This document shows, one piece after another, positions 1-41,690 of a stretch of DNA of 41,690 bases; position 1 is the first letter of the stretch, and the number at the start of each line of letters is the position of its first letter. Source of the stretch: Patescibacteria group bacterium (GTDB lineage: Bacteria > Patescibacteriota > WWE3 > 0-14-0-20-40-13); assembly GCA_018896215.1 (NCBI GenBank), contig JAHINB010000004.1, positions 1 through 41,690 of the forward strand, given 5' to 3'. The notes beneath the pieces were generated by a model. The model worked only from the letters and a program-made list of their open reading frames with translations. It was not told the DNA's origin and made no database searches. A program made the position numbers and the translations under genes.

Positions 1-172
1 AAGATATTATTCGCAAGATGAAATAGGAACCCCTTGGTGTGTTACGATAGATTATCAAACACTAGAAGATAACACTGTAACCATTCGTGATCGCGACACT
101 ACTAAACAAGAAAGAATTAAAATCTCCGAAATAAAAGCTTTTGTAGAAAGTAAAATTAGGGATTATCCCTAA
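1..172 (+). CDS. glyS: Glycyl-tRNA synthetase, C-terminal end (partial)
   Basis: Open at the left edge; the readable frame starts at base 2 and gives the last 56 residues before a TAA at 170-172. The segment [13 protein letters not shown] followed by [13 protein letters not shown] is the typical C-terminal anticodon-binding region of the single-chain (eukaryotic/archaeal-type, homodimeric) class II glycyl-tRNA synthetase, which charges tRNA-Gly in the cytoplasm. The match is to the well-known 'E-IGTP-C-T-D ... VT-RDRDT--Q-R' block. It precedes rsmH by 23 nt on the same strand, so it may be the upstream gene of the wall/division transcript. Only the tail is present, so nothing can be said about the catalytic domain. 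Confidence 0.88.
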
Positions 173-187
173 TTTGGGATGATCCCT
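158..187 (+). terminator. Stem-loop at the glyS/rsmH junction
   Basis: A 12-bp stem (158-169 with 176-187, one G-T wobble) closes a 6-nt AT loop. Each arm is itself nearly palindromic (GGGAT-T-ATCCC and GGGAT-G-ATCCC). The left arm overlaps the last codons of glyS. No T-run follows, so it is a weak terminator at best and could be an attenuator or RNA-stability element. It belongs to a family of similar palindromes in this window. Confidence 0.5.
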
Positions 188-195
188 CATCAATT

Positions 196-1089
196 ATGAA
201 AAATTTCTATCACACTGGTGTACTAGTTGATCAAGCTATCGCGGGTCTTAATGTTTTTCCCAAAGAAAAATATATTGATGCCACAATTGGAGGTGGGGAT
301 CATACCGCGAAAATAATGGAGTTAGGAGGAATTGTTTTAGGACTTGATCAAGATGTCAACGCGATTAAATACTGCCAAAAACGCTTTGGGCATCAGTTGC
401 AAAAGAAGCAACTAACTCTTGTTCATACAAATTTCGAAAAAATTGACGAAGTCGCAAAAGCGCGTGATTTTGTCAATGTTTCTGGAATACTATACGACCT
501 TGGTATCTCGAGTTTTCAAATGGAAGATCCTACCCGCGGTTTTAGTTTTAGGTTCAAAGATGCCCCCCTTGATATGCGCATGGGAGAGCAAACGGGGGTT
601 AAAGCCTGCGATTTGCTAAACGCCTTACCCCAAAAAGCCCTTGAGGAGATATTTTTTAAATATGGAAATATTCGGGAGGCAAAGAAATTAGTTCAAGAAA
701 TCATTAGAGCTCGAACGAACCAACGGTTTGTTACTGTTGGGGATTTGTTAACAACGCTAATGCGAATAAAGAAAGATTTTACGCGTGACGATTTTGCCGC
801 CAAAGTTTTTTTGTCTTTACGCATAGCCGTAAATTTGGAGCTGGAGGTATTATCTCAATCTTTACCTAAGGCGCAATCCTTGTTGGACAAGGACGGGAGA
901 CTTGCCGTAATATCCTTTCAAGGTTTAGAAGATGGTGTGGTAAAAAACTTTGGTCGTGGCGCGAGTTCAACCTTAGTGTCTTTGTCTGTTCCTATGCGTT
1001 GTGAAATAATTGCAAACCCAAGGTCAAGAAGCGCCAAATTAAGGGTGTATAGATTTAGAGGTAGCAAAAATGAGATCGCTAAAAAATAA
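196..1089 (+). CDS. rsmH: 16S rRNA m4C1402 methyltransferase RsmH (MraW)
   Basis: SAM-dependent methyltransferase that N4-methylates C1402 of 16S rRNA in the cytoplasm. The 297-aa product shows the family N-terminus FYHTGVLVDQAI, the SAM-binding loop YIDATIGGGDHT (residues 27-38), GLDQD (about 50-54), the ILYDLGISSFQMEDPTRGFS block (family 'DLGVSS-Q-D---RGFSF'), PLDMRMG, and the C-terminal RSAKLRVYR. Length is close to the usual ~310 aa. It opens the classical division/cell-wall cluster, but mraZ, which usually precedes it, is absent. Its 3' end overlaps the ftsL-like gene by 20 nt, so the two are probably translated in a coupled way. No Shine-Dalgarno is visible at the ATG. Confidence 0.96.
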   Translation: MKNFYHTGVLVDQAIAGLNVFPKEKYIDATIGGGDHTAKIMELGGIVLGLDQDVNAIKYCQKRFGHQLQKKQLTLVHTNFEKIDEVAKARDFVNVSGILYDLGISSFQMEDPTRGFSFRFKDAPLDMRMGEQTGVKACDLLNALPQKALEEIFFKYGNIREAKKLVQEIIRARTNQRFVTVGDLLTTLMRIKKDFTRDDFAAKVFLSLRIAVNLELEVLSQSLPKAQSLLDKDGRLAVISFQGLEDGVVKNFGRGASSTLVSLSVPMRCEIIANPRSRSAKLRVYRFRGSKNEIAKK

Positions 1090-1330
1090 AAAAATTAACT
1101 TTTATTTGGTTTTTTCTTTTGTCATTGCTGTGGGGTCTTTTATCTTTGGGGCTTTTTTTATTAATTCTTCGTCCGAAGAAAGTTCTGAATACGCAAGATT
1201 TTTGGTTAGAAGAAACTCTTTGCTTACCGAAAATCAAATTCTACGCAATAAAACAGCAAAATACAGCGCTCTCTCTAACATTAAAAAAATGGCTACTGAC
1301 TTTGGTATGATAGATTCAATTACTAGATAA
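1070..1330 (+). CDS. ftsL: FtsL-like cell-division protein
   Basis: An 86-aa bitopic membrane protein with a short basic N-terminus (MRSLKNKK), one transmembrane segment (about residues 10-32) and an extracytoplasmic helix (about 38-70) with heptad-like Leu/Ile spacing. It ends in KKMATDFGMI, which resembles the 'I--iA---lGM' end of FtsL/DivIC proteins. FtsL forms a coiled-coil subcomplex with FtsB and FtsQ that activates FtsW-FtsI. Sequence identity in this family is always low, so the assignment rests mainly on topology and on its position between rsmH and ftsI. It overlaps rsmH by 20 nt, and its stop shares one base with the ftsI start (TAATG). Confidence 0.72.
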   Translation: MRSLKNKKINFYLVFSFVIAVGSFIFGAFFINSSSEESSEYARFLVRRNSLLTENQILRNKTAKYSALSNIKKMATDFGMIDSITR

Positions 1331-3036
1331 TGCTTTTAAAAACGATTGGGATTAGAATAGCTCTGGTACAATATTTTGTCGTAGGCGTTGCTTTGGTATT
1401 TTTGTGCCGATTATTCTATATTCAAATAATATGCCATAAAGCTTTGTTTGCTAAAGCAAGTAGCCAACAGGTTCAAGAAATTGTAATTCCAGCATCAAGA
1501 GGCAGTATTCATTTCTCTGATTTGTCGCCTTTGGCGTCTTCCCAAACAGCATACTTTCTTTTTGCCGAACCCAGAAATTTTACTGACAAAGACAAAAGCT
1601 CTTTAGTACTCTATTTAAAAGATAAGTTTAAATTAGATTCGGAAGTTGTTAATCGTCTTAACGATGTTACATTGTGGTATGTTCCAATTAAACATGGCAT
1701 ATCCCCGGAGGAAAAAGTAGAAATAGAAAAAAATATTACCAGTGGAATAGTTTTTAAAAAAGAGGATTCACGGTTTTTTCCAGAAGAAGATTTAGCGGTT
1801 TCTGTTGTTGGTGTTGTAGCTAGCGACGAAAATGGATTGCCCCAAGGTTATTTTGGTGTAGAGGGTTTTTATAACTCCGATTTGAAAGGCAAAAGCGGAA
1901 GGATTATTTCCGAAACCGATGCTTTTGGAAATGCGATTATTATGGGATCGTATACAGAGATGCCATCAATTTCTGGAACCAGCATTGTTTTGTCATTAGA
2001 CAGAGCTGTGCAATATCTTTTAGAAGAACGCCTTAAGTATTACTTGGCAAGCTATGGGGCAAAATCCGCTAGCGCTGTTGTAATAGAATGCGAAACAGGA
2101 AAAATCCTTGGGATGGCATCGTTTTTGTTGCTAGAAGAAGATAGCAAGCCAAAAATTGATTCAACATCTAACTTAGTTATAAGCGATACCTATGAGCCTG
2201 GTTCTGTCTTTAAGGCGTTTACAATGTCTTCTGCTATCGATTTAAATTTGGTTACCCCCGAGACTTCGTTTGAAGATACTGGTCCTAAATATTATTCGGG
2301 TCATAAAGTTGACACTTGGGATGGAAAGCATTATGGAACAGAGACAATGTATGAGGTGTTGGAACACTCTAATAACCTAGGGGCGGCATGGGTAGCCGAA
2401 AGACTAGGTTCCGAAAATCTTTGGAAATATCTTGTTAGCTTTGGAATGGGAACACCTTTGGGGGTGGATTTAGAAGGGGAGCAAACAGGGCAGTTGCGCC
2501 ATTATTCTACCTGGCGTGATATTGATTTAGCCACGGCTTCTTTTGGGCAGGGAGTTTCGGCGACCGCTCTTCAGGTTGTAAATGGTTTTGGCGCGATAGC
2601 CAACGGTGGTGAGTTGTTAAAGCCTTATCTGGCGGTAAATTTTGTAGAAAATATGCCCAATGGAGATACAAAAATTGTTAAACAAAGAAATTTAAAAACA
2701 ATAATTTCTAGAGTTATAAGCCAAAAAACATCCTTTACCATGGTTGATATGTTAACTCGCGCTACCAGTAGCGGAGAAGCCAAATTTTTTATCTCTAAAA
2801 AGTATCAAGTTGCGGGTAAGACTGGAACTGCCCAAATTGCAGTTGAAGGTGGCTATGACCTCAACAAAACTAACGCTACATTTGTGGGGTTTTTGCCAAA
2901 AAGCAGGAAATTTGTTATGCTGGTTCGGTTTAGTGAGCCTACTACAAGTATTTACGCCGCCGAAACTGCGGTTCCTGCTTGGATGGACATTGCGGAGAAG
3001 TTAGCTTTATATTACAGAATTCCTTACGATTATTAA
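1330..3036 (+). CDS. ftsI: Class B penicillin-binding protein, FtsI (PBP3-like) transpeptidase
   Basis: The septal D,D-transpeptidase that cross-links peptidoglycan outside the membrane. The 568-aa product has an N-terminal signal anchor (about residues 10-30), a PBP dimerisation domain (about 45-210, with ASRGSI), and a transpeptidase domain carrying all three penicilloyl-transferase motifs: SVFK with nucleophile Ser292 and Lys295, SNN at 347-349, and KTGT at 497-500. GQGVSATALQ is typical of class B PBPs. No PASTA repeats are seen at the C-terminus. It sits between the ftsL-like gene (1-nt overlap) and the murA-like gene (1-nt gap), the normal dcw position. Its SEDS partner FtsW is encoded 28 kb downstream, beyond the accessory insert. 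Confidence 0.95.
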   Translation: MLLKTIGIRIALVQYFVVGVALVFLCRLFYIQIICHKALFAKASSQQVQEIVIPASRGSIHFSDLSPLASSQTAYFLFAEPRNFTDKDKSSLVLYLKDKFKLDSEVVNRLNDVTLWYVPIKHGISPEEKVEIEKNITSGIVFKKEDSRFFPEEDLAVSVVGVVASDENGLPQGYFGVEGFYNSDLKGKSGRIISETDAFGNAIIMGSYTEMPSISGTSIVLSLDRAVQYLLEERLKYYLASYGAKSASAVVIECETGKILGMASFLLLEEDSKPKIDSTSNLVISDTYEPGSVFKAFTMSSAIDLNLVTPETSFEDTGPKYYSGHKVDTWDGKHYGTETMYEVLEHSNNLGAAWVAERLGSENLWKYLVSFGMGTPLGVDLEGEQTGQLRHYSTWRDIDLATASFGQGVSATALQVVNGFGAIANGGELLKPYLAVNFVENMPNGDTKIVKQRNLKTIISRVISQKTSFTMVDMLTRATSSGEAKFFISKKYQVAGKTGTAQIAVEGGYDLNKTNATFVGFLPKSRKFVMLVRFSEPTTSIYAAETAVPAWMDIAEKLALYYRIPYDY

Positions 3037-3037
3037 G

Positions 3038-4321
3038 ATGAAATATATTGTAGCTGGTCAAAATAAAATTGCGGGAAAAGTTGCTGTTTCGGGATCGCCT
3101 CTTGGTGCATCTGCTTTAGTTTCTTTGGCGCTACTTTTAAATGACAATTCAAAAATAGAGAATGCTCCTAGTTCTTTTGGTTTCGATCAACTATTTAATA
3201 TTTTAGTGTCTGTGTTCTCTAAAACAACAAGAAGTCAGGATGGAATCCTCTTAGTAGATCCTTCTGTTGCTTCTACAAGCCCCAAGAGAATAAAAATTGC
3301 AGTGGATATCGACAACGAGGTTTTTTTTGCCTTGCCTGCTTTCATTTTTAAAAATATAGAGGTCATTTTGGATGGTTCATCAAAGATCTTTAACAAGCAC
3401 AAAAATATTCTTGATCTTTTAAAAATTTTTGGACTAGTAAAAGAAACTAATTCCAAAAATTTGCTGGTTATTAGACCCGCGATTATAAAGGAGAGCTATT
3501 ATCTAGATTTTCGAAATAGGGGTGGACCTGAAGCGTTTTTGGCGATCCTCTTTGCTATCTCCTTGGATGCCAAAATTATTATGGTAAATTACCCCCAAGA
3601 TCCGCTGTTTAAATGGTTTTTGGGGGTTTTAGTAGATTGTAATCTAAATGTAGATGCTGGTGTAAGAACAAACGAATCGGATACGGTTTGTGTTTCTACA
3701 GCAGGTCTTCCTACAGGTAGAGTAGAGAAAAAAGTATCGTTTAACGACAATCTTGCGGCTTTTTATACCTTTCTAGCAATGGGTACTCAAGGTGATATTA
3801 CGCTTTCACAAGTCAATTCGCAGGACTTAATGCCTTTTTGCGCTAAGATATTGTCTTGGGGGGCGCAAATTGATTCTTTATCTAAAGGCGAATTAAGGGT
3901 TTATATGCAACCTGTAAAATATGAAGATACTGTTAGCTTTGAGGTTAAGCCATACCCCGGGTTCGTGGAATCTTGGAGTTATTTAGCTTTAGTTTTTCTT
4001 CTGTCGAGACAAATCGCGATGTCTTTAATCTTTCCCAATTCTTCCGTAATCCAGGTTTTACTTAAAGAACTTAATCGTATGGGCGCAAATTTAGATTTTA
4101 AAGTCTTGGGGAATTTTGTTAGCGTAACCAGTGTTAAAAAGTCAGCCCTTTTGGCGCAAAAAATAATTTTAGACGAGAGAGAACTTTTGTTGCCTTATCT
4201 TTTATTGTCTTTATTAAATAAAGGAAAGACAGTCTTAATTGGTGGCGAGTTGATTGATTCGTATTACCCCGGTCTGATAGATAACTTAAAAATGTTAGGC
4301 GCAAATATTAGCGTTGGTTAA
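3038..4321 (+). CDS. MurA-like (EPSP-synthase fold) protein lacking catalytic residues
   Basis: 427 aa with the MurA/EPSP-synthase repeat pattern: N-terminal IAGKVAVSG, repeated hydrophobic 'LL--LG' strands, PYPGF near residue 305, LNRMGANL, and a C-terminal LIDNLKMLGANISV. Compared with MurA, the essential Lys-Asn near residue 22 is replaced (SGSPLGAS at 18-25), the loop holding the PEP-reactive Cys reads LDGSSKI (about 111-117) with no PGGC, and the Asp after PGFP is missing (YPGFVES). It therefore cannot be a normal UDP-GlcNAc enolpyruvyl transferase. It lies 15 nt upstream of a complete murA in the same transcript. I infer a duplicated, repurposed copy, perhaps a structural or regulatory partner of MurA. 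A very different substrate is less likely. Confidence in the fold is good; function is unknown. Confidence 0.75.
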   Translation: MKYIVAGQNKIAGKVAVSGSPLGASALVSLALLLNDNSKIENAPSSFGFDQLFNILVSVFSKTTRSQDGILLVDPSVASTSPKRIKIAVDIDNEVFFALPAFIFKNIEVILDGSSKIFNKHKNILDLLKIFGLVKETNSKNLLVIRPAIIKESYYLDFRNRGGPEAFLAILFAISLDAKIIMVNYPQDPLFKWFLGVLVDCNLNVDAGVRTNESDTVCVSTAGLPTGRVEKKVSFNDNLAAFYTFLAMGTQGDITLSQVNSQDLMPFCAKILSWGAQIDSLSKGELRVYMQPVKYEDTVSFEVKPYPGFVESWSYLALVFLLSRQIAMSLIFPNSSVIQVLLKELNRMGANLDFKVLGNFVSVTSVKKSALLAQKIILDERELLLPYLLLSLLNKGKTVLIGGELIDSYYPGLIDNLKMLGANISVG

Positions 4322-4336
4322 TGGTAAGATATAGCT

Positions 4337-5656
4337 ATGGGTGATAACTCGTTGGGTTCATTGAAGATTGTTGGAGGAAATCCTCTGCGAGGTACTGTTG
4401 TTCCTATTCCAAATAAAAATTCCATCGTTGTTGCCCTTCCCGCCTCGATTTTAACTGATGAGACTGTTATCTATAACAATGTGCCACAATCAACCGATGT
4501 TCAAAAAATTTTGGAAATGATAGTTCTTTTGGGCGGTGAATTCACTTGGACAAGCGCCAACTCGGTTTCGGTTTGTTGCAAGAATTTAAAATCATATAAA
4601 GTCGATTTTGCTTTGGGAAATCTAATTAGAGCTTCGATTCTTTTCGCGGGACCGCTTCTTGTGCGTTTTGGTGTTGCCGAAATACCAGTCCCTGGTGGTT
4701 GTGTGCTTGGAAAAAGATCCATCGCTTCTCATGTTGATGTTTTTAATAAATTAGGAATTGTCACCGAGTTTTTTGACGGGTTTGTAAGGTTTACCCTGCC
4801 CAAAAAAATTACCTCCTGTTCCATTTGGCAAAACGAAGCCAGCGTTACAGCAACCGAAAATTTTGCTATGCTGGTTGCTGGTCTTAGCGGTAATACAATT
4901 TCACTTACTGATGCGGCTTGTGAACCTCATGTAGTTGATCTGTTAAAACTGTTATCGGATATGGGAGCGAGTATAACTGGCGCGGGTTCTAACATTATCA
5001 CCGTATCGGGTAAAAAACTAAAAGGTGCCACATTTGTTGCGGGACCCGATTTTGTAGATATTGGAGGCTTTATTGTAGCTAGCGCTTTAACTCACGGAAA
5101 TATTACGATCAGAGGTGGTAATGTTCCAGAAATAACGGGTGGAATGGTAAATTGGTTTAGGAAATTTGGGATTAAGATAGTAGAAAGCGGTCAAGACCTT
5201 GTAGTGGATGGGAATTGTGAACTTAAAATAGATCAGATTAATTCGGGGTTTCCTCTGGCTGGAGAAGATTTACTCAAATTTGCCCCTCGCCCCTGGCCAG
5301 GGTTTCCCGTTGATGTTCTGCCTCCGGTTGTAACGCTAGCTTGCAAAACAAACGGGAAACTTTTAATTAATAATTGGATGTATGAGACAGGGTTGGAGTT
5401 TTGTAAGGACCTAAACTTAATTGGAGCTAATATCCAAATGATTGATTCGCAAAAGATTATTGTTAATGGTCCTGTGACATTTAAAGGTGGGGAGGTTACT
5501 CCCCCGGGAATTATTCAAGCAGTCAAAGCTTTGTTCCTAGCATCTCTTGCCGATCCTGTTACAACTGTGGTACACAATGCTGACATCTTAAAGCGCCGAT
5601 ATCCTGATATAGTAGCAGGTTACACCTCCCTTGGAGCAAATATCAGTCCCGTTTAG
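4337..5656 (+). CDS. murA: UDP-N-acetylglucosamine 1-carboxyvinyltransferase MurA
   Basis: Transfers enolpyruvate from PEP to UDP-GlcNAc, the committed cytoplasmic step of peptidoglycan synthesis. The 439-aa product keeps PNKNS with Lys27-Asn28, LIRAS (the Arg that binds PEP), PVPGGCVLGKR with the reactive Cys122, and the general acid/base Asp326 in WPGFPVDVLPP. It also has GGEVTPPGIIQAVKALFLA and a C-terminal KRRYPDI. The stretch that holds Arg331 in E. coli reads YETGLEF here, so that Arg is not obvious. The Cys (not Asp) at 122 predicts fosfomycin sensitivity of this step. The ATG at 4337 was chosen because the ATG at 4321 runs into a stop after seven codons. It is the last gene before a strong terminator. 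Confidence 0.93.
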   Translation: MGDNSLGSLKIVGGNPLRGTVVPIPNKNSIVVALPASILTDETVIYNNVPQSTDVQKILEMIVLLGGEFTWTSANSVSVCCKNLKSYKVDFALGNLIRASILFAGPLLVRFGVAEIPVPGGCVLGKRSIASHVDVFNKLGIVTEFFDGFVRFTLPKKITSCSIWQNEASVTATENFAMLVAGLSGNTISLTDAACEPHVVDLLKLLSDMGASITGAGSNIITVSGKKLKGATFVAGPDFVDIGGFIVASALTHGNITIRGGNVPEITGGMVNWFRKFGIKIVESGQDLVVDGNCELKIDQINSGFPLAGEDLLKFAPRPWPGFPVDVLPPVVTLACKTNGKLLINNWMYETGLEFCKDLNLIGANIQMIDSQKIIVNGPVTFKGGEVTPPGIIQAVKALFLASLADPVTTVVHNADILKRRYPDIVAGYTSLGANISPV

Positions 5657-5669
5657 GTTGTTGTTATAA

Positions 5670-5696
5670 GGTACTACCCGATTCGGGTACTACCCG
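5670..5696. repeat. Tandem palindromes after murA
   Basis: Two short palindromes in direct repeat, GGTA-C-TACC (5670-5678) and CGGGTA-C-TACCCG (5684-5696), share GTACTACCCGAT. They lie in the 190-nt murA/NYN gap upstream of the stronger hairpin at 5762 and belong to the window-wide palindrome family. Role unknown; possibly mRNA 3'-end stabilisation. Confidence 0.55.
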
Positions 5697-5761
5697 ATGA
5701 TTTGTTGTTAAATCAAGGTATTTTTGATGCTTTCTAAAATGTTGTTGTAACAAGAAAAGAT

Positions 5762-5791
5762 GGGGTGAGACCCAAATTCGGGTCTCACCCC
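5762..5791 (+). terminator. Strong hairpin terminator after murA
   Basis: A perfect 12-bp stem (5762-5773 with 5780-5791), GC-rich, with loop AAATTC, followed by TCTATCGTTTT. It probably ends the glyS-murA transcript, because a promoter-like box for the next gene follows 26 nt later. Confidence 0.75.
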
Positions 5792-5817
5792 TCTATCGTT
5801 TTACCCTAAAGAATCAT

Positions 5818-5837
5818 TTTGTATATCTTGTTATAAT
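5818..5837 (+). promoter_or_regulatory. Promoter region of the NYN gene
   Basis: Contains the 17-mer TTTGTATATCTTGTTAT, repeated exactly upstream of enolase at 23098, and overlaps a perfect TATAAT at 5832-5837. That -10 ends 9 nt before the ATG at 5847, so the transcript would have almost no leader. No -35 match is visible. Confidence 0.6.
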
Positions 5838-5846
5838 ATTATTACA

Positions 5847-6359
5847 ATGCAAAAAGCCAAAAGAAGTTTCAAAGCACCAATTGTCTACGCTTTCATAGAT
5901 AGTCAAAATCTCAATTTAGGTGTTAGATCTTTAGGTTGGAAATTAGATTTTAATAAATTCTATATTTATCTAAAAGATAAGTACAATATCTCTAAAGCCT
6001 TTTTATTTATTGGATACTTGGATTCAAATAAAAACCTCTATAGCAATTTAGAAAAGTGGGGATACAGTTTGGTTTTTAAACCTGCAATACGATTTAATCG
6101 TAAAAGTATTAAAGGTAATGTAGATGCGGAGTTGGTTCTGCATTCCGCAAAAATTCAGTATCCAAAATATAATTTGGCAATAATTGTTTCTGGTGACGGT
6201 GATTTCTTTTGCCTACATGAAGAATTGGAAAAAGATAAAAAGCTTTTTAAAGTAATAGTTCCAAGTAGAAAATCGGAGTCGTCTTTAATAAAGAGATTTA
6301 GAGATTACAAGCTTTATGTCGAAGATATTAAGCCAAAGGTTGAGTTAATTGGGAAATAA
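5847..6359 (+). CDS. NYN-domain (LabA/DUF88, PIN-like) putative ribonuclease
   Basis: A 170-aa protein with the NYN/PIN-like acidic pattern: FIDSQNL (first Asp, about residue 18), KGNVDAEL (about 91-98) and the signature SGDGDF (about 115-120), all expected to bind a divalent metal in a nuclease active site. NYN proteins of the LabA type are generally thought to process or degrade RNA; the substrate here cannot be told. It is monocistronic by appearance: a terminator and its own near-leaderless promoter lie upstream, and a structured 99-nt gap precedes murB. Its place inside a peptidoglycan cluster is unusual and may be coincidental. Confidence 0.85.
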   Translation: MQKAKRSFKAPIVYAFIDSQNLNLGVRSLGWKLDFNKFYIYLKDKYNISKAFLFIGYLDSNKNLYSNLEKWGYSLVFKPAIRFNRKSIKGNVDAELVLHSAKIQYPKYNLAIIVSGDGDFFCLHEELEKDKKLFKVIVPSRKSESSLIKRFRDYKLYVEDIKPKVELIGK

Positions 6360-6362
6360 TAA

Positions 6363-6410
6363 AGGAGGCTTCACTTGCAACACCAGCATTGCAAACTACT
6401 GACCTCCTGA
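6363..6410 (+). other. Nested hairpin with possible 11-codon leader ORF before murB
   Basis: AGGAGG (6363-6368) is complementary to CCTCCT (6403-6408). Inside this pair, TTGCAA (6375-6380) can pair with TTGCAA (6389-6394). AGGAGG is also a full Shine-Dalgarno placed 6 nt before a TTG that opens an 11-codon frame ending at TGA 6408-6410 (peptide MQHQHCKLLTS). Pairing of the outer arms would hide this ribosome site. It could be a leader-peptide switch, a terminator-like structure or chance. The following 49 nt up to murB show nothing further. Confidence 0.4.
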
Positions 6411-6458
6411 TGATTAGTTAAATACTATCAGTTTACTTAAAGCAAGTCAATATTTGTT

Positions 6459-7469
6459 GTGATTAAACATCTTCCGCAAATTGACAAAAATGTTTCGCTT
6501 GCTTCGTTTACTTCGCTTAAAGTTGGAGGACTAGCGGAGAATTTTGCCGTTGCCAAAAATCAAGATGAGCTTGTGGCTTTGTATCTTTGGGCTAAACAAA
6601 AAGAGATTTCAGTTTTCGTCTTGGGTGGAGGAACAAATGTTTTAATCTCTGATGACGGAATAAGAGGATTAGTAATTAAAAACGAAGCTAGAGGTTTTGT
6701 AGTTGGTGACAAAATCAACTCTCAAACTGTAACTAAACGCAAAAAACGCAATCAGCAAACCCACTGGCGTAAAGGTCTTTTAAATTGGGACGATTTATCA
6801 ATTTCACAATCAACCGAGGGGGTTGCAATTGAGGTTCAATCAGGTCATCGGCTTCCTTTATTACTATCTCAAACACTACAAAACAAAATTACCGGATTGG
6901 AGCTTTTTGCCGGAATTCCAGGAACTGTAGGCGGTGCGGTGTGGAATAATATCCATGGAGCGGATTGGTTCATTGGCGATTTTTTGGAGTCGGTTAAAAT
7001 ACTCAACGCTGAAGGTAGTATCATCAACATCCCGCGGGAACAATTAGAACTGGAGTACAACGATTCGTTTTTTCACCGAAATAATTATTTAATCTTGTCG
7101 GCAAAGTTAAATTTATTTCTCGGAGATATCAAAACCGCACAAATGACAGCAAGTGAGTGGATAAAGCGCAAAATTGTGCAACCTAAAAACTCCGCAGGAT
7201 CCACATTTAGCAACTTAACCGAAGAGCAAAAGCAAACAGCTGGTTTGGACAATCTCTCCGCGGGTTTTGTGATTGATAAAATTCTCAATTTACGAGGTTA
7301 CACAGTAGGCGGAGCAAAAGTCTCCGAATCTCATGCCAATTTTATAGAAACTAAAGAGGGCGCAACAGCAAAAGATGTGCTGACGATCATCAACTATATT
7401 AAAAAATTGGCTCAAGAGAGGTTGGGTGTGGATTTAAAAGAGGAGATTGTGTTGGTTGGAGAATTTTGA
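6459..7469 (+). CDS. murB: UDP-N-acetylenolpyruvoylglucosamine reductase MurB
   Basis: FAD-dependent, NADPH-using enzyme that reduces the MurA product to UDP-MurNAc. The 336-aa product starts at GTG 6459. It has the FAD-binding N-terminal block FTSLKVGG, LGGGTNVLISDDG (about 55-68), ELFAGIPGTVGGAVWN, the Tyr in EYNDSFFHR, the catalytic Ser in NSAGSTFSN, GGAKVSESHANFI, and the C-terminal Glu in LKEEIVLVG. Between NEARGF and AIEVQSGH there is a Lys/Arg-rich insertion of about 30 residues (roughly 85-118, including KRKKR) not found in model MurB. One base separates its TGA from the murCDE start, so they are one operon. Confidence 0.93.
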   Translation: MIKHLPQIDKNVSLASFTSLKVGGLAENFAVAKNQDELVALYLWAKQKEISVFVLGGGTNVLISDDGIRGLVIKNEARGFVVGDKINSQTVTKRKKRNQQTHWRKGLLNWDDLSISQSTEGVAIEVQSGHRLPLLLSQTLQNKITGLELFAGIPGTVGGAVWNNIHGADWFIGDFLESVKILNAEGSIINIPREQLELEYNDSFFHRNNYLILSAKLNLFLGDIKTAQMTASEWIKRKIVQPKNSAGSTFSNLTEEQKQTAGLDNLSAGFVIDKILNLRGYTVGGAKVSESHANFIETKEGATAKDVLTIINYIKKLAQERLGVDLKEEIVLVGEF

Positions 7470-7470
7470 C

Positions 7471-10400
7471 ATGCCAAAAGCTCATATTTTAGGAATCGGT
7501 GGCGAAGGATGGTCGTGGATAGCTAAAGTGTTGTTAGAATCTGGTTGGGATGTATCAGGATGCGATGCTGGTGATATCGCTAACAACAAACATATTCAAG
7601 AATTATTAAAACTTGGTTTATCTAAAGTTTATCTCAACAACTCCCCTAATCATGTAACAGGTGACCTAGACTATTTTCTGTATACTTCCGGTTTACTTTC
7701 TTATCCCAAAAATATGGAGGAGTTAACAAGAGCAAACGAACTTGGTGTAAAAAGCTTGGACAGAAACCACTTTTTCCCAGTTATTCTTGATGATCGCAAT
7801 GTTGTTGCAGTTGCTGGGACTCATGGCAAGACAACTACAAGTGCTATGGTAGCGTATCTGTTCGATTCTATGGGTGACAAATGTGGATTTGGGATTGGTG
7901 GAACTTTGCTTAATTTTGCGACTAATGGCAGAGTAGGGGAGTCAAAAAACTTTGTAGTAGAAGCAGACGAATTTGGGAACGCTTTTTTGGGATTAACTCC
8001 CCAAATTGTCGTCTTGACACATTTGGAGAACGATCACACCGATTACTTTAAGTCGTTTAACGACATGCTAGGTTCATATCGGAAATTTGTAAATCAGGTA
8101 AAGAAAGGAGGACAAATTATTGGTTTTGGGGATAATCCAGGAATAGAAAGACTCGTATTAAATTGCAATAAAGACCAAATTTTTTATGGTTTTGAGCCTT
8201 ATAACAATTGTGTTTTGAGTAAGGTAACTATTAAGGATTTTACGACATTGTGGGAGTTTAAGTACCAGAATGTCGTATATAAAGCGCAGATAAATTTTCC
8301 TGGAATTCAATATGCCTTAAATGCTACCGCTTCTGTTTTGGCTTGTAATGCCTTAGGTTACGATATCAACACTACTATCTCTCATCTTCCTGGATTTATG
8401 GGAACTGCCAGAAGATTTGAGAAGTTTGTTAAGGGTGGTGTTACTTATATTAGTGATTACGGTCACCATCCAACCGAAATCGCGACCACTATCACTGGTG
8501 CAAAAAATCTGGGAAAAAGGTTGATTGTGGTTTTTGAACCCCATCAATACAAGAGGTGCGCCGATTTACTAGATAATTTTAAGGGAATTTTTGCAGATGT
8601 TGATATTCTAATTCAAACGGATATTTTTGCTTCTCGGGAGAATCCGCCCTACCCAATAACGAATGAAGATTTTTTTAAGGTTACAAAGATAGGGGTTAAA
8701 AACTTTAAATGCATCAAAGATTACAAAGATGTTTCAGATTACCTCTTAACGATTGTAAAAAGAGGGGATGTGGTCTTAATTTTTGCTGTTGGTCACGGGG
8801 AAAAAATTTTGGATGGTATCAAACGAAACCAAAAGACAGTAACTATTATGGGTTTGGGTATAAACGGTGGAGGGTTGGCGGCTACAAAATATTTTGCTAA
8901 AAAAGGGTATAAAGTTACTGTTACCGATTTAAAAACATCAGAGCAACTTTCTTCTTCACTTAAGCACCTCAAGTTACTTAAGGTACCCATTCCAATTACC
9001 TACCACTTAGGTTCTCATCAAGAAAAAGATTTTACTAACACTAACCTAGTTATTAGAAACCCCGGTGTACCACAAGATTCCCCTTACTTAAAAATGGCAC
9101 AAGAGGCTGGTGTTGAAGTGCGAATGCAAGAGGGGATATTTTTTAAAAATTGCCCCACTAAAAATATCATTGGAGTTACAGGAACTAAAGGAAAAACCAC
9201 AACTAGTTATTTAATTTACGAAATTCTCAAAGCCAATGGTTTAAGAGCGCATTTAGCTGGAAATATGCAAATTGGTGTCTTAGACGTTTTGTCTAAGATA
9301 AAAAAAGATGATTGGGTAGTGTTGGAGCTCTCAAGCTGGCAATGTGAAGCTCTGGACGATGTAAAAATGTCTCCAAAAGTTGCGGTGATTACAAATATCT
9401 ATCCCGATCATCTAAATCGCTACAAATCCTATAAGGATTACGCCCTCTCAAAATCTTCAATTTTTAAATATCAAAACTCAAATGATGCCTTTATCACAGT
9501 AAAAGATGGGGAATTCACCAAAGAATATTTTAATTTTTGCCCATCGCAAAAGATAGTTTTTGACAAAGATAGTTTTGCCATTCCAAAACCAATTCTTGCT
9601 GGAGAGCATAACATCTTAAATATTATGGCAAGTTTACGAGTTGCTAAATATCTGAATCTCAACACGGAGAGAAGTATCCAAGCGGTCTGTAATTTTAAAG
9701 GTGTTCCCTATCGGCAAGAATTAATAGGACAAATTGGAGGTGTTGATTTTATCAATGACACAACCGCGACAAATCCCACCGCCTCAAAAACTGCTATAGA
9801 AACATTCCTTTCTAAAAAACCTGTGGTGATTTTGGGTGGGGCTGATAAGGGTTTAGATGTTACAGATTTAGCCTCGTTCGTTATAACAAATCATGTTGAC
9901 TATGTATTCCTTAAAGGAGCAGGAACAGATAAATTAATAAAAGCAGGATTGGACTCAAAGTTAATCTTTAACGATTTTGATAAAGTTATCAGTTCCGCGT
10001 TCATCAAAGCCAGAAATAAAGAAGGTATTGTTTTGCTTTCTCCGGGATGTGCCAGTTTCGGCATGTTCGTAAACGAATTTGATCGTGGGGATAAGTTTAA
10101 CGCTTACTTTACAAAGTTAAAAAGGCTTTATGGATCTCACAGGTTACCAAAAATGGACTCTCGCCAAATCAAAAAAGGAGATATTTTTGTGGCAATAAAA
10201 GGAACTAAAATCGATGGCAACAAGTTTATTGAACAGGCGATAACAAATGGAGCAAAAACAATCCTTGGCGAAGACATTTCTGTTGGATTGACAAAAATCT
10301 ACCCCGAGATAAATTTTGTCGTAGTGAATAACCCAAGGCAGGCTTTTTCTGATCTTTGCGCTAACCATTTTGGCAACCCGCAAGATAAAATTAAAATTAT

Positions 10401-11463
10401 TGGGGTTACCGGAACCGATGGCAAAACCACCACTTGCCATTTTATTTATTCCATTTTAAAAGAGGTTGGTTACAAGGTTGCTTTAGTATCAACAGTTTCT
10501 TCTCCAGGTCTTCATACCACTACGCCCGATGCCGATGTGCTTTTTAAATTGCTAGCCAACCATGTAAAAAAGGGTTACGAATACTGTGTTCTTGAGACTA
10601 CCTCTCACGCTTTGGAACAAAATAGAATCGGTCCAATCAAGTTTGTTGTTTCTTGTATTACCAATGTTACTCCAGAGCATTTAGATGCCCACAAAACATA
10701 TCGTAACTACCTAAAAACAAAGGCAAAAATTATATCCAGATCGCAAGCAGTTTACCTAAATCCTCAAGGAGCTGGATTTTCTTTACTTTCTAAAATAACA
10801 AGTAACTTAAGAGACTTAACTGATCTAAAACTTATAAAAACCAACCCCATTAAGGGTTTATCGAGCAAGTGGGTTAAGAAGTTTCCAGGTGATTACAATA
10901 AACAAAACGCCGTTTGTGCCTCATCGGTTTGCGCGTATCTTGGGATATTTACAGAGGATATATCTAAAGGCTTGGAAAAAGCAATTCCTCCAACTGGAAG
11001 ATTTGAAATGGTAAAAAACAAATTAGGAATTAACATTGTAGTTGATTTTGCTCACACGCCAAATGCTCTTAATAACTTGCTTTTAACTGTTAGTAAGATA
11101 AAAAATAAAGAGTCGAAGATAGTTTGCGTTTTTGGCTGTGCTGGAGAGCGAGATAAATACAAAAGACCAAAAATGGGAGAAACTGCATCAAGATATTGTG
11201 ATAAAGTAATATTGACTGCCGAAGATCCCAGAAGTGAGAGCGTAGTTGATATTATTAACGAGATGGCCTTGGGGGACTCAAATTTTGATTTTATAAAAGA
11301 ACCAGACAGAAAAAAAGCGATTGCAAAAGCAATCAAATTAGCAAAAAAAGGAGATTGGGTTTTGGTTTGTGGCAAAGGGCATGAAAAGTCGTTAAATATT
11401 GGTGGCAAAGAAATTCCTTGGAATGATAAAAATATTATAAATAAGTTACTAAAAAGCAGATGA
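7471..11463 (+). CDS. murCDE: MurC-MurD-MurE fusion: trifunctional muramyl peptide ligase
   Basis: One uninterrupted 1330-aa frame holds three complete Mur ligases in pathway order. The MurC part (about 1-450) has ILGIGGEGWS, the ATP loop GTHGKTTT (Lys120) and YGHHPTE. The MurD part (about 455-885) has IMGLGINGGG, GTKGKTTT (Lys575) and INDTTATNP. The MurE part (about 888-1330) has DSRQIKKGDIFVA, GTDGKTTT (Lys985), DFAHTPNAL and KGHEK. They add L-Ala, D-Glu and the third residue to UDP-MurNAc in the cytoplasm. In MurE the motif that selects the diamino acid reads EDPR (1251-1254) rather than DNPR, so meso-DAP versus Lys is unclear. ATG 7471 is preferred over an upstream TTG because MPKAHILGIGG fits the MurC N-terminus. 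The stop overlaps ddl (ATGA). Confidence 0.95.
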   Translation: MPKAHILGIGGEGWSWIAKVLLESGWDVSGCDAGDIANNKHIQELLKLGLSKVYLNNSPNHVTGDLDYFLYTSGLLSYPKNMEELTRANELGVKSLDRNHFFPVILDDRNVVAVAGTHGKTTTSAMVAYLFDSMGDKCGFGIGGTLLNFATNGRVGESKNFVVEADEFGNAFLGLTPQIVVLTHLENDHTDYFKSFNDMLGSYRKFVNQVKKGGQIIGFGDNPGIERLVLNCNKDQIFYGFEPYNNCVLSKVTIKDFTTLWEFKYQNVVYKAQINFPGIQYALNATASVLACNALGYDINTTISHLPGFMGTARRFEKFVKGGVTYISDYGHHPTEIATTITGAKNLGKRLIVVFEPHQYKRCADLLDNFKGIFADVDILIQTDIFASRENPPYPITNEDFFKVTKIGVKNFKCIKDYKDVSDYLLTIVKRGDVVLIFAVGHGEKILDGIKRNQKTVTIMGLGINGGGLAATKYFAKKGYKVTVTDLKTSEQLSSSLKHLKLLKVPIPITYHLGSHQEKDFTNTNLVIRNPGVPQDSPYLKMAQEAGVEVRMQEGIFFKNCPTKNIIGVTGTKGKTTTSYLIYEILKANGLRAHLAGNMQIGVLDVLSKIKKDDWVVLELSSWQCEALDDVKMSPKVAVITNIYPDHLNRYKSYKDYALSKSSIFKYQNSNDAFITVKDGEFTKEYFNFCPSQKIVFDKDSFAIPKPILAGEHNILNIMASLRVAKYLNLNTERSIQAVCNFKGVPYRQELIGQIGGVDFINDTTATNPTASKTAIETFLSKKPVVILGGADKGLDVTDLASFVITNHVDYVFLKGAGTDKLIKAGLDSKLIFNDFDKVISSAFIKARNKEGIVLLSPGCASFGMFVNEFDRGDKFNAYFTKLKRLYGSHRLPKMDSRQIKKGDIFVAIKGTKIDGNKFIEQAITNGAKTILGEDISVGLTKIYPEINFVVVNNPRQAFSDLCANHFGNPQDKIKIIGVTGTDGKTTTCHFIYSILKEVGYKVALVSTVSSPGLHTTTPDADVLFKLLANHVKKGYEYCVLETTSHALEQNRIGPIKFVVSCITNVTPEHLDAHKTYRNYLKTKAKIISRSQAVYLNPQGAGFSLLSKITSNLRDLTDLKLIKTNPIKGLSSKWVKKFPGDYNKQNAVCASSVCAYLGIFTEDISKGLEKAIPPTGRFEMVKNKLGINIVVDFAHTPNALNNLLLTVSKIKNKESKIVCVFGCAGERDKYKRPKMGETASRYCDKVILTAEDPRSESVVDIINEMALGDSNFDFIKEPDRKKAIAKAIKLAKKGDWVLVCGKGHEKSLNIGGKEIPWNDKNIINKLLKSR

Positions 11464-12611
11464 AAACTATAGCGGTATTTTTTGGTGGGGTATCGCCAGA
11501 ACATGAGGTTTCGGTAATTACCGGTTTGCAAGTTTTGGCGAATCTTGATCACGCAAAGTATTTTGTTATTCCAATTTATATTTCAAAAGATGGAATTTGG
11601 TATACAGGAGATAACCTCACAAATGCAGATGTTTATAAAGACTTAGTGAAGATTCCAGAATATTGTAATCAGGTTTATTTTACTCCCGGTGAGGATGGAT
11701 GGGTTCTTTGTGAAAAGCGGAAAGGGTTTTTAAAAAGCGAAATACGAATAAAAATCGATGTAATTTTCCCTTGTTTTCATGGTGGTGCTGGGGAAGACGG
11801 ATCTTTTCAAGGCTTTTTTGAAGTTGCAAAAATCCCCTGCGTTGGATCGGGTGTTTTAGGAAGTGCTCTTGGCATGGATAAGCTCTCAACCAAATACATT
11901 TTATCTGCTAATGAAATAAATCAAACCAGGTTTATCTCTGTAATAAGAGAATCTCAAGAAATAAAAATTGATTTTAAGTACCCCCTATTCGTTAAACCCA
12001 ACTCCTCGGGGTCAAGTATTGGTGTATCTAAAGTACACAATTCTAAAGAACTAAAAAACGCAATTGATGTGGCATTGTGCTTTGGAAGTAGGGCGATCGT
12101 AGAAGAAGCTATAGAGCAGGCTCGCGAAATAAATGTTTCTGTAATGGGAGGAGAAGTTGGGGAGTTACAGGTTTCGCCCTGCGAGGAAGTTTTTTCCTCG
12201 AGCAAATTTTTAAGTTTTGACGATAAGTACAAAACTGGGCGAAAGGGAGCAAAGGGAATGGAGTCAGCAAACAGGCAAATACCAGCGTTTTTGTCGCCTG
12301 TAATAGAGAAACAAATAAAGGACACCGCCTGCAGAGTTTTTAGGCTCTTAAATCTATCGGGACTTGCCAGAGTCGACTTTTTGGTTAAAGAAAAAACCCG
12401 GGAGATTTTTGTACTTGAAGCAAATACTATTCCCGGATCGTACAGCTTTTACCTGTGGAAAGAAGCTGGGGTAGATTTTTCGCAACTTTGTGATAAGTTA
12501 ATAGAAATTGCGGAGAGGGATTTTGCAAATAAGAAAAAATATACCACAAAATTTGCTGGAAATTTGTTATCCAATTTAGGCTCGTCCTTAAAGAATCCAA
12601 AGTTAGGATGA
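11460..12611 (+). CDS. ddl: D-alanine--D-alanine ligase
   Basis: ATP-grasp enzyme joining two D-Ala for the pentapeptide tip. The 383-aa product begins with FFGGVSPEHEVSVITG and contains FHGGAGEDGSFQGFFE, GSALGMDKLSTK, KPNSSGSSIGVSK (ATP-grasp loop) and the Mg-binding LEANTIPGSY. About 30 extra residues follow the usual C-terminus, so it is slightly longer than typical (~360). It overlaps murCDE by 4 nt (ATGA), pointing to coupled translation so that ligase and D-Ala-D-Ala output stay matched. It is the last gene of the murB-murCDE-ddl run and converges on murF. Confidence 0.95.
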   Translation: MKTIAVFFGGVSPEHEVSVITGLQVLANLDHAKYFVIPIYISKDGIWYTGDNLTNADVYKDLVKIPEYCNQVYFTPGEDGWVLCEKRKGFLKSEIRIKIDVIFPCFHGGAGEDGSFQGFFEVAKIPCVGSGVLGSALGMDKLSTKYILSANEINQTRFISVIRESQEIKIDFKYPLFVKPNSSGSSIGVSKVHNSKELKNAIDVALCFGSRAIVEEAIEQAREINVSVMGGEVGELQVSPCEEVFSSSKFLSFDDKYKTGRKGAKGMESANRQIPAFLSPVIEKQIKDTACRVFRLLNLSGLARVDFLVKEKTREIFVLEANTIPGSYSFYLWKEAGVDFSQLCDKLIEIAERDFANKKKYTTKFAGNLLSNLGSSLKNPKLG

Positions 12612-12622
12612 GGTGTCGCAAC

Positions 12623-12650
12623 CGGGTCCGTCCCATTTGGGACGAACCCG
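12623..12650. terminator. Bidirectional hairpin between ddl and murF
   Basis: A 12-bp stem with one mismatch (12623-12634 with 12639-12650) and loop ATTT, in the 54-nt gap between two convergent genes. Its position suits a terminator shared by both strands. Sequence type GGGTCCGTCCC/GGGACGAACCC, a member of the palindrome family. Confidence 0.7.
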
Positions 12651-12665
12651 AATGAAATTTTGATA

Positions 12666-13973
12666 CTAATAATTATCGGTGAGATCGTTTTCGATTAATA
12701 TCACGGGAGGTTTAATTTCAAGGTTGGCGACGGTTTCGTTAAGGTCTTTTATTGATTTAATAAATATTACTTTACCCTTGTTTTTTATAGTTGACGCTAA
12801 CATTTCGGTTCGTTCGTTTTTCCCAACTAAAACTGCATAATCGCAGATATTGTTGACCAATTTTCCTAGCGTTTGATGAATCTCTAAAGTTTTATTTCCC
12901 AGCTCTACAATTCCCGGAGTAACAATAATTCTTGTGTGGTTCTTAAAGTTAGCTAAAGCTTCAAGCGCTTGTTTAAAACCATCAACATTACTGTTATAAG
13001 AATCGTCCAAAATAATCCAATCATTATCAAGTTTTTTAATTTCGAGGCGGTGAGGAATTGGTTTTAGCGTATTTAGAACAATTCTTACATTATTTAGAGA
13101 GACTCCAAGAAGCAACGCCATTTTTCCCGCTCCTGTAGCATTTGTTAGGTTAGCCTTTCCGATAAGAAAAGGATTCTTAATTTTAAAATCACCAAGACTA
13201 TAAAACATAGGGTCGGAGGTATAAATTTGATAATTGTCTAAAATAATTCTGCAGTCGCGATTTAATAAACACTGCGCTTTGTTTTTAACTGCTTCTATAA
13301 GCTCGAATTTAGCTTTTATGGTGTTTTCGATTTTTTTAAACCTTTCTAGATGTTGTTCGTTAATACCAGTTAAAATTGCGAAATCGGGTGGAATCATATA
13401 ACAAAGCTCCTTTATTTCGCCAATTTTGTACGCCCCCATTTCACAAATAAAGAAATCGTAATTTTCATCGAGCTCTAAATCCACAACTTTGGCAATTCCA
13501 AAAAGTGTATTGTAGCTTTCTGGGGTACGCAAAACACGAAAGTGTGTTTTTAGAATCCGATACAAAAATTCTTTGGTGGTAGTTTTGCCGTAAGAGCCAG
13601 TAATTCCAATAATCTTTAATCCTCGTGATTTTAGAGAAAGTATTTTTTTGCGAGTTTTATAAATTGTAATTTTTCGATTTATTACTTCGTAAGGTTTGCG
13701 GGTAATTACAGCTAGGCTAATAAAAACCCATGGAAAAAATAGAAGTATTGCACTAGTAAAGGCTCCCAAAATCCCTAACATTTCCAATAACCCCGCCCCG
13801 ATAATTAAGTACCAAACAATGGCAACAACAGCAACAAATCTGGCCTTTTCAGTCCAAACGAGCGATTTTTTGTTCTCTAATTTTTTTCCAAAGGGGTTAT
13901 GTAATGACCATTTAATAAAACGAATAAGCTGGTATTCTTCTAGTTGTAAAATATGAATAAAGTCTGTAAACAT
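12666..13973 (-). CDS. murF: MurF-type Mur ligase with N-terminal membrane segment
   Basis: Adds D-Ala-D-Ala to UDP-MurNAc-tripeptide. The 435-aa product has the Mur ligase ATP loop GITGSYGKTTTKEF (about 123-136), ICEMGAYKIGEI, LTGINEQHLERF and the C-terminal-domain DDSYNSNVDG typical of MurF. Its first ~110 residues differ from usual MurF. Instead of the UDP-binding N-terminal domain there is a soluble start, then two hydrophobic segments (about 46-68 and 70-92) and a basic stretch, suggesting membrane attachment. It is the last gene of a minus-strand operon after the alpha/beta hydrolase, separated from ddl, its usual partner, by convergent orientation. An alternative is a MurF/MurT-like ligase with another amide substrate, but it is the only MurF candidate in this window. 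Confidence 0.85.
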   Translation of the reverse strand: MFTDFIHILQLEEYQLIRFIKWSLHNPFGKKLENKKSLVWTEKARFVAVVAIVWYLIIGAGLLEMLGILGAFTSAILLFFPWVFISLAVITRKPYEVINRKITIYKTRKKILSLKSRGLKIIGITGSYGKTTTKEFLYRILKTHFRVLRTPESYNTLFGIAKVVDLELDENYDFFICEMGAYKIGEIKELCYMIPPDFAILTGINEQHLERFKKIENTIKAKFELIEAVKNKAQCLLNRDCRIILDNYQIYTSDPMFYSLGDFKIKNPFLIGKANLTNATGAGKMALLLGVSLNNVRIVLNTLKPIPHRLEIKKLDNDWIILDDSYNSNVDGFKQALEALANFKNHTRIIVTPGIVELGNKTLEIHQTLGKLVNNICDYAVLVGKNERTEMLASTIKNKGKVIFIKSIKDLNETVANLEIKPPVILIENDLTDNY

Positions 13974-13981
13974 TTGTTTTT

Positions 13982-14010
13982 AGGGTGACACCCTAAAAGG
14001 GTGACACCCT
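13982..14010. repeat. Tandem 13-nt palindromes between hydrolase gene and murF
   Basis: Two identical copies of AGGGTGACACCCT (13982-13994 and 13998-14010), each a perfect palindrome around a central base, are separated by three bases. The right copy encodes the last residues of the hydrolase (VSPF), so the element overlaps coding sequence. Either copy alone or the two together can form a hairpin in the hydrolase-murF transcript, perhaps attenuating murF. Confidence 0.65.
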
Positions 14011-14745
14011 TAATTCCTCTCGAATTAATTCTATAAATTTTTCTGGTTTTTCCAGGTGGGGGTTATGACCTGCTCCCCAGATAATTCTTAAAGTTGAGTG
14101 TGGAATTAGTTCCTTAAATCTTTTGGCGTGTTTTAAAGACAACATTTCGTCTCTATCTCCCCAAATTATGAGAGTCGGAACCGTTATCTTTTTTGTGTAA
14201 TTTGATAAATCAGGTAATACTATTTTTTTAAAGGTTTTTAGCATTGTCCCAGCGTTTTTGTAATCGGCACTGACCATTAAATCTAGAAAGATTTTGGAAT
14301 ATTTTCTTGGCGATAGCTTTAGAATGGGTTTACCCACTTTAGTAGCCATAAGCAGAATTTTAGCTTTTAAATCTTTTATAGGAAGTCCTGCAGAATCAAC
14401 AAGAATTAACTTATCACATAAGTTTTTTGGAGCTAGAATCAAGGCGATTCTGCCCCCAAAAGAGTGTCCCATAATTGTAAGATTAGTTAATTCCAATTTC
14501 TTTATAAACTCTTCAACAAAATCTGCATAATCGGTTATTTCCCATGCGGTTGATGGTTCTTGTGTTTGTCCAAATCCTGGAAGATCCAGCAACATTACAT
14601 TAATTTGTTTGGATAATTCCACTGCAACTTGAGTCCACGAAGTTATATTGCATTGCCAACCATAGAGAATTAGGAGCGTCTCTTTGGAGTTTTTACAAGG
14701 GTAAATTTGGTAGTTTGTAAGGAGATTACTTATCACTAGTTGCAT
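13993..14745 (-). CDS. Alpha/beta-hydrolase family protein
   Basis: A 250-aa hydrolase with an intact triad pattern: nucleophile elbow GHSFGG (Ser95), acid in WGDRDEM (about Asp199) and His in GAGHNPHLEKP (about 226). LDLPGFGQTQ and the HNPHLEKPE ending are standard for esterase/peroxidase-like members; the substrate is unknown. It starts 2 bases after the rmuC stop and is followed 19 nt later by murF, so it is in the dedA-rmuC-hydrolase-murF operon. There is no signal peptide, so it is probably cytoplasmic. Its last codons fall inside a palindromic element. Confidence 0.85.
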   Translation of the reverse strand: MQLVISNLLTNYQIYPCKNSKETLLILYGWQCNITSWTQVAVELSKQINVMLLDLPGFGQTQEPSTAWEITDYADFVEEFIKKLELTNLTIMGHSFGGRIALILAPKNLCDKLILVDSAGLPIKDLKAKILLMATKVGKPILKLSPRKYSKIFLDLMVSADYKNAGTMLKTFKKIVLPDLSNYTKKITVPTLIIWGDRDEMLSLKHAKRFKELIPHSTLRIIWGAGHNPHLEKPEKFIELIREELRVSPF

Positions 14746-14746
14746 T

Positions 14747-15949
14747 TTAAGTTCCGGGGAGCTTGAGTTTTTCGTCAGCTGTTGGGAATTCCCCCACCTT
14801 TTTCAACTTACTCTGGATTACCCTCGTTCTTGTTCCAACCAAATTATCAATCTCCTTTCCGGCTTCATTTATTTTTGTTTTGGCTTTTTCTAAGACTCCT
14901 CCAAACTTATCAAATTCGGTTTTTACTTCGCCTAAAGTTTGCCAAACCTCGCTAGACCTTTTCTCAATCGCCAGCGTTCTAAAACCCATTTGCAAAGAGC
15001 TTAATGTAGCAACAAGGGTAGTAGGACCAGATATCACAACTTTGTAATCTCTCCTAATTCCCTCATAGAGTGTGTTTCTTCTCGCTATTTCGGCATATAA
15101 TCCCTCCACGGGTAAAAACATAATAGCAAAGTCGGTTGTATGTGGCGCGTCAATATACTTCTCACAAATATCTCTCGCCGATTTTTTAATGGCGTACTCC
15201 AATTCTTTAGAGGTCGCATCAATTTTTGCTAAATCTCCAACCTCGTAGGCATCAACTAAAGCATGATATTTATCCATGGGAAACTTAGAGTCAATTGGAA
15301 GGAGTAAATCGGCGTGGCTGGCATCTTTGGAAGGAATTTTAATGGCAAATTCCACAGGCATATTAGACCCTGCTTTAGTGATGACATTTTTAACATACTG
15401 ACCGGTAGTTAGGATTTGTTCTAGAATATTTTCCAATTGAATTTCTCCCATCACTCCTCGCGTTTTTACATTAGAGAGAACCTTTTTTAAATCGCCAACT
15501 CCAGTTGCTAAATTTTGCATTTCTCCTAAGCCTTTATGAACTAGCTCCAATCGTTCGCTGACTAATTTAAAGGATTCTCCCAGTCTCTTCTCTAAAGTTT
15601 GATGAAGTTTTTCGTCCACAGTTTTTCTCATCTCCTCCAATTTTGCGCTATTGTCCTCTTGAATTGATTTAAGCTTGGTGTCAACCATGGTAGATAAACC
15701 TGCTACTTGTTTAAAAAGAGTATCACCAAAATTTTTAAAGTTGTTGGACAGCTCTTCGCGATTAGTCCGTAAATTAGTGGCGGTTTCCTCGCGACTTTTC
15801 AAAAAATCATCTTTAAATCCGGAACTTATTTTTTCAAAGGCTTTGGCAATAATCTCGTCAAAATCGGTTTTATTGGTGGATTTTAAATGAAAATAGATAT
15901 CAACGGTGACAAGAACAAGTAAAAGAATCAAAAGTATTATTTCTATCAT
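14747..15949 (-). CDS. rmuC: RmuC-family DNA recombination protein
   Basis: 400 aa: an N-terminal membrane anchor (about residues 2-22, IEIILLILLLVLVTVDIYF), a long charged coiled-coil-like region (about 35-150), then the RmuC domain (about 165-370) with GVMGEIQLENILEQ, PIDSKFPMDKY, TDFAIMFLPVEGLYAE and a further coiled-coil tail. RmuC proteins resemble nucleases of the PD-(D/E)XK group and limit inversions at short inverted repeats in E. coli; the mechanism is not well defined. That link is notable because this locus is rich in short palindromes. Second gene of the minus-strand operon, 25 nt after dedA. Confidence 0.92.
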   Translation of the reverse strand: MIEIILLILLLVLVTVDIYFHLKSTNKTDFDEIIAKAFEKISSGFKDDFLKSREETATNLRTNREELSNNFKNFGDTLFKQVAGLSTMVDTKLKSIQEDNSAKLEEMRKTVDEKLHQTLEKRLGESFKLVSERLELVHKGLGEMQNLATGVGDLKKVLSNVKTRGVMGEIQLENILEQILTTGQYVKNVITKAGSNMPVEFAIKIPSKDASHADLLLPIDSKFPMDKYHALVDAYEVGDLAKIDATSKELEYAIKKSARDICEKYIDAPHTTDFAIMFLPVEGLYAEIARRNTLYEGIRRDYKVVISGPTTLVATLSSLQMGFRTLAIEKRSSEVWQTLGEVKTEFDKFGGVLEKAKTKINEAGKEIDNLVGTRTRVIQSKLKKVGEFPTADEKLKLPGT

Positions 15950-15974
15950 GAGTTTATTTTAACCCAAACTGGAA

Positions 15975-16634
15975 TCAATGGAAATCGGTTTCTTTTCGGG
16001 TGACACCCGTAAAAAAAAGTTTATTGCGAACAAATAAAAAAATCGCCTCCCTCTGCTTTTTGTCTTTTAGGACATGGTAGAACCCTGGAGCGACGGAGAC
16101 CCCGACAATCAAAACTATAATAGGCAATAGATATTTATCTACTCCGGGGATCATACTACCTAAAAAATAACCGGCGTAAGATATCCCCACTGCCCAAAAG
16201 AATCCGCCAAAAACATTGTAGGAAATAAAGGTGGAGTATTTCATGTTGCCAATGCCGGCAATTATTGGAGCAAAGGTGCGAATTATGGGAATGAATCGTG
16301 CCAAAATAATCGTCTTTTTGCCGTGCTTTTCGTAAAATTGTTCGGCTTTCTCTAAATTTTCTTTATGAAAAAACACAGAATCTTTTTTATGGAATAATTT
16401 GCGCCCAAATTTGTGACCTATTTCGTATCCTGCGGAATCACCAGCAACCGCTCCAATAAAGCAGAGCAATGCCAAAAGCTCAATGTTAAAGATTCCTTGT
16501 GAGGCTAAAAATCCCGCGGTAAAGAGCAGACTGTCGCCAGGTAAAAAGAATCCAATCAAAAGTCCCGATTCAGCAAACACTATAGCAAAAATTCCAATGT
16601 ATCCAATTGCGGGGAGAATCGTTTTTAAATCCAT
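15975..16634 (-). CDS. DedA-family membrane protein
   Basis: 219 aa, 4-5 hydrophobic segments. DedA/SNARE-associated domain features include ESGLLIGFFLPGDSLLFTAGFLA (near residue 22 on), GAVAGDSAGYEIGHKFG (the acidic residue typical of the family), ARFIPIIRTFAPIIAGIGNM (conserved Arg pair) and GFFWAVGISYAGYFLG. DedA relatives flip lipids, in particular recycling undecaprenyl phosphate or phosphatidylethanolamine in some bacteria. Since the same operon carries murF, carrier-lipid recycling for wall synthesis is a fair inference. It starts with ATG 16634, with a -10 box 7 nt upstream, so it is probably leaderless and the first gene of its operon. Confidence 0.9.
   Translation of the reverse strand: MDLKTILPAIGYIGIFAIVFAESGLLIGFFLPGDSLLFTAGFLASQGIFNIELLALLCFIGAVAGDSAGYEIGHKFGRKLFHKKDSVFFHKENLEKAEQFYEKHGKKTIILARFIPIIRTFAPIIAGIGNMKYSTFISYNVFGGFFWAVGISYAGYFLGSMIPGVDKYLLPIIVLIVGVSVAPGFYHVLKDKKQREAIFLFVRNKLFFTGVTRKETDFH
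15997..16009. repeat. 13-nt palindrome inside the dedA 3' end
   Basis: CGGGTGACACCCG is a perfect palindrome around one base, lying within the last dozen codons of dedA (encoding TGVTR). Same core as the pair at 13982-14010. It suggests recent insertion or drift of this element into a tolerant C-terminal tail. Confidence 0.6.
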
Positions 16635-16641
16635 GAGGGTA

Positions 16642-16670
16642 ATACTACAATGGGGTTAAATTAACTGCAA
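16642..16670 (-). promoter_or_regulatory. Promoter of the dedA-rmuC-hydrolase-murF operon
   Basis: Read on the minus strand: TTGCAG (-35, 16670-16665), 17-nt spacer, TAGTAT (-10, 16647-16642), then 7 nt to the dedA ATG. The start point would fall on or next to the ATG. Confidence 0.65.
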
Positions 16671-16682
16671 GAGATTCTTGCA
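16666..16682. promoter_or_regulatory. Operator-like inverted repeat in the divergent region
   Basis: TGCAAGA-GAT-TCTTGCA, perfect 7-bp arms with a 3-bp centre, overlapping the dedA -35 box and lying 47 nt before the response-regulator gene. Size and position fit a dimeric repressor site acting on dedA or on both directions. The regulator is unknown; the neighbouring response regulator has no DNA-binding domain. Confidence 0.45.
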
Positions 16683-16729
16683 TTTAAGATTTTGCAATGC
16701 CACAATGTTAGGGGAGGTGATTTAATTCT

Positions 16730-17098
16730 ATGCCAAAAATTCTACTTATTGAGGACGATGAGTCCTTGTACAAAATGTATTCCACGGAACTGGAAATGGA
16801 AGGATACGAAACAGTTTGGCACAATACTGGAATTGGCGCAACCGAAACGGCAAAAAAAGAAAATCCCGCTTTAATCCTGTTAGACATTATGTTGCCCGAT
16901 AAAGATGGGATAAAAATTCTTAAAGATCTAAAGGAGGAACCGGCCACAAAAAACATTCCTGTTGTTATGTTGACCAATTTTGGTAGCGACGAGAACATAA
17001 AGGTGGCTTTGGAAACCGGCGCCGAAGATTTTATTTTAAAGTATCAAATTGTTCCGGCGGAACTTGTAGTAAAAATAAAACAAATTCTTAAGGTCTAG
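16730..17098 (+). CDS. Stand-alone CheY-like response regulator receiver
   Basis: A 122-aa single-domain receiver: acidic pocket in LLIEDDESLY, phospho-acceptor Asp52 in LLDIMLPDKDG, Thr in VVMLTNFGSDE and Lys104 in DFILKYQI. No output domain, so it must act by protein binding or in a phosphorelay. Unlike most genes here it has a strong Shine-Dalgarno, GGAGGTGAT (16713-16721), 8 nt before the ATG. It heads a + strand run ending with a histidine kinase that is its likely partner (two small genes in between). The dedA operon diverges from it. Confidence 0.93.
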   Translation: MPKILLIEDDESLYKMYSTELEMEGYETVWHNTGIGATETAKKENPALILLDIMLPDKDGIKILKDLKEEPATKNIPVVMLTNFGSDENIKVALETGAEDFILKYQIVPAELVVKIKQILKV

Positions 17099-17111
17099 TT
17101 TGTTGGTTTTT

Positions 17112-17387
17112 ATGTTTAATTTAAATACCAATGTAGCTCATGTAGCTACTAAGGTTGTTCAATCACAAATGGCAATCTTGGGTTCCCAAATTGCAGTTTC
17201 TAAGGCTCAAGAGATTCCGGGACTTCTTGTGTCCGAAAACGGGATAGTTACAAGTATCAAAGGTAAACCACGAGAAGTTTTGCAATTATTAGTTAGCAAG
17301 TACACATCACTTTCTGGGGAGATTGTTAAAAACATAATTAAACCCATCGTTTCTTGCTATCCCGAGATTTATTTTGACGAAATTTAA
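17112..17387 (+). CDS. Small uncharacterised protein in the signalling operon
   Basis: Not recognised. From ATG 17112 it encodes 91 aa; an earlier TTG at 17100 adds four residues, and the ATG is preferred. It is soluble by composition, with an amphipathic N-terminal half (HVATKVVQSQMAILGSQ) and a C-terminal part that reads LLVSENGIVTSIKGKPREV, then LLVSKYTSLSG. It lies between the receiver gene (13 nt) and a small membrane protein gene (2 nt), so it is co-transcribed with the kinase. A role as adaptor of the receiver is only a guess. Confidence 0.65.
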   Translation: MFNLNTNVAHVATKVVQSQMAILGSQIAVSKAQEIPGLLVSENGIVTSIKGKPREVLQLLVSKYTSLSGEIVKNIIKPIVSCYPEIYFDEI

Positions 17388-17389
17388 TT

Positions 17390-17698
17390 ATGCAACCTAC
17401 CACCATTAATGTCTTTTTAGGTCCTCAAATTGGTGATTCCATGGCTTTTGTCTATCTAAATCTGGTAGCTTTTTTGGTAACTTTAATGTTTGTATTGCGC
17501 GTTGGTACGGGAAAAATCGCCAAACCCATTTTTTTTATTTCCCTAGGATTTTTAATTTCGGCTTGTATCCCACTAACCTTAGGCAACGAATATCTTTGGA
17601 TGGTTCCTTTAATTCAAACTTTATTTTCTATTCTTGGGATTATGGGCTTTATGAGCGCTTACGGTGTTTTTGACTTAATTACCAAGAAGCAAAATTAA
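17390..17698 (+). CDS. Small three-TM membrane protein in the signalling operon
   Basis: 102 aa with three hydrophobic segments (about 19-38, 45-61 and 68-95) and a short basic tail TKKQN. No family recognised. It begins 2 nt after the preceding gene and ends 10 nt before the histidine kinase, whose own membrane part is a single helix. It may therefore help sense the membrane state for the kinase. That is inference from position only. Confidence 0.7.
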   Translation: MQPTTINVFLGPQIGDSMAFVYLNLVAFLVTLMFVLRVGTGKIAKPIFFISLGFLISACIPLTLGNEYLWMVPLIQTLFSILGIMGFMSAYGVFDLITKKQN

Positions 17699-17708
17699 CT
17701 ACTGCCCT

Positions 17709-19373
17709 ATGCTAACGGAAACAAATTTATATGCTTTTTCTCTAGTAATATTTTTCTCCCTTTTTATCTATGTGGTTGTAGAGGCGCGGTCGGAGCAAAA
17801 GCGATTTGCTAATTTAAAATTAGATTATCTTAAAAAACAAGAGTACCTTTCGCGAAAGCTTTATGAAATTTCGGTTCTATCCCAAATTAGCGAACGCATT
17901 GGCTATTCTTTGTCGGTTCAGAACATCATTGATATTATAATCTCTTCTTTGGGGGATTTAGTTGGTTATACCTCGGTATCTTATCTCTACGAGTCCGATG
18001 GCAAATTTAATCTCAAAATATCTTTGGAAGAGTCGGTGGGAAAAAAATATCTTTCCGAGGTTAAGAAAAACCTTCTAGTCGCCTTTTTTGCGTTGAACAA
18101 AATTAAGTTAAAAAATATCCCACCTGATATAGAAACCACAATTACTGGAGCGGTTATTTCGGAAAGCCAAGAAGTTCCAAGCTCCTTTTTTAATGTTCCT
18201 ATTTTTAAGAAAGGTCGCGGTGTGGGTCTAATAAATATTTCGTCGTTGCATTTTAATTTGTATACAAAGGACGAAAGCGTCAACACCATTTTTGAAATTG
18301 CCAAAAGGGCTTCCATGGCGCTTACTAAACTGTCTAATCTTTTAGATACCGAAGAGCAAAAGCTTAAAAGTTCGGTGGAAAGCTTAAAGGATGGGGTGGT
18401 GTTTTTTGATAAAGATTTAAAAATTATCGTCATTAATGAAGCTTTTCAAAAAATGTTGGGGCTTAAAAACGCCAACTGTAATTTTTATGATGTCATTAGC
18501 AAATTTCCTCGCGAGATAAATTTAAAAGGGGCGTTTGATGAAGCGACAAAGCTTAATAAGGTTACAATATTTAACGAAGTCTACTTAAAAAACAAGGTGG
18601 TGCGGTTAACCGTAATCCCAATTTTAGATGGGGCGCAAATCATTGGCTGCGCCTTCTCCTTGCAGGATATTACTCGCGAAATGGAGTTGGTTAAAATGCG
18701 CGAAGACTTTACCAGTATGATGATTCATGATCTGCGATCCCCTTTAACTGTAATTCGCGGAACTTCGGATTTAATCGAAAAGCGAGCCAAAGAAATCTCG
18801 CAGGAAAAAAAGACAGAATTACTCTGGCAAATTAAAGATTCAGCGGGAAGCATGCTTGATATCGTAAACGACTTGTTAGATGTGGCAAAACTAGAATCGG
18901 GTAAATTTAGATTGGAAAAATCTCATTGTAATCTCACGGAACTTATAAATCAAAAGGTTGTGCCTTATCAAAATGTTATGATTGGGAAAAATGTCAAGCT
19001 GACAACAAAAATGCCCAAAACACCAGTGTTTATTGAGTGCGATACAGAAAAAATTGGGCGGGTTGTCATAAATTTACTATCAAACGCCATTAAATATACT
19101 AAAGATGGTAGCGTCACTGTAAGTTTAACGACAAGCAAAAGCCGTGCCACTGTTGCGGTCAAAGACACGGGAGTAGGAATTTCCAAAAGCCAGATTCCCC
19201 TATTGTTTAATAAATTTCAGCAATTGCGAGCTCCAGTTGACCCGATGCAAAAAGGAACCGGTTTGGGTTTGGTCATCGCCAAGGGTATAATAGAGTCTCA
19301 TGGAGGACAAATTAAAGTTACCAGTGAGGAGCAAAAAGGCAGTACCTTTTCGTTCACCCTGCTTCTAAAATGA
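17709..19373 (+). CDS. Membrane-anchored histidine kinase with GAF- and PAS-like domains
   Basis: 554 aa: one N-terminal transmembrane helix (about 7-26) with almost no outer loop, a GAF-like region (about 55-205, SQISERIGYSLSVQNIIDIIISSL), a PAS-like region (about 215-325, LKDGVVFFDKDLKIIVINEAF ... GCAFSLQDITRE), HisKA with MIHDLRSPLTVIRG (phospho-His340), and HATPase_c with NLLSNAIKYT, DTGVGIS, FNKFQQ and GTGLGLVIAKG. It autophosphorylates and should pass phosphate to the receiver encoded 0.6 kb upstream. The lack of a periplasmic domain points to sensing within the membrane or cytoplasm. Its stop overlaps the next gene (ATGA). Confidence 0.94.
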   Translation: MLTETNLYAFSLVIFFSLFIYVVVEARSEQKRFANLKLDYLKKQEYLSRKLYEISVLSQISERIGYSLSVQNIIDIIISSLGDLVGYTSVSYLYESDGKFNLKISLEESVGKKYLSEVKKNLLVAFFALNKIKLKNIPPDIETTITGAVISESQEVPSSFFNVPIFKKGRGVGLINISSLHFNLYTKDESVNTIFEIAKRASMALTKLSNLLDTEEQKLKSSVESLKDGVVFFDKDLKIIVINEAFQKMLGLKNANCNFYDVISKFPREINLKGAFDEATKLNKVTIFNEVYLKNKVVRLTVIPILDGAQIIGCAFSLQDITREMELVKMREDFTSMMIHDLRSPLTVIRGTSDLIEKRAKEISQEKKTELLWQIKDSAGSMLDIVNDLLDVAKLESGKFRLEKSHCNLTELINQKVVPYQNVMIGKNVKLTTKMPKTPVFIECDTEKIGRVVINLLSNAIKYTKDGSVTVSLTTSKSRATVAVKDTGVGISKSQIPLLFNKFQQLRAPVDPMQKGTGLGLVIAKGIIESHGGQIKVTSEEQKGSTFSFTLLLK

Positions 19374-20731
19374 TTATGACTCTCGTTGATCCAACTATTT
19401 TTAAGGCTTACGATATCCGTGGATTTTATCCATCTCAAATAAATGAGGATACAGCCTACACCATTGCCCGAGCGGTAGCTTACATATTGAAATCTAAAAA
19501 ATGTGTTATTGGTAAAGATGTTCGGTTAGGATCTGATGCCGTCTACAAGAGCTTGATTCAGGGGTTCCTAGATTCTGGCTGTGATGTAGATTATCTAGGT
19601 GAAGTAACAAGCGATTCTATATATTTTGCTGTTGGCAAGTACGATTACGACTTGGGGATTGCAATTACTGGGTCTCATAACCCGAAAGAATATACTGGCC
19701 TTAAATTTACCAAAAAAGGGGTTGTTCCAATCTCTGGTGCAAGCGGAATGGAAGACATTAAAAACGCTTCAATTCAAAATCTTTCTTTGGCATCACAAGT
19801 CAAAGGAACTTTAAGAGAGCTCGATCTCTCTTTGGAATACAGAGACTTTGTTTTGTCCTTTATCGACAAATCAAAAATTGCCCCTCTAAAAATTTGTGTA
19901 GATACTGGAAACGGTGTGGCTGGGGAAACTGTACTTTCGGTACTTAGCCAGTTGCCGTGTATAGTTACCTCAATCTATGCCGAAAAAGATGGCAACTTTC
20001 CTAACCACTTACCAGATCCACAAAAAGAGGAAAATACTCGAGACTTAAAAAAACTGGTGGTTGATTCTAAGAGTGATCTTGGAGTCAGTTTTGATGGCGA
20101 TGGAGATAGAATGCTTATTATTGATGAAAAGGGTAATTATTTGAGCGGTTATTATTTAACTGCCATGCTTGCCAAAATCGCACTTAAGAAACACCCGGGA
20201 AGTAAAATTCTTCATGAACCCCGCTTGGTTTGGGCAATAATTGACACCATAAAAGAAAATGGTGGCATACCAGTAATGTGTAGAGCCGGACATTCATTTA
20301 TTAAAGAAAAAATGAGAGCAGAAAATGTTGTTTTTGGTGGAGAGACTACTGGACATTTTTTCTACAAAGAAAATTACTATGCTGATAATGGGGTCATTTC
20401 GATGTTGTTATTTTTGGAGATGCTATCCCAAGAACGCAAACCGTTGTCAGAGATTATTGAGAAGTATTCAAATAAATATCCTTTTGCTGGAGAGTTCAAT
20501 AACAAAGTTTCCGACCCCGATTTAATAATTTCTCAAATTAAAGCCAATTATTCAAATCGTGGATATTCGTTGGACGAAACAGATGGGATTACAGTAGAAA
20601 ATGGGCGGGAGTGGCGGTTTAATGTGCGAAAGTCCAATACCGAGCCACTCGTGCGCTTAAATGTAGAGGGAAAATCAAAAGAGATTGTTGATGCCAAGGT
20701 CAAAGAAGTGTTAAATTTAATCCAGAATTAA
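19370..20731 (+). CDS. Phosphomannomutase/phosphoglucomutase (alpha-D-phosphohexomutase)
   Basis: 453 aa, cytoplasmic. All four domain signatures are present: active-site GIAITGSHNPKEYTG (phospho-Ser102), metal loop SFDGDGDRM, sugar-binding GGETTGHFFYKE, and the phosphate-binding C-terminal RKSNTEPLVRLNVEG. N-terminal IFKAYDIRGFYP is typical of the PMM/PGM (AlgC-like) subgroup, which interconverts hexose 6- and 1-phosphates; a GlmM role (glucosamine) is less likely from the GGETTGH motif. It overlaps the kinase by 4 nt, so hexose-phosphate flux and the sensor share a transcript. A second ATG lies two codons in (19376). Confidence 0.92.
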   Translation: MIMTLVDPTIFKAYDIRGFYPSQINEDTAYTIARAVAYILKSKKCVIGKDVRLGSDAVYKSLIQGFLDSGCDVDYLGEVTSDSIYFAVGKYDYDLGIAITGSHNPKEYTGLKFTKKGVVPISGASGMEDIKNASIQNLSLASQVKGTLRELDLSLEYRDFVLSFIDKSKIAPLKICVDTGNGVAGETVLSVLSQLPCIVTSIYAEKDGNFPNHLPDPQKEENTRDLKKLVVDSKSDLGVSFDGDGDRMLIIDEKGNYLSGYYLTAMLAKIALKKHPGSKILHEPRLVWAIIDTIKENGGIPVMCRAGHSFIKEKMRAENVVFGGETTGHFFYKENYYADNGVISMLLFLEMLSQERKPLSEIIEKYSNKYPFAGEFNNKVSDPDLIISQIKANYSNRGYSLDETDGITVENGREWRFNVRKSNTEPLVRLNVEGKSKEIVDAKVKEVLNLIQN

Positions 20732-20757
20732 AAATTGAGAATTGATAACTGCCTAAG

Positions 20758-23025
20758 ATGTTTGGAAAACAAAAATTTACTTTAGAATTCTCTAAAATTA
20801 GCAAAAAAGACATTCCGCTTGCCGGTGGCAAAGGGGCTAATCTGGGAGAAATGTATAATGCGGGTTTTCCGGTTCCGCCTGGTTTTGTTGTTACTGCAAC
20901 TGCCTACTACCACTTTTTAGATAAAACCTCATTGCGCGAAAAAATTAAAACCGAGACCAAGGCTTTGGATATTTCCAATTCCCAGGCCTTAGAAACTTGC
21001 GCTACCAACATTAAAACGGCAATCTTAAAAGCGCGCATGCCCTCAGAAATTGAAAAGCAAATTAAAGACAGCTATATTAAACTGTCGGGAAATAAAGATC
21101 GCTTCGTTGCGGTTAGATCGTCGGCTACGGCAGAGGATTTGCCCGACGCCTCGTTTGCTGGTCAGCAAGAAAGTTACCTAAATGTTTTGGGGTGGGAAGA
21201 TGTTGTAGCAAGAGTTCAAGATTGCTGGGCATCGCTTTTTTCGGCGCGGGCTATTTTTTACCGTCAAGAGCAGGGGTTTGACCATTTTAAGGTGGGGATT
21301 GCGGTTCCGATTCAGGCAATGATCGAAAGCGAAGTTTCGGGAATAATGTTTTCGGTCAATCCTATGACCAACAATAAAACTCAAATTTCCATAGAAGCAG
21401 GTTACGGCTTAGGTCAGACAATTGTCTCTGGGGAAGTCACCCCTGACCAATTTTTAGTTTCTAAATATGACTTTAAAATTTTAGAAAAACATATTGCTAA
21501 GCAATCGTGGCAGCTTACCCGTAAAGGAAAAATTCCTATTTCTCGTGTTTACCAAGAAAAGCAAAAGTTATCCGACGATCTGGTGGTTCGCCTTGCCAAG
21601 ATTGGAAAAGCCATCGAAGACCACTACAAATTTCCGCAGGATATGGAATGGGGAATGGAAGCGGGTCGTTTGTACATTGTCCAAAGCAGACCAGTAACAA
21701 CTCTTTCAAACGAAAGCGCCGACCTATTTTCTATAAAATCTGGTGGTTCTCAAGCAATTCTTGAGGGTTTGGGGGCATCTCCTGGAGCTAAGTCTGGAAA
21801 GGTCAGAATTTTAAAAAGCCCCAAAGAAGTCTCTAAAATTAAGGTTGGTGAGGTTTTAGTTGCCACAATGACCAACCCTGACTTTGTTCCCGCTATGAAA
21901 AAAGCTTGCGCTATTGTAACCGATCAAGGAGGTAGAACATCACATGCGGCGATTGTTTCGCGGGAATTGGGAATTCCTTGTGTAGTTGGAACAAGTTTAG
22001 CTACTAAAATTCTTAAAAATGGGGAAGTGGTCAGTGTTGACGGAACGACGGGAAGGGTTTTCGAGGGATCATTAGAAGGAAAAAAACTAGAAAAAATTCA
22101 CGAATTTACTAAGTTTAAAGACACCAAAACAGCCACAAAGGTTTATGTAAATTTGGGAGAGCCAGAACTTGCCCAAGAAGTAGCCGCCAAAAATTGTGAT
22201 GGTGTGGGACTCTTTCGCGCCGAGTTTCTAATGGCGCAAATTGGGGATCATCCCCGAAAAATTATTAAAGATGGCAAGCAGAAAGAATTTATCGAAAAAA
22301 TGGCAACGGGAATGAAGCAAATTGCTGAGTCATTTTACCCCCGACCCGTGGTTTATCGCGCCAGCGATTTTAGAACCAATGAATTTAGAAATTTAGCTGG
22401 TGGGGCAGAGTTCGAAGGACAAGAGCAAAATCCCATGATTGGTTTTAGAGGAGTATCTCGCTACGTTGCCGAAAAATCAGTTTTTGAAATGGAGCTTGAG
22501 GCGATAAAAGTGGTACGTAATAAAATGGGTTTTAAAAATTTGCATTTGATGTTGCCCTTTGTTCGCACACCAGGAGAATTAATGGATTGCAAAAAGATAA
22601 TTGCAGAAAACGGGCTTCGTCGCGGTCCTAATTTTAATCTTTGGATTATGGTAGAAGTTCCCGCGACAGTAATAATCTTGGAAAAATTTATTGATGTGGG
22701 AATAGACGGCGTATCCATCGGCTCTAACGATCTTACCCAGTTAATACTAGGTCTTGATCGGGATAATGAAAAGGTAGCGCACTTATACGATGAACGAAAC
22801 GAGGCTGTGATGTGGGCTATCGAAAGAACAGTTACAGTCTGTAAAAAATTTGGGGTAACATCATCCATTTGCGGTCAAGCCCCTTCGGATTATCCCGAAA
22901 TGGTTAAAAGGTTGGTGGGGCTTGGTGTTACCTCCGTTTCGGTAAGTATTGACGCTTTAGACCAAACCCGCGGAATTGTCTACAAAGCTGAAGAGGAACT
23001 TGTTAAATCCCGTAAAAAATTGTAG
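20758..23025 (+). CDS. ppsA: Phosphoenolpyruvate synthase (PEP-utilising dikinase)
   Basis: 755 aa. N-terminal ATP-grasp domain (LAGGKGANLGEM, FAVRSSATAEDLPDASFAGQQ-like block, about residues 20-330), swivelling phospho-His domain with GGRTSHAAIVSRELGIPCVVG (His396), and a PEP/pyruvate TIM barrel (about 450-750) with GLFRAEF, NPMIGFRGVSRY and the C-terminal SICGQAPSDYPE containing the reactive Cys. It makes PEP from pyruvate and ATP in gluconeogenesis; PPDK is less likely from the length and the CGQAPSD form. Close to enolase and phosphoglycerate mutase, and PEP is also the MurA substrate. A terminator follows. Confidence 0.93.
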   Translation: MFGKQKFTLEFSKISKKDIPLAGGKGANLGEMYNAGFPVPPGFVVTATAYYHFLDKTSLREKIKTETKALDISNSQALETCATNIKTAILKARMPSEIEKQIKDSYIKLSGNKDRFVAVRSSATAEDLPDASFAGQQESYLNVLGWEDVVARVQDCWASLFSARAIFYRQEQGFDHFKVGIAVPIQAMIESEVSGIMFSVNPMTNNKTQISIEAGYGLGQTIVSGEVTPDQFLVSKYDFKILEKHIAKQSWQLTRKGKIPISRVYQEKQKLSDDLVVRLAKIGKAIEDHYKFPQDMEWGMEAGRLYIVQSRPVTTLSNESADLFSIKSGGSQAILEGLGASPGAKSGKVRILKSPKEVSKIKVGEVLVATMTNPDFVPAMKKACAIVTDQGGRTSHAAIVSRELGIPCVVGTSLATKILKNGEVVSVDGTTGRVFEGSLEGKKLEKIHEFTKFKDTKTATKVYVNLGEPELAQEVAAKNCDGVGLFRAEFLMAQIGDHPRKIIKDGKQKEFIEKMATGMKQIAESFYPRPVVYRASDFRTNEFRNLAGGAEFEGQEQNPMIGFRGVSRYVAEKSVFEMELEAIKVVRNKMGFKNLHLMLPFVRTPGELMDCKKIIAENGLRRGPNFNLWIMVEVPATVIILEKFIDVGIDGVSIGSNDLTQLILGLDRDNEKVAHLYDERNEAVMWAIERTVTVCKKFGVTSSICGQAPSDYPEMVKRLVGLGVTSVSVSIDALDQTRGIVYKAEEELVKSRKKL

Positions 23026-23059
23026 ACCCCCTCGCATGCGTGCTCGGTGGTATATAACG

Positions 23060-23079
23060 CCCCCGATATGCATCGGGGG
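23060..23079 (+). terminator. Terminator after ppsA (copy 1 of a reused element)
   Basis: Perfect stem CCCCCGAT/ATCGGGGG with loop ATGC, followed by TATTAATT. The 23-nt stretch 23056-23078 recurs with two changes at 39672-39694 after rplU. Confidence 0.75.
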
Positions 23080-23097
23080 TATTAATTGGGCGAGTTC

Positions 23098-23114
23098 TTT
23101 GTATATCTTGTTAT
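23098..23114 (+). promoter_or_regulatory. Promoter-like box before enolase
   Basis: TTTGTATATCTTGTTAT, identical to 5818-5834 upstream of the NYN gene; TCTTGTTAT also precedes rpmA. The box runs into the start codon. If TATATC (23102-23107) is the -10, transcription would start at the ATG. No -35 is visible. Confidence 0.5.
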
Positions 23115-24294
23115 GAAAATTGCCAAAATTAGCTCGCGTAAAATTTTAGACTCCCGTAACGCCTGGACCATAGAAACAACCATGACCACAAAAGAAGGTG
23201 TTGTTTCTCTATCCTCTGTTCCCTCTGGAACTTCCACAGGTTCCAGCGAAGCTAAAACGGTACCTGCTGAACAAGCGGTGTCTTTTGTGGAGGAGATGTT
23301 TTTGGACATTAGAGGAAAGGATTTTAAGACTCTGTTGGACTTTGATAATCATTTATTAGCCTTGGACGGCACACCCGATAAATCCCGTTTTGGCGCCAAT
23401 AGCATTTTATCTTTAAGTATAGCTTTTGCTAGAGCGCATGCTTTAACAAAAAAAGCACCCCTTTACAAATATCTTAATGAAGTAGCCTATTTAAGCGGAA
23501 ATTTTAAAATTCCAAAAATACAAGCTTTAATTTTTGAAGGAGGAAAGCACTCTAGTGGCAAAATGGACATTCAAGAATTTAGCATTGTTTGCGACTCTAT
23601 TTCCGATGCGGTTTCTCTTTACGGGAAAGCTAAAATAAGGTTGGAAGAGGCTCGTTTGTCAACAGATGTAGGTCTGGAGGGCGCCTTTAGTCCCGATAGT
23701 TTTGATAACAAAGATGCTCTTGTCTTTCTCTCTCAACTTCTTTCTATTTCTCCTATTTCCCATATTCCCCCCGCCCAAAACGCTTCGCGTATTGAGGCGG
23801 GCAAGCTTATTTCCCTCGACATAGCTCAGGCAAATAGGAAGCGATTGGATCTCAATTATCCCCAATTGTTAACAGATTACCCAATACTGTCTTTAGAAGA
23901 TCCCCTTGGCGAAGAAGATTGGGAAGGTTGGACGAAACTAAACGCGCAAATTGGGAATAAGGTATTAATAATTGGGGATGATTTAACGACAACAAATCCA
24001 GCGAGAATTCAAAGGGCGATTGACGAAAAATGCATTGGGGGAGTAATTATTAAACCAAATCAGATAGGAACTGTCTCCGAGACGCTAACTGCGGTAAGTG
24101 TTGCCAAATCGGCGGGAATTAAGGTAGTTGTCAGTCACCGATCTGGTGAAACCAACGACGACTTTATTGCGGATTTGGCAGTAGGTGTAGAGGCAGATTT
24201 CGTCAAATTTGGAGCTCCTGCGCGGGGCGAAAGAATTGCTAAATATAACCGATTACTGGAAATTCAAGGGGATCTCTTTCTCTCGTTAGTTTAA
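23113..24294 (+). CDS. eno: Enolase (divergent, short)
   Basis: Interconverts 2-phosphoglycerate and PEP. Starting at ATG 23113 (not the upstream TTG, because MKIAKISSRKILDSR is the family N-terminus) it has 393 aa, shorter than the usual ~430. Metal ligands appear intact: Asp in LISLDIA, Glu in LSLEDPL, Asp in IGDDLTTTNP. The catalytic Lys lies in GVIIKPNQIG and a second in RIAKYNRL; VSHRSGETNDDFIADLAV is canonical. Odd points: the N-terminal GNPT motif is NAWT, the substrate loop is SGTSTGSSEA, and the conserved NILNGG-HA region reads ALIFEGGKHSSG. It should be active but is clearly divergent. Next to phosphoglycerate mutase (8-nt gap). Confidence 0.93.
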   Translation: MKIAKISSRKILDSRNAWTIETTMTTKEGVVSLSSVPSGTSTGSSEAKTVPAEQAVSFVEEMFLDIRGKDFKTLLDFDNHLLALDGTPDKSRFGANSILSLSIAFARAHALTKKAPLYKYLNEVAYLSGNFKIPKIQALIFEGGKHSSGKMDIQEFSIVCDSISDAVSLYGKAKIRLEEARLSTDVGLEGAFSPDSFDNKDALVFLSQLLSISPISHIPPAQNASRIEAGKLISLDIAQANRKRLDLNYPQLLTDYPILSLEDPLGEEDWEGWTKLNAQIGNKVLIIGDDLTTTNPARIQRAIDEKCIGGVIIKPNQIGTVSETLTAVSVAKSAGIKVVVSHRSGETNDDFIADLAVGVEADFVKFGAPARGERIAKYNRLLEIQGDLFLSLV

Positions 24295-24302
24295 ACTATC
24301 TG

Positions 24303-25004
24303 ATGATTGATCCTGCAATATTTGCCAAATATCCCAAACAAAAAATTGATCAGGCAATTGCCTATTTAAGTTACCGCGATATAAAAGAGCTTCCCAAAGA
24401 TGAGAATCCGAACTTTCCAATTCTTTATGTTTTTAGACATGGGCAAACAGAAGACAATGCCAATTTTTTATTTAGTGGTTGGCGCGATTCCGATCTAACT
24501 GAACTTGGAGTTAAGCAAGCGGGGGTGTTAGCGGATAAATTAGCCCACAAAAAAATTGGTTTGTTATATTCATCGGATCAAATCCGCGCCATAAAAACAG
24601 TCGAGATCGCGATTTCTAAAAACGAGTCGGCAAAATCTTTAAAGATTTTTCAGGATCCCAGAATTAAAGAGCGAAGTTATGGAGATTTGCAAGGGACAAG
24701 CAAGCTCGTAATGCAACTTGAGAATCCAACAAAGCTTTTGGAATATCGCAGGTCTTACTTTGTTCAACCTCCAAACGGAGAAAGTATCGCACAAGTGGTA
24801 TTAAGGGTTAAAGATTTTATCGAAGATTTATTTCTTATCATGAGGGCAAAAAAGTATAATGTAGCTGTTTCTTGCCACGGAAACTCTATAAGAGGTTTCA
24901 GGCAGTATTTTGAAGGTTTATCCAACGAAGAAACGGCATCGCTTGAAACCCCGCTGGGGCAGGATTATTTGGCGTATTCTGTACACGATGAAAAAAGAAT
25001 TTAA
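24303..25004 (+). CDS. Histidine-phosphatase family, probable phosphoglycerate mutase
   Basis: 233 aa. The phospho-His motif is FRHGQTEDN (His46), with SGWRDSDLTELG, Arg in SSDQIRAIKT, the catalytic Glu in KERSYGDLQG, and the second His in SCHGNSIRGF. NPPNGES-like PPNGES and ETPLGQDYLAY fit 2,3-bisphosphoglycerate-dependent phosphoglycerate mutase (3-PG to 2-PG), and the adjacent enolase supports this. An extra N-terminal segment of about 38 residues precedes the catalytic core. A general phosphatase cannot be excluded from sequence alone. Its 3' end overlaps the PfkB-family gene by 17 nt. Confidence 0.85.
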   Translation: MIDPAIFAKYPKQKIDQAIAYLSYRDIKELPKDENPNFPILYVFRHGQTEDNANFLFSGWRDSDLTELGVKQAGVLADKLAHKKIGLLYSSDQIRAIKTVEIAISKNESAKSLKIFQDPRIKERSYGDLQGTSKLVMQLENPTKLLEYRRSYFVQPPNGESIAQVVLRVKDFIEDLFLIMRAKKYNVAVSCHGNSIRGFRQYFEGLSNEETASLETPLGQDYLAYSVHDEKRI

Positions 25005-25965
25005 TATTATTACTATCGGTGGAGCAACACAGGATATTTTCTTAATCTCTAATCAATATCAAGTCAAAGACGGCAAACTCCAATTGGATTGGGGGGAAAA
25101 GTTCTTAGCCGATAGGCTTTTTACTGATGTTGGAGGTGGGGCGTGCAATTCGGCGGTGGGTTTTTCGCGATTGGGGCTTTCTGTTGCCTTTTGGGGCAAG
25201 GTCGGCATGGACATTCCGGGGCAGGTGATTGCCCAAAGGCTTAAAGAAGAAAAAGTTTCGATCAAGCTATTGGTAATAGACGAGAAAGCTCAAACATCCA
25301 CTAGCGCGGTTTTGGTTGGTAAAGGTGGGGAACGAGCAATTGTAATGTACCGAGGCGACAACGACGATCTTCTAACCCATACTCCTAGCTTTGATTTGTT
25401 TACCCAAACGGAGTGGATATATCTCTCCGATCTTGGTGCTCATACCGAAAGCTTTACCTTTAAAATTTTAGATTTGGTTACAAACAATAATAGTAAGTTG
25501 GCGTTTGTGCCGGGGCAACATCAACTAAAACAAGGAATTGAAGCGCTCAAGCCCATACTTTCTAAGTCAACTATCTTAATTCTTAATATCTATGAGGCGT
25601 ACCAATTGCTTTACGGATCCTATCCAGGGGAGGAGAAGGAGTCTTGCCATACCAATGAAGGAAATATCTTAAAAATGCTTAAGGAATTTTATCAATTAGG
25701 TCCAAGATACGTTGTGATAACGCGAGATAAGTGTGGGGTTTCGGCTTACGATGGAAGGTCATCCTATCAGGAAGCTTCTCCTGCCGTGGATAAAGTTACT
25801 GATACAACTGGGGCAGGAGATGCGTTTGCTAGCGCTTTTATTACGGCAATTATCAAAGAAAAAGATATTAGGACGGCTTTAAGTTGGGGTAACAAGAATG
25901 CAGGATCCGTTATAGCTTCTTACGGAGCACAATATGGACTTTTAAAACTATCTCAACTAGAATAA
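24988..25965 (+). CDS. PfkB/ribokinase-family carbohydrate kinase
   Basis: From ATG 24988 the product is 325 aa; the start is set by MKKEFNIITIGGATQDIF, the normal PfkB N-terminus, and overlaps the previous gene by 17 nt. Signatures include GGGACNSAVGFSRLG (signature 1 region, substrate binding), FWGKVGMDIPGQ and the C-terminal DTTGAGDAFASAF with the catalytic Asp and anion hole. It phosphorylates a sugar or nucleoside with ATP. Substrate candidates are fructose, ribose, adenosine or fructose 6-phosphate; none can be chosen from the motifs. Four bases precede mraY. Confidence 0.88.
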   Translation: MKKEFNIITIGGATQDIFLISNQYQVKDGKLQLDWGEKFLADRLFTDVGGGACNSAVGFSRLGLSVAFWGKVGMDIPGQVIAQRLKEEKVSIKLLVIDEKAQTSTSAVLVGKGGERAIVMYRGDNDDLLTHTPSFDLFTQTEWIYLSDLGAHTESFTFKILDLVTNNNSKLAFVPGQHQLKQGIEALKPILSKSTILILNIYEAYQLLYGSYPGEEKESCHTNEGNILKMLKEFYQLGPRYVVITRDKCGVSAYDGRSSYQEASPAVDKVTDTTGAGDAFASAFITAIIKEKDIRTALSWGNKNAGSVIASYGAQYGLLKLSQLE

Positions 25966-25969
25966 TTAC

Positions 25970-27055
25970 ATGTTAAAAGCTCTCGCCCTTCTCATTTTAA
26001 ATGTTGCTGTCACCACCGCCCTCTATCCTTTTTTTATTAACTTTTTATACAAATTTTCTTTGCGCGAAAGGGTGCGACACGACGGTCCCAAAACCCATTT
26101 AATTAAGCAGGGGACTCCTACAATGGGAGGTTTGGCGTTTGTTTTGTCTGTTTCGCTCTTAACTTACCTTTTTAACCGTCAAAACTCTTACGGGCCATTT
26201 TTGGCCATTATCACCTTTTTAGCTGGGGTTTTTGGGTTAATGGAGGATTTGTTTAAGGTTTATGCCAAGTCTCATCTGCAAGATGTTATTAGAAGCTCGC
26301 TCATTCCTGTGGTTTCGGTCTCAAGAATTACATCAAAGGCTTATAACAAACTGCTTTTGCCTTGGGACTTGTTCAAAGAATTTTGGAGAACTGTTGGAAG
26401 CGCCACTGATGTGGGTTTGCAAACCTATCAAAAATTCTTTTTGCAATCGGCAATTGCCATTATCGCCTCACTTGTCATCTATTTACAATTTGGTTACAGT
26501 AGTCTTTGGCTACCGTTTTATGGATTTCTAAATTTGGGAATATTTTACCCGGTCTTAATTTATTTTATTTTTATTATTGTTTTAAATTCGGTAGCTTTCA
26601 CTGATGGGTTGGATGGTCTTGCTGGTGGCCTTGCCATTATCGCTTGCTGTTTTTTTCTGGCTATCGCTCAAAGCCAAGGCAAATACCAAATCACTGTGTT
26701 TTTGGCAAGTTTTATTGGAGCCTTGCTCCCCTTCTTGTATTTTAATTTTTACCCAGCCAGAATTTTTATGGGTAATGTGGGGTCGCATACTGTTGGGGCG
26801 GTAATTGCCTTGGTGGCAATTTTGCTCCATCGGGAGGTGGCGCTACTTTTAGTTGGAGGGGTGTTTTTGCTTGATGGGGCATCAAGCATTTTTCAACAGC
26901 TGGCAGTCCGTTTCACCGGTAAAAGAATTTTTAGAATGGCGCCAATTCACCACCATTTTGAAATGCTCGGCTGGCCCGAAACCAAAGTTACCACTCGCTT
27001 TTATCTCATCTCCGCAATTTTGGGTTTTGTGGGTCTTTTTATTTCGCTTTTATAA
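25970..27055 (+). CDS. mraY: Phospho-N-acetylmuramoyl-pentapeptide transferase MraY
   Basis: Integral membrane enzyme (about ten helices, 361 aa) that moves phospho-MurNAc-pentapeptide to undecaprenyl phosphate, giving lipid I. Family marks are KQGTPTMGGLAFV (about 46-58), the catalytic VAFTDGLDGLAGGLA (about 208-222), FMGNVGSHTVG (about 266-276) and the triple-His loop PIHHHFEMLGWPE (about 325-337). It is placed after central-metabolism genes rather than next to murF or murCDE, and it is the last wall gene before the accessory insert. A hairpin lies 17 nt after its stop. Confidence 0.96.
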   Translation: MLKALALLILNVAVTTALYPFFINFLYKFSLRERVRHDGPKTHLIKQGTPTMGGLAFVLSVSLLTYLFNRQNSYGPFLAIITFLAGVFGLMEDLFKVYAKSHLQDVIRSSLIPVVSVSRITSKAYNKLLLPWDLFKEFWRTVGSATDVGLQTYQKFFLQSAIAIIASLVIYLQFGYSSLWLPFYGFLNLGIFYPVLIYFIFIIVLNSVAFTDGLDGLAGGLAIIACCFFLAIAQSQGKYQITVFLASFIGALLPFLYFNFYPARIFMGNVGSHTVGAVIALVAILLHREVALLLVGGVFLLDGASSIFQQLAVRFTGKRIFRMAPIHHHFEMLGWPETKVTTRFYLISAILGFVGLFISLL

Positions 27056-27071
27056 CAAGATTTAGAGAAGA

Positions 27072-27103
27072 CCCCGCCAACGGTTGCGCAGTTCTGGGCG
27101 GGG
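27072..27103 (+). terminator. Stem-loop after mraY
   Basis: CCCCGCC (27072-27078) pairs with GGCGGGG (27097-27103) around an 18-nt loop. There is no T-run, so termination strength is uncertain. It marks the left edge of the accessory region (gap 27056-27300), together with the palindrome at 27147 and the promoter at 27214. Confidence 0.5.
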
Positions 27104-27146
27104 GATGAATCTTCCGATATCCGAATGTTGATTTATCAAGCCGAAA

Positions 27147-27170
27147 CTCTTCCACTTCGGAAGTGGAAGA
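27147..27170. repeat. Palindrome related to the 125-bp repeats
   Basis: CTCTTCCACTTCGGAAGTGG, continuing AAGA: 10-bp arms CTTCCACTTC/GAAGTGGAAG around one base. The same palindrome opens both 125-bp repeats at 29447 and 30709 (there with CC before GAAG). It lies just past mraY at the left side of the insert. Confidence 0.7.
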
Positions 27171-27213
27171 ATCTCCTTTCTCTAATTCATTTAGAATTTA
27201 GGATTTTCTCTTT

Positions 27214-27279
27214 TTGGTGCTAAAATGTAGGTGATTATAATTTGAGTTTGGGTGAGAACAAATTCCACTGGAGGAGGTG
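27214..27279 (+). promoter_or_regulatory. Promoter and SD for the zinc-ribbon gene pair
   Basis: TTGGTG (27214-27219), 16-nt spacer, TATAAT (27236-27241), then a leader of about 55 nt containing GGAGGAGGTG (27270-27279). The SD ends 21 nt before the ATG at 27301, which is too far for normal initiation; no closer standard start codon is in frame because a TAG is at 27287-27289. The long leader contrasts with the leaderless core genes. Confidence 0.55.
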
Positions 27280-27300
27280 CGAATTTAGATAAAAAATAAT

Positions 27301-27852
27301 ATGGAACAAAATAAACAAAAAAAGAAAAGTTTCTGGTTTTGGAAAATTGATGAAGATGACTTAAAGAAACAAGTTGAGAATTATCAGACTCTTAAAATTA
27401 CCAGGTCGTATCGTGGAATGTCGTTTTTGATAATTTCCGCACTTCTTGGCTTTTCACTTCTGTTAAGTTTTTTTGGTGCTTATGTAGACCCTACAGCTAT
27501 GATTTGGGGAATACTCATTTACTTACCCATTTTGTTTTTTGTATTCAAAGGTCGTCGTTGGGCGATTGTTCTTTTAATGATCATGTGGACATTTGAAAAG
27601 GGCTATAACCTTTATGAAATTGGGCAAGGTGGGGGTGGGAGTGTTATCATGCCAATTATTTGGTGGCTTATCGTTATGCCTTATTTTTGGAAAGCATTGG
27701 TGGTTGAGAATAAAAGACGAAAACTTGTACCAGCATTGAAAGACCTTTCCGGGTCGGTATTTTGTCATAAGTGTGGCGAACAATTAGAAACTAATTCGAA
27801 ATTCTGTTCAAAGTGTGGAGTAAAAGTGCAGTCACCAATTATGAGTGAATAA
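27301..27852 (+). CDS. Multi-TM membrane protein with C-terminal zinc ribbon
   Basis: 183 aa. A charged N-terminus (KQKKK, then acidic DEDD) is followed by four hydrophobic segments (about 41-62, 66-83, 87-99 and 114-134), then a cytoplasmic tail with a zinc-ribbon pattern: FCHKCGEQL and KFCSKCGVKV (Cys155, 158, 169, 172). Function unknown. It is paired with the following zinc-ribbon protease gene (11-nt gap), and the ribbons are similar in form, which suggests that the two proteins work together at the membrane. First gene of the accessory insert. Confidence 0.8.
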   Translation: MEQNKQKKKSFWFWKIDEDDLKKQVENYQTLKITRSYRGMSFLIISALLGFSLLLSFFGAYVDPTAMIWGILIYLPILFFVFKGRRWAIVLLMIMWTFEKGYNLYEIGQGGGGSVIMPIIWWLIVMPYFWKALVVENKRRKLVPALKDLSGSVFCHKCGEQLETNSKFCSKCGVKVQSPIMSE

Positions 27853-27863
27853 AGTATTTATCT

Positions 27864-28793
27864 ATGTTTTGCAAAAATTGTGGGCAACAAGTTAAAGCTG
27901 GTAGTAAATTTTGCAAGAATTGCGGACAAGAAATTAAATTCGGCAGGTTCGCAATTTTCAGGGTCAATTTTTTTGGATGGTTGAAAGATCATCGCAAGGG
28001 TTTTTTAATTGCTCTTGGCATTGTTGTTTTTATAGCTATCTTAGGAATTTACGACGAATCTTCAAACACCAATACTTCTTCAAATTATTCAGCTACACAA
28101 ACCATCTCATATGATCAAAATGAAATTGTGGCTTCGGTAGTTAATATATTTTGTCCGAGTACGGTTTCCGAAGAAGAAGCAAGTGGTGGATCTGGCACAA
28201 TAATTAGTGAAGATGGTTTAATTCTTACAAACTCACATATTATTCCGCAAGATGAAATAAATATCCATGTTGATGAGCAGGGTTGTTTAGTCGTTCTTCC
28301 CGATCCAACGACGGGGCAAGCAAAAGATATTTATTTAGCACATCCGATTGTACTTCCAGAGTTGAGTGATAAATATGATTTAGCATTTATGGAAATATAT
28401 TCTTCCTATTATGATGTGGAAACAGGCGAATATTCTAGTGTTTATCCGAGAAAATTTCCGAGCTTTGACGATACAACGCGTTGCAATAATGAGAATATTC
28501 AGCTTGGAGAACCAATCCGTATTTTTGGATATCCAGCAATTAGCGGTGGTTATTCCTTGACAATCACCGATGGCGTTGTAAGTAGTTTTCCTGGTGATAG
28601 CTTGATAGTGACTTCAGCAAAAATTAGCTATGGAAATTCAGGTGGTTTAGCAGTTGATAGAAATGGATGTATGATTGGCGTGCCATCAATGGTAAGTTCC
28701 GACGAGGTTGAAAGTTTGGGCGTTATAATTTCAATGGATTTAGTAAACCAATTTTCCGAAGAAGTTACGACATATATTGATAGTTTGAAATAG
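27864..28793 (+). CDS. Zinc ribbon - TM - trypsin-like serine protease
   Basis: 309 aa: an N-terminal zinc ribbon (MFCKNCGQQV, KFCKNCGQEI; Cys3, 6, 17, 20), a transmembrane helix (about 46-63), a Ser/Asn-rich linker (64-82), then a chymotrypsin-fold domain with His125 in LTNSHII, Asp172 in KYDLAFMEI and Ser259 in SYGNSGGLAV. The protease part should be outside the membrane and the ribbon inside. It resembles HtrA/DegP-like proteases but has no PDZ domain. Four Cys in the outer part (97, 141, 207, 269) could form disulfides. The substrate is unknown. Follows the zinc-ribbon membrane protein, with which it probably forms a unit. Confidence 0.88.
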   Translation: MFCKNCGQQVKAGSKFCKNCGQEIKFGRFAIFRVNFFGWLKDHRKGFLIALGIVVFIAILGIYDESSNTNTSSNYSATQTISYDQNEIVASVVNIFCPSTVSEEEASGGSGTIISEDGLILTNSHIIPQDEINIHVDEQGCLVVLPDPTTGQAKDIYLAHPIVLPELSDKYDLAFMEIYSSYYDVETGEYSSVYPRKFPSFDDTTRCNNENIQLGEPIRIFGYPAISGGYSLTITDGVVSSFPGDSLIVTSAKISYGNSGGLAVDRNGCMIGVPSMVSSDEVESLGVIISMDLVNQFSEEVTTYIDSLK

Positions 28794-28830
28794 GTCTACC
28801 GAAAAAATCCCTGAGGAATAAAATCGATTT

Positions 28831-29379
28831 ATGGATAAAAGTAAAAATATAGCGAATTTGAAAGAGTTTTTAAAAAATCACAAGACATTCAAAGAAAAAT
28901 GTGAGGTGGTTTTTTTGATGGTTGAAATTAGAAAGATTTTAGAATACGGAGGGAAATCTTATAAAACCCTTCGTTTTTATTGCAATTGGGTATTACATAA
29001 AGAATTAAGCCAAGAAAAAACTACCAAATTATTATCAGATATATTTGAACCAAACGTGGATCCTAAAAAAAGCGGACATGAAAATGCTCGTAACATAAAA
29101 TCTATTGGAAAAGACTTTTTTATGTTGAAGACATTTAGAAAGGAGCTTGGAGATTTTTTTAAAGATTACAATCTCCCGATGGATTTATTGAAAAAAAACT
29201 GGTGGACATTTGGAAAATTACTTTTGGAAATCATCAAAGATTGCCCTGTCCATTTCGTCGCTAATAAAATACGAGAGTTGAAAATAGAAAAATATAATGA
29301 CAGAAATTTTGGTTATAAATTTAGTTTTATTGATAGCAAGCAAAAGTTAGTAGAAAAATTAAAGCTTAAGAGAAAGTAG
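28831..29379 (+). CDS. Uncharacterised 182-aa protein
   Basis: Not recognised. A Lys-rich, mostly helical soluble protein with no signal peptide, no membrane helix and no Cys pair. Visible blocks are EVVFLMVEIRKILEYGG (about 24-40), YKTLRFYCNWVLHKEL, and near the C-terminus NKIRELKIEKYNDRNFGYKF. Strongly AT-rich. It lies 37 nt after the protease gene, downstream of which a 125-bp repeat begins 67 nt past its stop. It could be part of the protease unit or a separate cargo gene. Confidence 0.7.
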   Translation: MDKSKNIANLKEFLKNHKTFKEKCEVVFLMVEIRKILEYGGKSYKTLRFYCNWVLHKELSQEKTTKLLSDIFEPNVDPKKSGHENARNIKSIGKDFFMLKTFRKELGDFFKDYNLPMDLLKKNWWTFGKLLLEIIKDCPVHFVANKIRELKIEKYNDRNFGYKFSFIDSKQKLVEKLKLKRK

Positions 29380-29446
29380 TGCCCTAAATTTTTGAAGTGG
29401 TGCACCAATGAAATTAGCACGCTCTCCAAATCTGCCGAAAAAACGA

Positions 29447-29571
29447 CTCTTCCACCTCCGAAGTGGAAGGAATTACCCTATCTAATACAACAAATCCCAT
29501 CCAGAAAATCTTATCATTGGGGACGGACCCCAATACAACAAATCAATAATACTTCATAGGGGTCAGTCCCC
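29447..29571. repeat. 125-bp direct repeat, copy A (left of the RhuM gene)
   Basis: Same length and order as 30709-30833, with six differences (about 95% identity). Structure: a CTTCCAC..GTGGAAG palindrome, a spacer with AATACAACAAAT, GGGGACGGACCCC (29519-29531), a second AATACAACAAAT, then GGGGTCAGTCCCC (29559-29571), the inverse complement of the former with one mismatch. A further AATACAACGAAT follows outside. No coding frame. It looks like a REP/BIME-type composite element. Confidence 0.85.
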
Positions 29572-29606
29572 ATTTCTAATACAACGAATTAGATAATTGC
29601 TCTAAA

Positions 29607-29634
29607 TAGTACCGTTGACTAGACTACGGTACTA
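29607..29634 (-). terminator. Hairpin after the RhuM gene
   Basis: TAGTACCGT (29607-29615) pairs perfectly with ACGGTACTA (29626-29634), loop 10 nt. On the minus strand it lies 17 nt past the RhuM stop and is followed by TTTAGAG, so it may end that transcript. Confidence 0.55.
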
Positions 29635-29650
29635 ATTTGGTAAAATGCGA

Positions 29651-30634
29651 TTAAAGAAGGGTTTTAATTATTTTAATCATTATCTCCTTGTCTTTTGGGT
29701 CACTTGTTGCAATTAAAAGTGCCAATGCTGTTAAAGCACCGTCACTTATCCTTCGTTCTCCCGAATCCTTAAAAAGATAATTTGATTTATTTAAATAATG
29801 TACAAAAAGAAGCGAAGCAATTCTTTTGTTACCATCAAAAAATGGATGGTCTTTAATAATTAGATAAAGCAAATTAGACGCTTTATCTTCTAAAGTTTCG
29901 TAAAGTTCATTTTTATCAAAAGTTACATACAAACCTTTAATAATACTTTTAAAGCTTGTTTCTCTTTCTTGTCCAAAAAGCTCTCCCGCTTCTTTTTTAG
30001 CATCAAGATCTTTTTTAATCATTAATATCATCTCAACACAGTCTTTATACTCCAAAACAAATTTTGTTTTTTGACCATTTTTAGTTATTATCTTTCCTTT
30101 ATCGTATTGTTCCAATAGAGTTAGTGTGCTCGAGTAATCGGCGAGGAGACTTAAGATTTCTGCCTCTTTTCCAAACAGCAATTCATTTTTTGACTGTTTT
30201 TGCAAGAATAAAACAGCATTTTGCAATTCGTTAAATTTATTTTGCGCTTCTAAAAGCCTTTTTTCGTTTATTGCATAACCCTTAATAAGATATTGTTTTA
30301 GAATTTTAGTAGCCCATTTGCGAAAATGTATTGCTCGAGAGGAACTAACGCGATATCCAACAGCTAAAATAACATCTAAACTGTAAAACTCTACTGGTTT
30401 ATCTGAATTTGGAATGTGCATTTTTTGCACATTGCTTTTTTTGGCGACCTCTTTATCAAAAAAAATCTTGTCAATATGTTTTGTTATAACGGACCGGTCT
30501 TTGTTAAAAAGTAGTGCTATTTCGTTTTGCTTTAGCCATACAGATTCATCTTTTAAACGAACCTGCAGTTCAACCTCGTCTTTCGAAGTTTTATATATAA
30601 CTATTTTGCCTTTCGGTAAACCAATTTTATTCAT
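29651..30634 (-). CDS. RhuM-family protein with C-terminal Doc/Fic motif
   Basis: 327 aa. N-terminal RhuM domain (about 20-120): ESVWLKQNEIALLFNKDRS, then VEFYSLDVILAVGYRVSS and FRKWATKILKQYLIKGYAIN, the hallmark of RhuM virulence-type proteins. The C-terminal part (about 200-327) contains HPFFDGNKR (263-271), the active loop of the Fic/Doc fold with Lys in place of Gly, as in Doc, which phosphorylates EF-Tu; AMPylation is the alternative. The N-terminal part may give nucleic-acid or partner binding. No separate antitoxin gene is next to it. It is alone between two 125-bp repeats, which suggests recent movement or a recombination cassette. Confidence 0.88.
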   Translation of the reverse strand: MNKIGLPKGKIVIYKTSKDEVELQVRLKDESVWLKQNEIALLFNKDRSVITKHIDKIFFDKEVAKKSNVQKMHIPNSDKPVEFYSLDVILAVGYRVSSSRAIHFRKWATKILKQYLIKGYAINEKRLLEAQNKFNELQNAVLFLQKQSKNELLFGKEAEILSLLADYSSTLTLLEQYDKGKIITKNGQKTKFVLEYKDCVEMILMIKKDLDAKKEAGELFGQERETSFKSIIKGLYVTFDKNELYETLEDKASNLLYLIIKDHPFFDGNKRIASLLFVHYLNKSNYLFKDSGERRISDGALTALALLIATSDPKDKEIMIKIIKTLL

Positions 30635-30642
30635 ATTTTTAA

Positions 30643-30651
30643 ATTATATCA
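30643..30651 (-). promoter_or_regulatory. Extended -10 of the RhuM gene
   Basis: Minus strand TGATATAAT, with TATAAT at 30648-30643 and 8 nt to the ATG; predicts a leaderless mRNA. A near-perfect hairpin CCCAAC/GTTGGG lies just upstream (30667-30686). Confidence 0.6.
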
Positions 30652-30708
30652 GTTTCTAATAATTTAACCCAACTTCGAAGGTTGGGATGAGGATCTTGTT
30701 AATTTGCG

Positions 30709-30833
30709 CTCTTCCACTTCCGAAGTGGAAGGAATTACCCTATCTAATACAACAAATCCCATCCAGAAAATCTTATCATTGGGGACTGACCCCAATACAG
30801 CAAATCAACAATACCTCATTGGGGTCAGTCCCC
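30709..30833. repeat. 125-bp direct repeat, copy B (right of the RhuM gene)
   Basis: Second copy of the element at 29447-29571. Here the two inner palindromes are exact inverse complements: GGGGACTGACCCC (30781-30793) and GGGGTCAGTCCCC (30821-30833). Both copies point the same way, so recombination between them would delete the RhuM gene as a 1262-bp unit. Confidence 0.85.
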
Positions 30834-30860
30834 CCCTTCAAATCTTAACAAATCTAATTT

Positions 30861-31703
30861 TTAGGAATTTAGTTTCTTTACCGTTTCTGGTAGTTTTTTG
30901 TCTTCGGATTTTAATTTGCGTTCGAGTTTTTTTGTATCTACCTCTGGTAATAATGTTTCTGGGCGAATACCGCTTTTAGCAAGCATCTCTCGCATGTTTT
31001 TATTATTCTTTATATGTTCGAAGGTAATAGGCGTTTCTCCTTTTAGTTTTTGGTCTTTTTTTACATTAAAACTTGTAATTTCATTTGCTAAATCTTTGGC
31101 CTTAATGGTAACGCCTGGTAAAAAATCTGCTAGTGGTCTATTATTTGGCACACCTAACAGATTTTTCATATTTTTTGTAGTGTGTCCACCAAATAAAGCT
31201 GAATCGCCCTTGCTTCTAATTCTCGCGAATCCTTGACCATCAACACCTCGTTCAAATAAAACACCAGAAAGAGTTTTTTCGGAAATAGAAAGTTTTTCTC
31301 TGGCATGTAAGCGTTCCCATTGTGCTAATCGTTTCTCGACTACTTCCTGTCTACGAGTTTGAACGGCAAAATAAGTCATAGCAAAGGCAATCTCGTCTTT
31401 GCGCGGATTTCCATTCTGGGCAATTAGATAACAAGCATAGCGAGTGAGTTTAAAATCGATAATGGGTTTTGAAGTAGCTCCGGCATCTACGATTTTGTTG
31501 ATGTCAACAAAATGGTCGAAAGCTTTTTGTTTGGCGTTTTCACAAGCTATCTTGGCCTTATTTACAACATTTTCAAAGTTTCTCCACTCGTTATACCCAA
31601 GGAGAATTTGTAATTCTCTTGCATACCAAAATTCCACGCCATCGCTTTTATGAGCACAATCTTCGAAATTTTTATGTAATCTAACAATCAGTTGTTTTTC
31701 CAT
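30861..31703 (-). CDS. dinD: DinD-like protein (DNA-damage-inducible protein D)
   Basis: 280 aa with the characteristic blocks of DinD: VEFWYARELQILLGYNEWRNFENVVNKA (BRO-N-like N-terminal domain, from about residue 23), TRYACYLIAQNGNPRKDEIAFAMTYFAVQTR, FERGVDGQGFARIRSKGD, ALFGGHTTKNMKNLLGVP and RPLADFLPGVTIKAKDLANEIT. In E. coli, dinD is a LexA-controlled SOS gene whose product inhibits RecA-mediated strand exchange. No LexA box was recognised here. It runs leftward toward the RhuM gene, 26 nt from the 125-bp repeat, and diverges from ftsW. Confidence 0.92.
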   Translation of the reverse strand: MEKQLIVRLHKNFEDCAHKSDGVEFWYARELQILLGYNEWRNFENVVNKAKIACENAKQKAFDHFVDINKIVDAGATSKPIIDFKLTRYACYLIAQNGNPRKDEIAFAMTYFAVQTRRQEVVEKRLAQWERLHAREKLSISEKTLSGVLFERGVDGQGFARIRSKGDSALFGGHTTKNMKNLLGVPNNRPLADFLPGVTIKAKDLANEITSFNVKKDQKLKGETPITFEHIKNNKNMREMLAKSGIRPETLLPEVDTKKLERKLKSEDKKLPETVKKLNS

Positions 31704-31705
31704 AA

Positions 31706-31716
31706 ATTATATTTTA
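31706..31716 (-). promoter_or_regulatory. -10 region of dinD
   Basis: Minus strand TAAAAT (31716-31711) ends 7 nt before the dinD ATG; an overlapping TATAAT (31711-31706) ends 2 nt before it. The 7-nt spacing matches other genes here and predicts a leaderless transcript. Confidence 0.5.
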
Positions 31717-31783
31717 CTACTTTTAATTTTGTAATTGTATAGACCTCATATCTATAGAAGTTTAAAAGCTCTTATAATTTCCG

Positions 31784-31792
31784 TGGTAATAT
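31784..31792 (+). promoter_or_regulatory. Extended -10 of ftsW
   Basis: TGGTAATAT, with TAATAT at 31787-31792 ending 7 nt before the ATG at 31800. A second candidate, TATAAT at 31773-31778, would give a 15-nt leader. It gives the resumed division cluster its own promoter after the insert. Confidence 0.6.
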
Positions 31793-31799
31793 AGTAGCC

Positions 31800-32930
31800 A
31801 TGCCTCATCACAAAGAAAAACGCTTTTTGGATTTGCCTTTTTTTATTGCTACCCTTGCCATTTTATTTTTTGGAGTGGTAATGGTTTACGATTCTTCTGT
31901 AGTTTATTCTTTGAATTTGTTTGGTGGCAAATTTCATTTTCTTATCTCGCAAGGAATGTGGGCTTTATTTGGAATACTCTGTTTTTTTATGGCATTTTTT
32001 CTTCCTCTAGATTGGTTATTTTCTAAATCCCGCGCTTTATATATTTTTTCGGTCTTACTTTTAATTTTGGTACTGCTTCCAACCCCATTTTCTCCAATGC
32101 TATATGGGGCGCGAAGATGGCTTTTTTTAAATCCCGAGCCATTTCCAGCATTTCCCCTTATTGGCAGATTAGGTTTTCAGCCGTCAGATTTAATGAAGTT
32201 GACCTATCTTTTGTATCTGGCTAAAATTTTGTCTTTGGAAAAGGACAATGATGTCGTAAAAATACTTAAACGATTTTTTGTTGTAACTTTTATACCTGTG
32301 CTTTTGGTCCTTTTGGAGCCCGATCTAGGAACAGCCCTGCTTTTGTTGGTAGCGGGAGTGGTAATGCTTTTTGTTTGGGGATTTCCCGTTAAATACTTTG
32401 CGGTTATGGCTCCGGTTTTTTTGGTGTTGGCAACAATTGCTGTTGTTTCCTCTCCCTATCGCAAAGAGAGATTTTTAACTTTTGTTGGAAATAATGTCGA
32501 AACCAATCAAGACAAAAGCTATCATGTAAGACAAGCCCAAATTGCTTTGGGGTCGGGAGGTATATTTGGAAGAGGCTTGGGTCAGTCCCGCCAGAAATAC
32601 GGCTATTTGCCAGAAGTAACTTCGGATTCTATTTATGCTATAGTTGGTGAGGAGTTTGGATTTATCGGAACCACGCTAACGCTTTTTGGGATAGTGTTTA
32701 TTGTTTTAAGGGGGTTAGAGCTTGCCAAACGAACTAAAATAGTTTCGGCAAAAATATTTGGCTGTGGTGTAATTACGGTATTTGGATTGCAAGCGTTTCT
32801 AAATACAGCCTCCATGCTTGGTCTAGTACCGCTTACCGGTGTTCCTTTACCTTTAATTTCGTATGGTGGTTCGTCAATGGTAATAACTCTTTTAGGATTT
32901 GGTTTAACCATGAATTTTTTATCTAGTTAG
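31800..32930 (+). CDS. ftsW: SEDS peptidoglycan polymerase FtsW
   Basis: 376 aa, about ten membrane helices. SEDS marks: VVMVYDSS in helix 1, YGARRWL (about 100-106), FQPSDLMKL, LLEPDLGTALLL (with the essential Asp), GSGGIFGRGLGQSRQKYGYLPEVTSDSIYAIVGEEFG, and GVPLPLISYGGSS. Polymerises lipid II glycan strands with FtsI at the septum. It is called FtsW rather than RodA because it is directly upstream of ftsA-ftsZ; a second SEDS gene lies 5 kb downstream. The promoter is 7 nt from its ATG. It is the first core gene after the accessory insert. Confidence 0.92.
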   Translation: MPHHKEKRFLDLPFFIATLAILFFGVVMVYDSSVVYSLNLFGGKFHFLISQGMWALFGILCFFMAFFLPLDWLFSKSRALYIFSVLLLILVLLPTPFSPMLYGARRWLFLNPEPFPAFPLIGRLGFQPSDLMKLTYLLYLAKILSLEKDNDVVKILKRFFVVTFIPVLLVLLEPDLGTALLLLVAGVVMLFVWGFPVKYFAVMAPVFLVLATIAVVSSPYRKERFLTFVGNNVETNQDKSYHVRQAQIALGSGGIFGRGLGQSRQKYGYLPEVTSDSIYAIVGEEFGFIGTTLTLFGIVFIVLRGLELAKRTKIVSAKIFGCGVITVFGLQAFLNTASMLGLVPLTGVPLPLISYGGSSMVITLLGFGLTMNFLSS

Positions 32931-32944
32931 CCATAAATGTGCCC

Positions 32945-32974
32945 TTGACCTAAAAAGTTTAGTGGTGTTAGACT
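32945..32974 (+). promoter_or_regulatory. Promoter before ftsA
   Basis: TTGACC (32945-32950), 18-nt spacer, TAGACT (32969-32974) preceded by TG-n (extended -10). The ATG is at 32986, leaving a leader of about 5 nt. It could drive ftsA-ftsZ independently of ftsW. Confidence 0.6.
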
Positions 32975-32985
32975 AACTGTTAACA

Positions 32986-34257
32986 ATGCCCAAAGAAAAA
33001 CTAGAAACAGTAATTGACATTGGGTCAACCAAAGTTGCCACAATTATAGCAAGCCTTGCCGATGAAAGAGTTTCGGTAGTTGGTGTTTCTACAGTGCCGT
33101 CAACCGGAATCAGAAAAGGCGTGGTTGTTGATATTGACGCAGCTGTAGAGGCTATATCTCAATCTCTCGAGAAATCTCAAAGAATGTCTGGTTTTCCAAT
33201 CTCTACGGCGTTCGTAACTGTAAATGGATCGCATATCGAATCGATCAATTCTCATGGGGTTGTGGCAGTATCTCATCAAGATGCTGAAATATCTCGAGAT
33301 GATATTAAAAGAGTTACCGATGCCGCGCAGGCTGTTTCTATGCCGTCATCCCGAGAAATTATTCATGTTTTACCGCGAGATTTTATTGTAGATGGGCAAG
33401 ACGGCGTGCACGATCCTATGGGTATGAGCGGTGTGCGACTCGAAGTGGAAACCAATTTAATTCACGGTTCTACCGCCGTCATGAAAAATTTAAGCAAATG
33501 CGTTAATCAAGTAGGTGTATCCATAGAGGAGTTTGTTTATACGGCACTGGCGTCGTCCTATTCGTGTCTTACAGATACCGAAAAAGAACTAGGGACAATT
33601 TTATTGGATATTGGTGGAGGAACTACCTCGCTGATAATTTATAGTGGCGGGAGCCCTGTTTATAGCGGAGTTTTGCCAGTAGGTGGTCAGAATATAACTA
33701 ATGACTTGGCGATAGGGCTAAGGGCATCCTTAGATATTGCAGAAAAAATTAAGCTGAAGTTGGGGAAAGAAGACGATTTAATAAAAAGGACCATTTTTCC
33801 AACTAGCGATGAAGAAGCAAGGGAAGTAAATAAAAACGAGCTAGATGTTACGGAGTTTAATTTGGATGTAACAACAATTTCGCGAAAACTGCTTTATGAC
33901 ATTATGAAAGAAAGAATGAGAGAACTATTTACCCTGGTTTCAATAGAAATTAAAAAGGCTAATTTTACAGGAAAACTTCCGGCTGGAGCGGTTCTTTGCG
34001 GAGGCGGGGCTTTAACCTACAATGTTTCTTCTATTGCCAAAGAGGTTTTAAAAATGCCAGTTCGTGTTTCTAAACCTCGGGGGGTTACAGGACTTATTGA
34101 CGAAATTGACGGACCAGCCTATTCGGCAGCAATCGGCGCCTTGGTTTTTGGGAGTCGGCAGTTTAAGAACTCCGAAAAATCTCGTTTTTCTGATCGCAGA
34201 AATATTGGAGGGTCGGTAAAGGGCGCTGTTGGTTGGCTAAAATCATTTCTTCCTTAG
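32986..34257 (+). CDS. ftsA: Cell-division protein FtsA
   Basis: 423 aa, actin-like ATPase that ties FtsZ to the membrane. N-terminal TVIDIGSTKVATII (phosphate 1 motif, about 8-21), the 1C domain with VTVNGSHIESINSHGVV, LDIGGGTTSLIIYSGG (phosphate 2), AGAVLCGGGALTYNV (adenosine motif) and VSKPRGVTGL. The C-terminal GGSVKGAVGWLKSFLP forms the expected amphipathic membrane helix. Followed by ftsZ after 17 nt, the standard order. Confidence 0.95.
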   Translation: MPKEKLETVIDIGSTKVATIIASLADERVSVVGVSTVPSTGIRKGVVVDIDAAVEAISQSLEKSQRMSGFPISTAFVTVNGSHIESINSHGVVAVSHQDAEISRDDIKRVTDAAQAVSMPSSREIIHVLPRDFIVDGQDGVHDPMGMSGVRLEVETNLIHGSTAVMKNLSKCVNQVGVSIEEFVYTALASSYSCLTDTEKELGTILLDIGGGTTSLIIYSGGSPVYSGVLPVGGQNITNDLAIGLRASLDIAEKIKLKLGKEDDLIKRTIFPTSDEEAREVNKNELDVTEFNLDVTTISRKLLYDIMKERMRELFTLVSIEIKKANFTGKLPAGAVLCGGGALTYNVSSIAKEVLKMPVRVSKPRGVTGLIDEIDGPAYSAAIGALVFGSRQFKNSEKSRFSDRRNIGGSVKGAVGWLKSFLP

Positions 34258-34274
34258 TTTTTTTACCACCACTT

Positions 34275-35375
34275 ATGCTAGTTAAACCAGAAATCGAACA
34301 ATTTGCAAAAATCCGAGTCGTTGGTGTTGGTGGGGCTGGTACTAATGCCGTAAATAACATGGTAACCCGAGGTACTATTAAAGGGGTCGATTTTGTTTGT
34401 GTTAACACCGATGTTCAATCGCTAACTTTAAGCAAAGCTCAAGTTAAAATCCAAATTGGAAAAGATTTAACCAAGGGTCTTGGATCTGGAGGAAATCCCG
34501 AGGTAGGCAGAAAAGCTGCCGAAGAATCTTTGGATTTAATTAGAGATTCTCTTGAAGGCTCCGATATGGTTTTTATAACCGCAGGTTTAGGAGGCGGAAC
34601 TGGAACAGGAGCAACCCCAATTATTGCCAGTATTGCAAAATCTCTTGGCGCGCTAACAGTTGGTGTAGTCACAAAGCCTTTTGAATTTGAAGGAGTTAAA
34701 CGCATGGAAAATGCTAATATTGGGCATAAAGAGCTTAAAGAAAAAGTCGACGCTTTAATTACTATTCCCAACCAAAAACTTTTAGATGTAGCAGATCAGA
34801 AAATGAGTCTGCTGGAAGCGTTTGGTATGGCAGATGGCATTTTAGGACAGGGGGTTCAAGGAATCTCCGATTTAATTGTGGTTCCTGGGCTTGTTAATGT
34901 AGATTTTGCCGATGTTAAAACCATTATGACTAGCGCAGGGTCTGCCTTAATGGGTATAGGGTCTGCTGAAGGCGAAAATAGGGCCGAAATTGCCGCGCAA
35001 ATGGCAATATCGTCTCCGCTTTTGGAGGTGGACATAAGTGGCGCTACGGGAATTTTGTTTAATATTGTAGGCGGTCTTGATTTATCAATGCACGAAATTG
35101 ACAAAGCGGCAAAAATTATCTCCAGCGCCGCTAATCCCGACGCCAACATTATTTTTGGAGCGGCAATTGACGAATCTATGGGTAATTCTATTAAAATTAC
35201 CGTAATTGCTACAGGTTTTGATATGGAAATCCAAGATGCCTATAAAAAAGTTAAAGAACTGCCAAGCGACAGCGTTTCCCGATTTGACGCGTCGCAAGGC
35301 CCCAGTTCTGATGGGGGTTTATCTGAAGAAGATACAAAATACGATATTCCGACTTTTTTAAGAAGATCTAAGTGA
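34275..35375 (+). CDS. ftsZ: Cell-division GTPase FtsZ
   Basis: 366 aa from ATG 34275; an earlier in-frame start at 34233 would overlap ftsA and add 14 non-family residues, so it is rejected. KIRVVGVGGAGTNAVNNM opens the GTPase domain, with the tubulin signature GGGTGTGATP (about 97-106), VVTKPFEFEG, and the T7 loop NVDFADVKTIM. The C-terminal tail is short and ends DIPTFLRRSK, the conserved peptide that binds FtsA. It forms the Z-ring. The stop overlaps a 38-codon membrane microprotein gene (GTGA). Confidence 0.97.
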   Translation: MLVKPEIEQFAKIRVVGVGGAGTNAVNNMVTRGTIKGVDFVCVNTDVQSLTLSKAQVKIQIGKDLTKGLGSGGNPEVGRKAAEESLDLIRDSLEGSDMVFITAGLGGGTGTGATPIIASIAKSLGALTVGVVTKPFEFEGVKRMENANIGHKELKEKVDALITIPNQKLLDVADQKMSLLEAFGMADGILGQGVQGISDLIVVPGLVNVDFADVKTIMTSAGSALMGIGSAEGENRAEIAAQMAISSPLLEVDISGATGILFNIVGGLDLSMHEIDKAAKIISSAANPDANIIFGAAIDESMGNSIKITVIATGFDMEIQDAYKKVKELPSDSVSRFDASQGPSSDGGLSEEDTKYDIPTFLRRSK

Positions 35376-35488
35376 CAAAACTACAGCTTATAATATCTTA
35401 TATACTCCTTGGTTTAATATTTCTGTTACTCGTGTCGGTTCTTATATATAGGGCGATTAAGTTTGATGCTGTGGTAAAATTAAGGTAA
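35372..35488 (+). CDS. 38-aa single-TM microprotein between ftsZ and ileS
   Basis: GTG 35372 overlaps the ftsZ TGA (GTGA) and TAA 35486-35488 overlaps the ileS ATG (TAATG), so both ends fit coupled translation. The frame encodes a short polar start (MTKLQ), a strongly hydrophobic run (about residues 6-26, LLGLIFLLLVSVLIY within it) and a basic tail (RAIKFDAVVKLR). It is a typical bitopic small membrane protein. It matches no family I know. The location suggests a division accessory factor; the alternative is a chance frame filling the gap, although 38 sense codons of clean TM composition with two stop/start overlaps make chance less attractive. Confidence 0.6.
   Translation: MTKLQLIISYILLGLIFLLLVSVLIYRAIKFDAVVKLR
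35472..35480 (+). promoter_or_regulatory. Extended -10 of ileS
   Basis: TGGTAAAAT with TAAAAT at 35475-35480, 7 nt before the ileS ATG. It sits inside the 3' end of the microprotein frame. Predicts a leaderless ileS mRNA besides read-through from ftsZ. Confidence 0.55.
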
Positions 35489-38286
35489 TGTTTTCCGAAG
35501 TAAAAACCCTAAAATCCTTTGCCGAAATAGATAATGAGATACTCCCATACTGGGAGAAGAATAAGATATTTAAAAAAACGCTTGCCAAAAACAAAGGCGG
35601 TAAGAGCTTTGTTTTTTACGAGGGTCCTCCAACTGCAAACGGCATGCCACATTTGGGTCACATTCTTCCCCGCGTTTTTAAGGATTTATTTCCCCGATAT
35701 AAAACAATGCAAGGGTACAACTGCATCAGAAAAGGCGGTTGGGATACCCAGGGGTTGCCTGTGGAACTAGAAGTAGAAAAGGAACTGGGGTTTTCGGGAA
35801 AATCACAGATAGAAAAGTACGGTGTTATTGCGTTTAACAAAAAATGCCGGGAGTCGGTTTTTAAATATGTTGAAAAATGGAATATGCTTACCCAACGCAT
35901 TGGATATTGGCTAGATTTGGACGATCCCTATGTCACAATGGACAAAAACTACATTGAGTCGGTGTGGTGGGTTATTAAAACTCTGTACGATAAAAAGCTT
36001 ATCATTAAAGACTATAAGGTTTTACCCTATTGCGCTAGGTGTGAAACCCCGCTCTCGTCCCATGAATTAGCGCAAGGTTACAAAGAGACAAAAGACGCCT
36101 CGGTTTATGTAAAATTTAAGGTTAAAAACCAAGATAAGACATATTTTTTAGCTTGGACCACAACACCTTGGACACTGCCTGGAAATGTTGCTTTGGCAGT
36201 TAGCGCAACTGCTAGTTATGTCAAAGTTTCCGTTAAAGACGAGTTTTATATATTGGCTAAGGGGCGACTCTCTGTTTTAGATGATGAGTATACCATTATC
36301 GAAACTTTTAAAGGCTCGAATCTTGTTGGGATTAAATATCAACCTCCGTTTGATTACATAAAATATGATGTTCCCGCCCACTTTGTGACTTCTGCCGATT
36401 TTGTAACCATGGAAGATGGGACTGGTATTGTCCATACCGCTGTAATGTATGGTGTTGACGACTTCGAATTAGGTTCCAAAATTGGCTTGCCTAAAAAGCA
36501 CGCGGTGGATCTTTCTGGCAAGTTTATTGCCGATATCACCCCATATGCTGGAATGTATGTTAAGAAGGCCGACAAATTTATTATTGAGGATCTTGCCAAA
36601 ATGGGTAGTTTGTATAAAACAGAAGAAATAACTCACGATTACCCTTTTTGCTGGAGGTGCGACAGCCCACTTTTGTATTACGCCTTGGAGTCTTACTTTG
36701 TAAAGACTACCGCACTTAAAGAAGAAATCATCAAGGAAAATCAAAAAACCAATTGGTATCCCAAGCATTTAAAAAACGGTCGTATGGGAGAATGGCTTTC
36801 TAATATGGTCGATTGGTCAATTTCTAGATCGCGCTTTTGGGGAACACCGATTCCTATTTGGGTTTGCGCTAAATGTAATCAAGAAAAATGCCTAGGTTCG
36901 TATCAAGAATTACCCGACAAAACAATTGATCCTCATAGACCTTATATTGATGAGATTAAATTTAAATGTAAATGTGGGGGGGAGATGGCGCGAGTTCCCT
37001 ATGTTTTAGATTGCTGGTTCGATTCTGGAGCCATGCCTTTTGCCCAATATCACTTTCCGTTTGAAAATAAACAAGTTTGTTTCTCACGAAATAAGGAACT
37101 TTTTGAATCCCAGTACCCAGCAGATTTTATTTGCGAGGCCATTGACCAAACTCGAGGCTGGTTTTATACCTTAATGGTTCTGGGAACGCTGATTACAGGA
37201 AAAAATTCCTATAAGACGGTTCTCACAACTGGACATGGGTTGGATGAAAAAGGTCGTAAAATGTCAAAGTCAGTGGGGAATGTGGTCGATCCTTTTGAGG
37301 CCTTGGATAAATATGGAGCGGATATTATTCGCTGGAATTTCTTTAGCGGGGCTTCTTTGGGAAACAATTTTAGAACTGGAATGGCAAATTTTGAGGAGGT
37401 CCGTCGTCAATTTTTTAATATTTTATGGAACTCGTTTAATTATTTTGTAACCTATTTTAATATTTCTGGATTTAAGGAGGCTGAAATAAAACAGATTAAA
37501 GATAGCGATTTATCAATCTTAGATAAATGGATAGTATCCCGTATAGAAAGTGTCACCAACGAAGTTACGAAATATTTGGATAAATACGATGCTCTAAACG
37601 CTACTAAATCCATCGAAGGTTTTGTAATAAACGACCTCTCTACTTGGTATATTAGGAGATCTAGGGGTAATCATACCAAATCAATTTATAGGGTTTTATA
37701 TTTTGTTTTTAAGAGGCTCTCGATTATTATGGCGCCCCTTGCTCCTTTTATCAGTGAAAAAATTTATCAAGTCTTGGGAGGGGATGCGGAATCCGTTCAT
37801 TTGGAAAACTGGCCAAGAGTAAACGAGAATTATCAAGACGAAAAATTAGAGGAGGAGATGAGGTTGGCGCGAGTTTTTGTGGAGCAGATTCATGCCAAAC
37901 GCCACGAGGCGGGAATAAAGCTTAGACAACCATTGGCAAAAGCTATAATTAAAGGGAACAATCTTAAGATCTCTTTGGAGATAATTAAAATTATCGGGGA
38001 GGAGCTTAATGTTAAAAAAATAGAAGTCAAACAAGCATCAAAAGAATCGATTGAGCTAGATACTGTTATCACTAAAGAGTTAGAATTAGAAGGGCAATTT
38101 CGCGATTTTATAAGGAGTATTCAAGAGTTAAGAAAATCTTCCAATGTAGCTTACGATCAAATAGTGGCAGTAACTTATGAGGATACGGTAGGGAATAGGG
38201 AGGTGGTGGAAAAATACAAAGATGAAATTTGCAAGCAAGCTTTGTTGTCAAAGCTAATTCCTAATGAATCCTTTAAAATCCTTTAA
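35488..38286 (+). CDS. ileS: Isoleucyl-tRNA synthetase
   Basis: 932 aa class I synthetase. GPPTANGMPHLGH with the HIGH-type motif HLGH (55-58), editing domain region with AWTTTPWTLPGN and MEDGTGIVHTA, GWDTQGLPVELEVE, ICEAIDQTRGWFYTL, and KMSKS (591-595). DPFEALDKYGADIIRW and the anticodon-binding C-terminal region follow. CARCETPLSSHE and the pair of Cys clusters CAKCNQEKC/CKCGG could bind zinc. The YWLDLDDPYVTMDKNYIESVWW region resembles the eukaryote-like IleRS type (IleS2), often mupirocin-insensitive; that is inference. Overlaps rodA by 23 nt. Confidence 0.95.
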   Translation: MFSEVKTLKSFAEIDNEILPYWEKNKIFKKTLAKNKGGKSFVFYEGPPTANGMPHLGHILPRVFKDLFPRYKTMQGYNCIRKGGWDTQGLPVELEVEKELGFSGKSQIEKYGVIAFNKKCRESVFKYVEKWNMLTQRIGYWLDLDDPYVTMDKNYIESVWWVIKTLYDKKLIIKDYKVLPYCARCETPLSSHELAQGYKETKDASVYVKFKVKNQDKTYFLAWTTTPWTLPGNVALAVSATASYVKVSVKDEFYILAKGRLSVLDDEYTIIETFKGSNLVGIKYQPPFDYIKYDVPAHFVTSADFVTMEDGTGIVHTAVMYGVDDFELGSKIGLPKKHAVDLSGKFIADITPYAGMYVKKADKFIIEDLAKMGSLYKTEEITHDYPFCWRCDSPLLYYALESYFVKTTALKEEIIKENQKTNWYPKHLKNGRMGEWLSNMVDWSISRSRFWGTPIPIWVCAKCNQEKCLGSYQELPDKTIDPHRPYIDEIKFKCKCGGEMARVPYVLDCWFDSGAMPFAQYHFPFENKQVCFSRNKELFESQYPADFICEAIDQTRGWFYTLMVLGTLITGKNSYKTVLTTGHGLDEKGRKMSKSVGNVVDPFEALDKYGADIIRWNFFSGASLGNNFRTGMANFEEVRRQFFNILWNSFNYFVTYFNISGFKEAEIKQIKDSDLSILDKWIVSRIESVTNEVTKYLDKYDALNATKSIEGFVINDLSTWYIRRSRGNHTKSIYRVLYFVFKRLSIIMAPLAPFISEKIYQVLGGDAESVHLENWPRVNENYQDEKLEEEMRLARVFVEQIHAKRHEAGIKLRQPLAKAIIKGNNLKISLEIIKIIGEELNVKKIEVKQASKESIELDTVITKELELEGQFRDFIRSIQELRKSSNVAYDQIVAVTYEDTVGNREVVEKYKDEICKQALLSKLIPNESFKIL

Positions 38287-39325
38287 CCCTCTTTTAGTAC
38301 TCCCGGTTGTTATTATCACCACTCTCGGTCTTGCCGTGCTTTTTTCTACTTCGGCATCGTTGGCTTTTGATCAAGCTCAATTTTTACTTATAGGCATAAT
38401 ACTTTTTGGCGCAATATCTTTTTTGGACCTGGATTTATTAGATAAGTTTTCCTTACCAATTTTTTTGGTTTGTCTTGTTATAAATATTCTGCCACTTTTT
38501 ATAGGATCCGAGATTAGAGGTTCTAGGCGGTGGATACAGATTGGAGATTTTGGTTTTCAAACATCCGAGGTGTTGAAGTTGGGGTTTGCAGTTTTTTTAT
38601 CTTCTAATTTAAGTCGCCTTAACATTAATAAGCCCTCTCTTAAACTTTTCTTTTTTATAATTTTAACTTTAATCTCACTGGTAATCGTTTTTTTGGAGCC
38701 TGACCTTGGAACCACGGGGATTCTATTTTTGTCCTTATTGGCTTTAGTTATTTTTAAGGGTCTATCTTTTAAAAGACTGGCGTTGTTTATATTATTGATC
38801 TTACTGCTGGTCGCACCTCTTTGGACATTCTTAAAAGACTATCAAAAGTCACGAATCGTGGGGTTTTTAAATCCCCAAGAGGATCTCAGCGGAACGGGCT
38901 ATAACACTTATCAATCAATAATTGCCGTGGGTTCTGGTGGGTTGTTAGGTCGCGGTTATGGAAGAGGGTCTCAATCACACCTAAGCTTTTTGCCCGAATA
39001 CCACACCGATTTTGTTTTTGCCTCTTTTGCCGAGGAATGGGGGTTTATTTTTTGTCTTTTAGTTTTGGTGTGTTTTGCAATCTTATTTTTAACCATGCTT
39101 AAAATTGCGCAAAAAGCTAAATACTCTTTTTATAGCTTGCTAGCGTTTTCCTGTTTTATCTTGCTGTTTCTTCAAACTTACATTAATGTCTCGATGAATT
39201 TGGGTCTTTTTCCCGTAACGGGAGTTCCTCTGCCCTTTATGTCTTATGGAGGAAGCTCTTTGATTACAAGCTTCTGTCTGTTGGGATTGGTGAATAATTG
39301 TTACAAAAAAGAAACTGGTGGTTGA
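38264..39325 (+). CDS. rodA: Second SEDS protein, RodA-type
   Basis: 353 aa, about ten membrane helices, SEDS family: GSRRWIQIG, FQTSEVLKLGF, VFLEPDLGTTGIL (essential Asp), VGSGGLLGRGYGRGSQSHLSFLPEYHTDFVFASFAEEWG and TGVPLPFMSYGGSSL. FLPEYHTDFVF is the form typical of RodA, so it probably polymerises side-wall peptidoglycan; no class B PBP partner other than FtsI is present in the window. It starts inside the end of ileS (23-nt overlap) and is the last gene of the division block. Confidence 0.9.
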   Translation: MNPLKSFNPLLVLPVVIITTLGLAVLFSTSASLAFDQAQFLLIGIILFGAISFLDLDLLDKFSLPIFLVCLVINILPLFIGSEIRGSRRWIQIGDFGFQTSEVLKLGFAVFLSSNLSRLNINKPSLKLFFFIILTLISLVIVFLEPDLGTTGILFLSLLALVIFKGLSFKRLALFILLILLLVAPLWTFLKDYQKSRIVGFLNPQEDLSGTGYNTYQSIIAVGSGGLLGRGYGRGSQSHLSFLPEYHTDFVFASFAEEWGFIFCLLVLVCFAILFLTMLKIAQKAKYSFYSLLAFSCFILLFLQTYINVSMNLGLFPVTGVPLPFMSYGGSSLITSFCLLGLVNNCYKKETGG

Positions 39326-39341
39326 ATCGATAACTAGCTTT

Positions 39342-39350
39342 TGATAATAT
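39342..39350 (+). promoter_or_regulatory. Extended -10 of rplU
   Basis: TGATAATAT, TAATAT at 39345-39350, then 7 nt to ATG 39358. The box overlaps the earlier ATG at 39349, which is why the later start is chosen for rplU. Confidence 0.6.
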
Positions 39351-39357
39351 GCCACCT

Positions 39358-39666
39358 ATGTCTAACAAATTCGTTCTTCTAATCAATGGTGTACAGCATA
39401 TTGCATCAATTGGTGATACCTTAGAAATTGACGGTAAAGCTGTTTCCGAAGCTAAAGTCTTGGCATCTTGGGATGACAAAAAAACCACCATCGGCAATCC
39501 TTATTTGGATAAGTTGATTCCAAATTTAGAAATACTAGAATCCTATCAGGGCGATAAGGTAATGGTTAGAAGGTTTAAATCCAAATCCCGATATAGAAAA
39601 ACCAAGGGTCATAGACAAGACAAGTCAAAATTAAAAGTAGTTTCTATAGATGATGTTACTTCGTAA
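39358..39666 (+). CDS. rplU: 50S ribosomal protein L21
   Basis: 102 aa starting MSNKFVLL at ATG 39358. The basic motif KSRYRKTKGHRQDKSKLK (near residues 75-92) is the L21 signature, binding 23S rRNA. The N-terminal half is more divergent but has the expected beta pattern and length (~103). Followed by rpmA with a terminator and promoter-like box between, so the usual rplU-rpmA pair is kept but apparently with separate transcription. Confidence 0.93.
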   Translation: MSNKFVLLINGVQHIASIGDTLEIDGKAVSEAKVLASWDDKKTTIGNPYLDKLIPNLEILESYQGDKVMVRRFKSKSRYRKTKGHRQDKSKLKVVSIDDVTS

Positions 39667-39675
39667 CATGAAACG

Positions 39676-39694
39676 CCCCCGGTATACATCGGGG
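39676..39694 (+). terminator. Terminator after rplU (copy 2 of a reused element)
   Basis: Stem CCCCG (39677-39681)/CGGGG (39690-39694) with an 8-nt loop, then TTATTT. Its sequence matches the ppsA terminator at 23056-23078 over 23 nt with two changes. Confidence 0.65.
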
Positions 39695-39717
39695 TTATTT
39701 GTTGGAAGATTTTCATT

Positions 39718-39728
39718 AATCTTGTTAT
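39718..39728 (+). promoter_or_regulatory. Promoter-like box before rpmA
   Basis: AATCTTGTTAT; TCTTGTTAT is shared with the boxes before eno and the NYN gene. ATTAAT (39715-39720) could be the -10, giving a leader of about 5 nt. Confidence 0.45.
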
Positions 39729-39731
39729 GAT

Positions 39732-39980
39732 ATGGCACATAAAAAGGCTGGTGGTAGTAAAGCAAGACAAGGCGGTAATGTAGCGGGAAAACGCTTGGGT
39801 GTAAAAGTGTATGGTGATCAGGCCATAAAATGCGGGGGTATTGTTGTAAGGCAACGAGGATCGACTCACAAACCAGGGAAAAACGCTGGAATGGGAAGGG
39901 ACTTTACCATATTTGCTAAAAAATCGGGGTTGGTTTCCTTTAGAAAAAAAGGTGCTAAGAGTTTTGTGGATATTGTTTAA
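39732..39980 (+). CDS. rpmA: 50S ribosomal protein L27
   Basis: 82 aa. [16 protein letters not shown] is the canonical L27 N-terminus, which reaches the peptidyl-transferase centre; [32 protein letters not shown] and FTIFAKKSG follow. There is no N-terminal cleavable extension of the Firmicutes kind. Its TAA overlaps the lepB stop on the other strand (3 bases shared), so no intergenic terminator exists between the two convergent genes. Confidence 0.97.
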
Positions 39981-40552
39981 TATTTAGGACTTTCTATTAG
40001 TGCCAAAGCTTGCGGAGGCCAGTATCTAACCCACGAGGTTCCGATAATGTCATTATAAGGCAAGGGGCCCCATTGTCGGGAATCGCTACTTCTTTCCCTG
40101 TTATCCCCCATCACAAAGTAATCATTATCCGGAATCTTATAAACTTGACCGTCAGCTAAAAACGATTTTCCTGTTGTAACAACATTGGAGTCAATATAAA
40201 CCTCGCTTAAAAGAAAGCCGTCGGGGTTATCTTGATTGTAAATTTTTACCAACCCGTTAGTCAATTGAATAGATTCCCTGGGAAGACCAATTATCCTTTT
40301 AATGTAGTCATATTGAGGGGCGTTGGGATACTTAAAGACTATGACATCGCCCCTTTTGGGCTCTCTAAATTTGTAAGTCAGTTTATTGGTAATAATCTGC
40401 TCGCCATCGCGAAAGTTATTTAGCATACTATCGCCTTTTACTTGGTGAACTTGAGCAACAAAAACATAAGTTACAACAAATATTGCCAAAGAAACAACCA
40501 GGGTTTCTAAAATGTCTAGGATAAAAGAGCCTAAGGATGATAAAATATTCAC
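39977..40552 (-). CDS. lepB: Signal peptidase I
   Basis: 191 aa when started at GTG 40552. The open frame extends further upstream to 40660 but that part crosses the tRNA gene; GTG 40552 is chosen because TACAAT ends 7 nt before it, as in other genes here. A second GTG is at 40558. N-terminal TM helix ([19 protein letters not shown]), catalytic Ser in KGDSMLNNF, Lys in [11 protein letters not shown], and [17 protein letters not shown] mark SPase I (S26). It cleaves signal peptides at the outer face of the membrane. Convergent with rpmA. Confidence 0.93.
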
Positions 40553-40559
40553 GAACACA

Positions 40560-40565
40560 ATTGTA
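40560..40565 (-). promoter_or_regulatory. -10 box of lepB
   Basis: Minus strand TACAAT, 7 nt before GTG 40552. It lies between lepB and the divergent tRNA gene; no clear -35 is seen. Confidence 0.5.
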
Positions 40566-40602
40566 AAGGGATTAATGGTAGAGGGCAAGAAGAAAAATTT
40601 AG

Positions 40603-40678
40603 GGGTTCGTGGCTCAGTTGGTAGAGCGTCCCGGTCACATCGGGAAGGTCGGGGGTTCAAATCCCTCCGAACCCACCA
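40603..40678 (+). tRNA. tRNA-Val (anticodon CAC), CCA encoded
   Basis: A full cloverleaf can be drawn: acceptor GGGTTCG (40603-40609)/CGAACCC (40668-40674); D stem GCTC/GAGC; anticodon stem TCCCG/CGGGA with loop GTCACAT, giving anticodon CAC at 40636-40638 after U33; variable AGGTC; T stem GGGGG/CCCTC with loop TTCAAAT; discriminator A (40675), the base expected for Val; CCA at 40676-40678. Asp (GTC) was considered but would break the anticodon stem and U33. Confidence 0.93.
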
Positions 40679-40680
40679 CT

Positions 40681-41690
40681 ATGTCAAAAAAGATCATCGT
40701 CTCCAACACAATTTACCAGCTTATTGGAAAGCTATTTACCACAGTAAGCACACTTCTTGTTACTGTTTTTATTACACGAAAGCTCGGCGCAGTAACTTTT
40801 GGAGAGTTTTCTATTGTTCTATCTTACATCACTCCGCTTTTTATCATCTGCGATTTTGGAGTTAACGCCATTGTGGCAAAGGAATTTGCTAAAGACAAAA
40901 ACGCCATTTATACCCACTTCAAAAGCGCTTTATTTTTACGAATTGTTATCTCGTGGGGTTTAATTGCTCTGGGTCTTTCCATTTTGCCTTTTACTCCATA
41001 TAGTTTGGTAGTCAAAACCTCTATTTTAATTGGGATGTTGCTTGTTTTTACTCAAGCAGTTTTTAACGGGTGCAACATTATTTTTCAGACTAACTCCTCG
41101 TACAAGTTTGCCACTTACGCTCAAATTATTTCTTCAGTACTTGCTGTTTTGCTGGTTTCTATTAGCATAAATTACCATCTCGGACTTTTATATATTGTGG
41201 GCTCTTTTGTTTTGGCTAACCTTTCTCTAGCGTTTATTTCTTACTATACCGTTAGAAAATATGTTACACCTCGAGCCAAGCTTGTTAATTTTAATTACTG
41301 GAAAAAAACACTTACAGACTCCTCTCCGTTAGGCTTAGCGCTAATTTTAAATACATTTATGGTAGCCTCCGACAGATTACTCCTTTCGTTTTTGGCAACT
41401 CCCACTGATGTTGGAATTTATTCTTTAGCCTATAAAATATTTGATGGAATCCTTGTTGTTCCAACATTTATGATGAATTCCGCTTATCCGTTTTTAGTAA
41501 AAAAATTGACCGCGTCTTCTGCTGATTTTAAATTAAGTTTGAATCGGTTAGTAAAAACCCTTTTTGGGTTGTCTATTTTAATCTCTGTTGTAATAATATT
41601 GTCGGGTAGATTTGCGATCTCTTTTATTTGGGGAATTGAAATGGTGTCGGCGTATTATCCATTAGCCGTATTAGTATCTGGATTGTTTAC
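40681..41690 (+). CDS. Polysaccharide/oligosaccharide flippase (Wzx-like), 5' part
   Basis: Runs off the right edge; 336 codons are present without a stop. ATG 40681 begins MSKKIIVSNTIYQLIGK, a typical start of Wzx/MATE-MOP flippases. Further marks are TVFITRKLGAVTFGEFS, a series of about eight hydrophobic helices, and the segment ASDRLLLSFLATPTDVGIYSLAYKI, which is common in lipid-linked O-unit flippases. It would move an undecaprenyl-linked sugar outward. MurJ (lipid II flippase) belongs to the same superfamily and cannot be ruled out, but the sequence looks closer to Wzx. The start codon is 2 nt after the tRNA CCA, so it is probably co-transcribed with the tRNA. Confidence 0.82.
   Translation, partial: MSKKIIVSNTIYQLIGKLFTTVSTLLVTVFITRKLGAVTFGEFSIVLSYITPLFIICDFGVNAIVAKEFAKDKNAIYTHFKSALFLRIVISWGLIALGLSILPFTPYSLVVKTSILIGMLLVFTQAVFNGCNIIFQTNSSYKFATYAQIISSVLAVLLVSISINYHLGLLYIVGSFVLANLSLAFISYYTVRKYVTPRAKLVNFNYWKKTLTDSSPLGLALILNTFMVASDRLLLSFLATPTDVGIYSLAYKIFDGILVVPTFMMNSAYPFLVKKLTASSADFKLSLNRLVKTLFGLSILISVVIILSGRFAISFIWGIEMVSAYYPLAVLVSGLF

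Follow-up and report, generated by a model that had tools for sequence, protein, structure and literature searches.

MurA, the target of fosfomycin, catalyses the first committed step of peptidoglycan synthesis. In the stretch of DNA analysed here (the window, 41,690 nucleotides from an uncultured WWE3 (Katanobacteria) bacterium), two genes for MurA-like proteins lie one behind the other, and the first appears to have lost its catalytic residues. Why is such a gene kept in an operon for division and wall synthesis? Bacterial genomes generally carry one MurA, and multiple paralogues are known mainly from Firmicutes (survey, PMC9600426). No report of a MurA pseudoenzyme was found in the literature searched, of which the coverage was partial. 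We compared the locus with those of relatives, all of them metagenome-assembled genomes (MAGs).

Gene organization of the window

The two MurA-like genes (hereafter copy 1 and copy 2) are part of a dcw-type operon, and the features that concern us are as follows.

196..1089, + strand: RsmH (MraW), first gene of the window's dcw-type operon (E. coli RsmH-type matches in relatives, common order)
1070..1330, + strand: small FtsL-like ORF between rsmH and the PBP gene (by position and size)
1330..3036, + strand: FtsI-like divisome PBP with PBP_dimer and transpeptidase domains, directly upstream of copy 1
3038..4321, + strand: copy 1, degenerate MurA of the dcw slot (predicted pseudoenzyme), 427 aa; MurA fold, active-site residues gone
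4337..5656, + strand: copy 2, MurA-B, presumed UDP-GlcNAc enolpyruvyl transferase, 439 aa; catalytic set conserved
5762..5791, + strand: hairpin followed by a T-rich tail, a likely terminator at the end of the rsmH-ftsL-PBP-copy 1-copy 2 unit
6459..7469, + strand: MurB, the next pathway enzyme (TIGR00179, 177.5 bits)
7447..11463, + strand: MurC-MurD-MurE fusion, a single ORF of 1338 aa with three Mur_ligase_M and three Mur_ligase_C domains

Copies 1 and 2 are arranged head to tail with 15 nt between them, and copy 1 starts 1 nt past the stop codon of the PBP gene. The region 3' of copy 2 (5750-5810) forms a strong hairpin (-29.3 kcal/mol, z -6.5), and because this hairpin is followed by a T-rich tail, the five genes from rsmH to copy 2 are probably one transcription unit. 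Besides murB and the MurC-MurD-MurE fusion, which scores over the cut-offs of TIGR01082, TIGR01087 and TIGR01085, the window contains ddl, murF, mraY, ftsW, ftsA, ftsZ and a rodA-type gene, which means that the pathway needs a first step that works. The same fusion (1341 aa) is present in G001, the nearest comparison for the window (same family, f1, other genus), and the f3 genomes have separate ligases. In the window an NYN-domain (RNase-like) gene (5847-6359) separates copy 2 from murB; G001 has none at that spot, and its murB overlaps the tail end of copy 2.

Predicted fold and lost active site of copy 1

Copy 1 aligns to MurA models over its full length (residues 2-425 for NF006873), with scores far under the curated cut-offs (72.8 versus 297 bits for NF006873 and 70.6 versus 392.7 for TIGR01072). 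Its AF2 model is confident (pLDDT 84.6, pTM 0.88), and the best PDB matches of the model in a Foldseek search are MurAs (3swg, TM 0.80, E = 1.8e-27). Matches to AroA structures are weaker (best E 3e-20 versus 2e-27 for MurA), and no aroA model in NCBIfam matches copy 1 at E<=1; the Foldseek ranking rules out an AroA (EPSP synthase) or NikO identity for copy 1.

In a MAFFT alignment with E. coli MurA, whose numbering is used for residue positions, copy 1 shows P22, L23, D91, N or K at 120, D188, N231, S305, E369 and S397, and the Cys115 loop is deleted. The ligands of the PEP phosphate in MurA, which we take to be Lys22, Arg120 and Arg397, and the catalytic acid/base have all been lost together; Asn23, Arg91, Asp231, Asp305 and the loop Cys (or an Asp in its stead) are absent. 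The original prediction, made from the sequence of this locus, had described a retained MurA fold without the Lys-Asn, the reactive Cys loop and the PGFP-D Asp; model and alignment agree with it, and the loss extends to Arg91, Arg120, Asp231 and Arg397. Relative to MurA enzymes (NF006873, TIGR01072; 3swg, 1uae), copy 1 is thus alike in length, two-domain fold and placement in a wall-synthesis operon and differs in the missing Lys22, Asn23, Arg91, Cys115 loop, Arg120, Asp305 and Arg397. A fold that is kept with catalytic residues that are lost defines copy 1, as judged from alignment and model, as a predicted pseudoenzyme.

Copy 2 and the MurA-B clade

Copy 2 carries the catalytic set K27-N28, R98, PGGC122, R127, D326 and an equivalent of Arg397, in agreement with the predicted Lys27-Asn28, Cys122 and Asp326 of a second gene 15 nt downstream; Asp231 is present, and a Glu occupies the Glu188 position (E196 region). 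It scores over the cut-off of NF006873 (308 versus 297) and under that of TIGR01072 (295 versus 393), and its oddities are a Gly at the Asp369 position and a Gln at 371. In the MurA tree, copy 2 falls in a separate clade, MurA-B, whose members across WWE3 share 52-66% identity with it and throughout which the catalytic set is conserved. Collierbacteria, Amesbacteria and one Woesebacteria genome (Microgenomates) carry MurA-B with no other MurA found, which argues that copy 2 is a working enzyme despite the Gly at the Asp369 position, and we presume it to be a UDP-GlcNAc enolpyruvyl transferase. MurA-B-like genes of 45-52% identity also occur in Spirochaetes MAGs (L155, L158, L159 and L161), two of which (G068 and G069) have a canonical MurA besides; these genes reflect either transfer or a binning error.

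The two copies had been viewed as a tandem pair. They are indeed adjacent; the implied duplication does not stand, for the identity between them is about 18-19% and they belong to separate clades, and a recent tandem duplication is ruled out. MurA-B lies beside the dcw gene only in family f1 (both of the 2 genomes, 12-15 nt apart), loosely near it in the sister family f4 (1.5-2.6 kb) and on another contig in f3, so that conservation of the pair side by side is confined to the family of the window.

The MurA-fold slot of the dcw cluster in WWE3

The order of the dcw cluster in WWE3 is mraZ-rsmH-ftsL-PBP-[MurA-fold slot]-(murF/mraY)-ftsW-murG-ftsQ-ftsA-ftsZ. The PBP gene is the upstream neighbour of the slot gene in families f1-f9 and f11, as a rule with 1-3 nt between the two, and with 0-3 nt in G000, G002-G004, G007, G010, G011 and G014; in the large family f10 the slot gene stands directly before mraY. 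It overlaps the downstream FtsW or MraY gene in G003/G009 and in most f10 genomes examined. A canonical MurA occupies the slot in five WWE3 genomes (G002, G006, G008, G011 and G036), an Asp-type MurA (Asp for Cys115) in G020, and a degenerate full-length MurA in at least 34 others. The f4 copies and most of those in f10 lack the Cys loop and Arg397 and retain Lys or Arg22, Asn23, Glu188 and Asp305, so some of them could still bind a UDP-sugar; the copies of f1 (the window and G001), f3, f5, f7 and f11 have lost nearly all active-site residues. The Cys-less dcw MurAs of f10 (L118:8597-9922 and similar) score 333 bits against the NF006873 cut-off of 297.

A tree built from seven dcw markers, rooted at the midpoint and with several incomplete rows, shows canonical lineages interspersed with degenerate ones. 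A program count on it gives at least 3 state changes; our own reading of this tree implies some 4-5 losses of MurA activity at the slot, if loss is irreversible. The placement of copy 1 in the MurA tree is subject to long-branch artefacts, and the orthology of the slot genes therefore rests on synteny, not on that tree. MurA-B is present in 15 of 34 genomes with a degenerate slot versus 0 of 5 with a canonical one (P = 0.14, Fisher's exact test), a co-occurrence that is suggestive only. When a profile of the dead copies was searched across the phylum, most MurAs also matched, and above about 142 bits only WWE3 sequences were found; weaker-scoring dead copies may exist outside WWE3.

In f3, f4, f7 and G020 the dcw MurA-fold gene is followed by an antiparallel two-gene module. 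One of its genes encodes an ECF sigma factor of about 160-190 aa, the other a protein of about 280 aa with no Pfam match, a MurF/Mur-ligase homologue without the P-loop (hhalign probability 97.3, E = 2.7e-11). Related genes are found in G006, G008 and G013, and none were found in the genome of the window.

Sigma factor/Mur-ligase-like module: L074:7400-8821, L075:671-2070, L082:7749-9028, L081:13682-14924, L078:5776-7208, L105:5717-7131
Mur-ligase-like gene alone seen: L073:6276-7100

A second dead wall enzyme together with a sigma factor could be a sensor of wall precursors.

Selection on the slot gene

In at least 34 genomes, distributed among deep lineages, the slot frame runs for about 395-460 codons without a stop. 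In G024 the slot gene (L106:8390-9669) is split in two ORFs of 199 and 178 aa, through either true decay in this one genome or misassembly. In all near pairs of relatives dN (YN00) is far below dS, with dN of 0.22 for G003-G009 and of 0.05-0.08 in genus g14 (G015/G019/G021/G035), where dS is saturated; saturated pairs gave no usable dN/dS value. Where it is measurable, the slot gene shows about the same identity between near relatives as MurG or FtsW does. Between the window and G001, copy 1 shows 36% identity versus 56% for the PBP and 65% for copy 2, making it the fastest-evolving gene of the f1 cluster among those measured and indicating weaker constraint in f1. Since dS is saturated for this pair, its dN/dS is unreliable and our claim for it is limited to the maintenance of frame and fold.

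We compared identity at 37 active-site positions, substrate-contacting or catalytic in MurA structures, with that at all remaining positions. A pair of canonical dcw MurAs is 84% identical at these positions versus 56% elsewhere, and the copy 2 pair 89% versus 63% (P = 0.0009, Fisher's exact test). In the copy 1 pair, 9 of 37 active-site positions (24-28%) are identical versus 129 of 358 elsewhere (36%), and in a pair of dead f3 copies 16 of 37 (43-59%) versus 247 of 350 (71%). By these alignments the special constraint on the pocket is gone and the body of the protein is still under purifying selection, a pattern to be expected of a pseudoenzyme rather than of a relic or of an enzyme retuned in the same pocket. 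That the copy 1 lineage is a selected pseudoenzyme is well supported by alignments and model. The selected non-enzymatic role originally proposed for it is supported by full-length frames in nearly all relatives, dN far below dS, an unconstrained pocket and a conserved operon position.

Slot genes in genomes with no other MurA found

Besides the dead or degenerate dcw copy, no MurA was found in G005, G014 and most f10 genomes. Neither MurB nor MurC-F were found in G005, G014 or the single-contig genomes G019 and G028; the genomes being MAGs, this absence is best supported in f10, which includes single-contig genomes. The genomes in which dead or degenerate dcw copies persist with no MurA-B, MurB or Mur-ligase pathway found keep MraY, FtsW and MurG. 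Most f10 genomes (L118, L124 and L112, from G019, G028 and G030 respectively, and others, together with L189:811-2714), in which no MurB and no MurC-MurF set were found, retain, besides MraY, FtsW and MurG, FtsQ, FtsA, FtsZ and a MurT-GatD pair. G019 has a class A PBP as well, and G030 has one full Mur ligase and a MurT-like one. From gene content, most f10 genomes would have only the lipid-linked half of peptidoglycan synthesis. Because the slot gene stays without MurA-B, and even in genomes with no MurB and MurC-F found, its kept function is not, in general, regulation of MurA. The suggestion of a regulator or scaffold for MurA is not supported, since the dead gene is a member of the dcw cluster rather than of a MurA pair and persists where no other MurA was found.

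What the slot protein may do

Recurrent loss of activity in the relatives speaks for a non-enzymatic function in dividing the cell or assembling its wall. The constant neighbours of the slot are the divisome PBP, MraY, FtsW and MurG, and in E. faecium MurAA is a septal, MurG-binding protein for which a scaffold role has been proposed (PMC9975281); by this analogy the slot protein of WWE3 would be a scaffold that no longer has to catalyse, and a place in divisome-linked lipid-II synthesis is the role that we favour. The explanation that we consider best, and on balance somewhat probable as a whole, is that copy 1 is the original MurA of the WWE3 dcw cluster, now its degenerate slot occupant, retained as a component that binds other proteins in divisome-linked wall synthesis, with MurA-B having taken over catalysis. 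The dcw MurA would have lost PEP and UDP-GlcNAc binding and chemistry while its fold, length and position stayed, and a second MurA of another clade would have supplied the reaction; in the family of the window this MurA-B would have been placed directly behind the dead copy in the same transcription unit. The dead protein may hold or time cytoplasmic and membrane enzymes (MurG, MraY, FtsW-PBP), partner and effect being our conjecture, and perhaps ordinary MurA already had the scaffold role alongside its chemistry. The wider proposition that the MurA fold is an inherited structural part of WWE3 division, its activity lost independently 4-5 times and the fold kept even where the UDP-MurNAc-peptide pathway seems to be gone, is tentative, and we rate its chance as a little short of even.

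Could copy 1 instead regulate copy 2 allosterically, as the dead half of a heterodimer in which it modulates MurA activity or stability? The 12-15 nt spacing in f1 and the shared unit closed by a likely terminator in the window would suit this, as would two precedents, namely the paralogue dimer of MurAA and MurAB in B. subtilis, reported from crosslinking MS and AlphaFold-Multimer (PMC10090944; PDB 9a7b), and mycobacterial CwlM, a PG-amidase homologue without key zinc ligands that activates MurA about 30-fold (PMC4946905). However, f3 genomes carry their active MurA on a different contig, and G005, G014 and most f10 genomes have no other MurA that we could find for a partner. A single-chain read-through model of copies 1 and 2 gave a pTM of 0.52 and no confident orientation or interface, a weak test with few paired rows that tells neither for nor against a heterodimer. 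We regard such a heterodimer as unlikely. More doubtful still is a rebuilt pocket with a new ligand or enzyme activity: G000 and G001 show good conservation in the part of domain II that surrounds the former PGFP-D motif (YPGFxxSWxYLALVFL...LKELNRxG), but the former pocket is no more conserved than the rest of the protein, and f1 and f3 have no substitute set of charged residues in common.

It is very improbable that copy 1 is a decaying relic, retained merely through translational coupling within its operon or because the loss happened recently. Its rapid evolution in f1 and the two ORFs of G024 are what would be expected of one; against this strongly disfavoured reading stand the intact frames over deep lineages, the excess of dS over dN in near pairs, the confident fold and a frame still open at saturated dS, and on the intact frames and dN/dS we reject a relic pseudogene. 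Least probable of all, to the point of being nearly negligible, is a weak MurA or enolpyruvyl transferase that works through other residues: Cys115 can be replaced, by Asp in mycobacterial MurA (PMC4946905) and in G020, but in copy 1 Lys22, Arg120, Arg397 and Asp305 are all gone together and the loop is deleted.

The favoured scaffold has partial parallels. Firmicutes also have two MurA paralogues per genome (MurAA/MurAB, or MurA/MurZ), but both are enzymes and in E. faecium they are encoded apart (PMC9975281), whereas in f1 one is dead and the two are of different clades and adjacent. CwlM of mycobacteria and EnvC of E. coli are likewise wall-enzyme homologues without catalysis that became regulators (PMC4946905); they derive from wall hydrolases, whereas in WWE3 it is the MurA fold itself, in the dcw operon, and the state arose repeatedly at one locus. 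Pseudoenzymes of wall enzymes as regulators are therefore already known, and a pseudoenzyme of MurA itself is apparently new. Another likeness is the MurAA-MurG complex at septa in E. faecium and B. subtilis, with MurA as a proposed scaffold in a division-site precursor complex (PMC9975281); the MurAA of that complex is catalytically active, whereas the WWE3 slot protein is stripped and its binding to MurG would be an extrapolation.

Implications

Automatic annotation errs for part of this group: the Cys-less f10 copies pass a curated MurA cut-off and would be annotated as active, so that genome-based claims of UDP-MurNAc synthesis for such CPR bacteria can be false. If our explanation is true, a MurA kept without its chemistry in a division operon would show that MurA has a second, structural job, so far only suggested from MurAA-MurG binding in Firmicutes. 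The WWE3 slot, with its canonical, partly stripped and fully stripped occupants, would then be a natural separation-of-function series with which to test for such a job.
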